Shown here: positions 1 through 64,000 of the stretch, piece by piece
Position numbering within the stretch: position 1 is the first letter of the stretch
How the letters are laid out: every line of letters starts with the position of its first letter
Source: Candidatus Planktophila lacus
GTDB lineage: Bacteria > Actinomycetota > Actinomycetes > Nanopelagicales > Nanopelagicaceae
Length of the DNA stretch: 64,000 nt
Direction of reading: 5' to 3'
Assembly: GCF_002288325.1 (NCBI RefSeq)
Contig: NZ_CP016780.1
Location: 620,001 to 684,000 of the forward strand
Program-made: the position numbers and the translations under genes
The notes under the pieces: generated by a model
Told to the model about the DNA's origin: nothing
Databases searched by the model: none
Seen by the model: only the letters and a program-made list of their open reading frames with translations

Positions 1-594
1 GCCGGACATCCCAAGTACACAATTACTAGCGGAACTGTCACGCTAGATGGCGTAGATGTTCTTGAGATGACTGTTGATGAGCGCGCCAAGGCTGGTCTGT
101 TCCTTGCTATGCAATATCCAGTTGAGGTTCCGGGCGTATCTGTTTCTAACTTCCTACGCACCGCAGCAACTGCTCTTCGCGGTGAAGCGCCTAAGTTACG
201 TACTTGGGTAGGCGAAGTTAAAAGCGCGATGGAAGCTTTGAGCATGGATCCATCATTTGCACAACGCAATGTCAACGAAGGTTTCTCTGGTGGTGAGAAG
301 AAGCGCCACGAAATCATGCAGCTTGAACTACTCAAGCCAAAGATGGCGATTCTCGATGAGACTGATTCAGGCCTAGATGTTGATGCCCTTCGCATAGTCT
401 CTGAAGGTGTAAATCGTGCAAAGACAAATAACAATCTTGGGGTTGTTCTGATCACTCACTACACCCGAATCCTGCGCTACATCAAGCCAGATTTCGTACA
501 CGTCTTCGCCAACGGCAAGATCGTTGAACAAGGTGGGCCAGAACTTGCAGATAAGCTCGAAGCCAATGGATATGCGGAGTACGTAACTGCGTAG
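1..594 (+). CDS. sufC: Fe-S cluster assembly ATPase SufC (5' truncated by window edge)
   Basis: ABC-type ATPase of the SufBCD scaffold complex, which builds Fe-S clusters in the cytoplasm. The open frame runs from base 1, so the Walker A end lies outside the window and the ATG at 67 is internal. Visible motifs are the ABC signature SGGEKKR, Walker B with the D-loop (AILDETDSGLD) and the switch histidine in LITHYTR. The stretch LAMQYPVEVPGVS is typical of SufC. sufS follows after 20 bases, so this is the tail of a suf operon. Confidence 0.96.
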   Translation, partial: AGHPKYTITSGTVTLDGVDVLEMTVDERAKAGLFLAMQYPVEVPGVSVSNFLRTAATALRGEAPKLRTWVGEVKSAMEALSMDPSFAQRNVNEGFSGGEKKRHEIMQLELLKPKMAILDETDSGLDVDALRIVSEGVNRAKTNNNLGVVLITHYTRILRYIKPDFVHVFANGKIVEQGGPELADKLEANGYAEYVTA

Positions 595-614
595 TTTCGC
601 AATTACTTATATAC

Positions 615-1859
615 ATGTCATTTGATGCAGTCGTAATCCGTGCGGATTTTCCGATCTTTGATCGCAAGATCCGCGATGGAAAGCGCCTGGTCTATCTAGA
701 TAGCGGTGCGACAAGCCAGAAGCCGAACATCGTTATCGATGCGGAAAGCGATTTCTATCGTTTACATAACGCTGCAGCTCATCGTGGCGCTCATCAATTG
801 GCAGAGGAAGCGACTGACGGAATTGAATCTGCGCGTAAAGTTGTCGCTGATTTCTTGGGCGGCAAAGAAGATGAGATTGTCTTCACTAAAAGTTCTACAG
901 AGGCGCTTAATCTATTGGCCTATGCGATCGGTTCTGCGCCAACCGGGAATAAGTTTCACCTAAAGGCTGGCGATGAGATAGTGGTTTCCGAGATGGAACA
1001 TCACGCCAATTTGATTCCTTGGCAACAACTAGCAGCGCGCACAGGTGCGATTCTTAAATGGTTTGAGGTAACTCCTGAGGGGCGCTTAGATCTCTCAAAT
1101 ATCGATTCTATTATTACGACGAAGACCAAGATCGTTGCGCTAACTCACCAATCAAATGTTCTCGGAACTATTGTTCCATTGGATGATCTGGTAAAGCGCA
1201 CCCACGATGTAGGCGCCGTTTGCATCCTTGATGCTTGTCAATCAGTGCCGCATATGCCAGTTAACGTGGCAGATCTAGATATCGATTTCTTAGCCTTCTC
1301 TGGCCATAAAGCAGTTGGACCAACTGGAGTTGGAGTTCTCTGGGGAAGAGCGAATTTACTCGAAGAACTTCCGCCATTCCTATTTGGCGGATCGATGATC
1401 GAGTCAGTGACTATGACTGAAGCAACTTGGGCACCAGCACCTCGTAAATTTGAACCAGGCGTTCCAAATATGGCGCAGATTGTTGGCTTTGGGGTCGCAC
1501 TCAAGTACTTAACAAAGATCGGAATGGGTGCGATCCATAAACATGAAATCGAACTCACTAAATATGCGCTAGATGCAATGTCCGGTATTGATTCACTTCG
1601 TATTCTCGGCCCTCTAAATACGGATATGCGTGGGGGAGCGGTTTCCTTCACACTCGGTGAAATTCATCCGCATGACTTAGGACAATTTTTAGATGATGCG
1701 GGAATCGCAGTTCGCACGGGACATCACTGCGCCTGGCCACTAACTCGCAAGATGGGCGTTGCCGCTACAACCCGTGCAAGTTTCTATCTCTACAACACCA
1801 CCGAAGATATCGATCAACTTTGTGAATCGATCCTTGCTGCGCAGAAATACTTCGGCTAA
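615..1859 (+). CDS. sufS: Cysteine desulfurase SufS
   Basis: PLP-dependent group II cysteine desulfurase that takes sulfur from cysteine and passes it to SufU. The 414-aa length is normal. The PLP lysine is K232 in the SGHK motif, and the persulfide cysteine is C372 in RTGHHCAWPL. The stop codon overlaps the sufU start (TAATG), which implies translational coupling. No good Shine-Dalgarno precedes the ATG, so the start rests on the expected SufS N-terminus. Confidence 0.97.
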   Translation: MSFDAVVIRADFPIFDRKIRDGKRLVYLDSGATSQKPNIVIDAESDFYRLHNAAAHRGAHQLAEEATDGIESARKVVADFLGGKEDEIVFTKSSTEALNLLAYAIGSAPTGNKFHLKAGDEIVVSEMEHHANLIPWQQLAARTGAILKWFEVTPEGRLDLSNIDSIITTKTKIVALTHQSNVLGTIVPLDDLVKRTHDVGAVCILDACQSVPHMPVNVADLDIDFLAFSGHKAVGPTGVGVLWGRANLLEELPPFLFGGSMIESVTMTEATWAPAPRKFEPGVPNMAQIVGFGVALKYLTKIGMGAIHKHEIELTKYALDAMSGIDSLRILGPLNTDMRGGAVSFTLGEIHPHDLGQFLDDAGIAVRTGHHCAWPLTRKMGVAATTRASFYLYNTTEDIDQLCESILAAQKYFG

Positions 1860-2299
1860 TGCAACTCGATAACCTTTATCAGGAAGTGATCCTTGATCAC
1901 TATAAGAACCCGCAGAACAAGAAGCTATCAGCGACTTACGACGCACAGGTTCACCACGTAAACCCTTCTTGTGGCGATGAAATTGATTTAAATGTAACGA
2001 TCAAGAACGGCGAAGTATCCGCAATCACTTGGGATGGCGTTGGTTGTTCGATCTCTCAAGCCAGCGTCTCGGTTCTCACAGACCTGTTAATCGGTAAGAG
2101 CATTTCAGATGCTTACCGAATATTTGATGAGTTTGTCGCCCTAATGCAGAGTAAAGGTGCGGTGACTGGAGATGAAGATCTCCTGGAAGATGCAGTCGCC
2201 TTTGCTGGCGTTTCTAAATATCCCGCACGAATCAAATGTGCCCTGTTGGGCTGGATGGCATTTAAAGATGCCAGCGTTCAAGCCCAATCCAAGGGCTAG
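1859..2299 (+). CDS. sufU: SufU sulfur-transfer / scaffold protein
   Basis: SUF-type partner of SufS (IscU fold) in Gram-positive bacteria. The protein is 146 aa. It keeps three zinc or cluster cysteines, C38 in NPSCGD, C63 in GVGCSIS and C127 in IKCALLGW, plus the neighbouring D40. It has the SufU-type insertion between the second and third cysteine that separates it from IscU. The ATG overlaps the sufS stop by one base. Confidence 0.96.
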   Translation: MQLDNLYQEVILDHYKNPQNKKLSATYDAQVHHVNPSCGDEIDLNVTIKNGEVSAITWDGVGCSISQASVSVLTDLLIGKSISDAYRIFDEFVALMQSKGAVTGDEDLLEDAVAFAGVSKYPARIKCALLGWMAFKDASVQAQSKG

Positions 2300-2338
2300 T
2301 AAGATCTAACCAGAGCAATCTACAAAACGGAGAAAATA

Positions 2339-2650
2339 ATGGCTGCAACAGTTGATGATGTAACAGAGGCGATGAAGGATGTCGTCGATCCCGAGCTCGG
2401 AATCAATGTTGTTGATCTTGGCCTTATCTACGATGTAATGGTCGACGATAACAATATCGCCGTACTAAATATGACTCTGACATCTGCGGCTTGTCCATTG
2501 CAGGATGTAATCGAAGATCAAACTCGTCAAGCACTCGCACCTCATACTTCGGATGTAAAGATCAACTGGGTATGGATGCCACCTTGGGGTCCAGATAAGA
2601 TTTCAGATGATGGGCGCGAACAACTACGTGCGCTTGGTTTTACCGTCTAA
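2339..2650 (+). CDS. sufT: SufT-like MIP18/DUF59 Fe-S assembly protein
   Basis: Small 103-aa protein of the DUF59/MIP18 family, which acts in maturation of Fe-S proteins. Family motifs are DPELGINVVDLGLIYDV near residue 17, the conserved cysteine C52 in TSAACPL, and the C-terminal WMPPWGPD. A GGAG Shine-Dalgarno sits about 7 bases before the ATG. It closes the suf operon, 39 bases after sufU. The exact biochemical role of the family is not settled. Confidence 0.9.
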   Translation: MAATVDDVTEAMKDVVDPELGINVVDLGLIYDVMVDDNNIAVLNMTLTSAACPLQDVIEDQTRQALAPHTSDVKINWVWMPPWGPDKISDDGREQLRALGFTV

Positions 2651-2699
2651 CCTAAATTAGCGTTAGCGATCTAGCAATTTATTTGATCGGAAGCTCTTT

Positions 2700-4568
2700 A
2701 TGTCAATGCATGCTGGCTGGATGGCGCTTCGCACGTTAAGTTCTGATCAATCTGTAAAAAACGCCAAGTTAAAGCCCGGCACGTTAAAGCGAATATTTGC
2801 CTATGCGATCCCATATAAATCGGTCTTTGCGCTCTTTCTAATCTGTTTAATTGCCGACGCAGTTCTAACCGTGGCCACCCCGCTTCTGCTTCGCGAACTT
2901 ATCGATAACGGAGTAATTCCTAAAGATCGCTCAGTCGTCACAACTATGGCGGTAGCGGTTGCGCTCCTTGCTATCGCTAGCGCTCTGGTAAATATCGTTG
3001 TACGTTGGATTTCAGCAAAGATTGGCGAAGGTCTTATCTATGATCTTCGCTCTCAAGTCTTTCGCCATGTTCAAGAGCAGTCGATCGCATTCTTTACGCG
3101 CACTCAGACTGGTGCGTTAATTTCCCGAATTAACTCCGATGTTATTGGAGCCCAACGCGCATTTACATCCACATTCTCCGGAATCATCAGCAATGTTCTG
3201 ACCCTGGTCTTGGTAGTTGGAACTATGTTGGCGCTTAGTTGGCAGATCACCGTAGCCTCGCTTCTCCTGCTGCCAATTTTCTTAGCTCCAACAAAGTGGA
3301 TCGGTTCACGCCTGCAGGGTTACACCCGAGATTCATTTGAAGTAAATGCCCAAATGTCATCGACGATGACCGAACGTTTCAACGTATCTGGGGCGCTCTT
3401 GGTAAAGCTTTATGGTGATCTAAATCAGGAATCAAAAGAGTTTAAGACCAAAGCACGTAAAGTCGCCGATATCGGTATCTCAATGGCGATGCTCAACACC
3501 TTCTTCTTCATTGCGTTGATAAGTATCGCTGCTCTTGCCACTGCAATTGCTTATGGCATCGGCGGACATCTAGCGATTGATGGTTCGATAACTGTTGGAA
3601 GTTTGATTGCAATAACCACTTTGCTTGCCCGTCTTTACGGTCCACTGGTTGCTCTGGCCACAGTGCGCGTGGATGTTATGGGCGCACTTGTCTCTTTTGA
3701 GCGAGTCTTTGAAGTCCTTGATCTAGAACCTATGGTCAAAGAGATATCAGCACCGAAGAAGTTGGAAAGTAAGACGCCTGCAATTACTTTTAATGAAGTG
3801 CGCTTTACCTATCCGAAAGCGCAAGAGATCTCTCTTGCCTCCCTTGAAGCCGCTTTTCTACCTGAGGTAAAGGACTCTGAAGAGATTCTCAAAGGAATCT
3901 CATTTGAAGTAAAACCTGGAACGGTAACAGCGCTCGTTGGTCCGTCGGGTGCAGGAAAGACAACTATCAGCGCGCTACTTCCGAGACTTTACGATGTTAC
4001 AGGTGGCTGTATTTCGATTGATGGTGAAGATATCCGTAACTTCACCCTTAATTCACTTCGCGGATCTATTGGTGTTGTTATGCAAGATTCACATCTTTTC
4101 CACGCAACAATTACCGAAAATCTAAGATATGCAAAGAGCGATGCCACACTCGATGAGATGAAGGTCGCTTGTGAAGCAGCGCAGATTTGGGATCTAGTCT
4201 CAACACTTCCAAACGGTTTGGAGACAATGGTTGGAGAACGCGGCCACCGTTTATCTGGCGGCGAAAAGCAACGTTTGGCAATTGCGCGGTTACTGTTGAA
4301 ATCTCCAAGCATCGTAATTCTCGATGAAGCAACCGCTCACCTTGATTCTGAAAATGAAGAGTTAGTTCAAAAGGCGCTAGCGCAAGCGTTATATGGACGC
4401 ACCAGTATTGTGATTGCGCATCGCTTGAGCACCGTCATGGGCGCAGATCAGATAATCGTTCTTGAAAATGGATCCATCGTCGAACGCGGAAAACATGAGG
4501 AGCTAGTGCTAACTGGTGGGCTCTATTCCGAGCTCTTTGCTCGTCAAGATTTGACCACGCCTAATTAA
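2700..4568 (+). CDS. ABC exporter half-transporter (TMD-NBD fusion)
   Basis: 622-aa multidrug/lipid-type ABC exporter subunit. An N-terminal membrane domain (about residues 35-330, six predicted helices) precedes a nucleotide-binding domain with Walker A GPSGAGKTT near 414-422, signature LSGGEKQR, Walker B IVILDEATAHLD and an IAHRLST H-loop. Substrate cannot be told from the sequence. A stretch around residues 375-390 (ASLEAAFLPEV) is inserted early in the NBD. A GGAAG Shine-Dalgarno lies 6 bases before the ATG. No partner subunit is adjacent, so a homodimer is likely. The 3' end overlaps the convergent SURF1 gene by 60 bases. Confidence 0.93.
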   Translation: MSMHAGWMALRTLSSDQSVKNAKLKPGTLKRIFAYAIPYKSVFALFLICLIADAVLTVATPLLLRELIDNGVIPKDRSVVTTMAVAVALLAIASALVNIVVRWISAKIGEGLIYDLRSQVFRHVQEQSIAFFTRTQTGALISRINSDVIGAQRAFTSTFSGIISNVLTLVLVVGTMLALSWQITVASLLLLPIFLAPTKWIGSRLQGYTRDSFEVNAQMSSTMTERFNVSGALLVKLYGDLNQESKEFKTKARKVADIGISMAMLNTFFFIALISIAALATAIAYGIGGHLAIDGSITVGSLIAITTLLARLYGPLVALATVRVDVMGALVSFERVFEVLDLEPMVKEISAPKKLESKTPAITFNEVRFTYPKAQEISLASLEAAFLPEVKDSEEILKGISFEVKPGTVTALVGPSGAGKTTISALLPRLYDVTGGCISIDGEDIRNFTLNSLRGSIGVVMQDSHLFHATITENLRYAKSDATLDEMKVACEAAQIWDLVSTLPNGLETMVGERGHRLSGGEKQRLAIARLLLKSPSIVILDEATAHLDSENEELVQKALAQALYGRTSIVIAHRLSTVMGADQIIVLENGSIVERGKHEELVLTGGLYSELFARQDLTTPN

Positions 4569-5255
4569 GATTCTGCCGTAGATAATTAGCCCGGCGAAGA
4601 AGATCCATTGCAGCGAGTAAGCAATATGTGGCCCATCGCTTAACTCAGGCACTTGCGCAGGCACAGCTGGAGTCAGTGATGGTTGGGAACCGCTCAGTAA
4701 ATCTAAGTAGAAACCTTCGGATGTCGAATCTGATTGAGCATTTAACTTTGAGATCATTCCCGCGCCACTTGCAGGAAGTGCGAAGAAAGCGCCTTGTGGA
4801 AGTGATCTATCCAAACGAAACCGCGCAGTTAGAGAAACTGCACCGGTCGGGGCAGTAGAGACAACTGGTGCGGTAGCTGCATCCTTGCCAGCTTTTACCC
4901 ATCCACGATCAACCCAGAAAGATCGGCCATCGCTTGCGGTAAATCTAGTTAGTACCTCATAGCCATAGACGCCTTCAAAGTATCGATTCTTAAGCAGAAT
5001 TTGATTGGTTGAATCGAAGGAACCTTCTACTGTAACTGTGCGCCATTCGTACTTCACAAAATTATCTTTTATATCATTCAATTCGACTGGATTAAGAGTT
5101 AACTGCGCCTCAATACCTTGGTTACGATCTTGGCGATCTATACCGCGCTGAAACTGCCACTGACTAGCCCAAAGACATCCCAAGATTAGTAATAGCGCGA
5201 GAAGATGCTTTAGAAAAGTATTAGATTCCTTCTCTGAAGAGCGCTCACTAGACAT
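4509..5255 (-). CDS. SURF1 family protein (cytochrome oxidase assembly)
   Basis: 248-aa membrane protein of the SURF1 family, which helps assemble haem-copper cytochrome c oxidase. It has an N-terminal transmembrane segment (HLLALLLILGCLWASQWQF), a periplasmic domain with FWVDRGWV, and a C-terminal transmembrane segment after the conserved HIAYSLQWIFF. The ATG lies six bases after a TAGACT -10 hexamer, with no Shine-Dalgarno, so the mRNA is probably leaderless. The 3' end overlaps the convergent ABC transporter gene by 60 bases. Confidence 0.92.
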   Translation of the reverse strand: MSSERSSEKESNTFLKHLLALLLILGCLWASQWQFQRGIDRQDRNQGIEAQLTLNPVELNDIKDNFVKYEWRTVTVEGSFDSTNQILLKNRYFEGVYGYEVLTRFTASDGRSFWVDRGWVKAGKDAATAPVVSTAPTGAVSLTARFRLDRSLPQGAFFALPASGAGMISKLNAQSDSTSEGFYLDLLSGSQPSLTPAVPAQVPELSDGPHIAYSLQWIFFAGLIIYGRILIRRGQILTSKELGIEPTS

Positions 5256-5261
5256 GTATTG

Positions 5262-5267
5262 AGTCTA
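5262..5267 (-). promoter_or_regulatory. -10 element of leaderless SURF1 transcript (TAGACT)
   Basis: TAGACT on the minus strand ends six bases before the ATG at 5255. The transcription start would fall on the start codon. It is one of nine copies of the same arrangement in the window. Confidence 0.6.
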
Positions 5268-5294
5268 GCCAATCGATAATTCTAGAAAGATTAT

Positions 5295-5588
5295 TTACTC
5301 TAGGGATTTCGCTTTATCTGAAACCAAGCCAGAGCCCGGCGCAAAAGACTCACGACCAGCATTTGCGATGACTACTGCAAAATATGGAAGCGTTACTGCG
5401 CCTAGGAGTGCAAACCAGCGATAAGGACTAGGCAGAATCACCGTCAGAATGAAGCAAAAGGTACGGATCATCATTGAATAGAAGTAGCGACGTTGACGCC
5501 CTGCTTGATCACGAGTCAGTGATGCAGGAGCGGCGGTGATGTCATAAACCGCAGGAGCCTTACTTGCTGACTTGCGTCTGATCGCCAT
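5295..5588 (-). CDS. DUF3099 family small membrane protein
   Basis: 97-aa protein with a basic N-terminus and two hydrophobic segments (about residues 43-56 and 58-76), matching the actinobacterial DUF3099 family, whose function is unknown. It sits 39 bases upstream of the SURF1 gene on the same strand, though each gene has its own promoter-like -10. The ATG follows TACTCT by six bases without a Shine-Dalgarno. Confidence 0.8.
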   Translation of the reverse strand: MAIRRKSASKAPAVYDITAAPASLTRDQAGRQRRYFYSMMIRTFCFILTVILPSPYRWFALLGAVTLPYFAVVIANAGRESFAPGSGLVSDKAKSLE

Positions 5589-5594
5589 GACCTA

Positions 5595-5600
5595 AGAGTA
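5595..5600 (-). promoter_or_regulatory. -10 element of leaderless DUF3099 transcript (TACTCT)
   Basis: TACTCT on the minus strand is separated by exactly six bases from the ATG at 5588. This fits a leaderless actinobacterial promoter. Confidence 0.6.
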
Positions 5601-5670
5601 AGGCGCCTAACCGTGGCGCGCCCGCCGAAAACGGCAAGTTACGCGTAAGTAGCAGGGTAAGTTTTGTCAT

Positions 5671-6387
5671 ATGTCCGAGGAATCAAAAGCAATCGCTCTG
5701 GTCACCGGCGGAAATCGCGGTATTGGATTAGCGATCGCGCAATCACTTAAAGCAGATGGCCATCATGTAGTTGTTACCTATCGCAGCGGTAGCGCACCTA
5801 CTGGATTTAGCGCAGTGCAGATGGATGTGACTTCCTCTGAAAGCGTTGATGCCGCCTTCGCTGAAATTGAATCGCAATGGGGTTTGCCTGAAATCATCGT
5901 GGCTAATGCCGGCATCACCAAAGATGGTCTAGTCATGCGAATGTCAGATGAAGATTTTGAGAGCGTTATCAACGCCAATTTAACTGGCGCCTTTCGCGTT
6001 GCAAGACGAGCGACCAAGGGTCTGCTTAAGTTAAAACGCGGACGACTTATATTTATTGGATCTGTTGTCGGGGGAGTCGGAGCTGCTGGCCAGGTTAACT
6101 ACTCGGCAAGTAAATCGGGTCTACTCGGAATGGCTCGTTCTTTTGCTCGCGAACTTGGTTCCCGCGGTATTACCGCAAATGTGATCGCTCCAGGATTTGT
6201 CGAAACTGATATGACGGCAGCCCTCGATGAAAAACGCAGATCCGAAATCGCTGCTTCTGTGCCGCTCGGTCGTTTCTGCTCTGCAGATGAGATCGCAAAA
6301 GTAGTTAGCTTTGTGGCATCACCTGCAAGTGGTTACATCACGGGTGCTTTGATTCCAGTAGATGGCGGATTAGGAATGGGACATTAA
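5671..6387 (+). CDS. fabG: 3-oxoacyl-ACP reductase FabG
   Basis: 238-aa short-chain dehydrogenase that reduces 3-oxoacyl-ACP with NADPH in fatty-acid elongation. It has a Rossmann TGGNRGIG near residue 12, the NAG motif near 79, and the catalytic set S131, Y144 and K148 (YSASK). It directly precedes an InhA-like enoyl reductase, as mabA precedes inhA in mycobacteria. A TAAGTT hexamer lies seven bases before the ATG and no Shine-Dalgarno is visible, so a leaderless start is possible. Confidence 0.95.
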   Translation: MSEESKAIALVTGGNRGIGLAIAQSLKADGHHVVVTYRSGSAPTGFSAVQMDVTSSESVDAAFAEIESQWGLPEIIVANAGITKDGLVMRMSDEDFESVINANLTGAFRVARRATKGLLKLKRGRLIFIGSVVGGVGAAGQVNYSASKSGLLGMARSFARELGSRGITANVIAPGFVETDMTAALDEKRRSEIAASVPLGRFCSADEIAKVVSFVASPASGYITGALIPVDGGLGMGH

Positions 6388-7155
6388 ATGGGAATTCTTC
6401 AAGGTAAAAATATTCTTGTAACTGGCGTATTAACAGATGGCTCGATCGCTTTCCATATTGCCAAGATTGCGCAGGAACAAGGCGCCAACGTACTGCTCTC
6501 TTCTTACGGTCGCGTAATGAGTTTGACTACTCGTATTTCAGGTCGCTTGCCACAACCAGCTCCAGTCATCGAACTCGATGTTACAAATCAAGAACATCTC
6601 GATGCTCTTTCCGGTCGAGTTAAAGAACATCTCCCACACCTTGATGGCGTTGTTCACTCAATTGGTTTTGCCCCCGAAGCAGCGCTCGGTGGAAATTTCC
6701 TAAACACTGCTTGGGAAGATGTAGCAACCGCAGTTCATGTTTCTGCATATTCGCTTAAATCTTTAACGATGGCTGCGCGCCCACTGTTTAACGGTGGGGG
6801 ATCTGTTGTAGGCCTTGATTTCGATGCCACTGTTGCTTGGCCAAAGTACGACTGGATGGGCGTTGCAAAGGCAGCGCTTGAATCGACATCTCGTTACCTG
6901 GCCCGCGACTTAGGCGCAGAAAATATTCGTGTTAACTTGGTTGCAGCAGGTCCAATTCGCACCATGGCGGCAAAATCAATTCCGGGCTTTGATGAATTTG
7001 AAAAGGTCTGGAATGAACGCTCCCCACTGGAATGGGATGTAACCGATCCAGTGCCTGCCGCCCAGGCTGTTGTGGCCCTGTTATCTGACTGGTTCCCGAA
7101 GACAACGGGCGAAATCGTGCATGTAGACGGCGGTTTGCACGCGATGGGCGCTTAA
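6388..7155 (+). CDS. fabI: NADH-dependent enoyl-ACP reductase, InhA-like FabI
   Basis: 255-aa enoyl-ACP reductase for the last step of the fatty-acid elongation cycle. It resembles mycobacterial InhA: SIAFHIAK near residue 19, LDGVVHSIGF near 85, and GLDFDA, Y154 and K161 at the positions of InhA F149, Y158 and K165. VAAGPIRT follows. It starts on the base after the fabG stop, so the two are co-translated. No mycolate genes are visible, so the role is ordinary FAS II elongation. Confidence 0.95.
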   Translation: MGILQGKNILVTGVLTDGSIAFHIAKIAQEQGANVLLSSYGRVMSLTTRISGRLPQPAPVIELDVTNQEHLDALSGRVKEHLPHLDGVVHSIGFAPEAALGGNFLNTAWEDVATAVHVSAYSLKSLTMAARPLFNGGGSVVGLDFDATVAWPKYDWMGVAKAALESTSRYLARDLGAENIRVNLVAAGPIRTMAAKSIPGFDEFEKVWNERSPLEWDVTDPVPAAQAVVALLSDWFPKTTGEIVHVDGGLHAMGA

Positions 7156-7198
7156 AGGTAAAGTACGGCTCAGACCAGTGGCTTTGGCTACTGCAAGA

Positions 7199-7394
7199 GG
7201 AGCTCACCGCTCCCACCTTCTCGGCCCTAGAACTAGTACTAAATGTAACTAGAGGAGCTGGCTGGTTTGTCGAAAGTAAGCCGCCTTCCAGGCGCGTTTT
7301 TCTTTCCTTAGCGGTGCGCGATTTCTGCGGTAAACCCCGGCTACTAAAGTCAAAATCGACAGAACGAAGTTCAAAAGAGAACAGCGTTCAAAAG
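7199..7394 (+). promoter_or_regulatory. infC-rpmI-rplT leader region
   Basis: The 262-base gap between fabI and infC is long for this genome and is probably the promoter and untranslated leader of the initiation factor 3 / L35 / L20 operon. It holds a GGAGC/GCTCC hairpin (7199-7203 with 7209-7213), a short CGCC/GGCG hairpin followed by TTTTT near 7283-7301, and a direct repeat GTTCAAAAG at 7369-7377 and 7386-7394. In several bacteria L20 represses this operon through its leader. Whether that happens here is unknown. Confidence 0.4.
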
Positions 7395-7417
7395 TAGTAA
7401 CCAACTAAGGAGCACAA

Positions 7418-8008
7418 ATCACAACTGAACCGCGCATCAATGACCGTATCCGCACACCTCAAATTCGTCTCATCGGCCACACCGGTGATCAAGTTGGAGT
7501 TGTAGATATTGAAGTAGCGCTACAGATGGCAGATGAAATTGGTTTAGATCTCGTAGAGATCGCGCCAGAGGCAAATCCACCTGTATGCAAAATCATGGAC
7601 TTCGGCAAGTACAAGTACGAAATTGCCCAGAAGGCCCGTGAAGCTCGTCAGAACCAGACCCACATTGTGGTGAAGGAAGTGCGATTGACACCAAAGATTG
7701 AAAATCACGATTACGAAACTAAACGTAACGCAATCGTGAAATTCTTAAAGGGTGGCGACAAGGTAAAGATCACGATGAAGTTCCGCGGACGCGAACAAAC
7801 TCGCCCCGAGCTTGGTTTCAAATTGCTACAACGTCTTGCAGAAGATGTTGCAGAAGTTGCTTTTGTTGAGTTCGCCCCTAAGCAAGAGGGTCGAAATATG
7901 ACGATGGTGCTGGGGCCGACAAAGAAGAAGACTGAAGCGGTTGCAGAGCAGAAGGCAGCGCGCGCAGCCAAGGAAAAGGCAGCGCTCGAGGCGGCAGAAG
8001 AGAAGTAA
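7418..8008 (+). CDS. infC: Translation initiation factor IF-3 with ATC start codon
   Basis: 196-aa IF-3, which keeps initiator tRNA selection accurate and prevents 30S-50S joining. The conserved N-terminus [11 protein letters not shown] is encoded only if translation starts at ATC 7418. An in-frame TAA at 7406-7408 lies just upstream, and no ATG, GTG, TTG or CTG occurs before ATG 7526, which would delete half of the N-terminal domain. A strong AAGGAG at 7407-7412 lies 5 bases before the ATC. A rare start lets IF-3 repress its own mRNA in E. coli (AUU). The C-terminal tail is Lys/Ala/Glu-rich. rpmI and rplT follow. Confidence 0.92.
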
Positions 8009-8072
8009 AGAGTTTTTCTAGTTTCAAAAGTTTTTCAAGTTTTATAAGACGACGAAGTACAGGAGAAGATAA

Positions 8073-8270
8073 ATGCCAAAGATGAAGACCCACAGTGGCG
8101 CGAAGAAGACTTTTCGCGTAACCGGTTCAGGAAAGATCATGCACGAGCGTGCAGGCAAGCGCCACCTTTTGGAGCGTAAGTCATCTCGCGTAACTCGTCG
8201 TTTGAGTACCGAACAAGCAGCAAAGCCAACCGTCGCAATGACAGCCAAGCGCATGCTTGGCCTTAAGTAA
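8073..8270 (+). CDS. rpmI: 50S ribosomal protein L35
   Basis: 65-aa basic ribosomal protein L35 with the family start [14 protein letters not shown] and the [11 protein letters not shown] segment. A GGAGA Shine-Dalgarno precedes the ATG. It lies in the standard order infC-rpmI-rplT. Confidence 0.97.
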
Positions 8271-8284
8271 GGAGTGTGAATTAA

Positions 8285-8644
8285 ATGAGAGTAAAACGTG
8301 GAGTTCACGCTGCTAAGAAGCGTCGCACAACCCTTGAACGCGCTAGCGGATACCGCGGTCAGCGTTCCCGTCTTTTCACAAAGGCGAAAGAGCAAGTCAC
8401 TCACTCAATGGTTTACGCGTTTAACGACCGTAAAGATAAGAAGGGTGATTTCCGTCAGCTATGGATTCAGCGCATTAACGCTGCAGCCCGCGAAAACGGA
8501 ATGACTTACAACCGTTTCATCCAAGGCCTAAAGGCTGCTGGCGTTGAAGTTGATCGTCGCGTTCTATCCGACATCGCAACAAACGATCCAGCAACATTTA
8601 AGACACTTGTTGATCTAGCTCGCAAGAACCTAGTCAGCGCCTAA
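8285..8644 (+). CDS. rplT: 50S ribosomal protein L20
   Basis: 119-aa L20, a primary 23S rRNA binding protein needed for 50S assembly. Motifs are [14 protein letters not shown] at the start, RERA-like [12 protein letters not shown], and [23 protein letters not shown] lies 11 bases upstream. rpmI ends 14 bases before it. Confidence 0.97.
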
Positions 8645-8652
8645 CTGTTTAA

Positions 8653-9432
8653 ATGATTGAGAGCCTTCACTCGCCGCATATCGCGCGGGTGAAGGCTCTT
8701 ATTTCATCCCGCGGCAATAAAGAGCGCGGAGAGCATGGAGAATTTATCGCCGAAGGCCTGCAATGCGCCCGCGAAGCGTTAGCAGCAGCGTCTGGTCCAA
8801 AGATTAAAACTCTCTTTTTAACTGAGAGTGGCCAATCGCGCATCGATACCGCCGGTTTGGATACATCAAGCGTCGAAACAATTTTGGTTAGCGAGCCGGT
8901 AATGGCTGCAATGTCCTCAACGATTACACCGCAAGGAATCCTTAGCGTCTGTGAAATCGGGCGTAATGAATTTTCTGATCTAAAGTTGAGCGGTAGTTCA
9001 AGATTTATTTATCTACATGAAATTCAAGATCCAGGAAATGCTGGAACAATTCTGCGCAGTGCCGACGCTATGGGTATTGATGCGGTGATCACATCCCCCG
9101 GAAGCGTCGATATGTATTCGCCAAAGGTAGTTCGCGCAACTGCGGGATCGCTCTGGCATATTCCGCTTTATTCGGGAATCACTCTTTCAACACTCTCCGA
9201 GAAATTCCCAACCATTACCAAGTTGGCGCTATCCGCGCAGGGAAAGACTTCGCTTTTAGAACTTGAAAAAGTTGGAGATTGTGTAGCGATATTCGGAAAT
9301 GAAGCGCGCGGCATTGATACCTTGATTAGCGGCGATGTTATTGCAGTAAATATTCCAATGAAAGGCAACGCCGAGAGCCTAAATCTTTCCGCGGCAGCCT
9401 CAATTGTTATGTTCCATCTCGCCGCTCTTTAA
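8653..9432 (+). CDS. TrmH/SpoU family RNA 2'-O-methyltransferase
   Basis: 259-aa SPOUT methyltransferase. An N-terminal substrate-binding domain (residues 1-105) is followed by a knotted SPOUT domain with LHEIQDPGNAGTILRSADA near 130, GNEARGID near 215 and IPMKGNAESLNLSAA near 235. The RNA target (23S rRNA or tRNA) cannot be told. Its place between rplT and pheS matches the mycobacterial tsnR-like gene. The ATG has no Shine-Dalgarno, and a long hairpin begins 3 bases after it. Confidence 0.92.
   Translation: MIESLHSPHIARVKALISSRGNKERGEHGEFIAEGLQCAREALAAASGPKIKTLFLTESGQSRIDTAGLDTSSVETILVSEPVMAAMSSTITPQGILSVCEIGRNEFSDLKLSGSSRFIYLHEIQDPGNAGTILRSADAMGIDAVITSPGSVDMYSPKVVRATAGSLWHIPLYSGITLSTLSEKFPTITKLALSAQGKTSLLELEKVGDCVAIFGNEARGIDTLISGDVIAVNIPMKGNAESLNLSAAASIVMFHLAAL
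8658..8701 (+). terminator. Strong hairpin over the trmH start, candidate attenuator
   Basis: AGAGCCTTCAC (8660-8670) pairs perfectly with GTGAAGGCTCT (8689-8699), extendable by one wobble and one A-T pair, with an 18-base loop. It starts three bases after the trmH ATG and encodes its first residues. A short T-run (TTATTT) follows. It may stop or slow expression past the ribosomal protein genes. The function is inferred. Confidence 0.45.
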
Positions 9433-9477
9433 TCGCATCGAAGTTCAAATATCCCGCATCTTGGAAAGGTCACAGGA

Positions 9478-9483
9478 TAAGAT
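9478..9483 (+). promoter_or_regulatory. -10 element of leaderless pheST transcript (TAAGAT)
   Basis: TAAGAT ends six bases before the pheS ATG at 9490. No Shine-Dalgarno is present. A consensus -35 is not evident. Confidence 0.55.
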
Positions 9484-9489
9484 TTCGCT

Positions 9490-10497
9490 ATGAGCCCCGC
9501 AGAAATCGAAAAATGGGTTAGCGATGCCGCCAAGGCTTTCGCCGCTGCGGGCGACCTCGATTCTTTAAAGAGCGCACGCCTTGCCCATCTTGGCGATAAG
9601 GCTCCGATCTCACTCGCTAGTCGCGGTTTAGGTTCACTCGCCCCAGAAGAAAAAGCTAGTGCGGGCAAATTAATCGGTGAGGCAAAGGCAGCGATCGCGG
9701 CTTCACTTGAAAAAGCAACCGAAAAGTTAGAGGCAGAGCGTGATTCGAAAGTTCTTCTCGAAGAGGTTGTAGATATAACTCTTCCGGTAAATCGCGCACA
9801 TCGCGGAGGACTTCACCCAATTACGATCATTAAAAACGAGATCAGCGATTTCTTTATCGAACAGGGTTATTCCGTTGAAGAAGGGCCCGAACTTGAATCT
9901 GGATGGTTAAACTTTGATGCTTTAAATATTCCAGCAGATCATCCTGCGCGCACCATGCAAGATACTTTCTACATTGAACCAGTTGACTCTGGAATGGTCC
10001 TTCGCACCCAGACCTCACCAGTGCAGATTCGTTCCATGCTTGAACATCAACCTCCGATCTACATGATCTGCCCTGGTCGCACTTTCCGCGCCGACGAACT
10101 AGATGCCACACACAGTCCGGTATTCCACCAAGTCGAAGGTTTGGTAGTTGATAAGGGCATCACCATGGCTCACCTAAAGGGAACGCTCGATAATTTTGCC
10201 CAAGCGATGTTTGGACCCGATGTTACAACTCGCTTACGTCCATCCTTCTTCCCATTTACTGAGCCAAGTGCAGAAGTAGATATCTTCTTCAACGGTCGCT
10301 GGATCGAATGGGGCGGTTGCGGCATGGTAAATCCAAAAGTTCTCGCGACTTGTGGCATCGATACAGATGTATACAGCGGTTTTGCATTCGGCATGGGGCT
10401 TGAACGCACACTTATGGTTCGTCACAACGTCACCGATATGCACGACATAGTCGAAGGCGATCTTCGCTTTACGCGTCAGTTCGGAGTAGGACTCTAA
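9490..10497 (+). CDS. pheS: Phenylalanyl-tRNA synthetase alpha subunit
   Basis: 335-aa catalytic subunit of the (alpha-beta)2 class II synthetase. An N-terminal coiled-coil tRNA-binding region (about 1-90) precedes the catalytic core with HPARTMQDTFY (near 156), motif 2 around CPGRTFRADE, and motif 3 GFAFGMGLERTLMV near 298. pheT starts one base after its stop. No leader peptide or T-box precedes it. The start is probably leaderless. Confidence 0.97.
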   Translation: MSPAEIEKWVSDAAKAFAAAGDLDSLKSARLAHLGDKAPISLASRGLGSLAPEEKASAGKLIGEAKAAIAASLEKATEKLEAERDSKVLLEEVVDITLPVNRAHRGGLHPITIIKNEISDFFIEQGYSVEEGPELESGWLNFDALNIPADHPARTMQDTFYIEPVDSGMVLRTQTSPVQIRSMLEHQPPIYMICPGRTFRADELDATHSPVFHQVEGLVVDKGITMAHLKGTLDNFAQAMFGPDVTTRLRPSFFPFTEPSAEVDIFFNGRWIEWGGCGMVNPKVLATCGIDTDVYSGFAFGMGLERTLMVRHNVTDMHDIVEGDLRFTRQFGVGL

Positions 10498-10498
10498 T

Positions 10499-12955
10499 AT
10501 GCGCGCACCTCTATCTTGGATCCGTGAATTTGTAGATATTCCGGCAAAGATTTCTGCCGAAGAAATCTCTAATGGCCTGATCCGCGTTGGCTTTGAAGTC
10601 GAAGAGATCATTGAAGCGGGCGCTGATTTAACGGGTCCACTGACCTTTGCCAAAGTTTTAACTATTGAAGAGATAACCGAGTTTAAGAAGCCAATTCGTT
10701 ATGTTGGAATCGATTGCGGAGAGAAGGAAACTCGCTATGTAATCTGCGGCGCCACTAACTTCGCGGTTGGCGACATAGTCGTTGCCGCTCTCCCTGGCGC
10801 AGTCTTGCCGGGAGATTTCAAAATCGGAGCGCGCGAGACTTACGGAAAAACTTCTAATGGCATGATCTGTTCTTCACGCGAGCTCGGTTTAGGTGATGAT
10901 CACTCAGGAATCATGGTCTTTGCCGAAGGCGGAGTTGAGATCGGCGCAGATGCAATCGCAGTTCTCGAAATTAACGACACAATTTTTGATGTTGCCGTTA
11001 ATCCGGATCGTGGTTACGCGCTAAGTATTCGCGGTATAGCTCGCGAGGTAGCTGGCTCACTTGGACTTAACTTTAAGGATCCAGTTGAGCCACTTCGTGC
11101 TTTGAAGTTTGAAGAGACTGGCAAAGGCGTTGCTGCAAAGATTGAAGATCCTGCAACAGCATCGGTCTTCTACCTCCGCACGCTTTCAAATTTCGATCCA
11201 TCTGCAACCACTCCGATTTGGATGCGACGTCGCATCGAGAAGATGGGAATGCGTTCAATCTCGCTAGTTGTGGATGTAACTAACTATGTAATGCTTGAAC
11301 TCGGTCAGCCGCTACATGCATTTGATAAGGCGAAGATCTCTGGTGGCCTAACCATCAAGCGCGCTGGTAAGGCACAACCATTTACAACTCTTGATGGTCA
11401 AGTTCGTCACCTCGATCCTGAAGATTTGATGGTCTGTGACGATAAGCAACCGTTGGCACTTGCAGGCACGATGGGCGGACAGTCTTCTGAGATATCCGAG
11501 AACACAACTGAAATTGCACTTGAAGCAGTTCGCTTCGATCCGGTGTTAATTGCTAAGAACTCTCGTCGCCATAAACTTTCCTCTGAAGCATCGCGTCGAC
11601 TTGAGCGCAGCGTGGATCCATCGCTTGCTGAGTTCGCGTCAGCGCGCTTTGTTCAGCTCTTAACTGCGCATAGTTCTGCCAAACATGTCGCAACGGTTGT
11701 TGCTGGCGAACCAAAGTATGCGCCTGTTGTGAAACTCGATCCGACCTATATTTCAAAGATTCTGGGGCTTGAAATTGCACCTGCTGAAATCGCGCGCGTT
11801 CTGCGAGTAATTGGCTGCGATGTAGATGAAAAGTCATTCGCCGTTGATCCTCCATCTTGGCGCGCAGACTTGTTAACACCTTCAGATTTGGCTGAAGAAG
11901 TAGCCCGCATGATTGGTTACGACAAGATTCCATCAATCCTTCCACCACGTCCAAATCACGCCAGCCTTACGCCAACGCAGAAACGGCGCCGAGCTATCTC
12001 TGCAATGCTCGCTGCACGCGGTTTGGCAGAAGTTCAAACATTCCCATTTACCAATCAAGAGACCATCGATCAGATGGGATTCGTTGGAGAACGCGCTTCC
12101 ACGTATCGCATCGCAAATCCAATGTCTGAAGAGTTCCCGCTCATGCGTGTTCACTTAGTACCAGGCCTTGTCGAAGTAGCGGCGCGAAACATCAGCCGAG
12201 GTGCAAAAGATTTTGCGATCTTTGAAATGGGTTCGATCTTCCGCAGCGCGCAGAGGCTGGTTCCAGCTGTTTCTCCGGTTATCGGAAGCCGTCCTGATGC
12301 CAAAACAATTGAGGCGATTTATGCCAGCGTTCCTCCACAAGCTTTTCACGTTGCTGGACTGCTTGTAGGAAAAGTTGAAAACGAAGACTGGCAAGGCAAA
12401 GCCCGTGCATATAACTGGCAGGATGCAATCGCTTATGCCCAAGATATCTTGCAACTTTGCAACCTTGAATGGACGATTAAACGTTCCGATTTTGCGCCGT
12501 GGCATCCTGGCCGCTGCGCCGAATTAATCGTTGATGGCAAGGCAGTTGCACATGCCGGTGAGATTCACCCACGTATTATTGCCAAGTACGGTTTGCCAGA
12601 ACGAAGCGTTGCCTTTGCAGTTGGACTAAGTGCTTTGCCAGATTCTCAAATCGTTCGACCAACCAGAGTTGGCACTATGCCCGCGGCCGTTCAAGATGTC
12701 GCACTAATCGTCGATCAATCTGTCACAGCACTCGAAGTAGAAAGCGCTCTGCGCAGCGGTGCAGGGGATTTACTCGAGTCCATTGCACTCTTTGATCGCT
12801 ACGACAAGATTGGTGACGGCAAAATCTCGCTGGCCTTCACGCTAACTTTCCGCGCACCTGATCGCACTCTTACAGGGGCTGAGGTTTCAGAAATGCGCGA
12901 AGCGGCGGTAGTTGCCGCCGAAAAGGCCACTGGCGCCGTTCTTCGTACAGCATAA
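10499..12955 (+). CDS. pheT: Phenylalanyl-tRNA synthetase beta subunit
   Basis: 818-aa non-catalytic subunit with tRNA-binding and editing roles. Domains in order are the EMAP-like tRNA-binding domain (about 40-150), the B3/B4 editing region (GQPLHAFD near 266, LAGTMGG), the B5 domain and the C-terminal ferredoxin-fold anticodon-binding domain (TRVGTMPAAVQDVALIV near 722 onward). The length is normal. It is co-transcribed with pheS. The gap to argC is only 60 bases and holds the ArgR operator. Confidence 0.97.
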   Translation: MRAPLSWIREFVDIPAKISAEEISNGLIRVGFEVEEIIEAGADLTGPLTFAKVLTIEEITEFKKPIRYVGIDCGEKETRYVICGATNFAVGDIVVAALPGAVLPGDFKIGARETYGKTSNGMICSSRELGLGDDHSGIMVFAEGGVEIGADAIAVLEINDTIFDVAVNPDRGYALSIRGIAREVAGSLGLNFKDPVEPLRALKFEETGKGVAAKIEDPATASVFYLRTLSNFDPSATTPIWMRRRIEKMGMRSISLVVDVTNYVMLELGQPLHAFDKAKISGGLTIKRAGKAQPFTTLDGQVRHLDPEDLMVCDDKQPLALAGTMGGQSSEISENTTEIALEAVRFDPVLIAKNSRRHKLSSEASRRLERSVDPSLAEFASARFVQLLTAHSSAKHVATVVAGEPKYAPVVKLDPTYISKILGLEIAPAEIARVLRVIGCDVDEKSFAVDPPSWRADLLTPSDLAEEVARMIGYDKIPSILPPRPNHASLTPTQKRRRAISAMLAARGLAEVQTFPFTNQETIDQMGFVGERASTYRIANPMSEEFPLMRVHLVPGLVEVAARNISRGAKDFAIFEMGSIFRSAQRLVPAVSPVIGSRPDAKTIEAIYASVPPQAFHVAGLLVGKVENEDWQGKARAYNWQDAIAYAQDILQLCNLEWTIKRSDFAPWHPGRCAELIVDGKAVAHAGEIHPRIIAKYGLPERSVAFAVGLSALPDSQIVRPTRVGTMPAAVQDVALIVDQSVTALEVESALRSGAGDLLESIALFDRYDKIGDGKISLAFTLTFRAPDRTLTGAEVSEMREAAVVAAEKATGAVLRTA

Positions 12956-12971
12956 TCCGGGTTTTGATCTT

Positions 12972-13009
12972 GCATAAATATGCGCTAAATTGCATATTTA
13001 TGCTATTCT
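12972..13009 (+). promoter_or_regulatory. Double ArgR operator overlapping the argC promoter
   Basis: Box 1 is GCATAAATATGC (12972-12983) and box 2 is GCATATTTATGC (12992-13003). Each is a palindrome and they are exact reverse complements of each other. Centres are 20 bp apart, like the paired ARG boxes bound by an ArgR hexamer. TATTCT (13004-13009) abuts box 2 and ends six bases before the argC ATG, so repressor binding would cover the promoter and the mRNA would be leaderless. argR lies in the operon. Confidence 0.82.
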
Positions 13010-13015
13010 CATTCT

Positions 13016-14035
13016 ATGAAAATCGGAGTTATTGGAGCTAGCGGCTACGCCGGGGGAGAACTCCTGCGCTTGCTGGCTGGGCACCCTGAGTTTGAGGTTT
13101 CCTGCGTTACGGCTCATAGCAACGCTGGCGAAGAAATCACTTCGGTCCATCCGCAGTTAACTTCTTACGCCGGTCAAAGTTTTTCATCCTTCAAGGCGAG
13201 CGATTTTGAACGCTGCGAGCTTATTTTCCTAGCGCTCCCACATGGCGAAAGCGCAGCAGTTATCGCATCACTTAGTCCAAAGGCGAAGATTGTTGATCTT
13301 GGAGCTGACTATCGTTTAGAAGACGGTGCTAAGTGGGAAAAGTATTACGGTGGAACTCACGCTGGTACATGGACCTATGGCGCTCCAGAGCTTCCAGGAG
13401 CGCGTGCAAATATCGCAAAATCTTCTAAGGTCGCTAATCCTGGTTGTTACGCCACAGCGATTGCTTTAGGTACCGCACCTGCAGCAAAGATTGCAGATCT
13501 GAGCGATGTCGTAGTTGTTGCAGCATCCGGAACAACAGGTGCAGGGCGTAGCGCAAAGATTAATTTAATTGCTAGCGAAGTTATGGGAAGCCTCACTTCC
13601 TATAAATTTGGGGGAGTTCACCAGCACACTCCGGAAATCGAAGAAGCGCTCACACGTGCAACGGGGACTGCAGCAAAGATCTCGTTTACGCCGATTCTCG
13701 CGCCAATGCCACGTGGAATTCTCGCAACGATCACCATGAAACTTAACTCTGCAATCACGAATGAGGCAGCCCATAAGATTTATAACGATGCTTATAACGG
13801 CGAAGAATTCGTGAAGGTTTTGCCGCTTGGGCAAATGCCACAAACTTCTTCAGTTTTAGGAAGCAACTATGTTGCGATACAAGTTGCAGTCGATGAGCAC
13901 ACCAATCGTTTGGTTGTAAGCGTGGCAATCGATAACTTGGTTAAGGGTGCGGCTGGACAAGCGATACAGAACGCCAACATCATCTGCGGACTTCCTGAAA
14001 ACCTTGGACTTACTGGCATGGGTCTTGGGGTATGA
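13016..14035 (+). CDS. argC: N-acetyl-gamma-glutamyl-phosphate reductase
   Basis: 339-aa NADPH-dependent enzyme that makes N-acetylglutamate semialdehyde in arginine synthesis. It has the dinucleotide motif GASGYAGGELLRLL near residue 8 and the catalytic cysteine in NPGCYATA near residue 143. It is first in an arg operon. The stop overlaps the argJ start by 4 bases (ATGA). The ATG follows a -10 hexamer by six bases with no Shine-Dalgarno. Confidence 0.97.
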   Translation: MKIGVIGASGYAGGELLRLLAGHPEFEVSCVTAHSNAGEEITSVHPQLTSYAGQSFSSFKASDFERCELIFLALPHGESAAVIASLSPKAKIVDLGADYRLEDGAKWEKYYGGTHAGTWTYGAPELPGARANIAKSSKVANPGCYATAIALGTAPAAKIADLSDVVVVAASGTTGAGRSAKINLIASEVMGSLTSYKFGGVHQHTPEIEEALTRATGTAAKISFTPILAPMPRGILATITMKLNSAITNEAAHKIYNDAYNGEEFVKVLPLGQMPQTSSVLGSNYVAIQVAVDEHTNRLVVSVAIDNLVKGAAGQAIQNANIICGLPENLGLTGMGLGV

Positions 14036-15174
14036 AACTGCCTAGCGGCTTTACCGCTGCTTCTTGCGCGGCAGGACTTAAGAGTTCGGGTGCTTTGGAT
14101 TTGACGTTGATTTTAAATAACGGCCCAAAATTTGATGCGGCGGCGGTTTACACATCAAATCAAGTTGTGGCAGCTCCAGTTATTTGGAGCAAGCAAGTCA
14201 CCAAAGAGAAGATAGTTCGCGCGGCAATTCTTAACTCAGGTGGTGCTAACGCGTGCACAGGGCCACAAGGCTTTGCTGACACACATAGAACAGCAGAACA
14301 CGTTGGCGAAGTACTCGGTATTTCATCTGGCGAAGTAGTTGTCTGCTCGACTGGCTTGATTGGCGAGCTACTGGCGATGGAGAAGATTATTTCTGGCATA
14401 GATCAGATTTCCATAGCGCTCTCAACCGATTCGTTGCAAGATGTAGCTAGTGCAATTATGACAACCGATAGCGTTTCCAAGATTGCCAACTTTAAGAACG
14501 ACCACTTCGAAATATCCGGAGTCGCCAAGGGAGCCGGAATGCTGGCGCCCGCTCTGGCGACCATGCTTTCGGTTGTGATGACAGATGCTCTTTTGCCAGA
14601 TAACGCGCAAGAGATATTCCAGAGAGTCTGCGATCGCACCTACAATCGAATCGATTCTGATGGTTGCACATCAACTAACGACACTGTGTTGCTGATGGGT
14701 TCTGGCGCAAGTGGATTTGCGCCAAGCGAGCCTGAACTAGAGAGCGCGCTAATGGAGATCTGTGGTTCTTTGTCTCAACAACTAATCGCAGATGCCGAAG
14801 GGTCTACCAAGACCGTGGCGATCGAGATCAAGAACGCGGCTTCTGAAAGTGATGCTGTAGAAGTTGCTCGAGCCTGTGCCCGAAATAATTTGTTGAAATG
14901 TGCGATCTTCGGTGGAGATCCAAACTGGGGTCGAGTCCTGGCCGCTGTCGGAACTGCCCGAGCTCACTTAAATCCGCTGGATATAGATGTCACTCTTAAC
15001 GGGGTGCAAGTCGCAAGATCTAGCGCACCGTTCGAGGATCGCAACAAAGTTTCATTCGAAAATCGTTTAGTTACGATTGAAGTGGATCTCAAGGTTGGTT
15101 CAAGTAACGCAACTGTTTTCACCAATGATCTTTCACATGACTATGTTCATGAGAACTCGGCCTACGCAACATGA
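14032..15174 (+). CDS. argJ: Glutamate N-acetyltransferase / amino-acid N-acetyltransferase ArgJ
   Basis: 380-aa enzyme that recycles the acetyl group from N-acetylornithine to glutamate. It contains the self-cleavage motif ATML near residue 182, where the proenzyme is cut before Thr to give alpha and beta chains, and GDPNWGR near residue 300. Whether it also uses acetyl-CoA (bifunctional) cannot be told from the sequence. It overlaps argC and argB by 4 bases each. Confidence 0.96.
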   Translation: MKLPSGFTAASCAAGLKSSGALDLTLILNNGPKFDAAAVYTSNQVVAAPVIWSKQVTKEKIVRAAILNSGGANACTGPQGFADTHRTAEHVGEVLGISSGEVVVCSTGLIGELLAMEKIISGIDQISIALSTDSLQDVASAIMTTDSVSKIANFKNDHFEISGVAKGAGMLAPALATMLSVVMTDALLPDNAQEIFQRVCDRTYNRIDSDGCTSTNDTVLLMGSGASGFAPSEPELESALMEICGSLSQQLIADAEGSTKTVAIEIKNAASESDAVEVARACARNNLLKCAIFGGDPNWGRVLAAVGTARAHLNPLDIDVTLNGVQVARSSAPFEDRNKVSFENRLVTIEVDLKVGSSNATVFTNDLSHDYVHENSAYAT

Positions 15175-15956
15175 TCGTCGTTAAATTCGGTGGCCATGCC
15201 ATGAAGGATGAGAATGGTGGTTTCGCAAAGGCAATAGCGTCAGCGCAAGAGAGCGGTGTGAAGCTAGTTGTGGTCCACGGTGGTGGCCCACAGATCGATG
15301 CGGCGCTCAAGGAAGAAGAGATAGCTTCGGAATTTATTGGCGGCTTCCGCGTGACCACCCCTGAAATCTTCGAAGTTGTAGAAAGAGTTTTGGTAAACGA
15401 AGTTGGTCCAGAAGTTGTCAATTCACTTCGCCGAGCCGGAGTTAACGCAGTCGCGCTCTCTGGCCGCACCAGTGAATGCTTGATCGCCGAACCGCTTCGC
15501 AAATTAGTTGACGGCTCACCAGTTGATTTGGGTTTGGTTGGAGTAATCACTGCAGTGAATCCACAGGCGATCAACAGCGCTCTAAAGGGCGGGCAAGTTC
15601 CAGTGATCTCACCGATCGCCACCGATGAAAACTTCAAAGGGGGACTTAACGTCAATGCCGATCTCGCAGCCGCTGCGATCGCAGGCGCGCTCAGTGCTGA
15701 AAGTTTGATCATCATGACCGATGTTGCCGGCATCTATCGCGCATGGCCTGATACTTCGTCTCTGATTTCAGCTATCTCTTATGCTGAACTAGATGCAATT
15801 AAATCAACATTTGCCGAAGGCATGGCACCAAAAGTTAAGGCATGCCTTGATGCGATAGATGGCGGAGCAAGTGCAGTAAGGATTATCGATGGAACGGATC
15901 CATCGGCCTTCGCTATGGCGTTAGGTAACTCTGGCGGAACGTTGGTGACTAAATGA
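15171..15956 (+). CDS. argB: N-acetylglutamate kinase
   Basis: 261-aa amino-acid kinase family enzyme that phosphorylates N-acetylglutamate. It has the N-terminal KFGGHAM lysine motif, VVHGGGPQID near residue 34, NADLAAAAIAGAL near 162 and TDVAGIY near 183. At 261 aa it is shorter than the N-terminally extended arginine-inhibited form (about 290 aa), so arginine feedback may be weak. That last point is inference. Confidence 0.95.
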   Translation: MIVVKFGGHAMKDENGGFAKAIASAQESGVKLVVVHGGGPQIDAALKEEEIASEFIGGFRVTTPEIFEVVERVLVNEVGPEVVNSLRRAGVNAVALSGRTSECLIAEPLRKLVDGSPVDLGLVGVITAVNPQAINSALKGGQVPVISPIATDENFKGGLNVNADLAAAAIAGALSAESLIIMTDVAGIYRAWPDTSSLISAISYAELDAIKSTFAEGMAPKVKACLDAIDGGASAVRIIDGTDPSAFAMALGNSGGTLVTK

Positions 15957-17134
15957 GCCCAGTTAAGAAATCCACAGTGACTACTTGGAACGATGTAATG
16001 CAGTTGAATTACGGCGTTCCAGAAATCAATTTAGTCTCAGGAAAAGGCCTAGTAGTAACTGATTCAGAGAAGAAGAAGTATCTGGATTTCCTCGGTGGCA
16101 TCGCCACAAATATTCTCGGTCACGCCCATCCTGCAATAGTTAAAGCGGTTTCAACACAAGTTGCAAAGCTTGGCCATGTAAGCAATTTCTATAGCCATCC
16201 ATCAGGCCTAGCGCTTGCCAAGAAGTTGCAGGAGATGACCGGAGACAACACAGCAAGAGTCTTCTTCTGTAATTCAGGAGCAGAGGCTAATGAAGCTGCA
16301 CTCAAACTTTCGCGGAAAACTGGAAAGACGCGAATTGTTGCAACAACTGGGGCATTCCACGGTCGCACCATGGGTGCGCTTTCATTAACTGGCCAAGAGA
16401 GCAAGCGCGCACCGTTTCGACCTTTGCTCAAAGATATTAAGCACGTGCCATTCGGTGATATTCCAGCGATGTACAAAGCGGTCTCCAAGAAAACGGCGAT
16501 GGTCATTGTTGAGCCAATTCTCGGTGAGGCAGGGGTTGTAACTCCACCAGACGGATATTTAAAGCAGTTGCGGTCACTTTGTGATCAGCACGGCGTACTT
16601 CTAGTTTTCGATTGCGTACAGACCGGCATGGGGCGAACTGGTAATTGGTTTGGATATGAGCACGAGAACGTTCGCCCTGATGTAATCACTCTCGCAAAAG
16701 GTATTGGTGGCGGTCTTCCGCTCGGTGCGATGATCACTCTCGGCAGCAAGACTCCACAATTTGCTCCAGGTGAACATGGAACAACTTTCGGTGGAAATCC
16801 AATTGCAGCAGCGGCCGGGCTAGCTGCTATCTCTGTAATCGAGAAGAACCGATTAATGGCGCAAGCCAAGAGTTTTGAGAAACGCTTGAAAATAAAGATC
16901 TCAGCGATACGTGGCGTGCGCGAAGTTCGCGGTAGAGGTTTACTTATTGGAATCGCTCTAGATGGGGAGTATGCAAAAGAGTTAGCCGCTCAGTTAGCAA
17001 AAAACGGGTTCTTGGTAAATGCTCCAAATCTAGAAACTATACGAATTGCTCCGGCGTTAATTGTCACCAAGGCTCAGATCGATAAATTTATTGTGGCTTT
17101 CGCAAAGGCGATGAAAGAGGTAACTAATGGCTAA
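15953..17134 (+). CDS. argD: Acetylornithine aminotransferase
   Basis: 393-aa class III PLP aminotransferase that converts N-acetylglutamate semialdehyde to N-acetylornithine. It shows FCNSGAEANEAALKL near residue 103, the FDCVQTGMGRTG cofactor motif near 218, and the PLP lysine in TLAKGIGGGLPLGA near 248. The start overlaps argB by 4 bases and the end overlaps argR by 8. Confidence 0.96.
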   Translation: MSPVKKSTVTTWNDVMQLNYGVPEINLVSGKGLVVTDSEKKKYLDFLGGIATNILGHAHPAIVKAVSTQVAKLGHVSNFYSHPSGLALAKKLQEMTGDNTARVFFCNSGAEANEAALKLSRKTGKTRIVATTGAFHGRTMGALSLTGQESKRAPFRPLLKDIKHVPFGDIPAMYKAVSKKTAMVIVEPILGEAGVVTPPDGYLKQLRSLCDQHGVLLVFDCVQTGMGRTGNWFGYEHENVRPDVITLAKGIGGGLPLGAMITLGSKTPQFAPGEHGTTFGGNPIAAAAGLAAISVIEKNRLMAQAKSFEKRLKIKISAIRGVREVRGRGLLIGIALDGEYAKELAAQLAKNGFLVNAPNLETIRIAPALIVTKAQIDKFIVAFAKAMKEVTNG

Positions 17135-17636
17135 GGTGTTGAATTCAAGCTCGGTTTCTGCGCGCCGCGCGAAGGCGATTGCATTAATCAAGGCAGGTGT
17201 TGTTCATTCGCAATCTGATTTGGTTAAGTTACTGAAGAAGGCCGGGTTCGATGTCACGCAGGCAACTGCAAGTCGCGATCTAGAAGAGCTAGGCGCCGTT
17301 CGTTCGCGTAGCGAGTCTGGCGAATTGATCTATCAACTTGGAACAACCGCTGATGGCTCGATCGCGCGATCTATGCCACTTCCTTCGGACCTGATTCTCT
17401 CGGTCGAATCATCTGGCAACCTTGCCGTAGTTCGCACACCACCTGGTGGAGCCCAATTTTTAGCAAGTTCACTGGATAACTCAGGCCTTGAAAACATCAT
17501 CGGCACTATCGCCGGTGACGACACGGTTTTAGTTGTATCGAAGAAGGCCACCGGTGGAGCCGATCTTGCGAAAGAATTGCTCAGCTTCGGCGCAGGCGCA
17601 AAACGCGGATCTGCAAAACGAAAGGCGAAGAAATAA
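17127..17636 (+). CDS. argR: Arginine repressor ArgR
   Basis: 169-aa arginine-responsive regulator. The N-terminal winged helix carries the recognition motif TQATASRDLEELGAV (about residues 49-63). The C-terminal hexamerisation domain has the arginine-binding GTIAGDDTVLV. The tail is Lys-rich. It is the likely ligand of the double box before argC, giving autoregulation of the operon. The stop and the argH start share one base (TAATG). Confidence 0.96.
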   Translation: MAKVLNSSSVSARRAKAIALIKAGVVHSQSDLVKLLKKAGFDVTQATASRDLEELGAVRSRSESGELIYQLGTTADGSIARSMPLPSDLILSVESSGNLAVVRTPPGGAQFLASSLDNSGLENIIGTIAGDDTVLVVSKKATGGADLAKELLSFGAGAKRGSAKRKAKK

Positions 17637-19063
17637 TGGCTCTCTGGGGTGGACGCTTCTCTGACGCACCAGCTGATGCGGTCTTTGCGCTTTCACGTAG
17701 CGTTGACTTCGATTGGCGGCTAGCGCCTTACGATCTGCGTTCATCGCTAGCGCATCTGCGAGTGCTTAAATCTTCAGGGCTTCTGAAAGAGGATGTTGCG
17801 AGCCAGATTGAAAGCGCTATTCGTGAATTAATCGATGAAGTTGCTATCGGTAAATTCGTTGCCATCGAAGACGATGAAGATGTTCATAGCGCGCTAGAAC
17901 GTGGCTTAACCGAGAAGATCGGTGATGTCGGGGGAGCGCTGCGCGCAGGTAGATCACGCAATGATCAAGTAGCGACAGATCTAAAACTTTTCGCAATCGA
18001 TCATATGATGGAAATTTCTCAGATGATCTTGGAACTTCAAAAGTCGCTTGCAGCAAAGGCCGCAGAGTATGGCGATGCGCCTGCGCCTGGGTTTACTCAC
18101 ATGCAGCACGCGCAACCAATTCTCTTTGGTCATGAGTTAGCAAAACATATCCACGCTTTTGCTCGCGACCTCGATCGAATTCAAGATTGGTTAAAGCGCA
18201 CATCGGTAAGCCCACTTGGTTCGGGAGCTTTCGCTGGATCAGGGCTTGGCTTAAAGCCAGAAGTAACGGCGAAGGATCTAGGTTTTGCTTCATCTTCTGC
18301 TAATAGCATCGATGGCGTATCCGATCGCGATTTTGTTGCAGAAGCGCTCTTTATTATTTCAATGGTTGGAGTTCATTTATCTCGTATCGGAGAAGAGTGG
18401 TGCATCTGGGCAACATCTGAATTTGGATGGGCGAAGGTCGCCGATGCTTACTCAACTGGTTCATCGATCATGCCGCAGAAGAAGAATCCCGATATGGCAG
18501 AACTGGCACGAGGTAAATCCGGTCGCTTAATTGGAAACTTAACCGGAGTCCTGGCGATGCTTAAGGGACTTCCATTTGCTTACAACCGCGATCTTCAAGA
18601 AGATAAAGAACCACTATTTGATTCGATCGATACTTTGATCCTCGTTCTTCCTGCAGTTACCGGCATGGTTGCGACAACAACATTTGATCGAGCAAAGATG
18701 TTGGCTGCTGCACCACAAGGTTTCTCGCTTGCAACTGAGATTGCTGATTTCTTAGTACGCGCAAATGTTCCATTCGCATCAGCCCATGAAGCAGCGGGCA
18801 AATGCGTTGCACTTTGTGAGGCGAAGAAAGTTGAACTCCACGAGTTAAGCGATCAGGATTTTGTGGGGGTCCATCCGCAACTAACTCCTGAGATCCGCAA
18901 GGTTCTTACCGTCGAAGGCGCGATCGCATCGCGCACAACTGTCGGCGCAACGGGCGGCACTGCTTTGGCGGCGCAATTAGCATCAGCGAATTCCGACATA
19001 AAGGCTGCAGAAAAGAAATTATCCGACCAAATGAGTTCATTCTCAGCGATGATGGGGGAGTGA
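17636..19063 (+). CDS. argH: Argininosuccinate lyase
   Basis: 475-aa fumarase/aspartase superfamily enzyme that splits argininosuccinate into arginine and fumarate. It has GGRF near the start, RSRNDQVATD near residue 105, and the family signature GSSIMPQKKNPD near residue 278. It ends the arg operon. argF and argG, usual in actinobacterial clusters, are absent between argD and argH. Confidence 0.97.
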   Translation: MALWGGRFSDAPADAVFALSRSVDFDWRLAPYDLRSSLAHLRVLKSSGLLKEDVASQIESAIRELIDEVAIGKFVAIEDDEDVHSALERGLTEKIGDVGGALRAGRSRNDQVATDLKLFAIDHMMEISQMILELQKSLAAKAAEYGDAPAPGFTHMQHAQPILFGHELAKHIHAFARDLDRIQDWLKRTSVSPLGSGAFAGSGLGLKPEVTAKDLGFASSSANSIDGVSDRDFVAEALFIISMVGVHLSRIGEEWCIWATSEFGWAKVADAYSTGSSIMPQKKNPDMAELARGKSGRLIGNLTGVLAMLKGLPFAYNRDLQEDKEPLFDSIDTLILVLPAVTGMVATTTFDRAKMLAAAPQGFSLATEIADFLVRANVPFASAHEAAGKCVALCEAKKVELHELSDQDFVGVHPQLTPEIRKVLTVEGAIASRTTVGATGGTALAAQLASANSDIKAAEKKLSDQMSSFSAMMGE

Positions 19064-19071
19064 ACCCGAAA

Positions 19072-20352
19072 ATGGCAACTCAATCAAAGGCGCTAATCGA
19101 CGATCTAAAGTGGCGCGGTCTCTTCTCGCAATCAACTGATGAAGCAGCCCTTATCCAAGCGCTATCAAAGCCGACCACTCTCTACATCGGTTTCGATCCC
19201 ACCGCACCAAGTTTGCACGTCGGAAACCTCGTTGTTCTGCTGGCCCTGCGCCGCTTTCAACTAGCGGGCCATATTCCAATCGCCCTTGTCGGGGGAGCGA
19301 CCGGTTTAATCGGTGATCCCAGCGGAAAGAACGAAGAACGCAGTCTCAACACAACTGATGTGGTTGCAGCTTGGGTAGAACGTATTCGAGTACAGGTCTC
19401 AAAGTACTTAGATTTCAACGCCAAAGATAACGCCGCAATTGTCGCCAATAACCTTGATTGGACATCACCACTTTCTGCTATCGAATTCCTGCGCGATGTA
19501 GGTAAGCACTTCAGCGTCAACCAAATGCTTGCTAAGGATTCAGTTTCATCACGCCTTGAGGCAGGTGGTATTTCATACACTGAATTTTCCTATCAAGTAC
19601 TTCAATCATTTGATTTCCTTGAACTTTTCCGCCGCCACAACTGCACGCTCCAATTAGGTGGCTCTGATCAATGGGGAAATATCACTGCAGGTCTAGATCT
19701 AATTCGCCGCGTTGAATCTGGTAGCGCACATGCTTTAACAATCCCGCTGCTTGCTAAGGCTGATGGTTCTAAGTTTGGAAAAACTGCAGGGGGTGCAATC
19801 TGGCTAGATCCAGAGATGACTTCTCCTTATGCGTTCTTCCAATACTGGTTGAACACTGACGATAAAGATGTCATCAACTTCTTAAAGGTTTTCTCTTTCA
19901 AATCTCGCGAAGAGATAGAAGCGCTTGAAAAATCACACTCTGAAAACCCTGGCGCACGTGAGGCGCATCGCGCACTTGCTCGCGAACTAACTTCACTTGT
20001 TCATAGCGCCGAAATTTGCGATCGCGTAGAAGCAGCAGCGCGTGCGCTCTTCGGACAAGGTGAACTTTCAGAGCTAGATGAGGCAACTTTGACGGCTGCA
20101 CTTGCAGAACTTCCGCGCACAACAGTTAAGAGCAGCGAACCGATTCCAACATGGGTAGATCTCCTTGTGGCAACTGGTGTCGTCGATTCAAAATCAGCGG
20201 CCCGCCGCATCGTCAAAGAGGGCGGGGCATATTTGAATAACGCCAAGATCTCTGGCGAAGACTTTGCCCCCTCAAAAAGCGACTTTTTATGCGGTAAATA
20301 TGCAGTTTTACGTAAAGGAAAGCGCGATCTTGCAGCGGTAGAGCTGCTCTAA
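19072..20352 (+). CDS. tyrS: Tyrosyl-tRNA synthetase
   Basis: About 426-aa class I synthetase. The catalytic core has the HIGH-type motif PSLHVGN near residue 45 and the KMSKS-type KFGKT near 230. A C-terminal S4 RNA-binding domain follows (about 350-420). Start choice: ATG 19072 follows GGGGGAG (19054-19060) by 11 bases, while GTG 19060 would overlap the argH TGA. Both are in frame and I favour the ATG. The rRNA operon begins downstream. Confidence 0.95.
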   Translation: MATQSKALIDDLKWRGLFSQSTDEAALIQALSKPTTLYIGFDPTAPSLHVGNLVVLLALRRFQLAGHIPIALVGGATGLIGDPSGKNEERSLNTTDVVAAWVERIRVQVSKYLDFNAKDNAAIVANNLDWTSPLSAIEFLRDVGKHFSVNQMLAKDSVSSRLEAGGISYTEFSYQVLQSFDFLELFRRHNCTLQLGGSDQWGNITAGLDLIRRVESGSAHALTIPLLAKADGSKFGKTAGGAIWLDPEMTSPYAFFQYWLNTDDKDVINFLKVFSFKSREEIEALEKSHSENPGAREAHRALARELTSLVHSAEICDRVEAAARALFGQGELSELDEATLTAALAELPRTTVKSSEPIPTWVDLLVATGVVDSKSAARRIVKEGGAYLNNAKISGEDFAPSKSDFLCGKYAVLRKGKRDLAAVELL

Positions 20353-20387
20353 AAGCCACGCGGGCTACCGTTTTTACACGTTTTTAC

Positions 20388-20460
20388 GCATAAATATGCA
20401 GATTTTTGCTATTTAGAGGCTATGACCAATCCCACTGGTAATCGGGCTAGGCCGATTTGA
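20388..20460 (+). promoter_or_regulatory. argC-like operator copy with a 12-residue mini-ORF
   Basis: GCATAAATATGC (20388-20399) is identical to box 1 of the argC operator. It is followed by a degenerate second half (ATTTTTGCTATTTA), which resembles the end of the argC promoter (ATTTATGCTATTCT). Six bases after TATTTA comes an ATG (20422) opening a 12-codon frame, MTNPTGNRARPI, that ends at 20460 inside the -35 of the first rrn promoter. Translation of it is unproven. It lies between tyrS and rrn. Confidence 0.4.
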
Positions 20461-20485
20461 CCCTCACGCTGCGCACGCCTATAGT
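20457..20485 (+). promoter_or_regulatory. rRNA operon promoter P1
   Basis: TTGACC (20457-20462) and TATAGT (20480-20485) are separated by 17 bases, close to the consensus for the primary sigma factor. It shares the context GGCCGRTTTGACC with P2. Confidence 0.75.
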
Positions 20486-20557
20486 TACGCTCCTTGCTGT
20501 GTGAACGGACGATTAGGCCGTACAGCATCTTCCTTATTTAGCGCCATTTAGGCCGGT

Positions 20558-20587
20558 TTGACCGTGCCTGCGTGGATGGACTAGATT
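20558..20587 (+). promoter_or_regulatory. rRNA operon promoter P2
   Basis: TTGACC (20558-20563) and TAGATT (20582-20587) are separated by 18 bases. It lies about 100 bp downstream of P1 with the same -35 block, so the two are tandem rrn promoters. Confidence 0.72.
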
Positions 20588-20641
20588 TGGCAGTCTGCCC
20601 TGAAAATCGGCCAAAAGCCGAAAAGCAGTGCGCATCCGTAC

Positions 20642-20772
20642 CTTGAGAACTCAACAGCGTGCCATAAGTCAATGCCAGAGAATGGTATTACTAGTCATTT
20701 AATTTTGACTGGGCCATTCTCTAAATAAATACTTCAATGAAGTATCTGTAAAACACTGTTTATTCAGTGTTT
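20642..20772 (+). promoter_or_regulatory. rrn leader: conserved box and three hairpins
   Basis: CTTGAGAACTCAACAG near 20642 is a sequence often seen ahead of actinobacterial rRNA genes, associated with antitermination or processing. Three inverted repeats follow: AGAGAATGG/CCATTCTCT (20677-20685 with 20714-20722, inner AGTCA/TGACT), ATACTT/AAGTAT (20729-20734 with 20740-20745), and AAACACTG/CAGTGTTT (20751-20758 with 20765-20772). They probably guide processing of pre-16S RNA. Nothing else was found up to 20849. Confidence 0.6.
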
Positions 20773-20849
20773 GCAATACTCGTTGATTTCCTTTGGTAAA
20801 GACAAAATAAACGACAGTTTGTTTGTCTCGTAAGCCATGAACAAAACTT

Positions 20850-25768
<4,919 letters not shown>

Positions 25769-25775
25769 GTTGCTA

Positions 25776-25796
25776 CGCGTCCACTGTGTGGTTCTC
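25776..25796 (+). other. Right strand of the 23S processing stem
   Basis: A 21-base segment complementary to 22642-22662 across its full length, with a single G-U wobble. The pair would form the long helix cut by RNase III to release pre-23S RNA. A local hairpin GGTTCTCGA/TCGAGAACC overlaps it just downstream. Confidence 0.75.
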
Positions 25797-25899
25797 GAGA
25801 TACGGTCGAGAACCACGAAATAGAGAGAGTTCTGACATCTATAAACGATGGCTTCAGAATTCGATCTAATTCAAAGGTTTTGTCGAAATCTCAATAGCG

Positions 25900-26016
25900 T
25901 TTCGGCGACCATAGCGAGAGGGAAACACCCGGTCCCATTCCGAACCCGGAAGTTAAGCCTCTCAGCGTCGATGGTACTGCAAGGGTGACCTTGTGGGAGA
26001 GTAGAACGTCGCCGGA
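25900..26016 (+). rRNA. rrf: 5S ribosomal RNA
   Basis: About 117 nt. It begins GTTTCGGCGACC and ends GTCGCCGGAC. Internal landmarks are CCCGGTCCCATTCCGAACCCGGAAG and TGGGAGAGTAG. It completes the 16S-23S-5S order. Confidence 0.96.
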
Positions 26017-26026
26017 CTTCTTTTAT

Positions 26027-26060
26027 AAAAAGGGGCACTTTCACGAGTGCCCCTTTTTTA
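26027..26060 (+). terminator. Rho-independent terminator of the rRNA operon
   Basis: GGGGCACT (26032-26039) pairs with AGTGCCCC (26046-26053) around a 6-base loop. The A-run before and T-run after extend the stem and give the U-tract. It sits 11 bases after 5S. Confidence 0.93.
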
Positions 26061-26147
26061 TTTGCGTTTGGTTTATTTGTCGACTGGTTTATTTCCCTAA
26101 CGGTTTCATCGCTAGAATTATCTAAAATCTAAATAGAGGAGAACGAA

Positions 26148-27116
26148 ATGGATGAGAGAAAACCACGCGCCAATTCTGGCCGTCCATCCAGCCGTCCCTC
26201 TTCCTCTGATCGTCCTTCTTCAAGTGGACGCCCATCGAGCCGACCAAGTTCAGATCGTCCAAGCTCAGGTCGCCCATCATCTTCTTCATCCTCAAGATCA
26301 TCTGGTCCAAATCGCGAACGTCGCCGTGAAGATCTTCCGGCTCGTGGTGGTTCATCCGATCGTGGTGGTGCAACCCGTCAGGTATCGCAAGGGCGTGAAG
26401 CCAGTGATCCACGCGGGTTTCGTCCCAAACCTTTAGAACGTGATCAATCGAGACTGCGTCCAAGAATTTTCGAACCAGATATTCCAGAAGAAATTACTGG
26501 TGAAGAGTTAGAGAAGAGCGTTCGCGCAGAGTTGTTAAGTTTGTCTGCAGAGAATGCAAAAGTCGTTGCACGGCATTTAGTTTCGATAAATATTCACATG
26601 GATTCGGATCCAGAACTTGCACATAAACATGGAATTGCGGCTGCACATCATGCTGGTCGCCTAGCTGTTGTTCGCGAGAGCGCTGGTTATGCTGCATATC
26701 GCGCTGGTTATTACGAGATTGCGCTAAAGGAGCTTCGCGCTGCGCATCGAATTTCTGGTGATGTATCTATGTGGCCGGTAATGGCAGATTGCGAAAGAGG
26801 TCTAGGAAGGCCGCTAAAAGCCCTGAATTTGGCTGGTTCTGACGAGGTAAAGCGTCTTGCGAAACCAGAAGAAATTGAAATGCGCATTGTTGCATCAGGT
26901 GCGCGTCGCGATCTCGGCGAGTTAGATGCTGCTGTTATCACACTGACATGTAAAGAGTTGAAGACCGAGAACGAAGAGTGGGCAGTTCGCCTTCGCTATG
27001 CATATGCCGATGCCCTTGAGGTTGCCGGTCGTAAGGCAGAGGCTCGCGAATGGTTTAAGAAGTGTGCAGATATTGATCATGATGAATTCACTGACGCCTT
27101 GATGCGCGCCCAGTAA
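26148..27116 (+). CDS. TPR-type protein with basic Ser/Arg/Pro low-complexity N-terminus
   Basis: 322-aa protein of unknown function. Residues 1-95 are low complexity, built from repeats such as SGRPSS and SDRPSS, basic and probably disordered. Residues about 110-320 are helical with TPR-like units (AGYAAYRAGYYEIALKELRAAHRI; YADALEVAGRKAEAREWFKKCADI). A homologue holds the same place in the mycobacterial tyrS-tlyA region. AGAGGAG lies 6 bases before the ATG, and TAAAAT at 26123-26128 could be the -10. The basic tail and the site right after rRNA might suggest RNA or ribosome binding, but that is inference. Confidence 0.85.
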   Translation: MDERKPRANSGRPSSRPSSSDRPSSSGRPSSRPSSDRPSSGRPSSSSSSRSSGPNRERRREDLPARGGSSDRGGATRQVSQGREASDPRGFRPKPLERDQSRLRPRIFEPDIPEEITGEELEKSVRAELLSLSAENAKVVARHLVSINIHMDSDPELAHKHGIAAAHHAGRLAVVRESAGYAAYRAGYYEIALKELRAAHRISGDVSMWPVMADCERGLGRPLKALNLAGSDEVKRLAKPEEIEMRIVASGARRDLGELDAAVITLTCKELKTENEEWAVRLRYAYADALEVAGRKAEAREWFKKCADIDHDEFTDALMRAQ

Positions 27117-27121
27117 TTCAC

Positions 27122-27130
27122 TTATCCACA
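27122..27130 (+). promoter_or_regulatory. Single consensus DnaA box
   Basis: TTATCCACA matches the DnaA box consensus exactly. It lies five bases after the stop of the TPR gene, in the promoter region of the SSB-like gene. A lone box is a regulatory or titration site at most, and could be chance. Confidence 0.35.
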
Positions 27131-27220
27131 CCGAACCTCAAACAACTCCTTTTTTGTCACAGCCTTAGTTCACTATCTCCTCCTTACGCAATCGCGTACT
27201 TTTTAGACTAGGAGTAAGAG

Positions 27221-27550
27221 ATGGTTAAGAAAGTTGTTGAAGAAGTTATCGATCACTCGCTAAATGATTTGCTATTGCGGGGGAGAGTCTCGGCCGAGGC
27301 GACAACGAAGGAATTGCCCAGCGGTGACAAGGTTGTTGAGTTCCGTTTGATTGTTACTCGCACAGAACGCGAAGGCGTTGACACTTTAGATATCGCAGCC
27401 TGGAGCGCTAAGTCACGTAAAACAGCGTTAACGCTTAAGGCGGATCAGTGGGTAGAGATTTCTGGCAGCATCCATCGCCGCTTCTGGCAGTCCCCGGGTG
27501 GGTTGGCATCTCGTTGGCAGGTCGAAGCGACAGAGATCTCTCGTCTTTAA
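27221..27550 (+). CDS. SSB-like OB-fold protein
   Basis: 109-aa protein resembling the OB fold of single-stranded DNA-binding proteins: LRGRVSAEATTKELPSGDKV, then VVEFRLIV, then KADQWVEISGSIHRRFW. It lacks the Gly-rich linker and acidic tip of canonical SSB, so it is more likely an accessory SSB-type protein than the replicative one. AGGAG lies 7 bases before the ATG. The function is unknown. Confidence 0.75.
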   Translation: MVKKVVEEVIDHSLNDLLLRGRVSAEATTKELPSGDKVVEFRLIVTRTEREGVDTLDIAAWSAKSRKTALTLKADQWVEISGSIHRRFWQSPGGLASRWQVEATEISRL

Positions 27551-27581
27551 GGCGTAAAAGGCCTACTTCTGGCTTATTGGA

Positions 27582-27587
27582 TAGGCT
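27582..27587 (+). promoter_or_regulatory. -10 element of leaderless transcript (TAGGCT)
   Basis: TAGGCT ends six bases before the ATG at 27594. No Shine-Dalgarno is present. Confidence 0.55.
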
Positions 27588-27593
27588 AGAGAC

Positions 27594-27941
27594 ATGGCTA
27601 AATCCTCGAACGATCTCTTCTCAACGCTTCGTACTTACATCTCAAAGGTAACGGAAGGAGAGAAATCTCCTGCAGAAGTTGCTGCTGCTCTAAATGGTTG
27701 GGCGCGCGAGAGCGCTGATGCCCTTAAATCAAAGATCCATGAAGAAGTTGAAGCGAGCGTTGCCAAGATGGGATTTGTAAAACGTGATGAGTTCGATCGT
27801 TTAGCGGCACAGGTTTCTGCGATGAAGAGCGGAGCCTCAACAAAGAAGGCCTCAACAAAGAAGACCGCACCCAAGAAACCAGTAGCTAAAAAATCTGCTG
27901 CGAAGAAGAGCGCTCCAAAGAAGAAGGCGGTTAAAAAGTAA
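27594..27941 (+). CDS. Small protein with Lys/Ala-rich histone-H1-like tail
   Basis: 115-aa protein. Residues 1-80 are helical and could form a coiled coil (LFSTLRTYISKV; DEFDRLAAQVSAM), resembling phasin or UbiK-type accessory proteins. Residues 82-115 are built from KKxAPKK and KKSA repeats, as in histone H1 or HU-tail proteins, and should bind nucleic acid. It probably starts the 27594-31512 transcription unit, from a leaderless promoter. Its stop overlaps the next small gene by one base. The function is unknown. Confidence 0.75.
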   Translation: MAKSSNDLFSTLRTYISKVTEGEKSPAEVAAALNGWARESADALKSKIHEEVEASVAKMGFVKRDEFDRLAAQVSAMKSGASTKKASTKKTAPKKPVAKKSAAKKSAPKKKAVKK

Positions 27942-28108
27942 TGTCGAATGAATTCAACACTTCAGAAGATTCCGCTCCTTCACTAGTAGAAGAAGTGAAG
28001 ATCGAACTCAGCGAGATCGATACTGCCGATCTAACAGAACACGCTGCTCGTTTTGCTGCGCTCCATGGCAAGTTGCAAGAAGCGCTTAACTCAATCGACG
28101 GCCTCTAA
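27941..28108 (+). CDS. 55-aa acidic conserved small protein
   Basis: A short frame starting at the ATG in TAATG, overlapping the previous stop by one base. It encodes MSNEFNTSEDSAPS, then an acidic amphipathic helix (LVEEVKIELSEIDTADL), and ends LNSIDGL. A protein of about this size sits just before tlyA in mycobacteria, so position and tight coupling support it as real. The acidic charge complements the basic tail of its neighbour, which may hint at interaction. The function is unknown. Confidence 0.75.
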   Translation: MSNEFNTSEDSAPSLVEEVKIELSEIDTADLTEHAARFAALHGKLQEALNSIDGL

Positions 28109-28143
28109 AGGCTTAATCGAAGTACTTAAAGAAAGTAAATGAG

Positions 28144-28932
28144 ATGAAGACTCGCTTAGATGCTGAACTAGTTCGTCGCGAACTAGCTCGCTCACGCGAG
28201 CATGCAGCCGATCTAATCGAATCTCGTTCGGTATTAGTTGGAGGAATCCCAGCAACAAAGCCGGCAACACAGGTAGATGCCGAAACTTCGATAACAATTC
28301 AAGGTGACCGTGATGATTTTGTTTCTCGTGGCGGACATAAATTAGCGGGTGCTTTAGAAGTTTTTAAGGACGTTGTTGTTGAAGGAAAAAATTGTCTCGA
28401 TGCGGGTGCGTCCACTGGTGGTTTCACCGATGTACTTCTACGCCAAGGTGCAAAGTTGGTCGTTGCAGTCGATGTTGGTTATGGGCAACTTGCTTGGGAA
28501 CTTCGCCAAGATCCTCGCGTGAAGATCCTGGATCGCACAAATATCCGCCATTTAACGGGGGATATGGTGGGTGAAGAAATCGATTTGGTCGTTGCAGATC
28601 TCTCCTTTATCTCACTCTCTTTAGTTCTTCCTGCACTCGCTGCAGTCTCAAAGCCCAGCGCTGATTTCGTCTTGATGGTTAAGCCACAATTTGAAGTTGG
28701 CCGCGAGAAGTTGGGTGCAGGCGGAGTTGTACGCGATCCAGCGCTTCGTAAATCAGCTGTTCTCGATGTCGCCGAATCTGCTTATGACGTTGGACTCGGC
28801 ACTATGGGAATCGCGGCATCACCACTTCCTGGCCCTGCCGGAAACGTTGAATACTTCTTATGGCTTCGTCGCGGAGCACCAGCAATAGATGAAGCCTCTG
28901 TCGATCAAGCGATAGCGATGGGACCGGCCTAA
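28144..28932 (+). CDS. tlyA: TlyA family rRNA 2'-O-methyltransferase
   Basis: 262-aa protein with an N-terminal S4 domain (about 1-60: RLDAELVRRELARSREHA) and an FtsJ-type methyltransferase domain with SAM motif LDAGASTGGFTD near residue 85 and VADLSFISLS near 154. In actinobacteria TlyA methylates cytidines in 16S and/or 23S rRNA and affects capreomycin sensitivity. Which sites this one uses is not visible. The stop overlaps the nadK ATG by one base. Confidence 0.95.
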   Translation: MKTRLDAELVRRELARSREHAADLIESRSVLVGGIPATKPATQVDAETSITIQGDRDDFVSRGGHKLAGALEVFKDVVVEGKNCLDAGASTGGFTDVLLRQGAKLVVAVDVGYGQLAWELRQDPRVKILDRTNIRHLTGDMVGEEIDLVVADLSFISLSLVLPALAAVSKPSADFVLMVKPQFEVGREKLGAGGVVRDPALRKSAVLDVAESAYDVGLGTMGIAASPLPGPAGNVEYFLWLRRGAPAIDEASVDQAIAMGPA

Positions 28933-29778
28933 TGTCACGTCATGCCATATTTGTTGTTAACGCATCCCGCGCAGAAGCAGTGGCTGCAACAAAAGAGATC
29001 TCACAAATCCTTCTTAAAGATGGCTTCACACTTTCAACTCCATCAGAAATTTCGATCCTTGGAATTTCTCAACATCCAGCTGAAGATCTTCCAAAGGCTG
29101 AAGTTGTTCTAGTTCTCGGGGGAGATGGCACGATCCTTCGTGGTTCTGAAATCGCGCGCCGCCAAGATATTCCAATTCTTGGCATCAACCTTGGCCATGT
29201 TGGATTTATGGCAGAAGTTGAAAAACCTGCGCTCTCTGAGATTGCAGCAAGCGTTATCGCCAAAGATTATGTAACTGAAAACCGCATGGTTTTAAAGTAT
29301 TCGGTAGAGCGAGCCGGAAAAGTTGTAGATACAGGTTGGGCGCTTAACGAAGTTACCGTCGAACGCAACGGAACAACGATGGTTGAACTCTTTGTGCAGA
29401 TCGATGGACGCCCGCTCTCTCGCTGGGGCTGCGATGGACTCATCTGCTCAACGCCAACTGGTTCAACTGCATATGCATTTAGCGCAGGCGGTCCAGTTCT
29501 TTGGCCCGAAATCGATGCGCTCGTACTTCTACCAATTTCAGCGCACGCCCTCTTTTCTCGTCCAATGGTTGTTTCACCAAAATCTGAAATTATCGTAGAT
29601 ATCGAATCCAGCGATGCGCTTCTATCATCGGATTCGCTACGTAAATTTCCTCTCCAATTGTCGGATCGCATCTTGATTACTCGTGATTCATCGGTGATCA
29701 AGCTTTCACATATCAAACCAACGCTCTTTACTGATCGATTGGTGGCTAAATTTAAACTTCCCATTGAAGGTTGGCGCG

Positions 29779-29786
<8 letters not shown>
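28932..29786 (+). CDS. nadK: NAD kinase
   Basis: 284-aa enzyme that phosphorylates NAD to NADP. It has the GGDGT motif near residue 63, LGHVGFMAE near 90, the NE motif in LNEVTVERNG near 138, and TPTGSTAYAFSAGGP near 173. It is coupled to tlyA upstream and overlaps recN downstream by 8 bases. Confidence 0.97.
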
Positions 29787-33164
<3,378 letters not shown>

Positions 33165-33166
33165 AA

Positions 33167-34255
33167 ATGTTAGTTGGCGTTCCTAAAGAGATTAAAGTTC
33201 ACGAATCTAGGGTCGCGCTAACGCCCGAGGGTGTCTTTGAATTTACTCGTAGCGGCCATGAAGTAGTTGTTGAAAAAGGCGCAGGAGTTGGATCTTCAAT
33301 TAGTGATGCAGATTTTGTTGCAGCAGGAGCGCGTATCGAAGCAGATGTTGAGAAAGTATGGCGAGAAGCAGATTTAATTCTGAAGGTAAAAGAGCCGATA
33401 GAGGTTGAATATCCAAGGCTTCGCTCAGGTCAGATCCTCTTTACCTACTTGCATTTAGCGGCAAGCAAACCTTGCACCGATGCGTTATTGAAGAGCGGCA
33501 CTACGGCTATCGCCTATGAAACTGTGGAAGTTAATGGAACTTTGCCATTGCTCGCTCCGATGAGCGAAGTAGCTGGTCGTCTATCTGTGCAAGTTGGCGC
33601 GTACGCCTTACAGAAACCTAATGGTGGTCGTGGCGTTCTATTAGGCGGTGTTCCCGGAGTCGCCCCCGGAAAAGTTGTTGTAATTGGTGGGGGAGTAGCA
33701 GGGTTAAATGCTGCAGTTATTGCGATGGGAATGGGAGCAGATGTAACAGTTCTCGATCGTTCGCTGCCGCGGCTCGCCTATATCGATTCGCTCTATAACG
33801 GACGAATTAAGACGCTTGCTTCAACTCTGCATGCGATTGATCGTGAGATCAAGAACGCTGATCTAGTTGTAGGTGCAGTACTGGTACATGGCGCTAAAGC
33901 TCCGAAGCTTGTCACTAATGCCCAGGTCGCGCAGATGAAGCCAGGGTCGGTATTGGTAGATATTGCTATCGATCAAGGCGGTTGTTTCGAAGATTCCAAA
34001 CCAACTACCCATGCCGAACCAACATTTAATGTTCATGGTTCGGTCTTCTATTGCGTGGCAAATATGCCAGGTGCGGTTCCGGTTGCTTCAACCTATGCAC
34101 TGACAAATGCGACGCTGCCTTACGCCCTAGCCATTGCAAATAAGGGATGGGAGCGAGCAATTGAGGAAGACCCGGCTCTCGATCGTGGGCTAAACGTTCA
34201 TGCCGGAAAGATTCGCTATAACGCAGTTGCGCTGGCGCACGGTTATGAAGTTTGA
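33167..34255 (+). CDS. ald: Alanine dehydrogenase
   Basis: 362-aa NAD-dependent enzyme interconverting alanine and pyruvate plus ammonia. It has [20 protein letters not shown] at the start, the catalytic lysine in LKVKEP near 75, the histidine in YLHLAA near 96, and the NAD motif [12 protein letters not shown] near 172. The length is normal. It starts 2 bases after pyrG and overlaps xerD by 11 bases. A similar neighbourhood with ald near xerD and parA is known in Streptomyces. Confidence 0.95.
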
Positions 34256-35168
34256 AAACGCGCTCCAATCTTTTGTTGATCATTTAACTATTGAACGCGG
34301 TTTATCAAGCAACTCTATATCTGCCTATAAACGAGACCTTGCCAAATTTTCTGAGTATCTAGTTTTTGAAAAGTTAGATTTTGAGCGTTTGAGTGAAGAT
34401 GAAATTATCAGTTTCGAGGTTTGGCTTAAAGGTTTAGGAATGGCAGTTACTAGTATCAACCGCAACATCTCGGCGTTAAAGAGTTTCTACAAATATCTAG
34501 CGCAAGAGTTTTCAACAAATAATCCAGTTAGCGCTGTAGCGAGTTCGAAAGTACCACGCCGTCTACCGAAGGCGCTGACGATTAAAGAGATTACTTCACT
34601 TATTGATTCCACAAAGCGTGAAGGTGATCCTATTTCGCTCCGTGATCATGCGATCATCGAACTTCTCTATGGCACGGGGGCGCGCGTGAGTGAGATTGTC
34701 GGAATCGACATCAACGATTTTGCGCAGAGTGATATCGAAGGCAATCCCATAACGACTCTGAAGTTGAGAGGTAAGGGATCAAAAGAGCGGATTGTGCCCC
34801 TTGGAAGTTTCGCAAAGAGCGCTCTCGATGAGTATTTAGTTCGAATTAGACCGAACCTGCTGACTAAAAGTAAATCAGCAAGGGTTGAGACCGCACTATT
34901 CTTAAATCAACGGGGGAGCCGCCTCTCGCGACAGAGCGCATGGCAGATGATTTCGGATGCCGCAGATTCAACTGGCTTATCCGGCAAAGTTTCTCCGCAC
35001 GTCTTTAGACATTCCTATGCCACGCATTTGCTAGACGGTGGTGCTGATATTCGCGTGGTTCAAGAGTTGTTGGGGCATGCTTCAGTGACCACAACTCAGA
35101 TCTATACCCTGATTACGATAGATAAAGTGCGCGAAGCCTATGCAACCGCGCACCCGCGGGCTAATTAA
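34245..35168 (+). CDS. xerD: Tyrosine recombinase XerD
   Basis: 307-aa site-specific recombinase that resolves chromosome dimers with a XerC or homodimer partner at dif. An N-terminal SAM-like core-binding domain (about 1-90) precedes the catalytic domain with R in GTGARVSE, K in GKGSKER, HxxR in HVFRHSYATH, H in LLGHASV and the nucleophile Y in TQIYT. Start: ATG 34245 inside the ald end, giving the usual [15 protein letters not shown] longer frame from 34200 is less likely. Confidence 0.95.
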   Translation: MKFENALQSFVDHLTIERGLSSNSISAYKRDLAKFSEYLVFEKLDFERLSEDEIISFEVWLKGLGMAVTSINRNISALKSFYKYLAQEFSTNNPVSAVASSKVPRRLPKALTIKEITSLIDSTKREGDPISLRDHAIIELLYGTGARVSEIVGIDINDFAQSDIEGNPITTLKLRGKGSKERIVPLGSFAKSALDEYLVRIRPNLLTKSKSARVETALFLNQRGSRLSRQSAWQMISDAADSTGLSGKVSPHVFRHSYATHLLDGGADIRVVQELLGHASVTTTQIYTLITIDKVREAYATAHPRAN

Positions 35169-35575
35169 ATTCCGCGGAGTCTACGAGCAAGAATCGATTG
35201 ATCGCCTTTAGCTTCAAGATCAGCAACGATTACTGCGATTGATTCACGAACAATTCGACCGCGATCTACGGCAAGTCCTAGATCTCCACGCAGAGTAAGT
35301 CGTGCTTGATCGAGATCAAACAACTCATCTGGAGATAAGTAAACGGTGATCTTCTCATCGTGTTTTTCGCGACCCGAAGGAGAGCGATCAACTGTTGTAA
35401 CGCGACGACGTGGCGTTGAGCGAACTCCCTTCTTTGTCTTCGGAGCTGTTGCTGCAACACCAATTGGCTTGCTGACTTCTTGGGCTTCTTCAACAACTTG
35501 GCGAACTGCGCTAAGTGCGGGCGTATTCGCGCGGAAGAGTTCATCTGCTCCAGGCAAGCTTGCTCTACGTGTCAT
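35165..35575 (-). CDS. Small DNA-binding partner of ParA with RHH-like C-terminus
   Basis: 136-aa protein. Residues 1-75 are Pro/Lys/Arg-rich and probably disordered. Residues 76-136 (KITVYLSPDELFDLDQARL, then GRIVRESIAVIVADLEA) look like a ribbon-helix-helix domain: a beta strand then two helices. It overlaps the parA stop by 4 bases, so it is the likely partner of that ATPase in place of a ParB. It is convergent with xerD, overlapping by 4 bases. The function is unproven. Confidence 0.75.
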   Translation of the reverse strand: MTRRASLPGADELFRANTPALSAVRQVVEEAQEVSKPIGVAATAPKTKKGVRSTPRRRVTTVDRSPSGREKHDEKITVYLSPDELFDLDQARLTLRGDLGLAVDRGRIVRESIAVIVADLEAKGDQSILARRLRGI

Positions 35576-36456
35576 CGTGCGCCTCCTCGGGCAATTAGTT
35601 CACGGGCTAATCTGCGATAAGAAGCAGCGCCCCCTGATGATGATGCATAACTAGTAATTGGTTCACCGGCGACAGTTGTTTCTGAGAAACGAATAGTTTT
35701 AGCGATAATTGTTTCAAAGACATCATCTGGATACTTTTCCAAGATCGCAGTCAATACCTCGCGGTTGTGAAGTGTCTTCTTCTCGTACATCGTCGCAAGG
35801 ATTCCAATGAGATTTAGATCAGGGTTTAGGAAGCTCTTAACTTTCTCGATGTTTCCCTTGAGTTCAATAAATCCGTGAAGTGCAAAATATTCACATTGCA
35901 GAGGAACGATAACTTCATCGGATGCAACAAGTGCGTTGATCGTTAGCTGTCCCATTGTTGGTTGGCAGTCGATCAAGACAACGTCGTAACGATCCTTTAG
36001 GCGACCAAGTGCGCGCTTTAAATACTGTTGTCCGCCAATTTCAGCGCCAAGAGTTGTTTCAGCGGTACCGAGGTCGCGGTTAGCAGGAAGGAAATCTAGA
36101 TTTGCAACAGATGATTTAAGGACGATCTCATCGATATTCGCATCCGGTGTCATCAAGGCGTAATAGACAGTGTTCTCAAGTGGTAGCGCGTGCGCATTTA
36201 CTCCAAGGCCTAGCGATAATCCGCCTTGTGGGTCGAAGTCAACGAGCAGTACGCGACGACCAAGTTCTGCAATGGCTGCACCGAGATTGATAGTTGTAGT
36301 TGTCTTACCTACGCCGCCCTTTTGATTAAAGATCGAGATGATCTTCGCTGGCTGGCCCTCAACTGGGGCTGGCGGAACGCGGAAGTTTTTCGGTTCGCGC
36401 CCGAGAAGAGTGGCGGTAGTTGCCACATCATCATCAAATGTCGATTTAGCGTTCAA
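35572..36456 (-). CDS. ParA-like chromosome partitioning ATPase
   Basis: 294-aa deviant Walker A ATPase. It has KGGVGKTTTTINLG near residue 46, Walker A' LLVDFDPQGG near 70, and VLIDCQPTMGQLT near 136. It starts at TTG 36456, 8 bases after an AGAGG Shine-Dalgarno. It sits beside scpAB and xerD, as the second ParA-like gene does in other actinobacteria, not with the oriC parAB pair. It is divergent from scpA with 77 bases between. Confidence 0.93.
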   Translation of the reverse strand: MNAKSTFDDDVATTATLLGREPKNFRVPPAPVEGQPAKIISIFNQKGGVGKTTTTINLGAAIAELGRRVLLVDFDPQGGLSLGLGVNAHALPLENTVYYALMTPDANIDEIVLKSSVANLDFLPANRDLGTAETTLGAEIGGQQYLKRALGRLKDRYDVVLIDCQPTMGQLTINALVASDEVIVPLQCEYFALHGFIELKGNIEKVKSFLNPDLNLIGILATMYEKKTLHNREVLTAILEKYPDDVFETIIAKTIRFSETTVAGEPITSYASSSGGAASYRRLARELIARGGAR

Positions 36457-36521
36457 GCGAGAAACCTCTTTCTGTTGGCGCGACTCTACGCTCCATGCGC
36501 AGATTTGAGCAAGTAAAGAAG

Positions 36522-36527
36522 TAAGGT
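36522..36527 (+). promoter_or_regulatory. -10 element of leaderless scpAB transcript (TAAGGT)
   Basis: TAAGGT ends six bases before the scpA GTG at 36534, in the 77-base divergent region shared with parA. Confidence 0.5.
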
Positions 36528-36533
36528 TCGCAG

Positions 36534-37484
36534 GTGGATATCGAGATAAGCCCTGCAGATTTAAGCGCAGCGGATATGAGCGGGGGCTCTGACGTATCGA
36601 TCGAGAGTTCTCCCTTTAACGTCCACCTAGATAACTTTGATGGCCCCTTTGATCTCCTGCTCCAGCTCATCTCGCGCCACAAGATGGATATCACCGAGGT
36701 CTCGCTGAGCATCGTTACCGATGAATTCATCTCCTTTATCCGAGCTCTTGAGGCCTCTGGTGAAGGCTGGCGCTTAGACCAAGCCACCGAGTTCTTGGTT
36801 ATCGCTGCGACCTTGCTCGATCTAAAGGCAGCCCGCCTCTTGCCTAGCGGTGAAATCGAAGATGAAGAAGACCTAGCCTTGCTCGAAGCCCGCGACATCC
36901 TCTTTGCCCGTTTGCTCCAATATCGCGCCTTTAAGGAGATCGCAGCGACCTTTGCCGCGCGCATTGAAGCCGCCGATAAGTCATTTGCCCGCGTTGTAGC
37001 CCTGGATCCCGCCCTTTCCGCGCTTCTGCCTGAGGTCCTGATCGGGGTAGGCGCACCGCGCTTTGCCGCCATTGCTGAGCGCGTACTTACCCCTAAAACC
37101 CCACCTGTCGTTGCTGTAGAACACCTCCACACCAGCCTGGTGAGCGTGACTGAGGAGTCAAAGCGGGTAGTTGAGGCCCTTCGCAAGTCCCGCACACTAA
37201 GTTTCCGAAACCTCTGCTCTGATGCGGACTCAACCCTGGTCGTCGTTGCCCGGTTCCTAGCCCTGCTCGATCTTTATCGCCAGGGTGCGCTCCGTTTTGA
37301 GCAGGTAATTGCCCTCGGTGAGCTCCAGATCAGCTGGACCGGCTCAGATGAGGGCGAGGTCGCTGCTTCAGATGAGTTCGATATCCCAGTCACCCTGCTT
37401 GATGACGGAGCCAGCGATGAACCAGAGGACGAAACCCCAGATTTAAGCGTAGTAAATGAGACAGAAGGTGGAGAAAATGTCTAA
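36534..37484 (+). CDS. scpA: Segregation and condensation protein ScpA
   Basis: 316-aa kleisin that closes the SMC ring with ScpB. It has FNVHLDNFDGPFDLLLQLISRHKMDI near residue 28, the central AARLLPSGE segment, and a winged-helix C-terminus (TLVVVARFLALLDLYRQGAL). Extended acidic ends are seen. It starts at GTG 36534, leaderless by the -10 spacing. GC content is visibly higher than in neighbours (about 60-66% in sampled lines). Confidence 0.93.
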   Translation: MDIEISPADLSAADMSGGSDVSIESSPFNVHLDNFDGPFDLLLQLISRHKMDITEVSLSIVTDEFISFIRALEASGEGWRLDQATEFLVIAATLLDLKAARLLPSGEIEDEEDLALLEARDILFARLLQYRAFKEIAATFAARIEAADKSFARVVALDPALSALLPEVLIGVGAPRFAAIAERVLTPKTPPVVAVEHLHTSLVSVTEESKRVVEALRKSRTLSFRNLCSDADSTLVVVARFLALLDLYRQGALRFEQVIALGELQISWTGSDEGEVAASDEFDIPVTLLDDGASDEPEDETPDLSVVNETEGGENV

Positions 37485-38028
37485 TCCCGAACTCGAGCGT
37501 TCCATCGAGGCGATCCTGATGGTCGTAGATGAGCCGGTTACCGAGCTAACCCTGGCCTCAGTTCTAGAACGTACCGTCGACGAGGTAGTCGAGGCGCTTG
37601 AACACCTAACCGGTTCATACGAGGGCCGTGGCTTCTCCCTGAAGGCGATCAACGGAGGATGGCGTTTTTACAGCCACCCAGAATGCTCGGCTGTGGTGGA
37701 GAAATTTGTTCTAGATGGCCAGCAGAACCGCCTTACTCAGGCAGCGCTCGAAACCCTTGCTGTCATCGCCTACCGCCAGCCGGTCTCGCGTGCCCGCGTA
37801 TCGGCGATCCGCGGCGTAAACGTTGAAGCAGTGATGAAGACCTTAGTTACCCGAGGGCTGGTCGAGGAGGCAGGGCTAGAGCCTGAGACCGGGGCGATCT
37901 TGTATAAGACCACCAGCTACTTCTTAGAGAGACTCGGACTTAACTCACTTGGCGATCTGCCAGCGCTGGCTCCATACCTGCCGGATCTCGATCGCCTTGA
38001 TGAGATCTTGGAATCACTCACCGACTAA
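37477..38028 (+). CDS. scpB: Segregation and condensation protein ScpB
   Basis: 183-aa tandem winged-helix protein that binds ScpA and SMC. It has LERSIEAILMVVDEPV near the start and the family core LTQAALETLAVIAYRQPVSRARVSAIRG near residue 86. Start: ATG 37477, overlapping scpA by 8 bases, with an AGGTGGAG Shine-Dalgarno 4 bases upstream. Its GC is also raised. Confidence 0.94.
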   Translation: MSNPELERSIEAILMVVDEPVTELTLASVLERTVDEVVEALEHLTGSYEGRGFSLKAINGGWRFYSHPECSAVVEKFVLDGQQNRLTQAALETLAVIAYRQPVSRARVSAIRGVNVEAVMKTLVTRGLVEEAGLEPETGAILYKTTSYFLERLGLNSLGDLPALAPYLPDLDRLDEILESLTD

Positions 38029-38058
38029 GCCGCTTTTACGCTCAGTCTGGCCCCTACT

Positions 38059-38088
38059 TTGACCCTTACGCCTGCTTTGGCGTAGACT
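38059..38088 (+). promoter_or_regulatory. Promoter upstream of rluB
   Basis: TTGACC (38059-38064) and TAGACT (38083-38088) are separated by 18 bases. The -35 is the same as in both rrn promoters. The transcript would have a leader of about 70 bases containing a GGGG/CCCC hairpin around GGGGGAG at 38138. Confidence 0.65.
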
Positions 38089-38165
38089 CACGTCTCAACT
38101 TCCCCTTGATGGATTAGCAATCGAGGACCATCAGTGTGGGGGAGCGCCCCTAATGACTGTCGAGA

Positions 38166-38891
38166 ATGGATAGCCAAATGGCCGAAATGCGCCTAAATAA
38201 AATTATCGCCGACGCTGGAATTACGAGCCGTCGCGGAGCCGATGAGTTAATCATGGATGGTCGAGTAAGCGTGGATGGATTCGTCTGTCGTGAGCTGGGC
38301 GCCAGGTTTGACCCACAAATGGTGAAAGTCATGGTAGATGGTGAGACAATTACACGCTCAATAACTAAGTCTTATCTTGTACTTCATAAACCTAAAGGCG
38401 TTCTGTCAACGATGTTTGACCCGGAAGGTCGCCCCTCATTAGCAGACTTTATTGACCTTAGAAAAGAGCGCCTTTTCCACGTGGGACGCCTTGATAAGGA
38501 TTCTGAAGGGCTAATCCTGCTGACCAATGACGGGGATTTAACCTTTAGAGCCACCCACCCGTCTTTTGGGCTGGAAAAGACCTACATTATTGAATTTGAT
38601 GGAAAGCTCCCGGTTGGGGCTGAGAAGACCCTTTTGAAGGGGATCGAGCTTGAGGATGGAATTGGCCGAGTTCTCTCATTTAAACAGTTGAGTCCCCAGT
38701 GGCTAGAGGTCACAATCCACGAAGGCAGATACCACATCATCCGCCGGCTAATGGAGGCAGTCGATGTCACCGTACTTAGATTGATCCGTACGAACTTCGG
38801 CCCCATCTCATTGGGAGATACCCCTGAAGGAAGATGGCGAGATCTAAATGCAGGTGAATTAGCAAACCTACAAAAGGCTTTAGACTTATAA
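38166..38891 (+). CDS. rluB: 23S rRNA pseudouridine synthase, RluB/RsuA family
   Basis: 241-aa enzyme with an N-terminal S4 domain (RLNKIIADAGITSRRGADELI) and a catalytic domain with the aspartate in GRLDKDSEGLILLTNDG near residue 101. It fits the scpAB-rluB-cmk order of actinobacteria. Starts at ATG 38166, 38178 or 38184 are all possible. A six-codon upstream frame (38153-38173) overlaps the first ATG. Confidence 0.93.
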   Translation: MDSQMAEMRLNKIIADAGITSRRGADELIMDGRVSVDGFVCRELGARFDPQMVKVMVDGETITRSITKSYLVLHKPKGVLSTMFDPEGRPSLADFIDLRKERLFHVGRLDKDSEGLILLTNDGDLTFRATHPSFGLEKTYIIEFDGKLPVGAEKTLLKGIELEDGIGRVLSFKQLSPQWLEVTIHEGRYHIIRRLMEAVDVTVLRLIRTNFGPISLGDTPEGRWRDLNAGELANLQKALDL

Positions 38892-38929
38892 CGTTTTATC
38901 TATACAGGGTATATAAGCCCATAAACCTA

Positions 38930-39122
38930 TTTATCGATATGAATTACGGAAGTCGATTTTTTACCTATTTATCGATATTTATAGCCGAAATTGAGCATAA
39001 ATTGTGTCGTTTTTAACTATTTATCGATATTCATGAAATTTCGGTTGTGGAGCGGTTCTCAGGAAGGCCTTAACTAGGTGCTTATCGATATCGTAAAAGC
39101 GTTTACTAGATATATCGATAAA
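38930..39122 (+). repeat. Cluster of five TATCGATA palindromes in AT-rich DNA
   Basis: The palindrome TATCGATA occurs at 38932-38939, 38970-38977, 39022-39029, 39083-39090 and 39113-39120. The first three sit in CTATTTATCGATAT. The fifth is an exact inverted copy of TTTATCGATAT. The 281-base gap before aroH is AT-rich and has no other coding signal. Start-to-start spacings are 38, 52, 61 and 30. Possible roles are an operator for aroH-tyrA or a binding array for the nearby ParA/RHH pair. Neither is shown. Confidence 0.85.
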
Positions 39123-39160
39123 ACGCGATATATATAATGACCAGTTCAACTTTCTGCGGG

Positions 39161-39166
39161 TACTAT
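39161..39166 (+). promoter_or_regulatory. -10 element of leaderless aroH transcript (TACTAT)
   Basis: TACTAT ends six bases before ATG 39173. A possible -35 ATGACC lies at 39137-39142, 18 bases upstream. Confidence 0.6.
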
Positions 39167-39172
39167 TGGCCA

Positions 39173-39538
39173 ATGTCTACGGTTAGAGCGATACGCGGGG
39201 CGGTTCAGGCGCAGGCCAATACCGCCGAGGCGATAGACGCTGCCACCAAAGAGCTGTTGGCTGAGATGCTTCGGGCCAACGCAATTACCGCCGTTGACTT
39301 CATCTCGGTGATCTTTACCGTCAGCCCGGATCTAAATGCAGCATTTCCAGCGAGCTCTGCTCGTGAGCTTGGATTTACTGATGTTCCGCTCATCTGTTCT
39401 GTAGAAATCGGAGTTCCCGGCTCGCTCGAACGCACTATTCGCATTATGGCTCACGTTGAAAGTGACCTAAAAAAGTCAGAAATCAACCATATCTACCTAG
39501 GCGGAGCAAAGGTTTTACGCCGAGATATAGCTCAGTAG
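39173..39538 (+). CDS. aroH: Chorismate mutase, AroH type
   Basis: 121-aa AroH-fold chorismate mutase, which makes prephenate for Tyr and Phe. It has VRAIRGAVQAQANTAEAI at the start, DFISVIFTVSPDLNAAFPA near 41, and VPLICSVEIGVPGSLERTIRIMAHVE. I place the start at ATG 39173: it gives the family N-terminus and follows a -10 hexamer by six bases. An in-frame ATG at 39137 would lie upstream of that -10. tyrA follows after 8 bases. Confidence 0.92.
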   Translation: MSTVRAIRGAVQAQANTAEAIDAATKELLAEMLRANAITAVDFISVIFTVSPDLNAAFPASSARELGFTDVPLICSVEIGVPGSLERTIRIMAHVESDLKKSEINHIYLGGAKVLRRDIAQ

Positions 39539-39546
39539 GCGCGCAG

Positions 39547-40632
39547 ATGATGGCGATAAATGAAGGCAAAGGGTTTGGCTCAATCCGGATAATCGGTTCT
39601 GGCCTTATCGGAACATCGATCGGCTTGGCTCTTGCTTCCCGCGGAGTCCAAGTAGAGATGCTCGACCTTGATCAAAAGGCCCAGAAATTAGCCCAAGATC
39701 TGATCGCCTCAGAGATATCAGGAGCGCCAGAGGTAATCCTCTTCGCAATCCCTGCCAGCGCACTCGCAGAGACCTTTGAAGGAGAATTTGCACTCAACCC
39801 AGGATCTAAATTTATAGATATTGCTAGTGTGAAAACTAAACCTCAGGTTGAAGTATCAAGAATTAACGGCGCGGCAAAGCGCTTTCTCGCCACACACCCC
39901 ATGGCTGGCCGGGAAGTCGGGGGAGCCGCCAGCGCCCGAGCAGATTTATTCGAAGGTCGTAGCTGGATTTACTGCCCAACTTTTGCTGATGGAATCCAAG
40001 TTGAGACAGATGTTCTCGAGGCCGGCCTCTGGTTGATCAACTCACTAGGAGCAAAGCCGGTATCGATGTCTGCCGCCCACCATGATTCGGCAGTGGCATT
40101 GGTTTCCCATCTGCCGCAGGTCGTCTCCTCACTTTTGGCCGCGCAACTCAAGGGGGCAAAGTCAGAGGACTTGGATCTTGCAGGCGCCGGCCTTCGCGAC
40201 ACAACGCGTATCGCCGCTTCGGATCCAGAGCTATGGCAAGAAATTATCTCCAGCAACGCCCAAGAGATTTTGCCGCTATTAATAAATCTACAAAACGATC
40301 TTGGTTCACTTATTAATTCGCTAGATGATCCTGCGAAGGTTGGTTCATTTATCGCCGCGGGCAATGAGGGGCGATCGAAGATCCCTGGCAAGCATGGTGG
40401 AAAGGCTCGCGAGTACACGCAGTTGCCGGTGGTTATTGAAGATAAGCCAGGACAACTCGCTGCGTTATTTGATGAATGTGCAAAAGCTTCAGTCAACATT
40501 GAAGATTTAACAATCGAACACTCACCTGGTCAGTTCACGGGCTTAATAACTCTTGCTCTATCGGCTAGCGATGCTGCCATCTTACAGAAACATCTCGAAG
40601 AGTCGGGTTGGAACGTTCACGCTCCAAGATAG
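39547..40632 (+). CDS. tyrA: Prephenate dehydrogenase with ACT domain
   Basis: 361-aa NAD-dependent enzyme of tyrosine synthesis. It has the Rossmann motif IIGSGLIGTSIGLALA near residue 14, the catalytic His region ATHPMAGREVGGA near 117, and a C-terminal ACT domain (PVVIEDKPGQLAALFDECAK, about 294-361), probably for tyrosine feedback. It lies directly after chorismate mutase, so the two consecutive steps are coupled. ATG 39547 and 39550 are both possible starts. Confidence 0.93.
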   Translation: MMAINEGKGFGSIRIIGSGLIGTSIGLALASRGVQVEMLDLDQKAQKLAQDLIASEISGAPEVILFAIPASALAETFEGEFALNPGSKFIDIASVKTKPQVEVSRINGAAKRFLATHPMAGREVGGAASARADLFEGRSWIYCPTFADGIQVETDVLEAGLWLINSLGAKPVSMSAAHHDSAVALVSHLPQVVSSLLAAQLKGAKSEDLDLAGAGLRDTTRIAASDPELWQEIISSNAQEILPLLINLQNDLGSLINSLDDPAKVGSFIAAGNEGRSKIPGKHGGKAREYTQLPVVIEDKPGQLAALFDECAKASVNIEDLTIEHSPGQFTGLITLALSASDAAILQKHLEESGWNVHAPR

Positions 40633-40708
40633 ACTAGTTGTTGGTAACTATCACTAAGAATTTTCAAAGCAGTACACCGCGCAGGGCAATGATGGGATGT
40701 AAGTAGAA

Positions 40709-42661
40709 ATGATCGTTGTAGCCATCGATGGACCAAGCGGTGCGGGAAAGTCCAGCACATCAAAACTTGTTGCACAACGAGCAGGTTGGAATTATTTAGA
40801 TACTGGCGCTTTGTACCGTGCAGTCGCATGGTTGGCACTCAGAGAAAAAATTAGCTCTTCTGATGAAATCCTCTCCGCTCTTGCCGACAACACAATTCAC
40901 TTCATCGCAGATCCTAAAGATCCCAAAGTTTTTGTTGGAGATGTTGATGTATCTACAGAGATTAGAAGTGAAAAAGTCACTGAAAGCGTTAGCGCAATTA
41001 GCGCAATTCCAGAAATTCGCGCCGCACTTCTAACTTTACAACGCAGATTGATAAATAGCGCGGAGCGCGGAATCGTTGTTGAAGGCCGTGATATAGGTAC
41101 GGTTGTTGCACCAGATGCACCGTTGAAGATTTATCTACAAGCAGATATCGCGGCTCGCGCCGCAAGACGTTCTAGCGAAATAGCAGCGCCAGTGGCGAGC
41201 GTTTCAGAATCTCTAAACCAACGCGATGAAATCGATTCGAATCGCGCAGTATCTCCTTTAGCTAAAGCATCTGATGCAGTTTTAATTGACTCTACAGAAC
41301 TGGATTTAGAAGAGACGGTAGAACGCGTCTGGGAGTTATTGAAAGAGCGTTCCCTGCTCGGTCTTCCAATCGTTGCAATTTTAGGTCGACCTAACGTTGG
41401 TAAATCAACTTTGATTAACCGTTTCATTGGACGTCGCGAAGCGATTGTTGAAGATACTCCTGGTGTGACACGTGATCGTGTTCAGTATGAATGCGAATGG
41501 GGCGGACGTCGTTTCATAATTATGGATACCGGTGGTTGGGAATCAAAGCCGGATGGAATTTCTGTGCAAGTTAGCGCATCTGCAGAACTTGCAATGCAAG
41601 AGGCGGATGTTCTCGCCTTCGTAGTTGATGCCCATGTGGGCGCACTAGATGAAGATGACATTTTGGTTCAGGAGCTTCGCAAAGTTAAGAAACCGATGGT
41701 TCTTATCGCAAATAAAGTTGATAGCGATGTAGATGAGGCGGATGCACACGCGCTCTGGAACCTTGGTCTTGGTGAACCTCGATTTGTATCTGCACTTCAT
41801 GGTCGTGGCAGCGGAGATTTACTTGATTACATCGTGCGCGAGATGCCAGAAGTTGGTGGCGCACAAACTCAAGATGGTTATCGCAAAATTGCACTCATCG
41901 GTCGACCAAATGTTGGTAAATCAAGTTTGCTAAATGCGCTTGCGGGCGAGAATCGTTCAATCGTTGATGATGTCGCCGGAACAACTCGCGACCCAGTAGA
42001 TGAATTGATTGAATTCGGGGGATCGATCTGGCGGTTTATCGACACTGCGGGCTTGCGTAAACGCGCGAATCAAGCCAGCGGAACTGACTATTACGCAACC
42101 CTTCGCACTCAGAGCGCACTGGAACGTTGTGAATGTGCGGTAGTTGTTCTAGATGCTTCGCTACCAATTTCTGAGCAGGATCTACGCGTCATCACCATGG
42201 TCGAAGAGGCCGGCAAAGCGATGGTGATCGTGATGAATAAATGGGATCTCGTCGATGAAGATCGCCGCGATCAATTAGATAAAGAGATCGACCGCCACCT
42301 TGATCAGGTCGAATGGGCCCAGCGAGTAAATGTTGCCGCCAAGACTGGTTGGCACCGTGATCGTTTAGCTCCAGCTCTTCGCACCGCGATCGATAGCTGG
42401 GAACGCCGCGTTCCAACCGCCAAACTCAACTCGTTCTTGGGCGCCCTCATCGGTGCGACCCCACCTCCAGTTCGTGGCGGCAAGCAACCAAAGATTTACT
42501 ACGCAACACAGGCCGGTATCGCACCCCCTAAGTTCGTTATCTTCTCCAGCGGTTGGATCGAGCCTTCTTATCGTCGCTTTATTGAACGTCGTTTGCGCGA
42601 AGAGTTCGGCTTCCCAGGCACGCCAGTTATGGTCGCGATTCGAGTAAAAGAGCGCGATTAA
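40709..42661 (+). CDS. cmk-der: Fused cytidylate kinase - GTPase Der
   Basis: 650-aa fusion. Residues 1-215 are CMP kinase (P-loop GPSGAGKSS near residue 9, [12 protein letters not shown] near 127). Residues about 222-650 are the ribosome assembly GTPase Der, with two G domains (both with GRPNVGKS, near 226 and 397; NKVD and NKWD) and a C-terminal KH-like domain. The two genes are neighbours in most actinobacteria, and the fused form is known in some. The stop overlaps the next ATG by one base. Confidence 0.95.
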
Positions 42662-43233
42662 TGACGATAATGAAGAAGATGTCGCTAGTCACCGTTCCTA
42701 ATGCGCTCACCTTTCTGCGCGCCCTCGGGATTCCGCTCTTTATCTACTTGGCACTGGCCCTGGAAGCAGATGGCTGGGCGATTCTGACTTTGGCGGTCGG
42801 GGGAGCAACCGATTATTTCGACGGCAAAATCGCTCGTGCTTGGGGCCAGGAATCACGCTTTGGCGAATTAGCAGACCCGGCTATTGATCGTCTATATATC
42901 GTTGCAACTCTCATTGTTCTCTACCTGCGCGAGGCAATTCCGTTGTGGGTGATCGTTGTTCTAGTTGTACGTGACTTGGTCCTCGCAATCGCAACGCTGG
43001 CGCTGACAGTAAAGTCTCTACCTCCGCTTAAGGTTACCTATCTCGGAAAAGCGGCGACCTTCAATCTTCTATATGCATTTCCATTTCTGTTACTCGCGCT
43101 AAATTCGAATTGGTATGGAACTCTCGCCTATATCTTCGGTTGGAGCTTTGCGATCTGGGGGATTGCGCTCTACCTTTTCACCGGGGTTACTTACCTCGGC
43201 GCTGCGGTTACATCCCTGCGCAAATCGCGATAG
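42661..43233 (+). CDS. CDP-alcohol phosphatidyltransferase (PgsA-like)
   Basis: 190-aa membrane enzyme of the CDP-alcohol phosphatidyltransferase family with about five transmembrane helices. The full signature is present at residues 49-75: D-x2-D-G-x2-A-R-x8-G-x3-D-x3-D (TDYFDGKIARAWG). It probably makes phosphatidylglycerophosphate or a related phospholipid. The head group cannot be told. It is coupled to cmk-der. Confidence 0.9.
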   Translation: MTIMKKMSLVTVPNALTFLRALGIPLFIYLALALEADGWAILTLAVGGATDYFDGKIARAWGQESRFGELADPAIDRLYIVATLIVLYLREAIPLWVIVVLVVRDLVLAIATLALTVKSLPPLKVTYLGKAATFNLLYAFPFLLLALNSNWYGTLAYIFGWSFAIWGIALYLFTGVTYLGAAVTSLRKSR

Positions 43234-43241
43234 TTTTCGCT

Positions 43242-43261
43242 CATTAATTAACATTAATTAA
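43242..43261 (+). repeat. Perfect tandem 10-bp repeat before gcvH
   Basis: CATTAATTAA occurs twice in direct succession, one helical turn per copy, immediately upstream of the gcvH Shine-Dalgarno. It could be a regulator site or a simple-sequence tract. Confidence 0.6.
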
Positions 43262-43272
43262 GAGGAGTTCTA

Positions 43273-43647
43273 GTGTCATCTATTCCAGATAACTTGCAAT
43301 ACACAAAAGAGCACGAGTGGGTTTTAGCATCGGGAAATACATTCCGTATGGGAATTACTGATTACGCTCAAGGTGCACTTGGTGACATCGTCTACGTGCA
43401 GTTGCCGAAGGTTGGCGAAACTGTGGTTGCAGATAAAGTTTGCGGTGAAGTTGAATCAACTAAGAGCGTCTCTGAAATCTTCGCTCCAGTTTCAGGAAAG
43501 ATCGTCGCGATCAACGAAGCGCTCAACAGCGCACCAGAAACAATCAACTCAGATCCTTATGGCGCAGGTTGGCTCGCAGAAATTGAAGTCGCGGCGCCTC
43601 CAGTCGGCTTACTCTCTGCCGACGATTACCGTCAAATTACCGCGTAG
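43273..43647 (+). CDS. gcvH: Glycine cleavage system H protein
   Basis: 124-aa lipoyl carrier of the glycine cleavage system. It has LQYTKEHEWV at the start, GDIVYVQLPKVGETV, and the lipoylated lysine in CGEVESTKSVSEI near residue 63. It starts at GTG 43273 with AGAGGAG upstream. gcvP lies 2.7 kb downstream. gcvT is not in the window. A terminator follows. Confidence 0.96.
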   Translation: MSSIPDNLQYTKEHEWVLASGNTFRMGITDYAQGALGDIVYVQLPKVGETVVADKVCGEVESTKSVSEIFAPVSGKIVAINEALNSAPETINSDPYGAGWLAEIEVAAPPVGLLSADDYRQITA

Positions 43648-43660
43648 AAATCAGGCAATC

Positions 43661-43690
43661 CCCAAGCTTTTTTCCGCTTGATTTTTTCCT
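43661..43690 (+). terminator. Terminator after gcvH
   Basis: CAAGC (43663-43667) pairs with GCTTG (43676-43680) around a T-rich loop. A run of six T follows at 43682. Confidence 0.6.
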
Positions 43691-43709
43691 TTTCTCACCC
43701 TAAGTTCAG

Positions 43710-43735
43710 CCTCAGGTTGAAGTTGAACCTCGAGG
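43710..43735 (+). promoter_or_regulatory. Hairpin in the garA leader
   Basis: CCTCAGGTT (43710-43718) pairs with AACCTCGAGG (43726-43735), with one bulged C. It lies 24 bases before the garA ATG. Confidence 0.4.
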
Positions 43736-43759
43736 AAAGCTAGGCGAAGGGAGAGTGGC

Positions 43760-44221
43760 ATGGCTAAACCAGATACAAATGGCGAACTCACCAGCACCCT
43801 CCACCTCGGGCTTCGTTCGGTAGTAGATGGTTCCCCGGAGAGCGCACTTAACGCCCTTCTCTCATCTGCCAGCGAGACTGATCGCTTAGCAATCACCGCA
43901 GTCATCGAAGGCCCAGCAGACCGAGCGATGGTCGTAATCCATCGCGGTCCTTCAAAGGGCGCGAGATTTCTGATTGATAGCAGTGAGGTCGCGATAGGGC
44001 GTTCAGTTGAATCACCTATCTTTTTAGATGATGTAACTGTTTCAAGAAAGCATGCAGTTATCGTTAAAGAAGAGAAGACATTTAGCATTAAAGATCAAGG
44101 AAGCCTCAACGGAACATATCTAAACAATCAGTCGGTTCTTAACTCACCCTTAACTACAGGTGATGAGATTCAGATCGGTAAGTTTCATATGCTCTTCGTG
44201 GCATCAAGCAAGAGCAAGTAA
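43760..44221 (+). CDS. garA: FHA domain protein, GarA/OdhI type
   Basis: 153-aa protein with a C-terminal FHA domain (about 55-150): GARFLIDSSEVAIGRSVESPIFLDD, then VSRKHAVI and SLNGTYLNN. The R, S and H phosphothreonine-binding residues are present. In mycobacteria GarA controls 2-oxoglutarate metabolism after phosphorylation by PknB/G. The N-terminal ETTS phospho-motif is not exact here (GELTSTLH), so regulation may differ. It is in the conserved order gcvH-garA-ftsR-DUF151-merR-gcvP. Confidence 0.88.
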   Translation: MAKPDTNGELTSTLHLGLRSVVDGSPESALNALLSSASETDRLAITAVIEGPADRAMVVIHRGPSKGARFLIDSSEVAIGRSVESPIFLDDVTVSRKHAVIVKEEKTFSIKDQGSLNGTYLNNQSVLNSPLTTGDEIQIGKFHMLFVASSKSK

Positions 44222-44298
44222 TAGTCAAGTAATAAGAAAGTAAAAAAAGCTTTAAAGAGAATTTATCAACCGCTTAACTAGCAGTAGGGGAGAACAAC

Positions 44299-45018
44299 GT
44301 GAGCGTTCCAGCACGCGCGTATTTGAGTATCGGGGAAGTTTTAACAAAGCTCCGTGGAGATTTTCCGGATATAACGATCTCTAAGATCCGTTTCCTTGAA
44401 TCAGAAGGCTTGATCGAACCCCAGAGAACACCTTCGGGATACCGCAAATTCACCGCCGCTGACCTTGATCGCCTTCGCTACGTGCTGCTTTTACAGCGTG
44501 ATCAATACCTTCCGCTGCGCGTTATTAAAGAGAATTTAGAAGCCCTCGATCGTGGTTTAGATCCTGCTCCTGCTGGAGGAGTCGCGTCCCCTCGTCCAAC
44601 TCTTACAACCGTAGATAACGCCGCATCACCTGAATCATTTGGTGCAACATCCGATCTACGTCTATCTCGCGAAGAGCTGCTTAAGGCGAGTGGCCTAGTT
44701 GATGACCAATTAGTTGAACTCGAGTCCTACGGTTTCATCGCGCTGCGCGGTCGTCATTACGATGCTGATGCTCTAGCTGTTGCTAAAGCAGTCGCCGAGA
44801 TGGCTGGTTTCGGAATCGAAGCGCGCCATCTTCGTTCCTTTAAATCTGCCGCAGATCGCGAAATCGGTCTGATCGAACAAGTGATCACTCCGATTAACCG
44901 TCAGAAGTCTGCCGACTCAAAGGCGCGCGCTGAAGAAGTTCAGAAGCAGATCGCCTCACTTTCAATTCGTTTACATGCCGGGCTAGTTCGCGCCGGTCTT
45001 AATCGCCCTCGCCAGTAA
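44299..45018 (+). CDS. ftsR: MerR-family regulator FtsR
   Basis: 239-aa regulator with an N-terminal MerR winged helix (YLSIGEVLTKL; ISKIRFLESEGLIEPQRTPSGYRKF) and a C-terminal dimerisation region. It matches the actinobacterial regulator that activates ftsZ in Corynebacterium. It starts at GTG 44299 with AGGGGAG 6 bases upstream. Target genes here are not known. Confidence 0.88.
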   Translation: MSVPARAYLSIGEVLTKLRGDFPDITISKIRFLESEGLIEPQRTPSGYRKFTAADLDRLRYVLLLQRDQYLPLRVIKENLEALDRGLDPAPAGGVASPRPTLTTVDNAASPESFGATSDLRLSREELLKASGLVDDQLVELESYGFIALRGRHYDADALAVAKAVAEMAGFGIEARHLRSFKSAADREIGLIEQVITPINRQKSADSKARAEEVQKQIASLSIRLHAGLVRAGLNRPRQ

Positions 45019-45059
45019 TTGACCCGGCCAGAAGTTAACGGGGCAGGTAAGGCGATCTG

Positions 45060-45593
45060 ATGTTGGTAAATATGGAAGTCGTCGGCGTTCGCATTGAGAT
45101 GCCCTCAAACCAGCCGATAGTTTTATTGAAAGAGATCGAAGGCTCACGTTTCTTGCCGATCTGGGTAGGAGCTGTTGAAGCAACTGCGATCGCTTTTGCT
45201 CAGCAAGGAATGGCGGCGCAACGACCGCTGACCCACGATCTGATCTCCAACCTCCTGGAGGTCGCAGATCTAACAATGACCGCGGTACACATCACCGAAT
45301 TAAAGGATGGGATCTTCTACGCCGAGATTCAGATCCGCGATAGCCAATCTGCCTTGCTAAAGGTTTCGGCTAGACCATCTGATGCCATTGCGATCGCACT
45401 TCGCACCAAGAGCAATATCTTGGCCGATTCAGATCTTCTTGATCTGGTTGGCATCGATATCCCAGAACGCCTCTTGGAAGTCGAGGGCGTGGAAGATATA
45501 ACTGGAGCCAAGGAAGGCGCGGCGACCGACCTAGATTTAGAGCGTTTCCGTGAATTCCTCGACCAGATCAACCCGGAGGACTTTGCAGGGTAG
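45060..45593 (+). CDS. Bifunctional nuclease family protein (DUF151)
   Basis: 177-aa protein of the BFN/DUF151 family: VVGVRIEMPSNQPIVLLKE near residue 7, RPLTHDLI near 58 and ARPSDAIAIALR near 107. Plant members have RNase and DNase activity. The bacterial role is unclear. It lies 41 bases after ftsR. An acidic C-terminus ends the protein. Confidence 0.9.
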   Translation: MLVNMEVVGVRIEMPSNQPIVLLKEIEGSRFLPIWVGAVEATAIAFAQQGMAAQRPLTHDLISNLLEVADLTMTAVHITELKDGIFYAEIQIRDSQSALLKVSARPSDAIAIALRTKSNILADSDLLDLVGIDIPERLLEVEGVEDITGAKEGAATDLDLERFREFLDQINPEDFAG

Positions 45594-45721
45594 GGGCCAG
45601 AAGTCTCACCCTCTACTTGAGGTTTGCCTCGTGTCGGTCGTTGTTTACAGCTCTCTTCGCTCGTAGCCTTAGCCCAGAAGAGAAACCCATCCAAGCTTCC
45701 CCGAGCAGAATCGAGAACGAC

Positions 45722-46243
45722 GTGACCTCCCCAGTTACGCACGATGGCCAGAATGAAATCGGATACCGCGGTGCAACAGCATGTTCAGCCGCTGGAATTT
45801 CGTATCGCCAATTAGATTATTGGGCACGTACCGGTTTGCTTGAACCAAGTGTTCGCACTGCAAGTGGTTCTGGAACAGCGCGACTATATGGTTTCCGCGA
45901 CATTCTCGTTTTAAAGATCGTTAAGCGTTTATTGGATGCAGGAGTTTCTTTACAAAATATTCGCACCGCCGTAAATCATTTGCGCAGTCGCGGAGTTACT
46001 GAGTTAGAAAGTATTACCTTGATGAGCGATGGCGCTTCAATCTATGAATGCGCTAGTCCAGATGAAATCATCGACTTGCTGCAAGGCGGTCAAGGCGTTT
46101 TTGGTATCGCAGTGGGTAAGGTTTGGCATGAGGTTGAGGGTTCATTGGCAACGCTGCAAGGCGAGTTCAATGGCGAGATCGTTACAGCAGGTGGTGAAAG
46201 TAACGACGAGCTCTCATTACGTCGAAAGGCGAAAGGCGCCTAA
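45722..46243 (+). CDS. MerR-family transcriptional regulator
   Basis: 173-aa regulator. The winged helix is at about 14-85 (GYRGATACSAAGISYRQLDYWARTGLLEPSVR, then LYGFRDILVLKIVKRLLDAGVSL). It is the second MerR gene of this conserved block (Rv1830-like). GTG 45722 gives a family-like N-terminus. A TTG at 45617 would add 35 unrelated residues. No clear Shine-Dalgarno is seen. Confidence 0.85.
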   Translation: MTSPVTHDGQNEIGYRGATACSAAGISYRQLDYWARTGLLEPSVRTASGSGTARLYGFRDILVLKIVKRLLDAGVSLQNIRTAVNHLRSRGVTELESITLMSDGASIYECASPDEIIDLLQGGQGVFGIAVGKVWHEVEGSLATLQGEFNGEIVTAGGESNDELSLRRKAKGA

Positions 46244-46307
46244 AAGACATATTCTTCCCCAATATGTTCCCATCTAGATAGTTGGAAACTTAATCGGGGG
46301 AGTTGCT

Positions 46308-49181
46308 TTGACTTTAGAACATGGCGCATTTGTTGATCGCCACATAGGTCCAACGCACGCAAATGAAGTTGCGATGCTTGAGCAACTTGGTTTTAAATCA
46401 CTCGATACATTCATTTCTGCTGTCGTGCCTTCTGCAATTGCGATGAAAGAACCGCTGGAGAAGCATCTGCCTAGTGCGGTTACTGAAGTCGAAGCGATCG
46501 AATTACTCCGCGAAATGGCTTCCGAGAACCATGTCTTTACTTCACTTATCGGCACCGGTTATTACGGAACAGTTACACCAGCGGTGATTAAGAGAAACGT
46601 TTTAGAGAATCCCGCCTGGTATACGGCTTACACACCGTACCAACCTGAAATCTCTCAAGGCCGCTTAGAAGCGCTCTTTGCTTTTCAAACCGTGGTCTGC
46701 GATCTCACCGGTTTAACTATTGCTAACGCATCAATGCTCGACGAAGGTACTGCCGCAGCCGAGGCTATGACGCTGGCCCGCCGCAATTTCAAGGGCTCGG
46801 ACGATGCGGTATTTGTAGTCGATTCATCACTTCACCCACAGAGCAAAGCCGTTGTCATTACTCGCGCTAAGCCACTGGGTATCAAAGTTGTTGAAGTAGA
46901 TATCAAGTCCGCTGCTGATATTTCTGGCATCGAATACTTCGGTGTTCTTGTTCAGTACCCAAACACTTTTGGCGAGATTTACGATTATTCTGATTTAGCG
47001 GAAACAATTCATAGCAAAGATGCTTACTTAATCGCAGCAACGGATCTCTTGGCTCTTACACTTTTAAAGGCGCCAGGGGAGTGGGGCGCAGATGTCGCGA
47101 TCGGTAGCGCACAACGCTTCGGTGTCCCTATGGGATTCGGCGGACCACATGCTGGTTTCATGTCAGTGCGGACAGGTTTAGAACGTTCACTGCCCGGTCG
47201 CTTAATCGGCCAGAGCGTCGATGTTCATGGAAATCCCGCATTTCGTTTAGCGTTGCAGACTCGCGAACAACATATCCGCCGCGATAAAGCCACTAGCAAT
47301 ATTTGTACCGCTCAAGTACTGCTTGCGAATATGAGCGCCTTCTACGCAATGTGGCACGGCCCAGTTGGCCTCAAGAAGATCGCCAACCGCGTTCACGGTC
47401 TTACACATATATTCGCAACTGCACTTACTTCAAAGGGCGTCAAGATTGCTAATGAAAGCTACTTTGATACTTTAACAATAAACGTTGATTACACCGATAA
47501 ATTTATGAAGAGCGCCGAAGAGTTAAAAATCAATCTGCGTAAGATTTCGCAGACCCAAATCGGTATCTCATTCGATGAAACAACCACGGTTGATCTCTTA
47601 AACCAATTAGCAAAGATCTTTGGTATCTCAATCGATCTATCAGTGCAGGGGAGTGGTTTACCTTCTTTCGCGCAAAGAGAGAGTTCGTATCTGGCACATC
47701 CAGTCTTTAACACCTATCACTCCGAAACTTCAATGATGCGTTACCTACGCATGCTCTCAGATCGCGACCTAGCGCTAGATCGCACGATGATTCCGCTTGG
47801 TTCTTGCACGATGAAGTTAAATGCGGCTACTGAAATGGAAGCTGTAACTTGGCCTGAATTCTCGGCGCTGCACCCATTCTCACCCGCCAACCAGAGCGCA
47901 GGATCTCGCCGAATGATTAAAGAGCTCTCTGACTGGTTAGTTGCCATCACTGGCTACGACGCAGTTTCCCTGCAACCAAATGCGGGAAGCCAAGGAGAAT
48001 TTGCTGGGTTGCTCGCAATCCGCAATTACCATGATTCACGCGGTGATAACCACCGCACTATTTGCTTGATTCCATCGAGCGCGCACGGCACAAATGCCGC
48101 AAGTGCGGTGATGGCCGGGATGCAGGTTGTCGTTGTCTCTTGTGATGAGCTTGGAAACGTTTCAGTTGCAGATATCAAAGAGAAGATCGCCGAACACGGC
48201 GCCAATCTCGCAGCGCTAATGGTTACCTATCCATCAACACATGGCGTATTTGAATCTGCGATCGGTGAAATCTGCGAGTTGGTACATGCAGCAGGCGGTC
48301 AGGTCTACGTTGATGGTGCAAATTTGAATGCGTTAGTTGGTCTTGCGCAACCTGGAAAGTTTGGCGCAGATGTTTCGCACTTAAATCTCCATAAAACATT
48401 CTGTATTCCGCATGGCGGTGGGGGACCGGGAGTAGGTCCAGTAATCGCACGTGCGCACTTAGCGCCATTCTTGCCAAACCATCCGCTGGATGAAACAGCA
48501 GGACCTGCAACAGGACCTGGTCCGATTTCGGCTGCGCCATTTGGTTCAGCAAGTATCTTGCCGATTTCTTGGAGTTACATACGAATGATGGGGGGAGCAG
48601 GGCTAACGCATGCAACTCAAGTGGCGATCTTGTCTGCTAATTACATGGCGAAGAAGTTAGCGCCGTACTATCCAATTTTGTATACAGGTGAAGGCGGGTT
48701 AATCGCCCACGAGTGCATCTTGGATCTCCGTGAGATCACCAAAGTCAGCGGTGTAACGGTTGATGACATCGCAAAGCGTTTGATGGATTTTGGTTTCCAC
48801 GCACCAACGATGAGCTTCCCAGTTCCAGGCACTTTAATGATTGAGCCAACTGAATCCGAGGATGTTCGGGAGATGGATCGCTTTATCAACGCCATGGTTG
48901 AGATCCACCGCGAGATCTCTGAGATAACTGTTGGGGCTATTGCGGTTGAAGATTCAGCGCTACGCCACGCACCTCATACATCAGGCGCCGTCGTTAATAG
49001 CCAATGGGATCGTCGTTATTCACGCGAAATGGGAGCCTTTCCAGCGCCTGCTAGCGGTCTTATAAGCGGTGAACTGATCGGAACTGCCGGTAAGTATTGG
49101 CCGAGCGTTGGCCGTATCGATGGCGCTTATGGAGATCGAAATCTGGTCTGCTCATGTGCACCGATCGAGTCTTACGCCTAA
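46308..49181 (+). CDS. gcvP: Glycine dehydrogenase (decarboxylating), P protein
   Basis: 957-aa fused P protein that decarboxylates glycine and loads the aminomethyl group on GcvH. It has FVDRHIGP at the start and the PLP lysine in [16 protein letters not shown] near residue 701. It starts at TTG 46308 with a GGGGGAG Shine-Dalgarno 5 bases upstream. No glycine riboswitch is visible in the 64-base gap before it. It is the last long plus-strand gene before the strand switch. Confidence 0.97.
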
Positions 49182-49219
49182 TTAACGCCTAGGCCTTGCG
49201 GGGCAGGGTTGATTTAGTA

Positions 49220-49975
49220 TTACTTAACATAATGTAACTTATCGGCGTTAGGTCTGAGTATGCGTGAAATACCCCAACGGGTCGTCTGTAGCAACGCCTC
49301 GATAACTATCGCCTGCGACATCTTGGAAACGCCATTTATTCGCTCTACAAAGGTGATTGGAACTTCGATTTCGTTTGCACCAGCAAGATGGGCAGCAAGT
49401 CCCATCTCAATTTGATAGCAATAACCAGTTGCCTGCATATCGCTAAGTTTTAAAGCTTTGAGTAGATCAACGCTGTAAACCCGGAAACCACCAGTTAAGT
49501 CATTTAACGGGATTCCAAGGGCCAATTTGGCATATGCAGTGCCCGCTCGCGATAGATACTGGCGTCGCTTAGGCCAATTAACTACCGATCCGCCAGGTAT
49601 CCATCTAGTTCCCAGAACAATCAATTTTCCAGGTTCGATCGCTGCAATCATCTTCTCTAAATCGACAACTCGGTGTGATCCATCGGCATCCATAGTTACT
49701 ACATGGGTGTAACTCGAATCAGCGAGAACTTGTACAAATCCCGCCCGATAAGCAGCACCCAATCCGCCTTTACCGGGCCTGCGAAGTATCGACACCCAAG
49801 GTAGATGTAAATTATCGACAATGTTGGCAGTTCCATCTGGTGAATTATCATCGATGACAATGACATCAAAATTACTTCTTTTATTTGCACGAAATTCGGT
49901 TAACTTATCAAGTAGCTCAACGATAGAAACAGCCTCGTTGTAAGTCGGAATCAGAAGAGCAATCTTAATTGTCAT
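49220..49975 (-). CDS. ppm1: Polyprenol-phosphate mannosyltransferase (Ppm1/DPM1 type)
   Basis: 251-aa family 2 glycosyltransferase without its own membrane domain. It has IPTYNEAVSI near residue 9, VIDDNSPDGT near 40, the MDADGSH metal motif near 94 and TRWIPGGSVVNW near 122. It matches the synthase that makes the lipid-linked mannose donor for cell-envelope glycans and protein mannosylation. It overlaps lnt by 4 bases. In M. tuberculosis the two are fused; here they are separate. Confidence 0.9.
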   Translation of the reverse strand: MTIKIALLIPTYNEAVSIVELLDKLTEFRANKRSNFDVIVIDDNSPDGTANIVDNLHLPWVSILRRPGKGGLGAAYRAGFVQVLADSSYTHVVTMDADGSHRVVDLEKMIAAIEPGKLIVLGTRWIPGGSVVNWPKRRQYLSRAGTAYAKLALGIPLNDLTGGFRVYSVDLLKALKLSDMQATGYCYQIEMGLAAHLAGANEIEVPITFVERINGVSKMSQAIVIEALLQTTRWGISRILRPNADKLHYVK

Positions 49976-51357
49976 CGATAAACCCTCTTGCGAATTCCGA
50001 TAGCGAAGATAAGCGATGCAAAGACAACAAGAAGGGGAGCCACTCCCCCTAGACGATCAGCCAACGTTTGATGGTTTGAAATCTTTAGATCTCCAGAGAT
50101 CGAAGTTGAGATGTTTTCTGGTGTCTGAGATACCACGGCACCATTATTATCGATAAAGGCAGAGATGCCAACGGTAGAAACGCTGAGAATATCGCGAGAA
50201 TGCTCAACTGCGCGAATTCTTGTGATCGCTAGTTGCTGGGCGCTTTCGGCGGTATTTGCAAAGGTCGCGCTATTTGTTTGAACAATAATTGCACCAGACT
50301 GATTCGCGCTCTCGCGAACCAAACCATCGTTGATAATTTCATAGCAAATGATCGGTGCTACTTGATATCCACCAATTTCATGCGATACAAAGCCCTGACC
50401 AGGCTTGAAATCGTTTACCGACTTTGCATATGGAGACACAATTTCAGCGATTCGGCGCAGAGGCATGTACTCACCGAAAGGCGTTAAGTAGCGCTTAATG
50501 TATGTCGATTCGACTTCTCCCATTGCGTCATACATGACAGAAGCATTCGCCGGCGCTCCTTGCTCTGTAAGAACCACGCCTGCAATCAGCGGCATATCTA
50601 TCTCTTTAACCACCGTTTTAATGTCTGCGAGAACTTCGGGATAGTTTCGCGGATCAATATCAATGGCATTTTCTGGCCAAATAACTGCATCGTACTTCTG
50701 CTTCACAAGTTGGCGCGTGGTGTCGCGATGCAGGTAGAAGACCGCCTTAGCACGCGAGTTGAACTCAAGACCAACTGAAGGAGTATTTCCCTGAATCGCT
50801 ATTAGAGAAATCTTCTCCGTCGTAGTTGGATTATTCGGTAAGAAGGCAACGATTAGGAAACCAACTGCGACTAGAACGAGTGTGCGAACTTTAAGGCGGT
50901 TCAGCGCCAACGCAGAAAGCAAAGTCGCGAAGCTAAGTAGCAGTACTCCCCCAATCGAAACTAATGGAAGGAGCGGTGATTCAACTTGGCTAAAGGCTAT
51001 TCTGGTCCAGGCAAATCCACCAAATGGAAAGCGCGCCCGCAACTCTTCACAGATCAAAAAGGTAAGGAGAACCCAACGAAGCGAACTTGTTTTGCGGTAG
51101 ATCCATCCAACTGGAAGATAGAAAGCGGCTTGTAGCGAAGTTAATAAGAGCCAAGGCAGCGCTCCAACATACTTACTACTCCAATGCAGAACTATGCCGT
51201 TAAGAATCGCACCGAAGATAAATGAGGCTCGGACTGGTCTTCTACTTTTCGAAAGCCCTCTAAAGAAAAGCGCGTAACCAACGAGCGCGAGATACCAAAT
51301 ACCTATCGGTTCAAATGCTGCACTTACAAGAAGCGCAGAAAATAAGAAGATCACCAT
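49972..51357 (-). CDS. lnt: Apolipoprotein N-acyltransferase
   Basis: 461-aa membrane enzyme that N-acylates lipoproteins. N-terminal transmembrane helices (about 1-180) precede a nitrilase domain. The catalytic triad candidates are E in VIWPENA, K in KRYLTPFGEYMPLR and C in PIICYEI. It has a C-terminal transmembrane segment. It overlaps the exonuclease gene by 7 bases and ppm1 by 4. Start codon 51357 could be ATG or a nearby alternative. Confidence 0.92.
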   Translation of the reverse strand: MVIFLFSALLVSAAFEPIGIWYLALVGYALFFRGLSKSRRPVRASFIFGAILNGIVLHWSSKYVGALPWLLLTSLQAAFYLPVGWIYRKTSSLRWVLLTFLICEELRARFPFGGFAWTRIAFSQVESPLLPLVSIGGVLLLSFATLLSALALNRLKVRTLVLVAVGFLIVAFLPNNPTTTEKISLIAIQGNTPSVGLEFNSRAKAVFYLHRDTTRQLVKQKYDAVIWPENAIDIDPRNYPEVLADIKTVVKEIDMPLIAGVVLTEQGAPANASVMYDAMGEVESTYIKRYLTPFGEYMPLRRIAEIVSPYAKSVNDFKPGQGFVSHEIGGYQVAPIICYEIINDGLVRESANQSGAIIVQTNSATFANTAESAQQLAITRIRAVEHSRDILSVSTVGISAFIDNNGAVVSQTPENISTSISGDLKISNHQTLADRLGGVAPLLVVFASLIFAIGIRKRVYR

Positions 51358-52253
51358 TTGAGTGCAGTGATCAACCGATCAACGCTTGCGCCAAGTCCGT
51401 AGCGTTCCTTGATCTCATAAATCTTTGAAAGATCAGCTGGTTTCTGCGGCATCGAGATATCAATTTTCGGAAGGGCGACATCTCTTGCGCAGTTGACCAA
51501 AGTAGGTGCGATCTTTAAATAATCTGCGCCTTCAATTATCTTCTTAGCAAGGGCTGGCTTTAGCGATGGGTGCGCATCGCGAGCTCCTTGCTGGGCTTCA
51601 TCGACGTCTGCAAAGTTATTTGCAATCAGCGCTGCGCCTTTCTCACCAATCCCCTTAACGCCAGGCAGTCCGTCTGAAGGATCGCCTCTAAACATTGCAA
51701 ATAAGGCGTAACGATCACCGGGAATGGCATATTTACGTGCAATCCACGCTTTATCGACTAGGTCGTGCTGAGATAAACCCTTTGCTAGATAAACAACCTT
51801 TACATCACGTTTGTCATCGACTAACTGAAAGAGATCTCGATCTCCAGTAACAATTCGAGTTGGGCCAGGTTCTTTAACCGCAAAGGTAGCCATAACATCA
51901 TCGGCCTCATAGTCATCTACACCGACCATCGGAATTCCAAATTCATCAAGAAGATCTAGCAAGATCGGAATCTGTGGTGTCAATAAATCTGGTTCTTCTT
52001 CGCCTTCGCCATCTTCCTCAAGGCGGTTAGCTTTGTATTCAGGGAAAATATCTACTCGCCATGACGGGCGCCAATCTCCTTCGATGCAGGCGACGATGCG
52101 ATTTGGTGAGTACATGCCAATTAGGCGTGCTGTCATGTCAAGGTAACCGCGTATCGCATTTACTGGGGTGCCATCGGGTGCCAACAAGGTATCGGGCATT
52201 CCGTAGTAAGCGCGATACCAAAGTGAAGCGCTATCAAGGAGCATCAAAGTCAT
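51351..52253 (-). CDS. 5'-3' exonuclease (FEN/Pol I N-terminal type)
   Basis: 300-aa stand-alone 5' nuclease resembling the N-terminal domain of DNA polymerase I. It has LLDSASLWYRAYYG near residue 4, DDYEADDVMATFA with clustered acidic metal ligands near 113, VTGDRDLFQLV near 135 and the H3TH motif GVKGIGEKGAALIA near 197. It probably removes RNA primers or flaps. The ATG overlaps the helY stop by 4 bases, as in the Rv2090-2092 region. Confidence 0.92.
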   Translation of the reverse strand: MTLMLLDSASLWYRAYYGMPDTLLAPDGTPVNAIRGYLDMTARLIGMYSPNRIVACIEGDWRPSWRVDIFPEYKANRLEEDGEGEEEPDLLTPQIPILLDLLDEFGIPMVGVDDYEADDVMATFAVKEPGPTRIVTGDRDLFQLVDDKRDVKVVYLAKGLSQHDLVDKAWIARKYAIPGDRYALFAMFRGDPSDGLPGVKGIGEKGAALIANNFADVDEAQQGARDAHPSLKPALAKKIIEGADYLKIAPTLVNCARDVALPKIDISMPQKPADLSKIYEIKERYGLGASVDRLITALKW

Positions 52254-54625
52254 AGGTCATCCACCATATATGAAACTACGCCGCGATCTAAACGCTTGAT
52301 CGCTTCACGACAAACTGGACGTAACTTCTCGCTGGCACCAGCGATCTGCATTAATAAATCCATCAACTGCTTGGCCGAGCGAACGAAATCTCCGACCGAC
52401 ATATCCGAGCCCTTGAGAACGTTTGTAAGAGAGTTACCCTGCGCCCAACGATAAGAAATATAGGCAAAACCGAAGTCGGGTTCTTTCTGGGTGTTAACAT
52501 CAAACTCGTTCTCGATATCTTCAAGTTTGGCCCATAGTTTGGTGATCTCAACTAGTGCGTTAGAGACGTTTTGGTGAGGCATCTTTGGCGCATACTCATC
52601 GCGCGATCTTGATTGAAAGATCATGCACGAGACAACAGATAAAAGTTCCGGAGCAGATAACTCATCGAGAATTCCATTACGAATAGTTTCGGTTAACAGA
52701 AGATCTGATTCGGCGTAAATCTTGGCGAGAATCTTGCCTTGAGGAAGTGGCTTCTCCCCCTCGATATATCCAAGATGGGTCAATACATCACAGATGCGAT
52801 CAAAGGTCTTAGCGATGACATGGGTACGGTTTTCAACTCTTCCACGCAAGCCTTCGGATTCGCGGTGCAGGCGCTCTGCACGCTCAGCAAAGCGAGCATG
52901 TGTTTCACGATCGTTACATGAATGGCAGGGATGTGAACGCGTACTGCGGCGCAGACCATCTATCTCATTCTCCATATGTTGGCGCTGGCGATTGTCAAAA
53001 GTCTTTCGGCCATCGCGTTTAGATAACAGCTTCTCTAACTCTTTTATATCACTTCGTAATCTGGCATAGCTTGCAAAGTCACCTAAGTGGCACTCGGCAC
53101 TAGCCATTAACTCAAGTCGCGCACTCTCATTCTTCTTAATTTGCTTGACCAAACCAACTACAGCGCGGTCTGCTTGGAACTGTGCAAACGAAGATTCCAA
53201 ACTTCCGTGGGCTCGCTCTCGACCAAAACGTGCGATTAGATTTATCGCCATGTTGTAGGTCGGAGTAAATGAAGAACGCAGTGGATATGTTCTAGTTGAT
53301 GCCAAACTGGCCGCCATCGCCGAATCCACAGTTGGAGACCACTGCACAACGGCATTTCCTTCAATATCGATGCCGCGTCTGCCGGCACGACCAGTTAATT
53401 GCGTGTACTCCCCTGGTGTAATCGGAACGTGCGCTTCACCATTCCACTTACTCAACTTTTCGAGTACTACGGTTCGCGCCGGCATATTGATACCTAGCGC
53501 AAGGGTTTCGGTGGCAAATACTGCTTTAACTAAGCCGCGTTGAAAGAGATCTTCGATCGCGTTTTTAAAGGATGGAAGTAAACCGGCGTGATGAGCGGCG
53601 ATGCCACGTTCGAGAGCGGTAATCCATTCACGATACCCAAGGACTTCAAGATCTTCTTCCGGCAAATTAGCGGTGTAACGTTCGGCAGTTTTGAGAATTT
53701 CGGCGCGTTCTTCAGTATTAGTTAGCTTAATCCCAGCGGCTAAACACTGTTTTACCGCCGCATCACATCCCATCCGAGAGAAGATAAATGTGATCGCGGG
53801 TAACAAGTTTTCGCGTTGAAGTTTCTCAATAATCTCTGGCCGGGATAAACGTGATTCGGATGCCCCCCATTGCTCACGGCGGTGGCGCGGAATCTTTACC
53901 TTACGCATAGCTTCGCGCTCAGCGGCAAGGATTTCTGGGTTCACTTTGCCAGGGCTTGAGAACAAGTCGATTAGAGATGAGTTGATCAAAATATGTTGAT
54001 ACAACGGGATCGGTCGATGCTCGCTCAAGATCACATGGGTTTCACCACGTACTTCACCGAGCCATTCTCCGAACTCTTCAGCGTTAGAAACCGTTGCAGA
54101 TAGCGAGATGACCTGTACTGACTCCATCAAGTGAATCAAGACTTCTTCCCAAACCGCACCACGGAACTTATCCGCCAGGTAATGAACCTCATCCATAACA
54201 ACCGAACCTAAATTGGTGAGCGTTGAAGAGCCGGCATAGAGCATGTTGCGCAGAACTTCTGTGGTCATAACCAAGATATCTGCTTCAGAATTGATATTGG
54301 TATCACCGGTTAGCAAGCCAACACGATCTTCACCGAATCGATCTACGAACTCCTGAAACTTCTGATTCGATAACGCTTTGATCGGTGTTGTGTAGAAACA
54401 CTTCTTGCCATTTCGTAGCGCTAAAAACGCGGCGAATTCTCCGACTACCGTCTTGCCGGCACCAGTTGGAGCAGCAACTAAAACTCCATGTCCACTTTCT
54501 ACCGCGTGACAAGCCTGGATCTGGAAGTCATCAAATGGGAACTTGGATTCGGCTAGAAATTCTTCGGTTACAGCATGCTTGCTTCGACTCTTTGCAGCGG
54601 CGAATTTTTCAGCAGGCGTACTCAC
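52250..54625 (-). CDS. helY: Ski2/Mtr4-like RNA helicase HelY
   Basis: 791-aa superfamily 2 helicase. It has Walker A APTGAGKT near residue 53, DEVH box VVMDEVHYLAD near 144, SLSATVSN near 174, ALGINMPARTV near 380 and QLTGRAGRRGID near 410, then the DSHCT-like C-terminal domain. Start: GTG 54625, which overlaps the lipid kinase TGA (GTGA). This removes 11 upstream residues of the longer open frame. It matches actinobacterial HelY beside tatC. Confidence 0.93.
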   Translation of the reverse strand: MSTPAEKFAAAKSRSKHAVTEEFLAESKFPFDDFQIQACHAVESGHGVLVAAPTGAGKTVVGEFAAFLALRNGKKCFYTTPIKALSNQKFQEFVDRFGEDRVGLLTGDTNINSEADILVMTTEVLRNMLYAGSSTLTNLGSVVMDEVHYLADKFRGAVWEEVLIHLMESVQVISLSATVSNAEEFGEWLGEVRGETHVILSEHRPIPLYQHILINSSLIDLFSSPGKVNPEILAAEREAMRKVKIPRHRREQWGASESRLSRPEIIEKLQRENLLPAITFIFSRMGCDAAVKQCLAAGIKLTNTEERAEILKTAERYTANLPEEDLEVLGYREWITALERGIAAHHAGLLPSFKNAIEDLFQRGLVKAVFATETLALGINMPARTVVLEKLSKWNGEAHVPITPGEYTQLTGRAGRRGIDIEGNAVVQWSPTVDSAMAASLASTRTYPLRSSFTPTYNMAINLIARFGRERAHGSLESSFAQFQADRAVVGLVKQIKKNESARLELMASAECHLGDFASYARLRSDIKELEKLLSKRDGRKTFDNRQRQHMENEIDGLRRSTRSHPCHSCNDRETHARFAERAERLHRESEGLRGRVENRTHVIAKTFDRICDVLTHLGYIEGEKPLPQGKILAKIYAESDLLLTETIRNGILDELSAPELLSVVSCMIFQSRSRDEYAPKMPHQNVSNALVEITKLWAKLEDIENEFDVNTQKEPDFGFAYISYRWAQGNSLTNVLKGSDMSVGDFVRSAKQLMDLLMQIAGASEKLRPVCREAIKRLDRGVVSYMVDDL

Positions 54626-55497
54626 GGGGTCCACGATAGTCCAGCACCTGCCATACATTCAGCACGAACTGGCAAACCTCCAATTCGCTCACCATCGGCA
54701 TATGCAACCGCAGTAGATGAGATAGAGACACGAGCGCTGCGATAAATGCGCACTTGAGGATGCCCGATATGCGCACCCTTAAATACCTTGGGAAAGACCT
54801 TGATAAATTCTGGCTTGCTCACTGGATGCAAGATCATGACATCAAATAACCCATCGGTCATTGATGCATCGGGACAGACCTGCATTCCTCCCCCGTAGCA
54901 CTTACCGTTGGCAACGGCGATCAGCATCGCCTCGACTTGAAGTGATTGGGTATCTAATTCGATTGTGTATGAAATCGGTGCAAATCTTGTCAACTCCATC
55001 GCAATAGCCAAGTTGTACTTCATTGGCCCTTTCGGCCATCTCATTGTGTTGGCTCGCTCGTTTACCACCGAATCAAAACCGGTTGAAAGTATTGCTCCAA
55101 ACCATTCCGAATCAACCATTCCTAAATCAATAGGAGTCGGTTGATTGGTTGTAACAAAATCTAACTGCTGAGTTATCGAGTCTAGGTTCCAACCCATGGC
55201 TCGAACTAAATCATTTCCTGTACCTGCCGGAATCACTGAAAACGGAATCTTTCTTGGGGCAACCAATTGGATTACGAGATGCGCTAGACCGTCACCACCA
55301 ACTGCAATTACACCATGGCAGTTTTGACCTTCTGGAAGATCAAGAAAATTCGCTAAATTCTCCTTTAACTTAAGCGCTGACGTTGCCGTGATGATCGTGT
55401 ATTCAAGACCATGTTTTGCGAAGTAACCAGCAACTTCTCTACCGAGTGCGGCGCCCTTTCCTCCCCCAGAAACAGGGTTGATGACGATCGCCCACAC
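54622..55497 (-). CDS. Diacylglycerol/sphingosine kinase family lipid kinase
   Basis: 291-aa soluble kinase of the DAGK catalytic family. It has VINPVSGGGKG near residue 5, GVIAVGGDGLAHLVIQ near 63 (GGDG motif), PAGTGNDLVRAMG near 91 and CPDASMTDGLFD near 216. Substrate (diacylglycerol or another lipid) is unknown. It starts at GTG 55497, 3 bases after the tatC stop. Confidence 0.9.
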   Translation of the reverse strand: MWAIVINPVSGGGKGAALGREVAGYFAKHGLEYTIITATSALKLKENLANFLDLPEGQNCHGVIAVGGDGLAHLVIQLVAPRKIPFSVIPAGTGNDLVRAMGWNLDSITQQLDFVTTNQPTPIDLGMVDSEWFGAILSTGFDSVVNERANTMRWPKGPMKYNLAIAMELTRFAPISYTIELDTQSLQVEAMLIAVANGKCYGGGMQVCPDASMTDGLFDVMILHPVSKPEFIKVFPKVFKGAHIGHPQVRIYRSARVSISSTAVAYADGERIGGLPVRAECMAGAGLSWTP

Positions 55498-55500
55498 GAT

Positions 55501-56277
55501 TTAAACCTGAGGAATTTCTTTTTTTGCTCGTCGCTTGTCATTCCACAGCGCGAATACACCTGAAAGCAAGTACAGAATAATGAGTGGAATTGCCAGAAGA
55601 ATCATCGACAGCGGATCAGCACTTGGTGAGAACCCTGCAACAAAGAGCACAATGCAGAAGACCCAAATTCTCCACGGCCTTAAAATCGCTACGCCGCTCA
55701 AGAAGCCAATCAAGTTAAAGGTAACTAGAAAAACAGGAAGCTCAAAAGCTAAGCCAAAGACCAGAATCGTTCGCATGACAAAATCTAGGTAATCATCAAA
55801 TTTAACAAGGTTATTTAGTGCATCTGGGGTGAATCCAAAGAGCACCTTGATCGCCAGCGGGAGAATTGCGTAACCGAGGAAAGTTCCGGCCGCGAAGAAT
55901 GGAGTGGCAGCGATGAAGAAGAAGACTGAGTTTCGCTTTTCTTTACGGTGAAGTGCTGGCGCAATAAATGCCCATAGTTGATATAACCAATATGGCGCCG
56001 CAATGATTAGACCCGTTAGTAAGGCGACTTTTATCTGAAGATTTAGCGGACCAAGTACGCCACTGATGTAGAGCGAACCGCAGGTATCAGAGCCAGTTCT
56101 CTGAGCTAGCTCCAGATCACAGACTGGCTGCGCTAACTTTGCAATGATTTCGTTGTAGAAGAACCAACCAATTAAGGCGGCTAACAAGATTGCTGAAACC
56201 GAGCGAACTATCCGCTTTCGAAACTCGCGTAAATGTTCCAATAAGGGCATGCGAGCCGATTTTGCACCAGCCATCAT
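55501..56277 (-). CDS. tatC: Sec-independent translocase subunit TatC
   Basis: 258-aa membrane protein with six transmembrane helices, the twin-arginine signal receptor. It has MPLLEHLREFRKRI near residue 10 (conserved cytoplasmic E and R), F-x-G-x-F-type GTFLGYAILPLA near 133, FGLAFELPVF near 175 and FSPSADPLS near 217. tatA lies just upstream. A second ATG at 56274 is possible. Confidence 0.95.
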   Translation of the reverse strand: MMAGAKSARMPLLEHLREFRKRIVRSVSAILLAALIGWFFYNEIIAKLAQPVCDLELAQRTGSDTCGSLYISGVLGPLNLQIKVALLTGLIIAAPYWLYQLWAFIAPALHRKEKRNSVFFFIAATPFFAAGTFLGYAILPLAIKVLFGFTPDALNNLVKFDDYLDFVMRTILVFGLAFELPVFLVTFNLIGFLSGVAILRPWRIWVFCIVLFVAGFSPSADPLSMILLAIPLIILYLLSGVFALWNDKRRAKKEIPQV

Positions 56278-56310
56278 GAGCGTTGGACGCGGGCCTAATT
56301 ACTTACTGAA

Positions 56311-56490
56311 TTACTTAGTTGATGAATCGTCGTCGTTCTTCTTTTCATCCCCATCGTTCTTCATCTCGCTCTTGAAGATGCGAAGTGATTGACCTAGAGA
56401 GCGCGCTGAATCAGGCAGGCGCTTGGCACCAAAGAGAACGATAAAGACTAGAAGGACAAGAAGGAGATGACTTGGTTGCGCTAAATTCAT
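56311..56490 (-). CDS. tatA: Sec-independent translocase subunit TatA
   Basis: 59-aa protein. A short N-terminal transmembrane helix ([20 protein letters not shown]) is followed by an amphipathic helix ([16 protein letters not shown]) and an acidic/Lys tail, the TatA plan. The [14 protein letters not shown] motif is diagnostic. The ATG lies six bases after TATCTT, so it is probably leaderless. It lies between pafC and tatC, the usual actinobacterial place. Confidence 0.94.
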
Positions 56491-56496
56491 AGGTAC

Positions 56497-56502
56497 AAGA
56501 TA
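56497..56502 (-). promoter_or_regulatory. -10 element of leaderless tatA transcript (TATCTT)
   Basis: TATCTT on the minus strand is separated from the ATG at 56490 by six bases. It lies in the 42-base gap after pafC. Confidence 0.55.
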
Positions 56503-56532
56503 TCCTATTAGCGGCAGTATGCGCAGGTACGC

Positions 56533-57486
56533 CTAGGACGAGAAGCGATCGTTCTTATAAAGCTCCAAGGTAGCCTGCGCCTTTGCGCCTACTGATTTGG
56601 CCAGTTCTGCTGGATCTGTGATCTCGGTATTGGCCAACGTGCTCATAAAGTTTCGCACCAACCAATCTTGGCTAAATGAGGTCACTTCAACCGTGATCCC
56701 CTTACCTAGACTCAAGGCCGACGAAGTCGCCATATCGGTCTCTAAACGAAACCTCTCAAAGGTGGTTCGTAAACGAGAGTTAATTCTGCATTTAGCGCGA
56801 AAAATTTCTTCGCTGCTGTTCTGAGATTGAGAAACAAAGTCGCTGGCATCTAGAAGTTTTGCCTGTTTCACATTATCTAAACGGAAGGTGCGAAATCCTG
56901 ACGCTGTACTGCAGTAGGCCAGCAACACTTCTATTCCTTTATCTTCACCCAATTCGAGTGGGGTAACAACTCTGGTTGAAATCTGATCCCTAATCAGCGA
57001 GTGATATTCAATCTCTAGATTTTTGCGTTCCTTAAGCGCTCGTAAAATAACTGCGCGATGTGCACTATCGACAGTTGGAGTTACCTGTGCGATATCGCCA
57101 ATCAGCGACTTGATCTTCATTTGAAGTGAGGTAATCGCAAGCACAAGATCCTCACGATCTTTTGAGAGCGACTCTTTGAGAAAATCTAAACCAATTGCAA
57201 TTACAACAAGCTCTTCCTTAGTCAACAGACGTACCTTTTGAAGAATCTCGGCGTTACGAATTGAAACGTAACCAGATTCAAATGAGAGATCGATTAACTC
57301 AAGTGGCGTATATCCCGGAAGACCACACATCCAGAGCGTATTGAGATCATCCAGCAACTCTTCAGAAGTAATTGCAAACTCTTTGGCAAGATCCTTAATC
57401 GAGATCCCTTGATGGGTAGTGATAAAAGGAACTAGATCGAGCAGCCGAGCGGTCTTGGCTATAGGTGAGGTGGCTTGTTTAACCAT
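56533..57486 (-). CDS. pafC: WYL-domain regulator PafC
   Basis: 317-aa transcription factor. An N-terminal winged helix (about 13-70) is followed by WYL and WCX domains (EIEYHSLIRDQISTRVVTPLELG near 165). It works as a heterodimer with PafB to activate DNA-damage genes independently of LexA in mycobacteria. The ATG overlaps the pafB stop region by 8 bases. Confidence 0.92.
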   Translation of the reverse strand: MVKQATSPIAKTARLLDLVPFITTHQGISIKDLAKEFAITSEELLDDLNTLWMCGLPGYTPLELIDLSFESGYVSIRNAEILQKVRLLTKEELVVIAIGLDFLKESLSKDREDLVLAITSLQMKIKSLIGDIAQVTPTVDSAHRAVILRALKERKNLEIEYHSLIRDQISTRVVTPLELGEDKGIEVLLAYCSTASGFRTFRLDNVKQAKLLDASDFVSQSQNSSEEIFRAKCRINSRLRTTFERFRLETDMATSSALSLGKGITVEVTSFSQDWLVRNFMSTLANTEITDPAELAKSVGAKAQATLELYKNDRFSS

Positions 57487-58429
57487 AGCGTTTCACCCCA
57501 AGTTCCAGCCTCTTCACAACTTCTTCTCGAACGCTCTTTGGTTCTAAGACGATTGCATCATCTCCATACCAAAGGACTTCTTCAATAAATCTCTCTTGAT
57601 CGCGAAAATTCACTTCAACTTGATCCCAACCAGCGATAGCGCTTTGTGTGGAAGAAGTTTTGGAGCGAGAACGAAGCGCAATCGCTCTTCCAACTCTTAG
57701 ATAGATCACTGCAGTACGAACTTCATCGCCGCTCTTGCTCAGGCTAGATAGATCAAACTCTTTATCTACCTCGAAAGATCCGGGCTTGCCTTCAGACGCG
57801 ATATCTCCGGAAATGCGATCTAAACGGAAACTTCTAATACCTAACTTCTCGAGATCGAGTCCGTATAGATACCAATGACCGTAGCGAGATGTAACTGCAT
57901 ACGGTGCGATCTTACGATCCTGTTCCGCTAACTCTTCGCTTAAGTATTTAAAAGAGATTTTCTGTCTAGATGTGATCGCACTGATTGCAACTTGCAAGTT
58001 CTTATCGCGAACATTCGCATGCGGTGCAAGATCCGGAATCGACTCAATATCTGATTCGATACCAATCGCATGTAACTTTCTGAGGGCGGTTAGCGCTGAG
58101 CCGTCTAGCGCTGCCCCGCGCCATGCTTCAGCTGCGAGAGAAAGCAGTGAGATCTCCTGGCTACTAACTTCACCTAATTGAAATTGATAGCTATCCGGCT
58201 TGATTCGATAGCCCGCCTCATCTTCAAAGAGTGGGTCGAAAGAACCTACTTCGATCTCAATTCCGAGGTTACGTAGATCATCTTTGTCGCGCTCGAACAT
58301 CCGCTCTTTACTTTCCGCGGTTCCTTCATATCCATCTACAGTTCGAAAGATTTCAGATTTCGTTATATATCTCTTCGTGGCCAATAGTGCGATAGTTAAG
58401 TTAACTAAACGCTCAGTCTTCCGCGACAC
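57479..58429 (-). CDS. pafB: WYL-domain regulator PafB
   Basis: 316-aa partner of PafC. It has an N-terminal winged helix (SRKTERLVNLTIALLATKRYITKSEIF), a WYL domain (ISFKYLSEELAEQDRKIAPYAVTSRYGHWYLYG near 175-205) and a WCX tail. Start: GTG 58429, giving the standard PafB N-terminus and a 17-base overlap with trmI. The open frame extends 16 more codons upstream. No proteasome or Pup genes adjoin it. Confidence 0.92.
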   Translation of the reverse strand: MSRKTERLVNLTIALLATKRYITKSEIFRTVDGYEGTAESKERMFERDKDDLRNLGIEIEVGSFDPLFEDEAGYRIKPDSYQFQLGEVSSQEISLLSLAAEAWRGAALDGSALTALRKLHAIGIESDIESIPDLAPHANVRDKNLQVAISAITSRQKISFKYLSEELAEQDRKIAPYAVTSRYGHWYLYGLDLEKLGIRSFRLDRISGDIASEGKPGSFEVDKEFDLSSLSKSGDEVRTAVIYLRVGRAIALRSRSKTSSTQSAIAGWDQVEVNFRDQERFIEEVLWYGDDAIVLEPKSVREEVVKRLELGVKRYG

Positions 58430-59297
58430 CGTAAGAGCCCTTCGCGGGACGACGACGTCGTGCAAGAACTTCAACACCGGGCGCCATGCGGCGAGAGAAG
58501 ATCAAGAAACCAGTGTGGCCGATCATTCTCTGTTGCGGACGAACTGCCAAACCTTCATGGTGCCAACCACGAACCATGCTTTCGAAACTTTCCGGCTCGG
58601 TGAAATGTCCATCATCCTTAAGCGCTTCAGCGGTTGCAGATAGCTGAGTTGTTGTTGCAACGTAGGCCATAAAGACTCCCCCAGGTCGCAAAACTTTCGC
58701 GGCCATTTCAACACATTCCCAAGGGGCGAGCATGTCTAGGATCACGCGATCAAACTCGTGGTCAAATTCTTGCTCCTGCACTGAACCGATCGCAAGAGAC
58801 CAGTTTGCGGGACGTCCTCCAAAGTAATTTTCAATGTTAGTTGTTGCATTAGCTGCAAATTCATCGCGACGTTCCACTGAGTGCACAGAGCCTGTTGGAC
58901 CAACCGCGCGTAAGAGCGAGAGCGTTAAAGCGCCGCTTCCCACTCCGGCTTCAAGTACTCGAGCGCCCGGAAAAATATCTGCGAAGCCAACAATTAGCGC
59001 AGCATCTTTTGGATAAACAATTGTCGCTCCACGAGGCATAGATAGAACGTAATCTGTTAGCAATGGAATAAATGCAGTGAACTTTAACCCCGCACTAGTG
59101 CTAACAACTGAACCTTCGGGAAGACCAATCAAATCGTCATGAACGATCCACCCTTTATGGGTGTGCCACTCTTTACCAGGAGTGATCGTGATGCTGTAAA
59201 TCTTTCCCTTTTGATCGGTGAGCTGAACTCGATCGCCAGCGACAAAACGTCCACGATTGGCGCCTAGATCGGCGTTATTCTCATTAAGGCTAGACAC
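58413..59297 (-). CDS. trmI: tRNA (adenine-58-N1)-methyltransferase TrmI
   Basis: 294-aa SAM-dependent enzyme making m1A58 in tRNA. An N-terminal beta domain (about 15-65) is followed by the Rossmann domain with motif I VLEAGVGSGALTLSLLRAVG near residue 115, DRVILDMLAPWE near 184 and GVFMAYVATTTQ near 208. It starts at GTG 59297, six bases after TAAGAT, so it is probably leaderless. In mycobacteria the mpa-dop-pup-prcBA-pafA genes separate it from pafB. Confidence 0.93.
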   Translation of the reverse strand: MSSLNENNADLGANRGRFVAGDRVQLTDQKGKIYSITITPGKEWHTHKGWIVHDDLIGLPEGSVVSTSAGLKFTAFIPLLTDYVLSMPRGATIVYPKDAALIVGFADIFPGARVLEAGVGSGALTLSLLRAVGPTGSVHSVERRDEFAANATTNIENYFGGRPANWSLAIGSVQEQEFDHEFDRVILDMLAPWECVEMAAKVLRPGGVFMAYVATTTQLSATAEALKDDGHFTEPESFESMVRGWHHEGLAVRPQQRMIGHTGFLIFSRRMAPGVEVLARRRRPAKGSYGVAED

Positions 59298-59303
59298 GGG
59301 AGC

Positions 59304-59309
59304 ATCTTA
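59304..59309 (-). promoter_or_regulatory. -10 element of leaderless trmI transcript (TAAGAT)
   Basis: TAAGAT on the minus strand ends six bases before the GTG at 59297. It is in the 49-base divergent region shared with the nuclease gene. Confidence 0.55.
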
Positions 59310-59346
59310 GGCGCAAAGAGCGTACGAACGGGTATCTTCCTTCATT

Positions 59347-60102
59347 ATGAGCCAATTGAGACTTTCGCCTAGCCGCATCAGCGACTTTAATAATTGTCCA
59401 CAGCTCTACAAATATCGCACGATCGACCTATTGCCTGAACCACCGAGCATCGACGCCGAACGTGGAACGCTGATTCATACTGTTCTGGAAGATCTCTTTG
59501 AAATCCCGGCATCGGATCGAACAATCTCACACGCTGCACAAATGTTGCCGGAGAAGTGGCAGGCGCAGATTGAAGAAAAGCCTGCAATAAAAGAGTTGGT
59601 TCTAGATTCTGGAGCTTGGTTTAAGCGAGCCGAAGAGTTACTTGGAAATTACTTCACCTTAGAAAACCCAACGCTCTTTGAGCCAACTTATCGAGAGCTG
59701 CATCTCGAGATGGATCTATCCCCCGAACTTTATCTACATGGATACGTCGATCGTTTAGATGTTGCACCAACCGGTGAGGTTCGCATCGTTGACTACAAAA
59801 CCGGAAAATCGCCGAAACCTGGCTGGGAAGATAAGGCTTTCTTCCAACTTCGAGTTTACGCGCTTCTGTATTGGAAGAACCACGGCGTGATTCCAAAGCT
59901 TTTGCAACTGATCTACATGGGCGATACTCGATTGATAAAGAGCACACCCACTGAAAAGGATCTAATTAAGACCGAACAGATACTCTTTGATGTTGCTGCA
60001 GATATCTTGCGCGCGATTGAACGAAATGAATTCAGGCCGCGCCCAACAAAGCTATGTGATTGGTGCTTCTTTAAGGCTATCTGCCCAGCTCACGTTGGTT
60101 AA
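59347..60102 (+). CDS. RecB-family PD-(D/E)XK nuclease with Fe-S cysteines
   Basis: 251-aa stand-alone nuclease of the PD-(D/E)XK superfamily. It has LSPSRISDFNNCPQLYKYR near the start, the catalytic core GYVDRLDVAPTGEVRIVDYKTGK near residues 132-154, and a C-terminal CDWCFFKAICPAH. With C18 these form the four-cysteine Fe-S set of AddB/Cas4-like nucleases. It lies beside trmI as in mycobacteria. It is convergent with the HAD gene and overlaps it by 26 bases. TATCTT lies 8 bases before the ATG. Confidence 0.9.
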   Translation: MSQLRLSPSRISDFNNCPQLYKYRTIDLLPEPPSIDAERGTLIHTVLEDLFEIPASDRTISHAAQMLPEKWQAQIEEKPAIKELVLDSGAWFKRAEELLGNYFTLENPTLFEPTYRELHLEMDLSPELYLHGYVDRLDVAPTGEVRIVDYKTGKSPKPGWEDKAFFQLRVYALLYWKNHGVIPKLLQLIYMGDTRLIKSTPTEKDLIKTEQILFDVAADILRAIERNEFRPRPTKLCDWCFFKAICPAHVG

Positions 60103-60748
60103 CTTCTGACCATTTCTCTAGATCTAGAATCGTTATATCTTCAAAAGAAGAAATCACCTTGAGCCGAGGCTGTTCTTCGACTTCTACATAGTGAGGAACG
60201 GCAACTACAAAAGCGCCGCTTGCGACCGCTGCGGTTATGCCAGTTGGCGAATCTTCAAAGATAAGTGATTGTTCGATGTCGACACCTAGAAGTTTGGCCG
60301 CATGTAGATAAGGATCAGGAAAAGGTTTGGTTCGCTCGATATCGCCAGCGCCTACCGTTATATCAAAATACTTCTCGTTCAGGCCACGCAATACGCCATC
60401 CACGATAGGCCGCGGACTTGCAGAAACTAGCCCTTGCTTAGTTCGCGACTCATGAATGGCTTTTGATATTGCTAGCGCGCCCGGCATTAGCGGAACTTTT
60501 CTCGAGAGACGATCGGTCATCTCTGCGATGATCATGCTTTCTAATTCGGTTGGTGATTTATGCCCCTCTAGACAATTAGACATGTATTCAGCGACGCGAC
60601 GTAGTGGTCCGCCAAGACAGTGCAATTGATCTTCCGGCTTCCAGTCGTAACCGTTCTCACGCATCATCTGCGTTTCGGCTTCATGCCACTGTGGCTCGGA
60701 ATCTAGAAAGAGTCCGTCCATATCAAAGAAGATTGCTTGGAAACTCAA
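60077..60748 (-). CDS. HAD-superfamily phosphatase, beta-phosphoglucomutase-like
   Basis: 223-aa haloacid dehalogenase family hydrolase. The nucleophile motif is FFDMDGLFLDSE at residues 7-18. A helical cap (about 18-85), motif II SASPRP and motif III ERTKPFPDPYLHA near 164 with SLIFEDSPTG follow. The substrate is unknown. Its ATG overlaps the metH stop by 4 bases, so it is co-expressed with metH. Confidence 0.88.
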   Translation of the reverse strand: MSFQAIFFDMDGLFLDSEPQWHEAETQMMRENGYDWKPEDQLHCLGGPLRRVAEYMSNCLEGHKSPTELESMIIAEMTDRLSRKVPLMPGALAISKAIHESRTKQGLVSASPRPIVDGVLRGLNEKYFDITVGAGDIERTKPFPDPYLHAAKLLGVDIEQSLIFEDSPTGITAAVASGAFVVAVPHYVEVEEQPRLKVISSFEDITILDLEKWSEVNQRELGR

Positions 60749-63700
60749 TTTGCGTTGAAGTATTTCGCCTCAGGATGATGCACGATAATTGCTGATGTAC
60801 TTTGTTCGGGATGCAACTGGAATTCTTCAGATAGCTCGACACCAATACGTCCTGGCTCTAACAGCTCACACAGCTCGACTTGTTGTTCAATGTTTGGACA
60901 GGCTGGATAGCCAAATGAGTATCTCGATCCGCGATAGCCCTGATCGAGAATCCCTTGTAGATCAGGGGCATCGTCGCCGCGAACATGGAACTCTTCACGA
61001 ACTCGGGCATGCCAATGCTCGGCTAGCGCCTCTGTTAACTGAACTGATAAACCATGAAGCTCTAGATATTCGCGGTAATTATTCGCGGCAAATAACTCAT
61101 TCGCCGCTTTACTAATCTCACTTCCCATCGTCACAACATGGAAAGCGACGACATCGGTTTTACCTGAATCTTTAGCGGCGAAGAAATCGCTCAAGCAGAG
61201 TCTGCGATCGCGTGACTGACGTGGGAACGAGAAACGTGTGCGCTCTTTACCCTTATCTGGGCCTTCGTGATGCAAGATAACTAGATCATTGCCATCGCTG
61301 ACGCAAGGGAAGTAACCGTAGACAACTGCAGCATTAAGCCAACCCTTAGATTGAACCTGATTTAGAAGCGCGCGAAGACGAGGACGCCCTTCATTTTCAA
61401 CCATCGTTTCGTACTCGCCGCGTGCACCTTTTAAGCCCCATTGACCAACGAACAAGGCACGTTCATCAAGCATTTCAACATAATCCGCTAACGGAACGCC
61501 CTTAATGATTCGGGAACCAAAGAATGGAGCCGCTGGTATATCGATATCGATCGCAACATCACTTCTCTTGGTATCGATTACTAAAGCTTCATCTTTCTTG
61601 GGGCGCAGTGGAACCTTGCGTTCTCTAAGTGCAGGCAACGCTGCTCCTGGAACTCCGCGCTTTACCGCCATAATCGAATCCATCAGACGAAGTCCTTCAA
61701 ATGCATCACGTGCATAACGAACTTCTCCAGGAAACATTCCAGCCAAGTCTTGTTCGACGAAGGCACGAGTCAACGCTGCTCCCCCAAGTACAACTGGCCA
61801 TTTTTCCGCAAGCCCGCGATTAGTTAACTCTTCAAGATTCTCTTTCATGATCACCGTTGATTTAACAAGCAACCCGCTCATACCAATAGCATCAACGTTT
61901 GATTCTTGTGCAGCATCAATAATCTGATTAATTGTCTGCTTAATTCCAATATTCACAACGGTGTACCCATTGTTGCTCAAGATGATATCTACCAAGTTCT
62001 TACCGATATCGTGAACATCGCCCTTAACCGTGGCCAGCAGCATTGTGCCGCGACCTTCGTCATCGGTCTTCTCCATATGCGGCTCAAGATAAGCAACTGC
62101 CGTCTTCATAACTTCGGCGCTCTGAAGTACGAAAGGAAGTTGCATCTCGCCTTTACCGAAGAGTTCACCCACGACCTTCATGCCCTCAAGAAGATAGTCA
62201 TTAATAATTGTCAGTGGCTTGATGCCTTCGGCCATCGCAGTATCAAGATCATCGCTGAGGCCGACTTTTTCACCATCAATGATGCGGCGTTGTAGTCGTT
62301 CAGTAAGCGGCAAAGCGGCTAGTTCCGAGGCTCGTACATTTCGTGATGCGGCTAGTTCAACGCCTTCAAAGAGTTGTAAGAATTCGGTTAGCGGATCATA
62401 GATACAGGTCTCACCGTCGTACTTGCGGCGGTCATAAACTAAATCGAGAGCAACTTCCTTATGGCGTTCTTCAATGCGCGCAAGAGGTGTGATCTTTGAA
62501 GGATGCACGATTGCTGAATCAAGTCCGGCTGCCACGCATTCGTGCAAGAAAACAGAGTTAAGAACAACACGAGCCGCTGGGTTTAAACCGAATGAGACGT
62601 TGGAAACGCCTAGAGTTGTTTGAACATCTGGATATTCGGCTTTAAGTGAGCGAATAGCCTCGATTGTCTCAATTCCGTCACGACGGGTTTCTTCTTGGCC
62701 GGTTGCGATAGGAAAAGTAAGGGCGTCGATCAAGATATCGCCGGTCTTCATCTGCCAGTTATTTGTGAGATCTTCAATAAGTCGACGCGCAACTCGTAAC
62801 TTCCATTCGGCGGTACGAGCTTGACCTTCTTCATCGATAGTGAGTGCAACTACTGCAGCACCATGTTCTCTGACCAAAGGCATGATTCGCGCAAAGCGAG
62901 ATGTGGGACCGTCACCATCTTCGTAATTAACGGAGTTAATTACGCAACGACCGCCAAGTGCTTCAAGTCCGGCTTTGAGAACATTAGGTTCGGTCGAATC
63001 AAGCACAATTGGCAGAGTTGATGCAGTTGCAAAGCGAGATGCAATCTCGTACATATCTTTTGCGCCATCACGACCGACATAGTCGACTGAAAGATCGAGC
63101 ATATGAGCACCGTCGCGGATCTGATCGCGTGCGATTTCCACGCACTTCTCCCAATCTTCAGCTACCAGTGCATCACGAAATGCTCGCGAACCATTGGCGT
63201 TGGTCTTCTCTCCAATAGCCATATAAGTATTGTCTTGGCGGAATGGAACATATTGATAGAGCGATGATGCACCCGGATCGAGCGCTGCACCACGGTTTTT
63301 AAATGGCTTGCTCGACATCTTCTCCACAACTGCGGCCAGATGCTCAGGGGTTGTTCCGCAGCATCCACCAATCAAACCAATGCCGTAATCCCCGACAAAT
63401 GTTTCAAGCGCATCCGCTAACTCTTTCGGTCCAAGCGGATACTCCGCGCCCTTTGCTCCAAGAATTGGCAGGCCAGCGTTGGGCATTACCGAGATCGCAC
63501 AGTTAGCGAACTTTGATAGGTAACGTAGATGCTCAGACATTTCGGCAGGACCTGTCGCGCAGTTAAGCCCGATTAGGTCAATCTCTAGAGGTTCAAGTGC
63601 ATTTAAAGCCGCGCCGATTTCGGAGCCCAGCAACATGGTTCCAGTTGTTTCAACTGTTACTTGGGCAATTAAAACGACGTCGAAATCGACTTCCTCGATC

Positions 63701-64000
63701 GCTTGGCGGCAACCATTAACTGCTGCTTTTGCCTGTAATAAATCTTGCGTTGTTTCGACTAAGAGCGCATCTGACTTTGCATCAAGCAGACCCTTTGCCG
63801 CTGTGTAGTACGCATCTTTCAATTTTTGATAAGTAGTATGTCCGAGCGAAGGTAGCTTCGTTCCGGGACCGAGTGAGCCAAGAACAAAGCGCGGTTTCTC
63901 TTTTGTGCTCGCAGCATCTGCCGCCTCGCGCGCGATCTTGGCTCCAGCGAAAGCAAGTTCGTAAATTCGATCTTCAATTCCGTACTCGGCTAAATTCGCC
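60745..64000 (-). CDS. metH: Cobalamin-dependent methionine synthase (5' truncated by window edge)
   Basis: At least 1,084 codons of MetH, which methylates homocysteine using methyltetrahydrofolate and B12. The frame is open to the window end; a TTG at 63822 is internal, because GSLGPGTKLPSLGHTTY upstream is conserved. Domains in order are homocysteine-binding (zinc cysteines in NCATG and GGCCGTTPEH), pterin-binding (MAIGEKTNANGSRAF onward), cap/B12-binding with DVHDIGKN, and the AdoMet reactivation domain (RYSFGYPACPN). It is B12-dependent, linking with glycine cleavage in one-carbon metabolism. Confidence 0.96.
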   Translation of the reverse strand, partial: ANLAEYGIEDRIYELAFAGAKIAREAADAASTKEKPRFVLGSLGPGTKLPSLGHTTYQKLKDAYYTAAKGLLDAKSDALLVETTQDLLQAKAAVNGCRQAIEEVDFDVVLIAQVTVETTGTMLLGSEIGAALNALEPLEIDLIGLNCATGPAEMSEHLRYLSKFANCAISVMPNAGLPILGAKGAEYPLGPKELADALETFVGDYGIGLIGGCCGTTPEHLAAVVEKMSSKPFKNRGAALDPGASSLYQYVPFRQDNTYMAIGEKTNANGSRAFRDALVAEDWEKCVEIARDQIRDGAHMLDLSVDYVGRDGAKDMYEIASRFATASTLPIVLDSTEPNVLKAGLEALGGRCVINSVNYEDGDGPTSRFARIMPLVREHGAAVVALTIDEEGQARTAEWKLRVARRLIEDLTNNWQMKTGDILIDALTFPIATGQEETRRDGIETIEAIRSLKAEYPDVQTTLGVSNVSFGLNPAARVVLNSVFLHECVAAGLDSAIVHPSKITPLARIEERHKEVALDLVYDRRKYDGETCIYDPLTEFLQLFEGVELAASRNVRASELAALPLTERLQRRIIDGEKVGLSDDLDTAMAEGIKPLTIINDYLLEGMKVVGELFGKGEMQLPFVLQSAEVMKTAVAYLEPHMEKTDDEGRGTMLLATVKGDVHDIGKNLVDIILSNNGYTVVNIGIKQTINQIIDAAQESNVDAIGMSGLLVKSTVIMKENLEELTNRGLAEKWPVVLGGAALTRAFVEQDLAGMFPGEVRYARDAFEGLRLMDSIMAVKRGVPGAALPALRERKVPLRPKKDEALVIDTKRSDVAIDIDIPAAPFFGSRIIKGVPLADYVEMLDERALFVGQWGLKGARGEYETMVENEGRPRLRALLNQVQSKGWLNAAVVYGYFPCVSDGNDLVILHHEGPDKGKERTRFSFPRQSRDRRLCLSDFFAAKDSGKTDVVAFHVVTMGSEISKAANELFAANNYREYLELHGLSVQLTEALAEHWHARVREEFHVRGDDAPDLQGILDQGYRGSRYSFGYPACPNIEQQVELCELLEPGRIGVELSEEFQLHPEQSTSAIIVHHPEAKYFNAN

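Follow-up and report, generated by a model that had tools for sequence, protein, structure and literature searches.

The window analysed here is a stretch of 64 kb (G000:620001-684000) from the genome of a freshwater actinobacterium, which consists of a single contig of 1384812 bp. It contains the genes xerD, a gene encoding a protein of 136 aa, parA, scpA, scpB and rluB, in this order, followed by an AT-rich intergenic gap of 245 bp (38892..39136) that separates rluB from aroH and carries an array of short palindromes. Five of them, grouped within 190 bp, share the octamer TATCGATA, as the initial annotation had stated. Four are on the forward strand: site 1 (TTTATCGATATG, 38930..38941, with the octamer at 38932-38939), site 2 (TTTATCGATATT, 38968..38979, octamer at 38970-38977), site 3 (again TTTATCGATATT, 39020..39031, octamer at 39022-39029) and site 4 (CTTATCGATATC, 39081..39092, octamer at 39083-39090). 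Site 5 is on the reverse strand (39111..39122, octamer at 39113-39120) and is the inverted form TTTATCGATAT; the longer form CTATTTATCGATAT occurs three times, and both of these observations agree with what had been noted before. A degenerate first site on the forward strand, TTATCTATAC (38896..38905), makes a sixth member of the series. The sites are separate palindromes, spaced by about 30-90 bp, and lie 2.5 kb from parA. The possibility that the array is a structured RNA or a riboswitch was rejected, as it has no match in Rfam.

The octamer is present eight times in the window, against 0.93 expected from dinucleotide shuffles. The three copies outside the array are each single (2900, 50148 and 61539); the first two had been reported as isolated occurrences, and the third had been overlooked. 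In the whole genome there are 59 copies, i.e., the octamer is over-represented, mostly inside genes. Since the bare octamer is common in coding DNA, the evidence lies in the clustering and in the longer motif. The 1.385-Mb genome has 10 copies of the latter, TTTATCGATA; four of them are in the rluB-aroH gap and the remaining six within long ORFs, and the count over the whole genome found no intergenic copy beyond this gap. The full motif clusters intergenically at a single place. A loose group of six octamers at G000:488-499 kb lies entirely within ORFs.

The array is conserved in the family of Candidatus Planktophila. Allowing for at most two mismatches, we found 265 sites in 73 distinct rluB-aroH gaps (71 from the family and two from outgroups), against 26 expected in shuffles of the same gaps, the genomes compared being related and not phylogenetically independent. 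The two outgroup gaps have no site at this threshold, and G077 is the sole family gap without any. The array is present in nearly all relatives with a readable gap, so the objection that it might be missing from close relatives fails. It is kept in the same gap over 11 genera, with AroH identity down to about 45%, and the sites persist while the DNA between them is scrambled to the point of being unrecognisable between relatives. The length of the gap is conserved (about 230-310 bp), and the positions of the sites cluster near -250, -210, -180, -138 and -60 before aroH, those proximal to the promoter being the least conserved. The matrix built from these sites is palindromic past the 10-bp seed used to collect them, and C and G are nearly missing at the next flanking position.

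The genes upstream of the array include a putative partner for it. The parA gene (35572..36456, reverse strand, start codon TTG) encodes a Walker-type ParA ATPase (AAA_31, E 1.9e-55) with the motif KGGVGKTT. By its position beside scpA it is the ParA2/PldP/Rv1708 protein, an orthology based on synteny and not on a tree. The 136-aa gene (35165..35575, reverse strand) overlaps the stop of parA (35572/35575), and its product is the proposed binder of the motif. The partner gene follows parA throughout the family and in further families as well; it is present in 65 of the 148 genomes sampled from the class, and beside parA in the loci that were fetched. At the default threshold, neither Pfam nor NCBIfam has a family that matches the protein. 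Its disordered N-terminus carries the motif [ST]RRxxLPGADELFR and is joined by a variable linker to a conserved C-terminal domain (consensus DEKITVYxSxEEL...DRGRIVREA), and seven residues of the N-terminus (R3, R4, L7, P8, L13, F14 and R15) are invariant among 24 sequences. The N-terminus has low confidence in the structure model, which predicts for the C-terminal domain an extended segment and then two helices (17-34 and 40-61; pLDDT 92). The top Foldseek matches among solved structures (ranks 1 and 2) include the ribbon-helix-helix (RHH) ParB of pCXC100, with weak scores (best E 1.4), and the best match in Pfam is RHH_3 (E 0.0057, in 2 of 37 members). The modelled fold and these matches suggest that the partner is likely an RHH protein. 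A search of 72,556 plasmid records found no homologue.

A related site, TAAATCGACATT, overlaps codons 3-7 of parA (36437..36448, reverse strand), downstream of the conserved -10 element TAGAGT (36483..36488, reverse strand, in the context GCGTAGAGTC). Codons K4-S5-T6 are fixed as AAR-TCG-ACW in 95 family sequences, and Ser5 is TCG in all 95, though TCG makes up 14% of the Ser codons. When the 401 conserved degenerate columns of six genes of the locus are ranked by codon constraint, Ser5 comes first and Thr6 sixth. The distance between the site and the start codon differs between genera, which makes it more likely that the constraint acts on DNA than on translation initiation. The fixed synonymous positions are taken as a DNA site embedded in coding sequence, at the very start of parA. 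The same region carries RTCGAYWW in 29 of the 33 outgroup loci that have the RHH gene (2.9 expected), against two of the six loci without it (Fisher p 0.011, for a comparison set that is small, with 6-7 loci). In the control 5' regions of scpA, scpB and rluB, the pattern is found in 1-9 of the 33 loci, and in the 5' region of xerD in 9 of the 18 RHH loci that could be tested. In the outgroups the site often falls on the opening codons of parA, but all three phases occur.

In eight streptomycete-like loci (L203, L219, L230-L234 and L239), parA2 starts with ATGAAYGAGTCGACAWTT or its GTG variant, which includes the same RTCGAC site. The alignment of the DNA upstream of parA in these eight genomes shows a strongly conserved promoter; the loci have the parA-start site and no array, and the family-trained matrix described below has no match in them.

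Is the motif also associated with the RHH gene beyond the start of parA? A first outgroup pattern, TTTRTCGAYAAA, had been picked by eye from some of the outgroups that it scored, and was replaced by a matrix for which only family sites served as training data. This matrix has 29 matches in 201 kb of 20 other RHH loci (0.4 expected from shuffles), of which 27 are intergenic and 13 lie in the rluB-aroH gap. It has none in the 78 kb of seven RHH-less loci, and loci without the partner gene are mostly without candidate sites. The RHH genomes rich in GC (mostly 64-76%) have AT-rich near-palindromes, such as TTTGTCGACAAA and TTTATCGACATA, around the same locus. The near-exact 12-mer has very low counts in GC-rich genomes, and the single copy in one of them (G290) is just upstream of parA. 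In other lineages the sites are found also, or instead, at parA, between the RHH gene and scpA, or between cmk and tyrA, and five f26 loci with the RHH gene have at most one stray match. TTRTCGAYAA was also observed early in xerD in all four examined genomes of the genus g26 (L133:10602, L134:5109, L135:9906 and L152:3197) and near the end of xerD at L075:11538 and L139:4487; these are sites spread around the parA locus.

The array sits in the terminus region, opposite oriC. With dnaA at coordinate 1 it is at 48% of the genome, and the cumulative GC skew reaches its maximum at about 40-50 kb of the window. Near this maximum, about 10 kb from the array, there is a dif-like XerCD site, AACGCCGATAAGTTACATTATGTTAAGT (49222..49249, reverse strand); the match at 49224-49242 is one in the window, where 0.43 are expected at that tolerance. 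The array itself was considered as the 28-bp XerCD dif site and rejected, since the window has no dif-like match other than this distant one. The locus is at 50-52% of the genome in two relatives (G014 and G015), and in a third (G070) the distance between it and the parS-like sites is about 54% of the genome. We also rejected the array as a canonical parS: the parS-like TTTCACGTGAAA is absent from it and is found near oriC instead (G000:1382247, in a genome of 1384812 bp), the only other copy being at G000:1160160. The position at the terminus is not independent proof of a function there, because the gene order around scpAB is widely conserved.

These results lead us to propose, with a probability of about two in three, that the palindromes form a centromere-like array to which the 136-aa RHH-type partner of the second parA would bind. 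The initial annotation had offered a centromere-like array for the ParA/RHH pair as one of two options. The conservation of the motif, its association with the RHH gene and the constrained parA site argue for it; the binding of the protein to DNA, autoregulation, the activation of ParA and a role in segregation or division are what we infer. Every palindrome of the TTTATCGATAAA type would take up one dimer of the RHH protein, as would the lone related site at the start of parA, which might adjust the expression of parA and the RHH gene. The array would seed a nucleoprotein complex that does not spread and that serves as the cargo of ParA, and the ATPase would move or anchor this complex via the N-terminal peptide of the RHH protein. 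The complex could then position the terminus-proximal part of the chromosome, or place the division apparatus with respect to it, and would do so separately from the ParAB-parS system of oriC. We propose positioning of the terminus or of division because of where the locus lies: across the chromosome from oriC, beside scpAB and at about 10 kb from a dif-like site. To our knowledge, RHH proteins do not spread along DNA; a complex would therefore require more than one site in cis, in agreement with the array.

The other option was that the array is the operator of aroH-tyrA, bound by some regulator, or by the RHH protein as a transcription factor, and tuning the synthesis of aromatic amino acids. 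The aroH gene has a leaderless promoter with the -10 element TACTAT (39161..39166, forward strand), which is followed after 6 nt by the ATG at 39173. This ATG is probably the real start of aroH, on a leaderless mRNA, and the start of the longer ORF at 39137 is not conserved. The array is always directly upstream of aroH in the family, with roughly 40 bp between the -10 element and the closest site in the window; the family members that seemed to have the array and to have lost aroH turned out to be contig ends or to have an intact aroH. Yet the conserved leaderless promoter lies downstream of all sites of the array, and the sites closest to it are the least conserved. The genome has no intergenic TTTATCGATA beyond the gap from which a regulon could be built, and the idea of a regulon operator was rejected, the other exact copies being in ORFs and the octamers at 488-499 kb all being coding. 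Other lineages place sites at loci other than aroH, and this explanation leaves the constraint on the parA site unaccounted for. Because of the constant adjacency a role at aroH keeps some probability, but an aroH-tyrA operator is unlikely, and less likely than a centromere; the suggestion that ArgR- or MerR-type regulators bind the sites found no support.

It is just as doubtful that the sites have no part in segregation or positioning and serve the RHH protein only for autoregulation, or the parA operon as a dosage sink. The parA site is the most widely conserved feature, and many RHH lineages have it without an array. On the other hand, a multi-site array placed 2.5 kb from parA in streamlined genomes exceeds what an autoregulator needs. 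Still more improbable is that the array marks the terminus for a factor unrelated to the RHH protein, of the MatP, SMC or replication-fork-barrier type. The locus is near the GC-skew switch and the dif-like site, and it is near mid-chromosome in several complete relatives, as judged from the start coordinate or from the parS-like sites. The conserved order of the genes around scpAB makes this position non-independent, the motif is found at one locus and not scattered over a Ter domain in the manner of MatP/matS, and the parA-start site and the association with RHH point to the partner of ParA. Finally, clustering of the octamer in AT-rich DNA by chance or composition, despite its genome-wide excess inside genes, is refuted by the 10-fold excess of family sites over shuffles of the same gaps, by their persistence over 11 genera in scrambled surroundings, and by their recurrence in genomes of 70-76% GC.

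The centromere-like system that we propose resembles several known ones, among them the type Ib partition systems. Their RHH proteins bind repeated sites and repress their own operon, and a flexible basic N-terminus acts on ParA (PMC5016525, PMC9499535); the steps of binding, repression and contact with ParA in our model are drawn by analogy with them. In TP228 ParFGH, pSM19035 delta-omega and pCXC100 ParAB, as here, a Walker ParA ATPase is followed by a small partner with a disordered basic N-terminus and a C-terminal strand-helix-helix (modelled in the present protein), and there is a cluster of short repeated sites with a related site at the 5' end of the operon (PMC5016525, PMC9499535). 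The locus studied here has the Walker ParA, the small gene directly downstream and a predicted flexible basic N-terminus that may activate ParA. Type Ib systems are on plasmids, whereas the present one is chromosomal, and their centromeres are contiguous repeats of 7 bp or similar at the promoter, whereas here we found spaced palindromes 2.5 kb away and a single site at parA. Since the repeats are neither contiguous nor at the promoter of the operon, we do not class the system as a member of type Ib. The archaeal SegAB system consists of a chromosomal ParA-type ATPase and an RHH partner that binds the centromere (PMC9178275), and it shares with the present one the chromosomal location, the RHH partner and centromere-like sites (PMC9178275). 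It differs in being archaeal and not bacterial, in the motif and its location, and in that the present host also has parS-like sites near oriC.

The ParA protein itself has been studied in corynebacteria and mycobacteria as PldP or Rv1708, described without a partner ParB (PMC3989709), and this second ParA has been linked to the placement of the division site (PMC3989709, PMC4255298, PMC10482377). The gene is next to scpA there too (MSMEG_3743 beside scpA, MSMEG_3742), but in contrast to these partnerless descriptions we find, in the lineages compared here, a partner gene that is conserved, together with candidate sites. HTH-ParB/parS systems likewise have palindromic sites near a parA gene. 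In our case the motif is TTTATCGATAAA and not TTTCACGTGAAA, the locus is opposite oriC, and no HTH/CTPase ParB adjoins it. A 2016 review assigned all the centromere-binding proteins of bacterial chromosomes to the HTH class (PMC5002424).

We put at even odds the more general proposal that many lineages have a complete system of three parts, in which the second actinobacterial ParA (ParA2/PldP), regarded until now as partnerless, works with an RHH protein that binds the centromere and with one class of palindromic sites (core RTCGAY, and TTTATCGATAAA when arrayed) that form an array in the terminus region. Such a system would be a chromosomal, RHH-based partition system of bacteria that acts opposite the ParABS of oriC. 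If so, the conserved RHH partner and the candidate centromere would supply both of the missing pieces, the function of ParA2 (SCO1772 in Streptomyces) could be tested in cultivable Streptomyces and other Actinomycetes, and some bacteria would use a ParA system to hold not only the origin but also the terminus. We found no mention of the motif in a relevant context in the open-access literature, and an earlier report of the partner or of the site may exist.

Some further observations concern the surroundings of the array and the records used. Just before it, the Leu codons 235 (CTA) and 239 (TTA) of RluB are unusually fixed, in the context AAGGCTTTAGA (about 38868-38891 in the window); they rank 11 and 2 of the 401 columns by codon constraint and may be another signal. 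Downstream, a single ORF of 650 aa (40709-42661 in the window) encodes a fusion of cytidylate kinase and the GTPase Der, which is matched in relatives. Seven of the metagenome-assembled genome (MAG) records (L251, L258, L267, L270, L283, L295 and L319) are titled 'Bifidobacterium breve' and another (L315) 'Candidatus Fonsibacter', and all have misleading names, as their sequences are of the Planktophila type.
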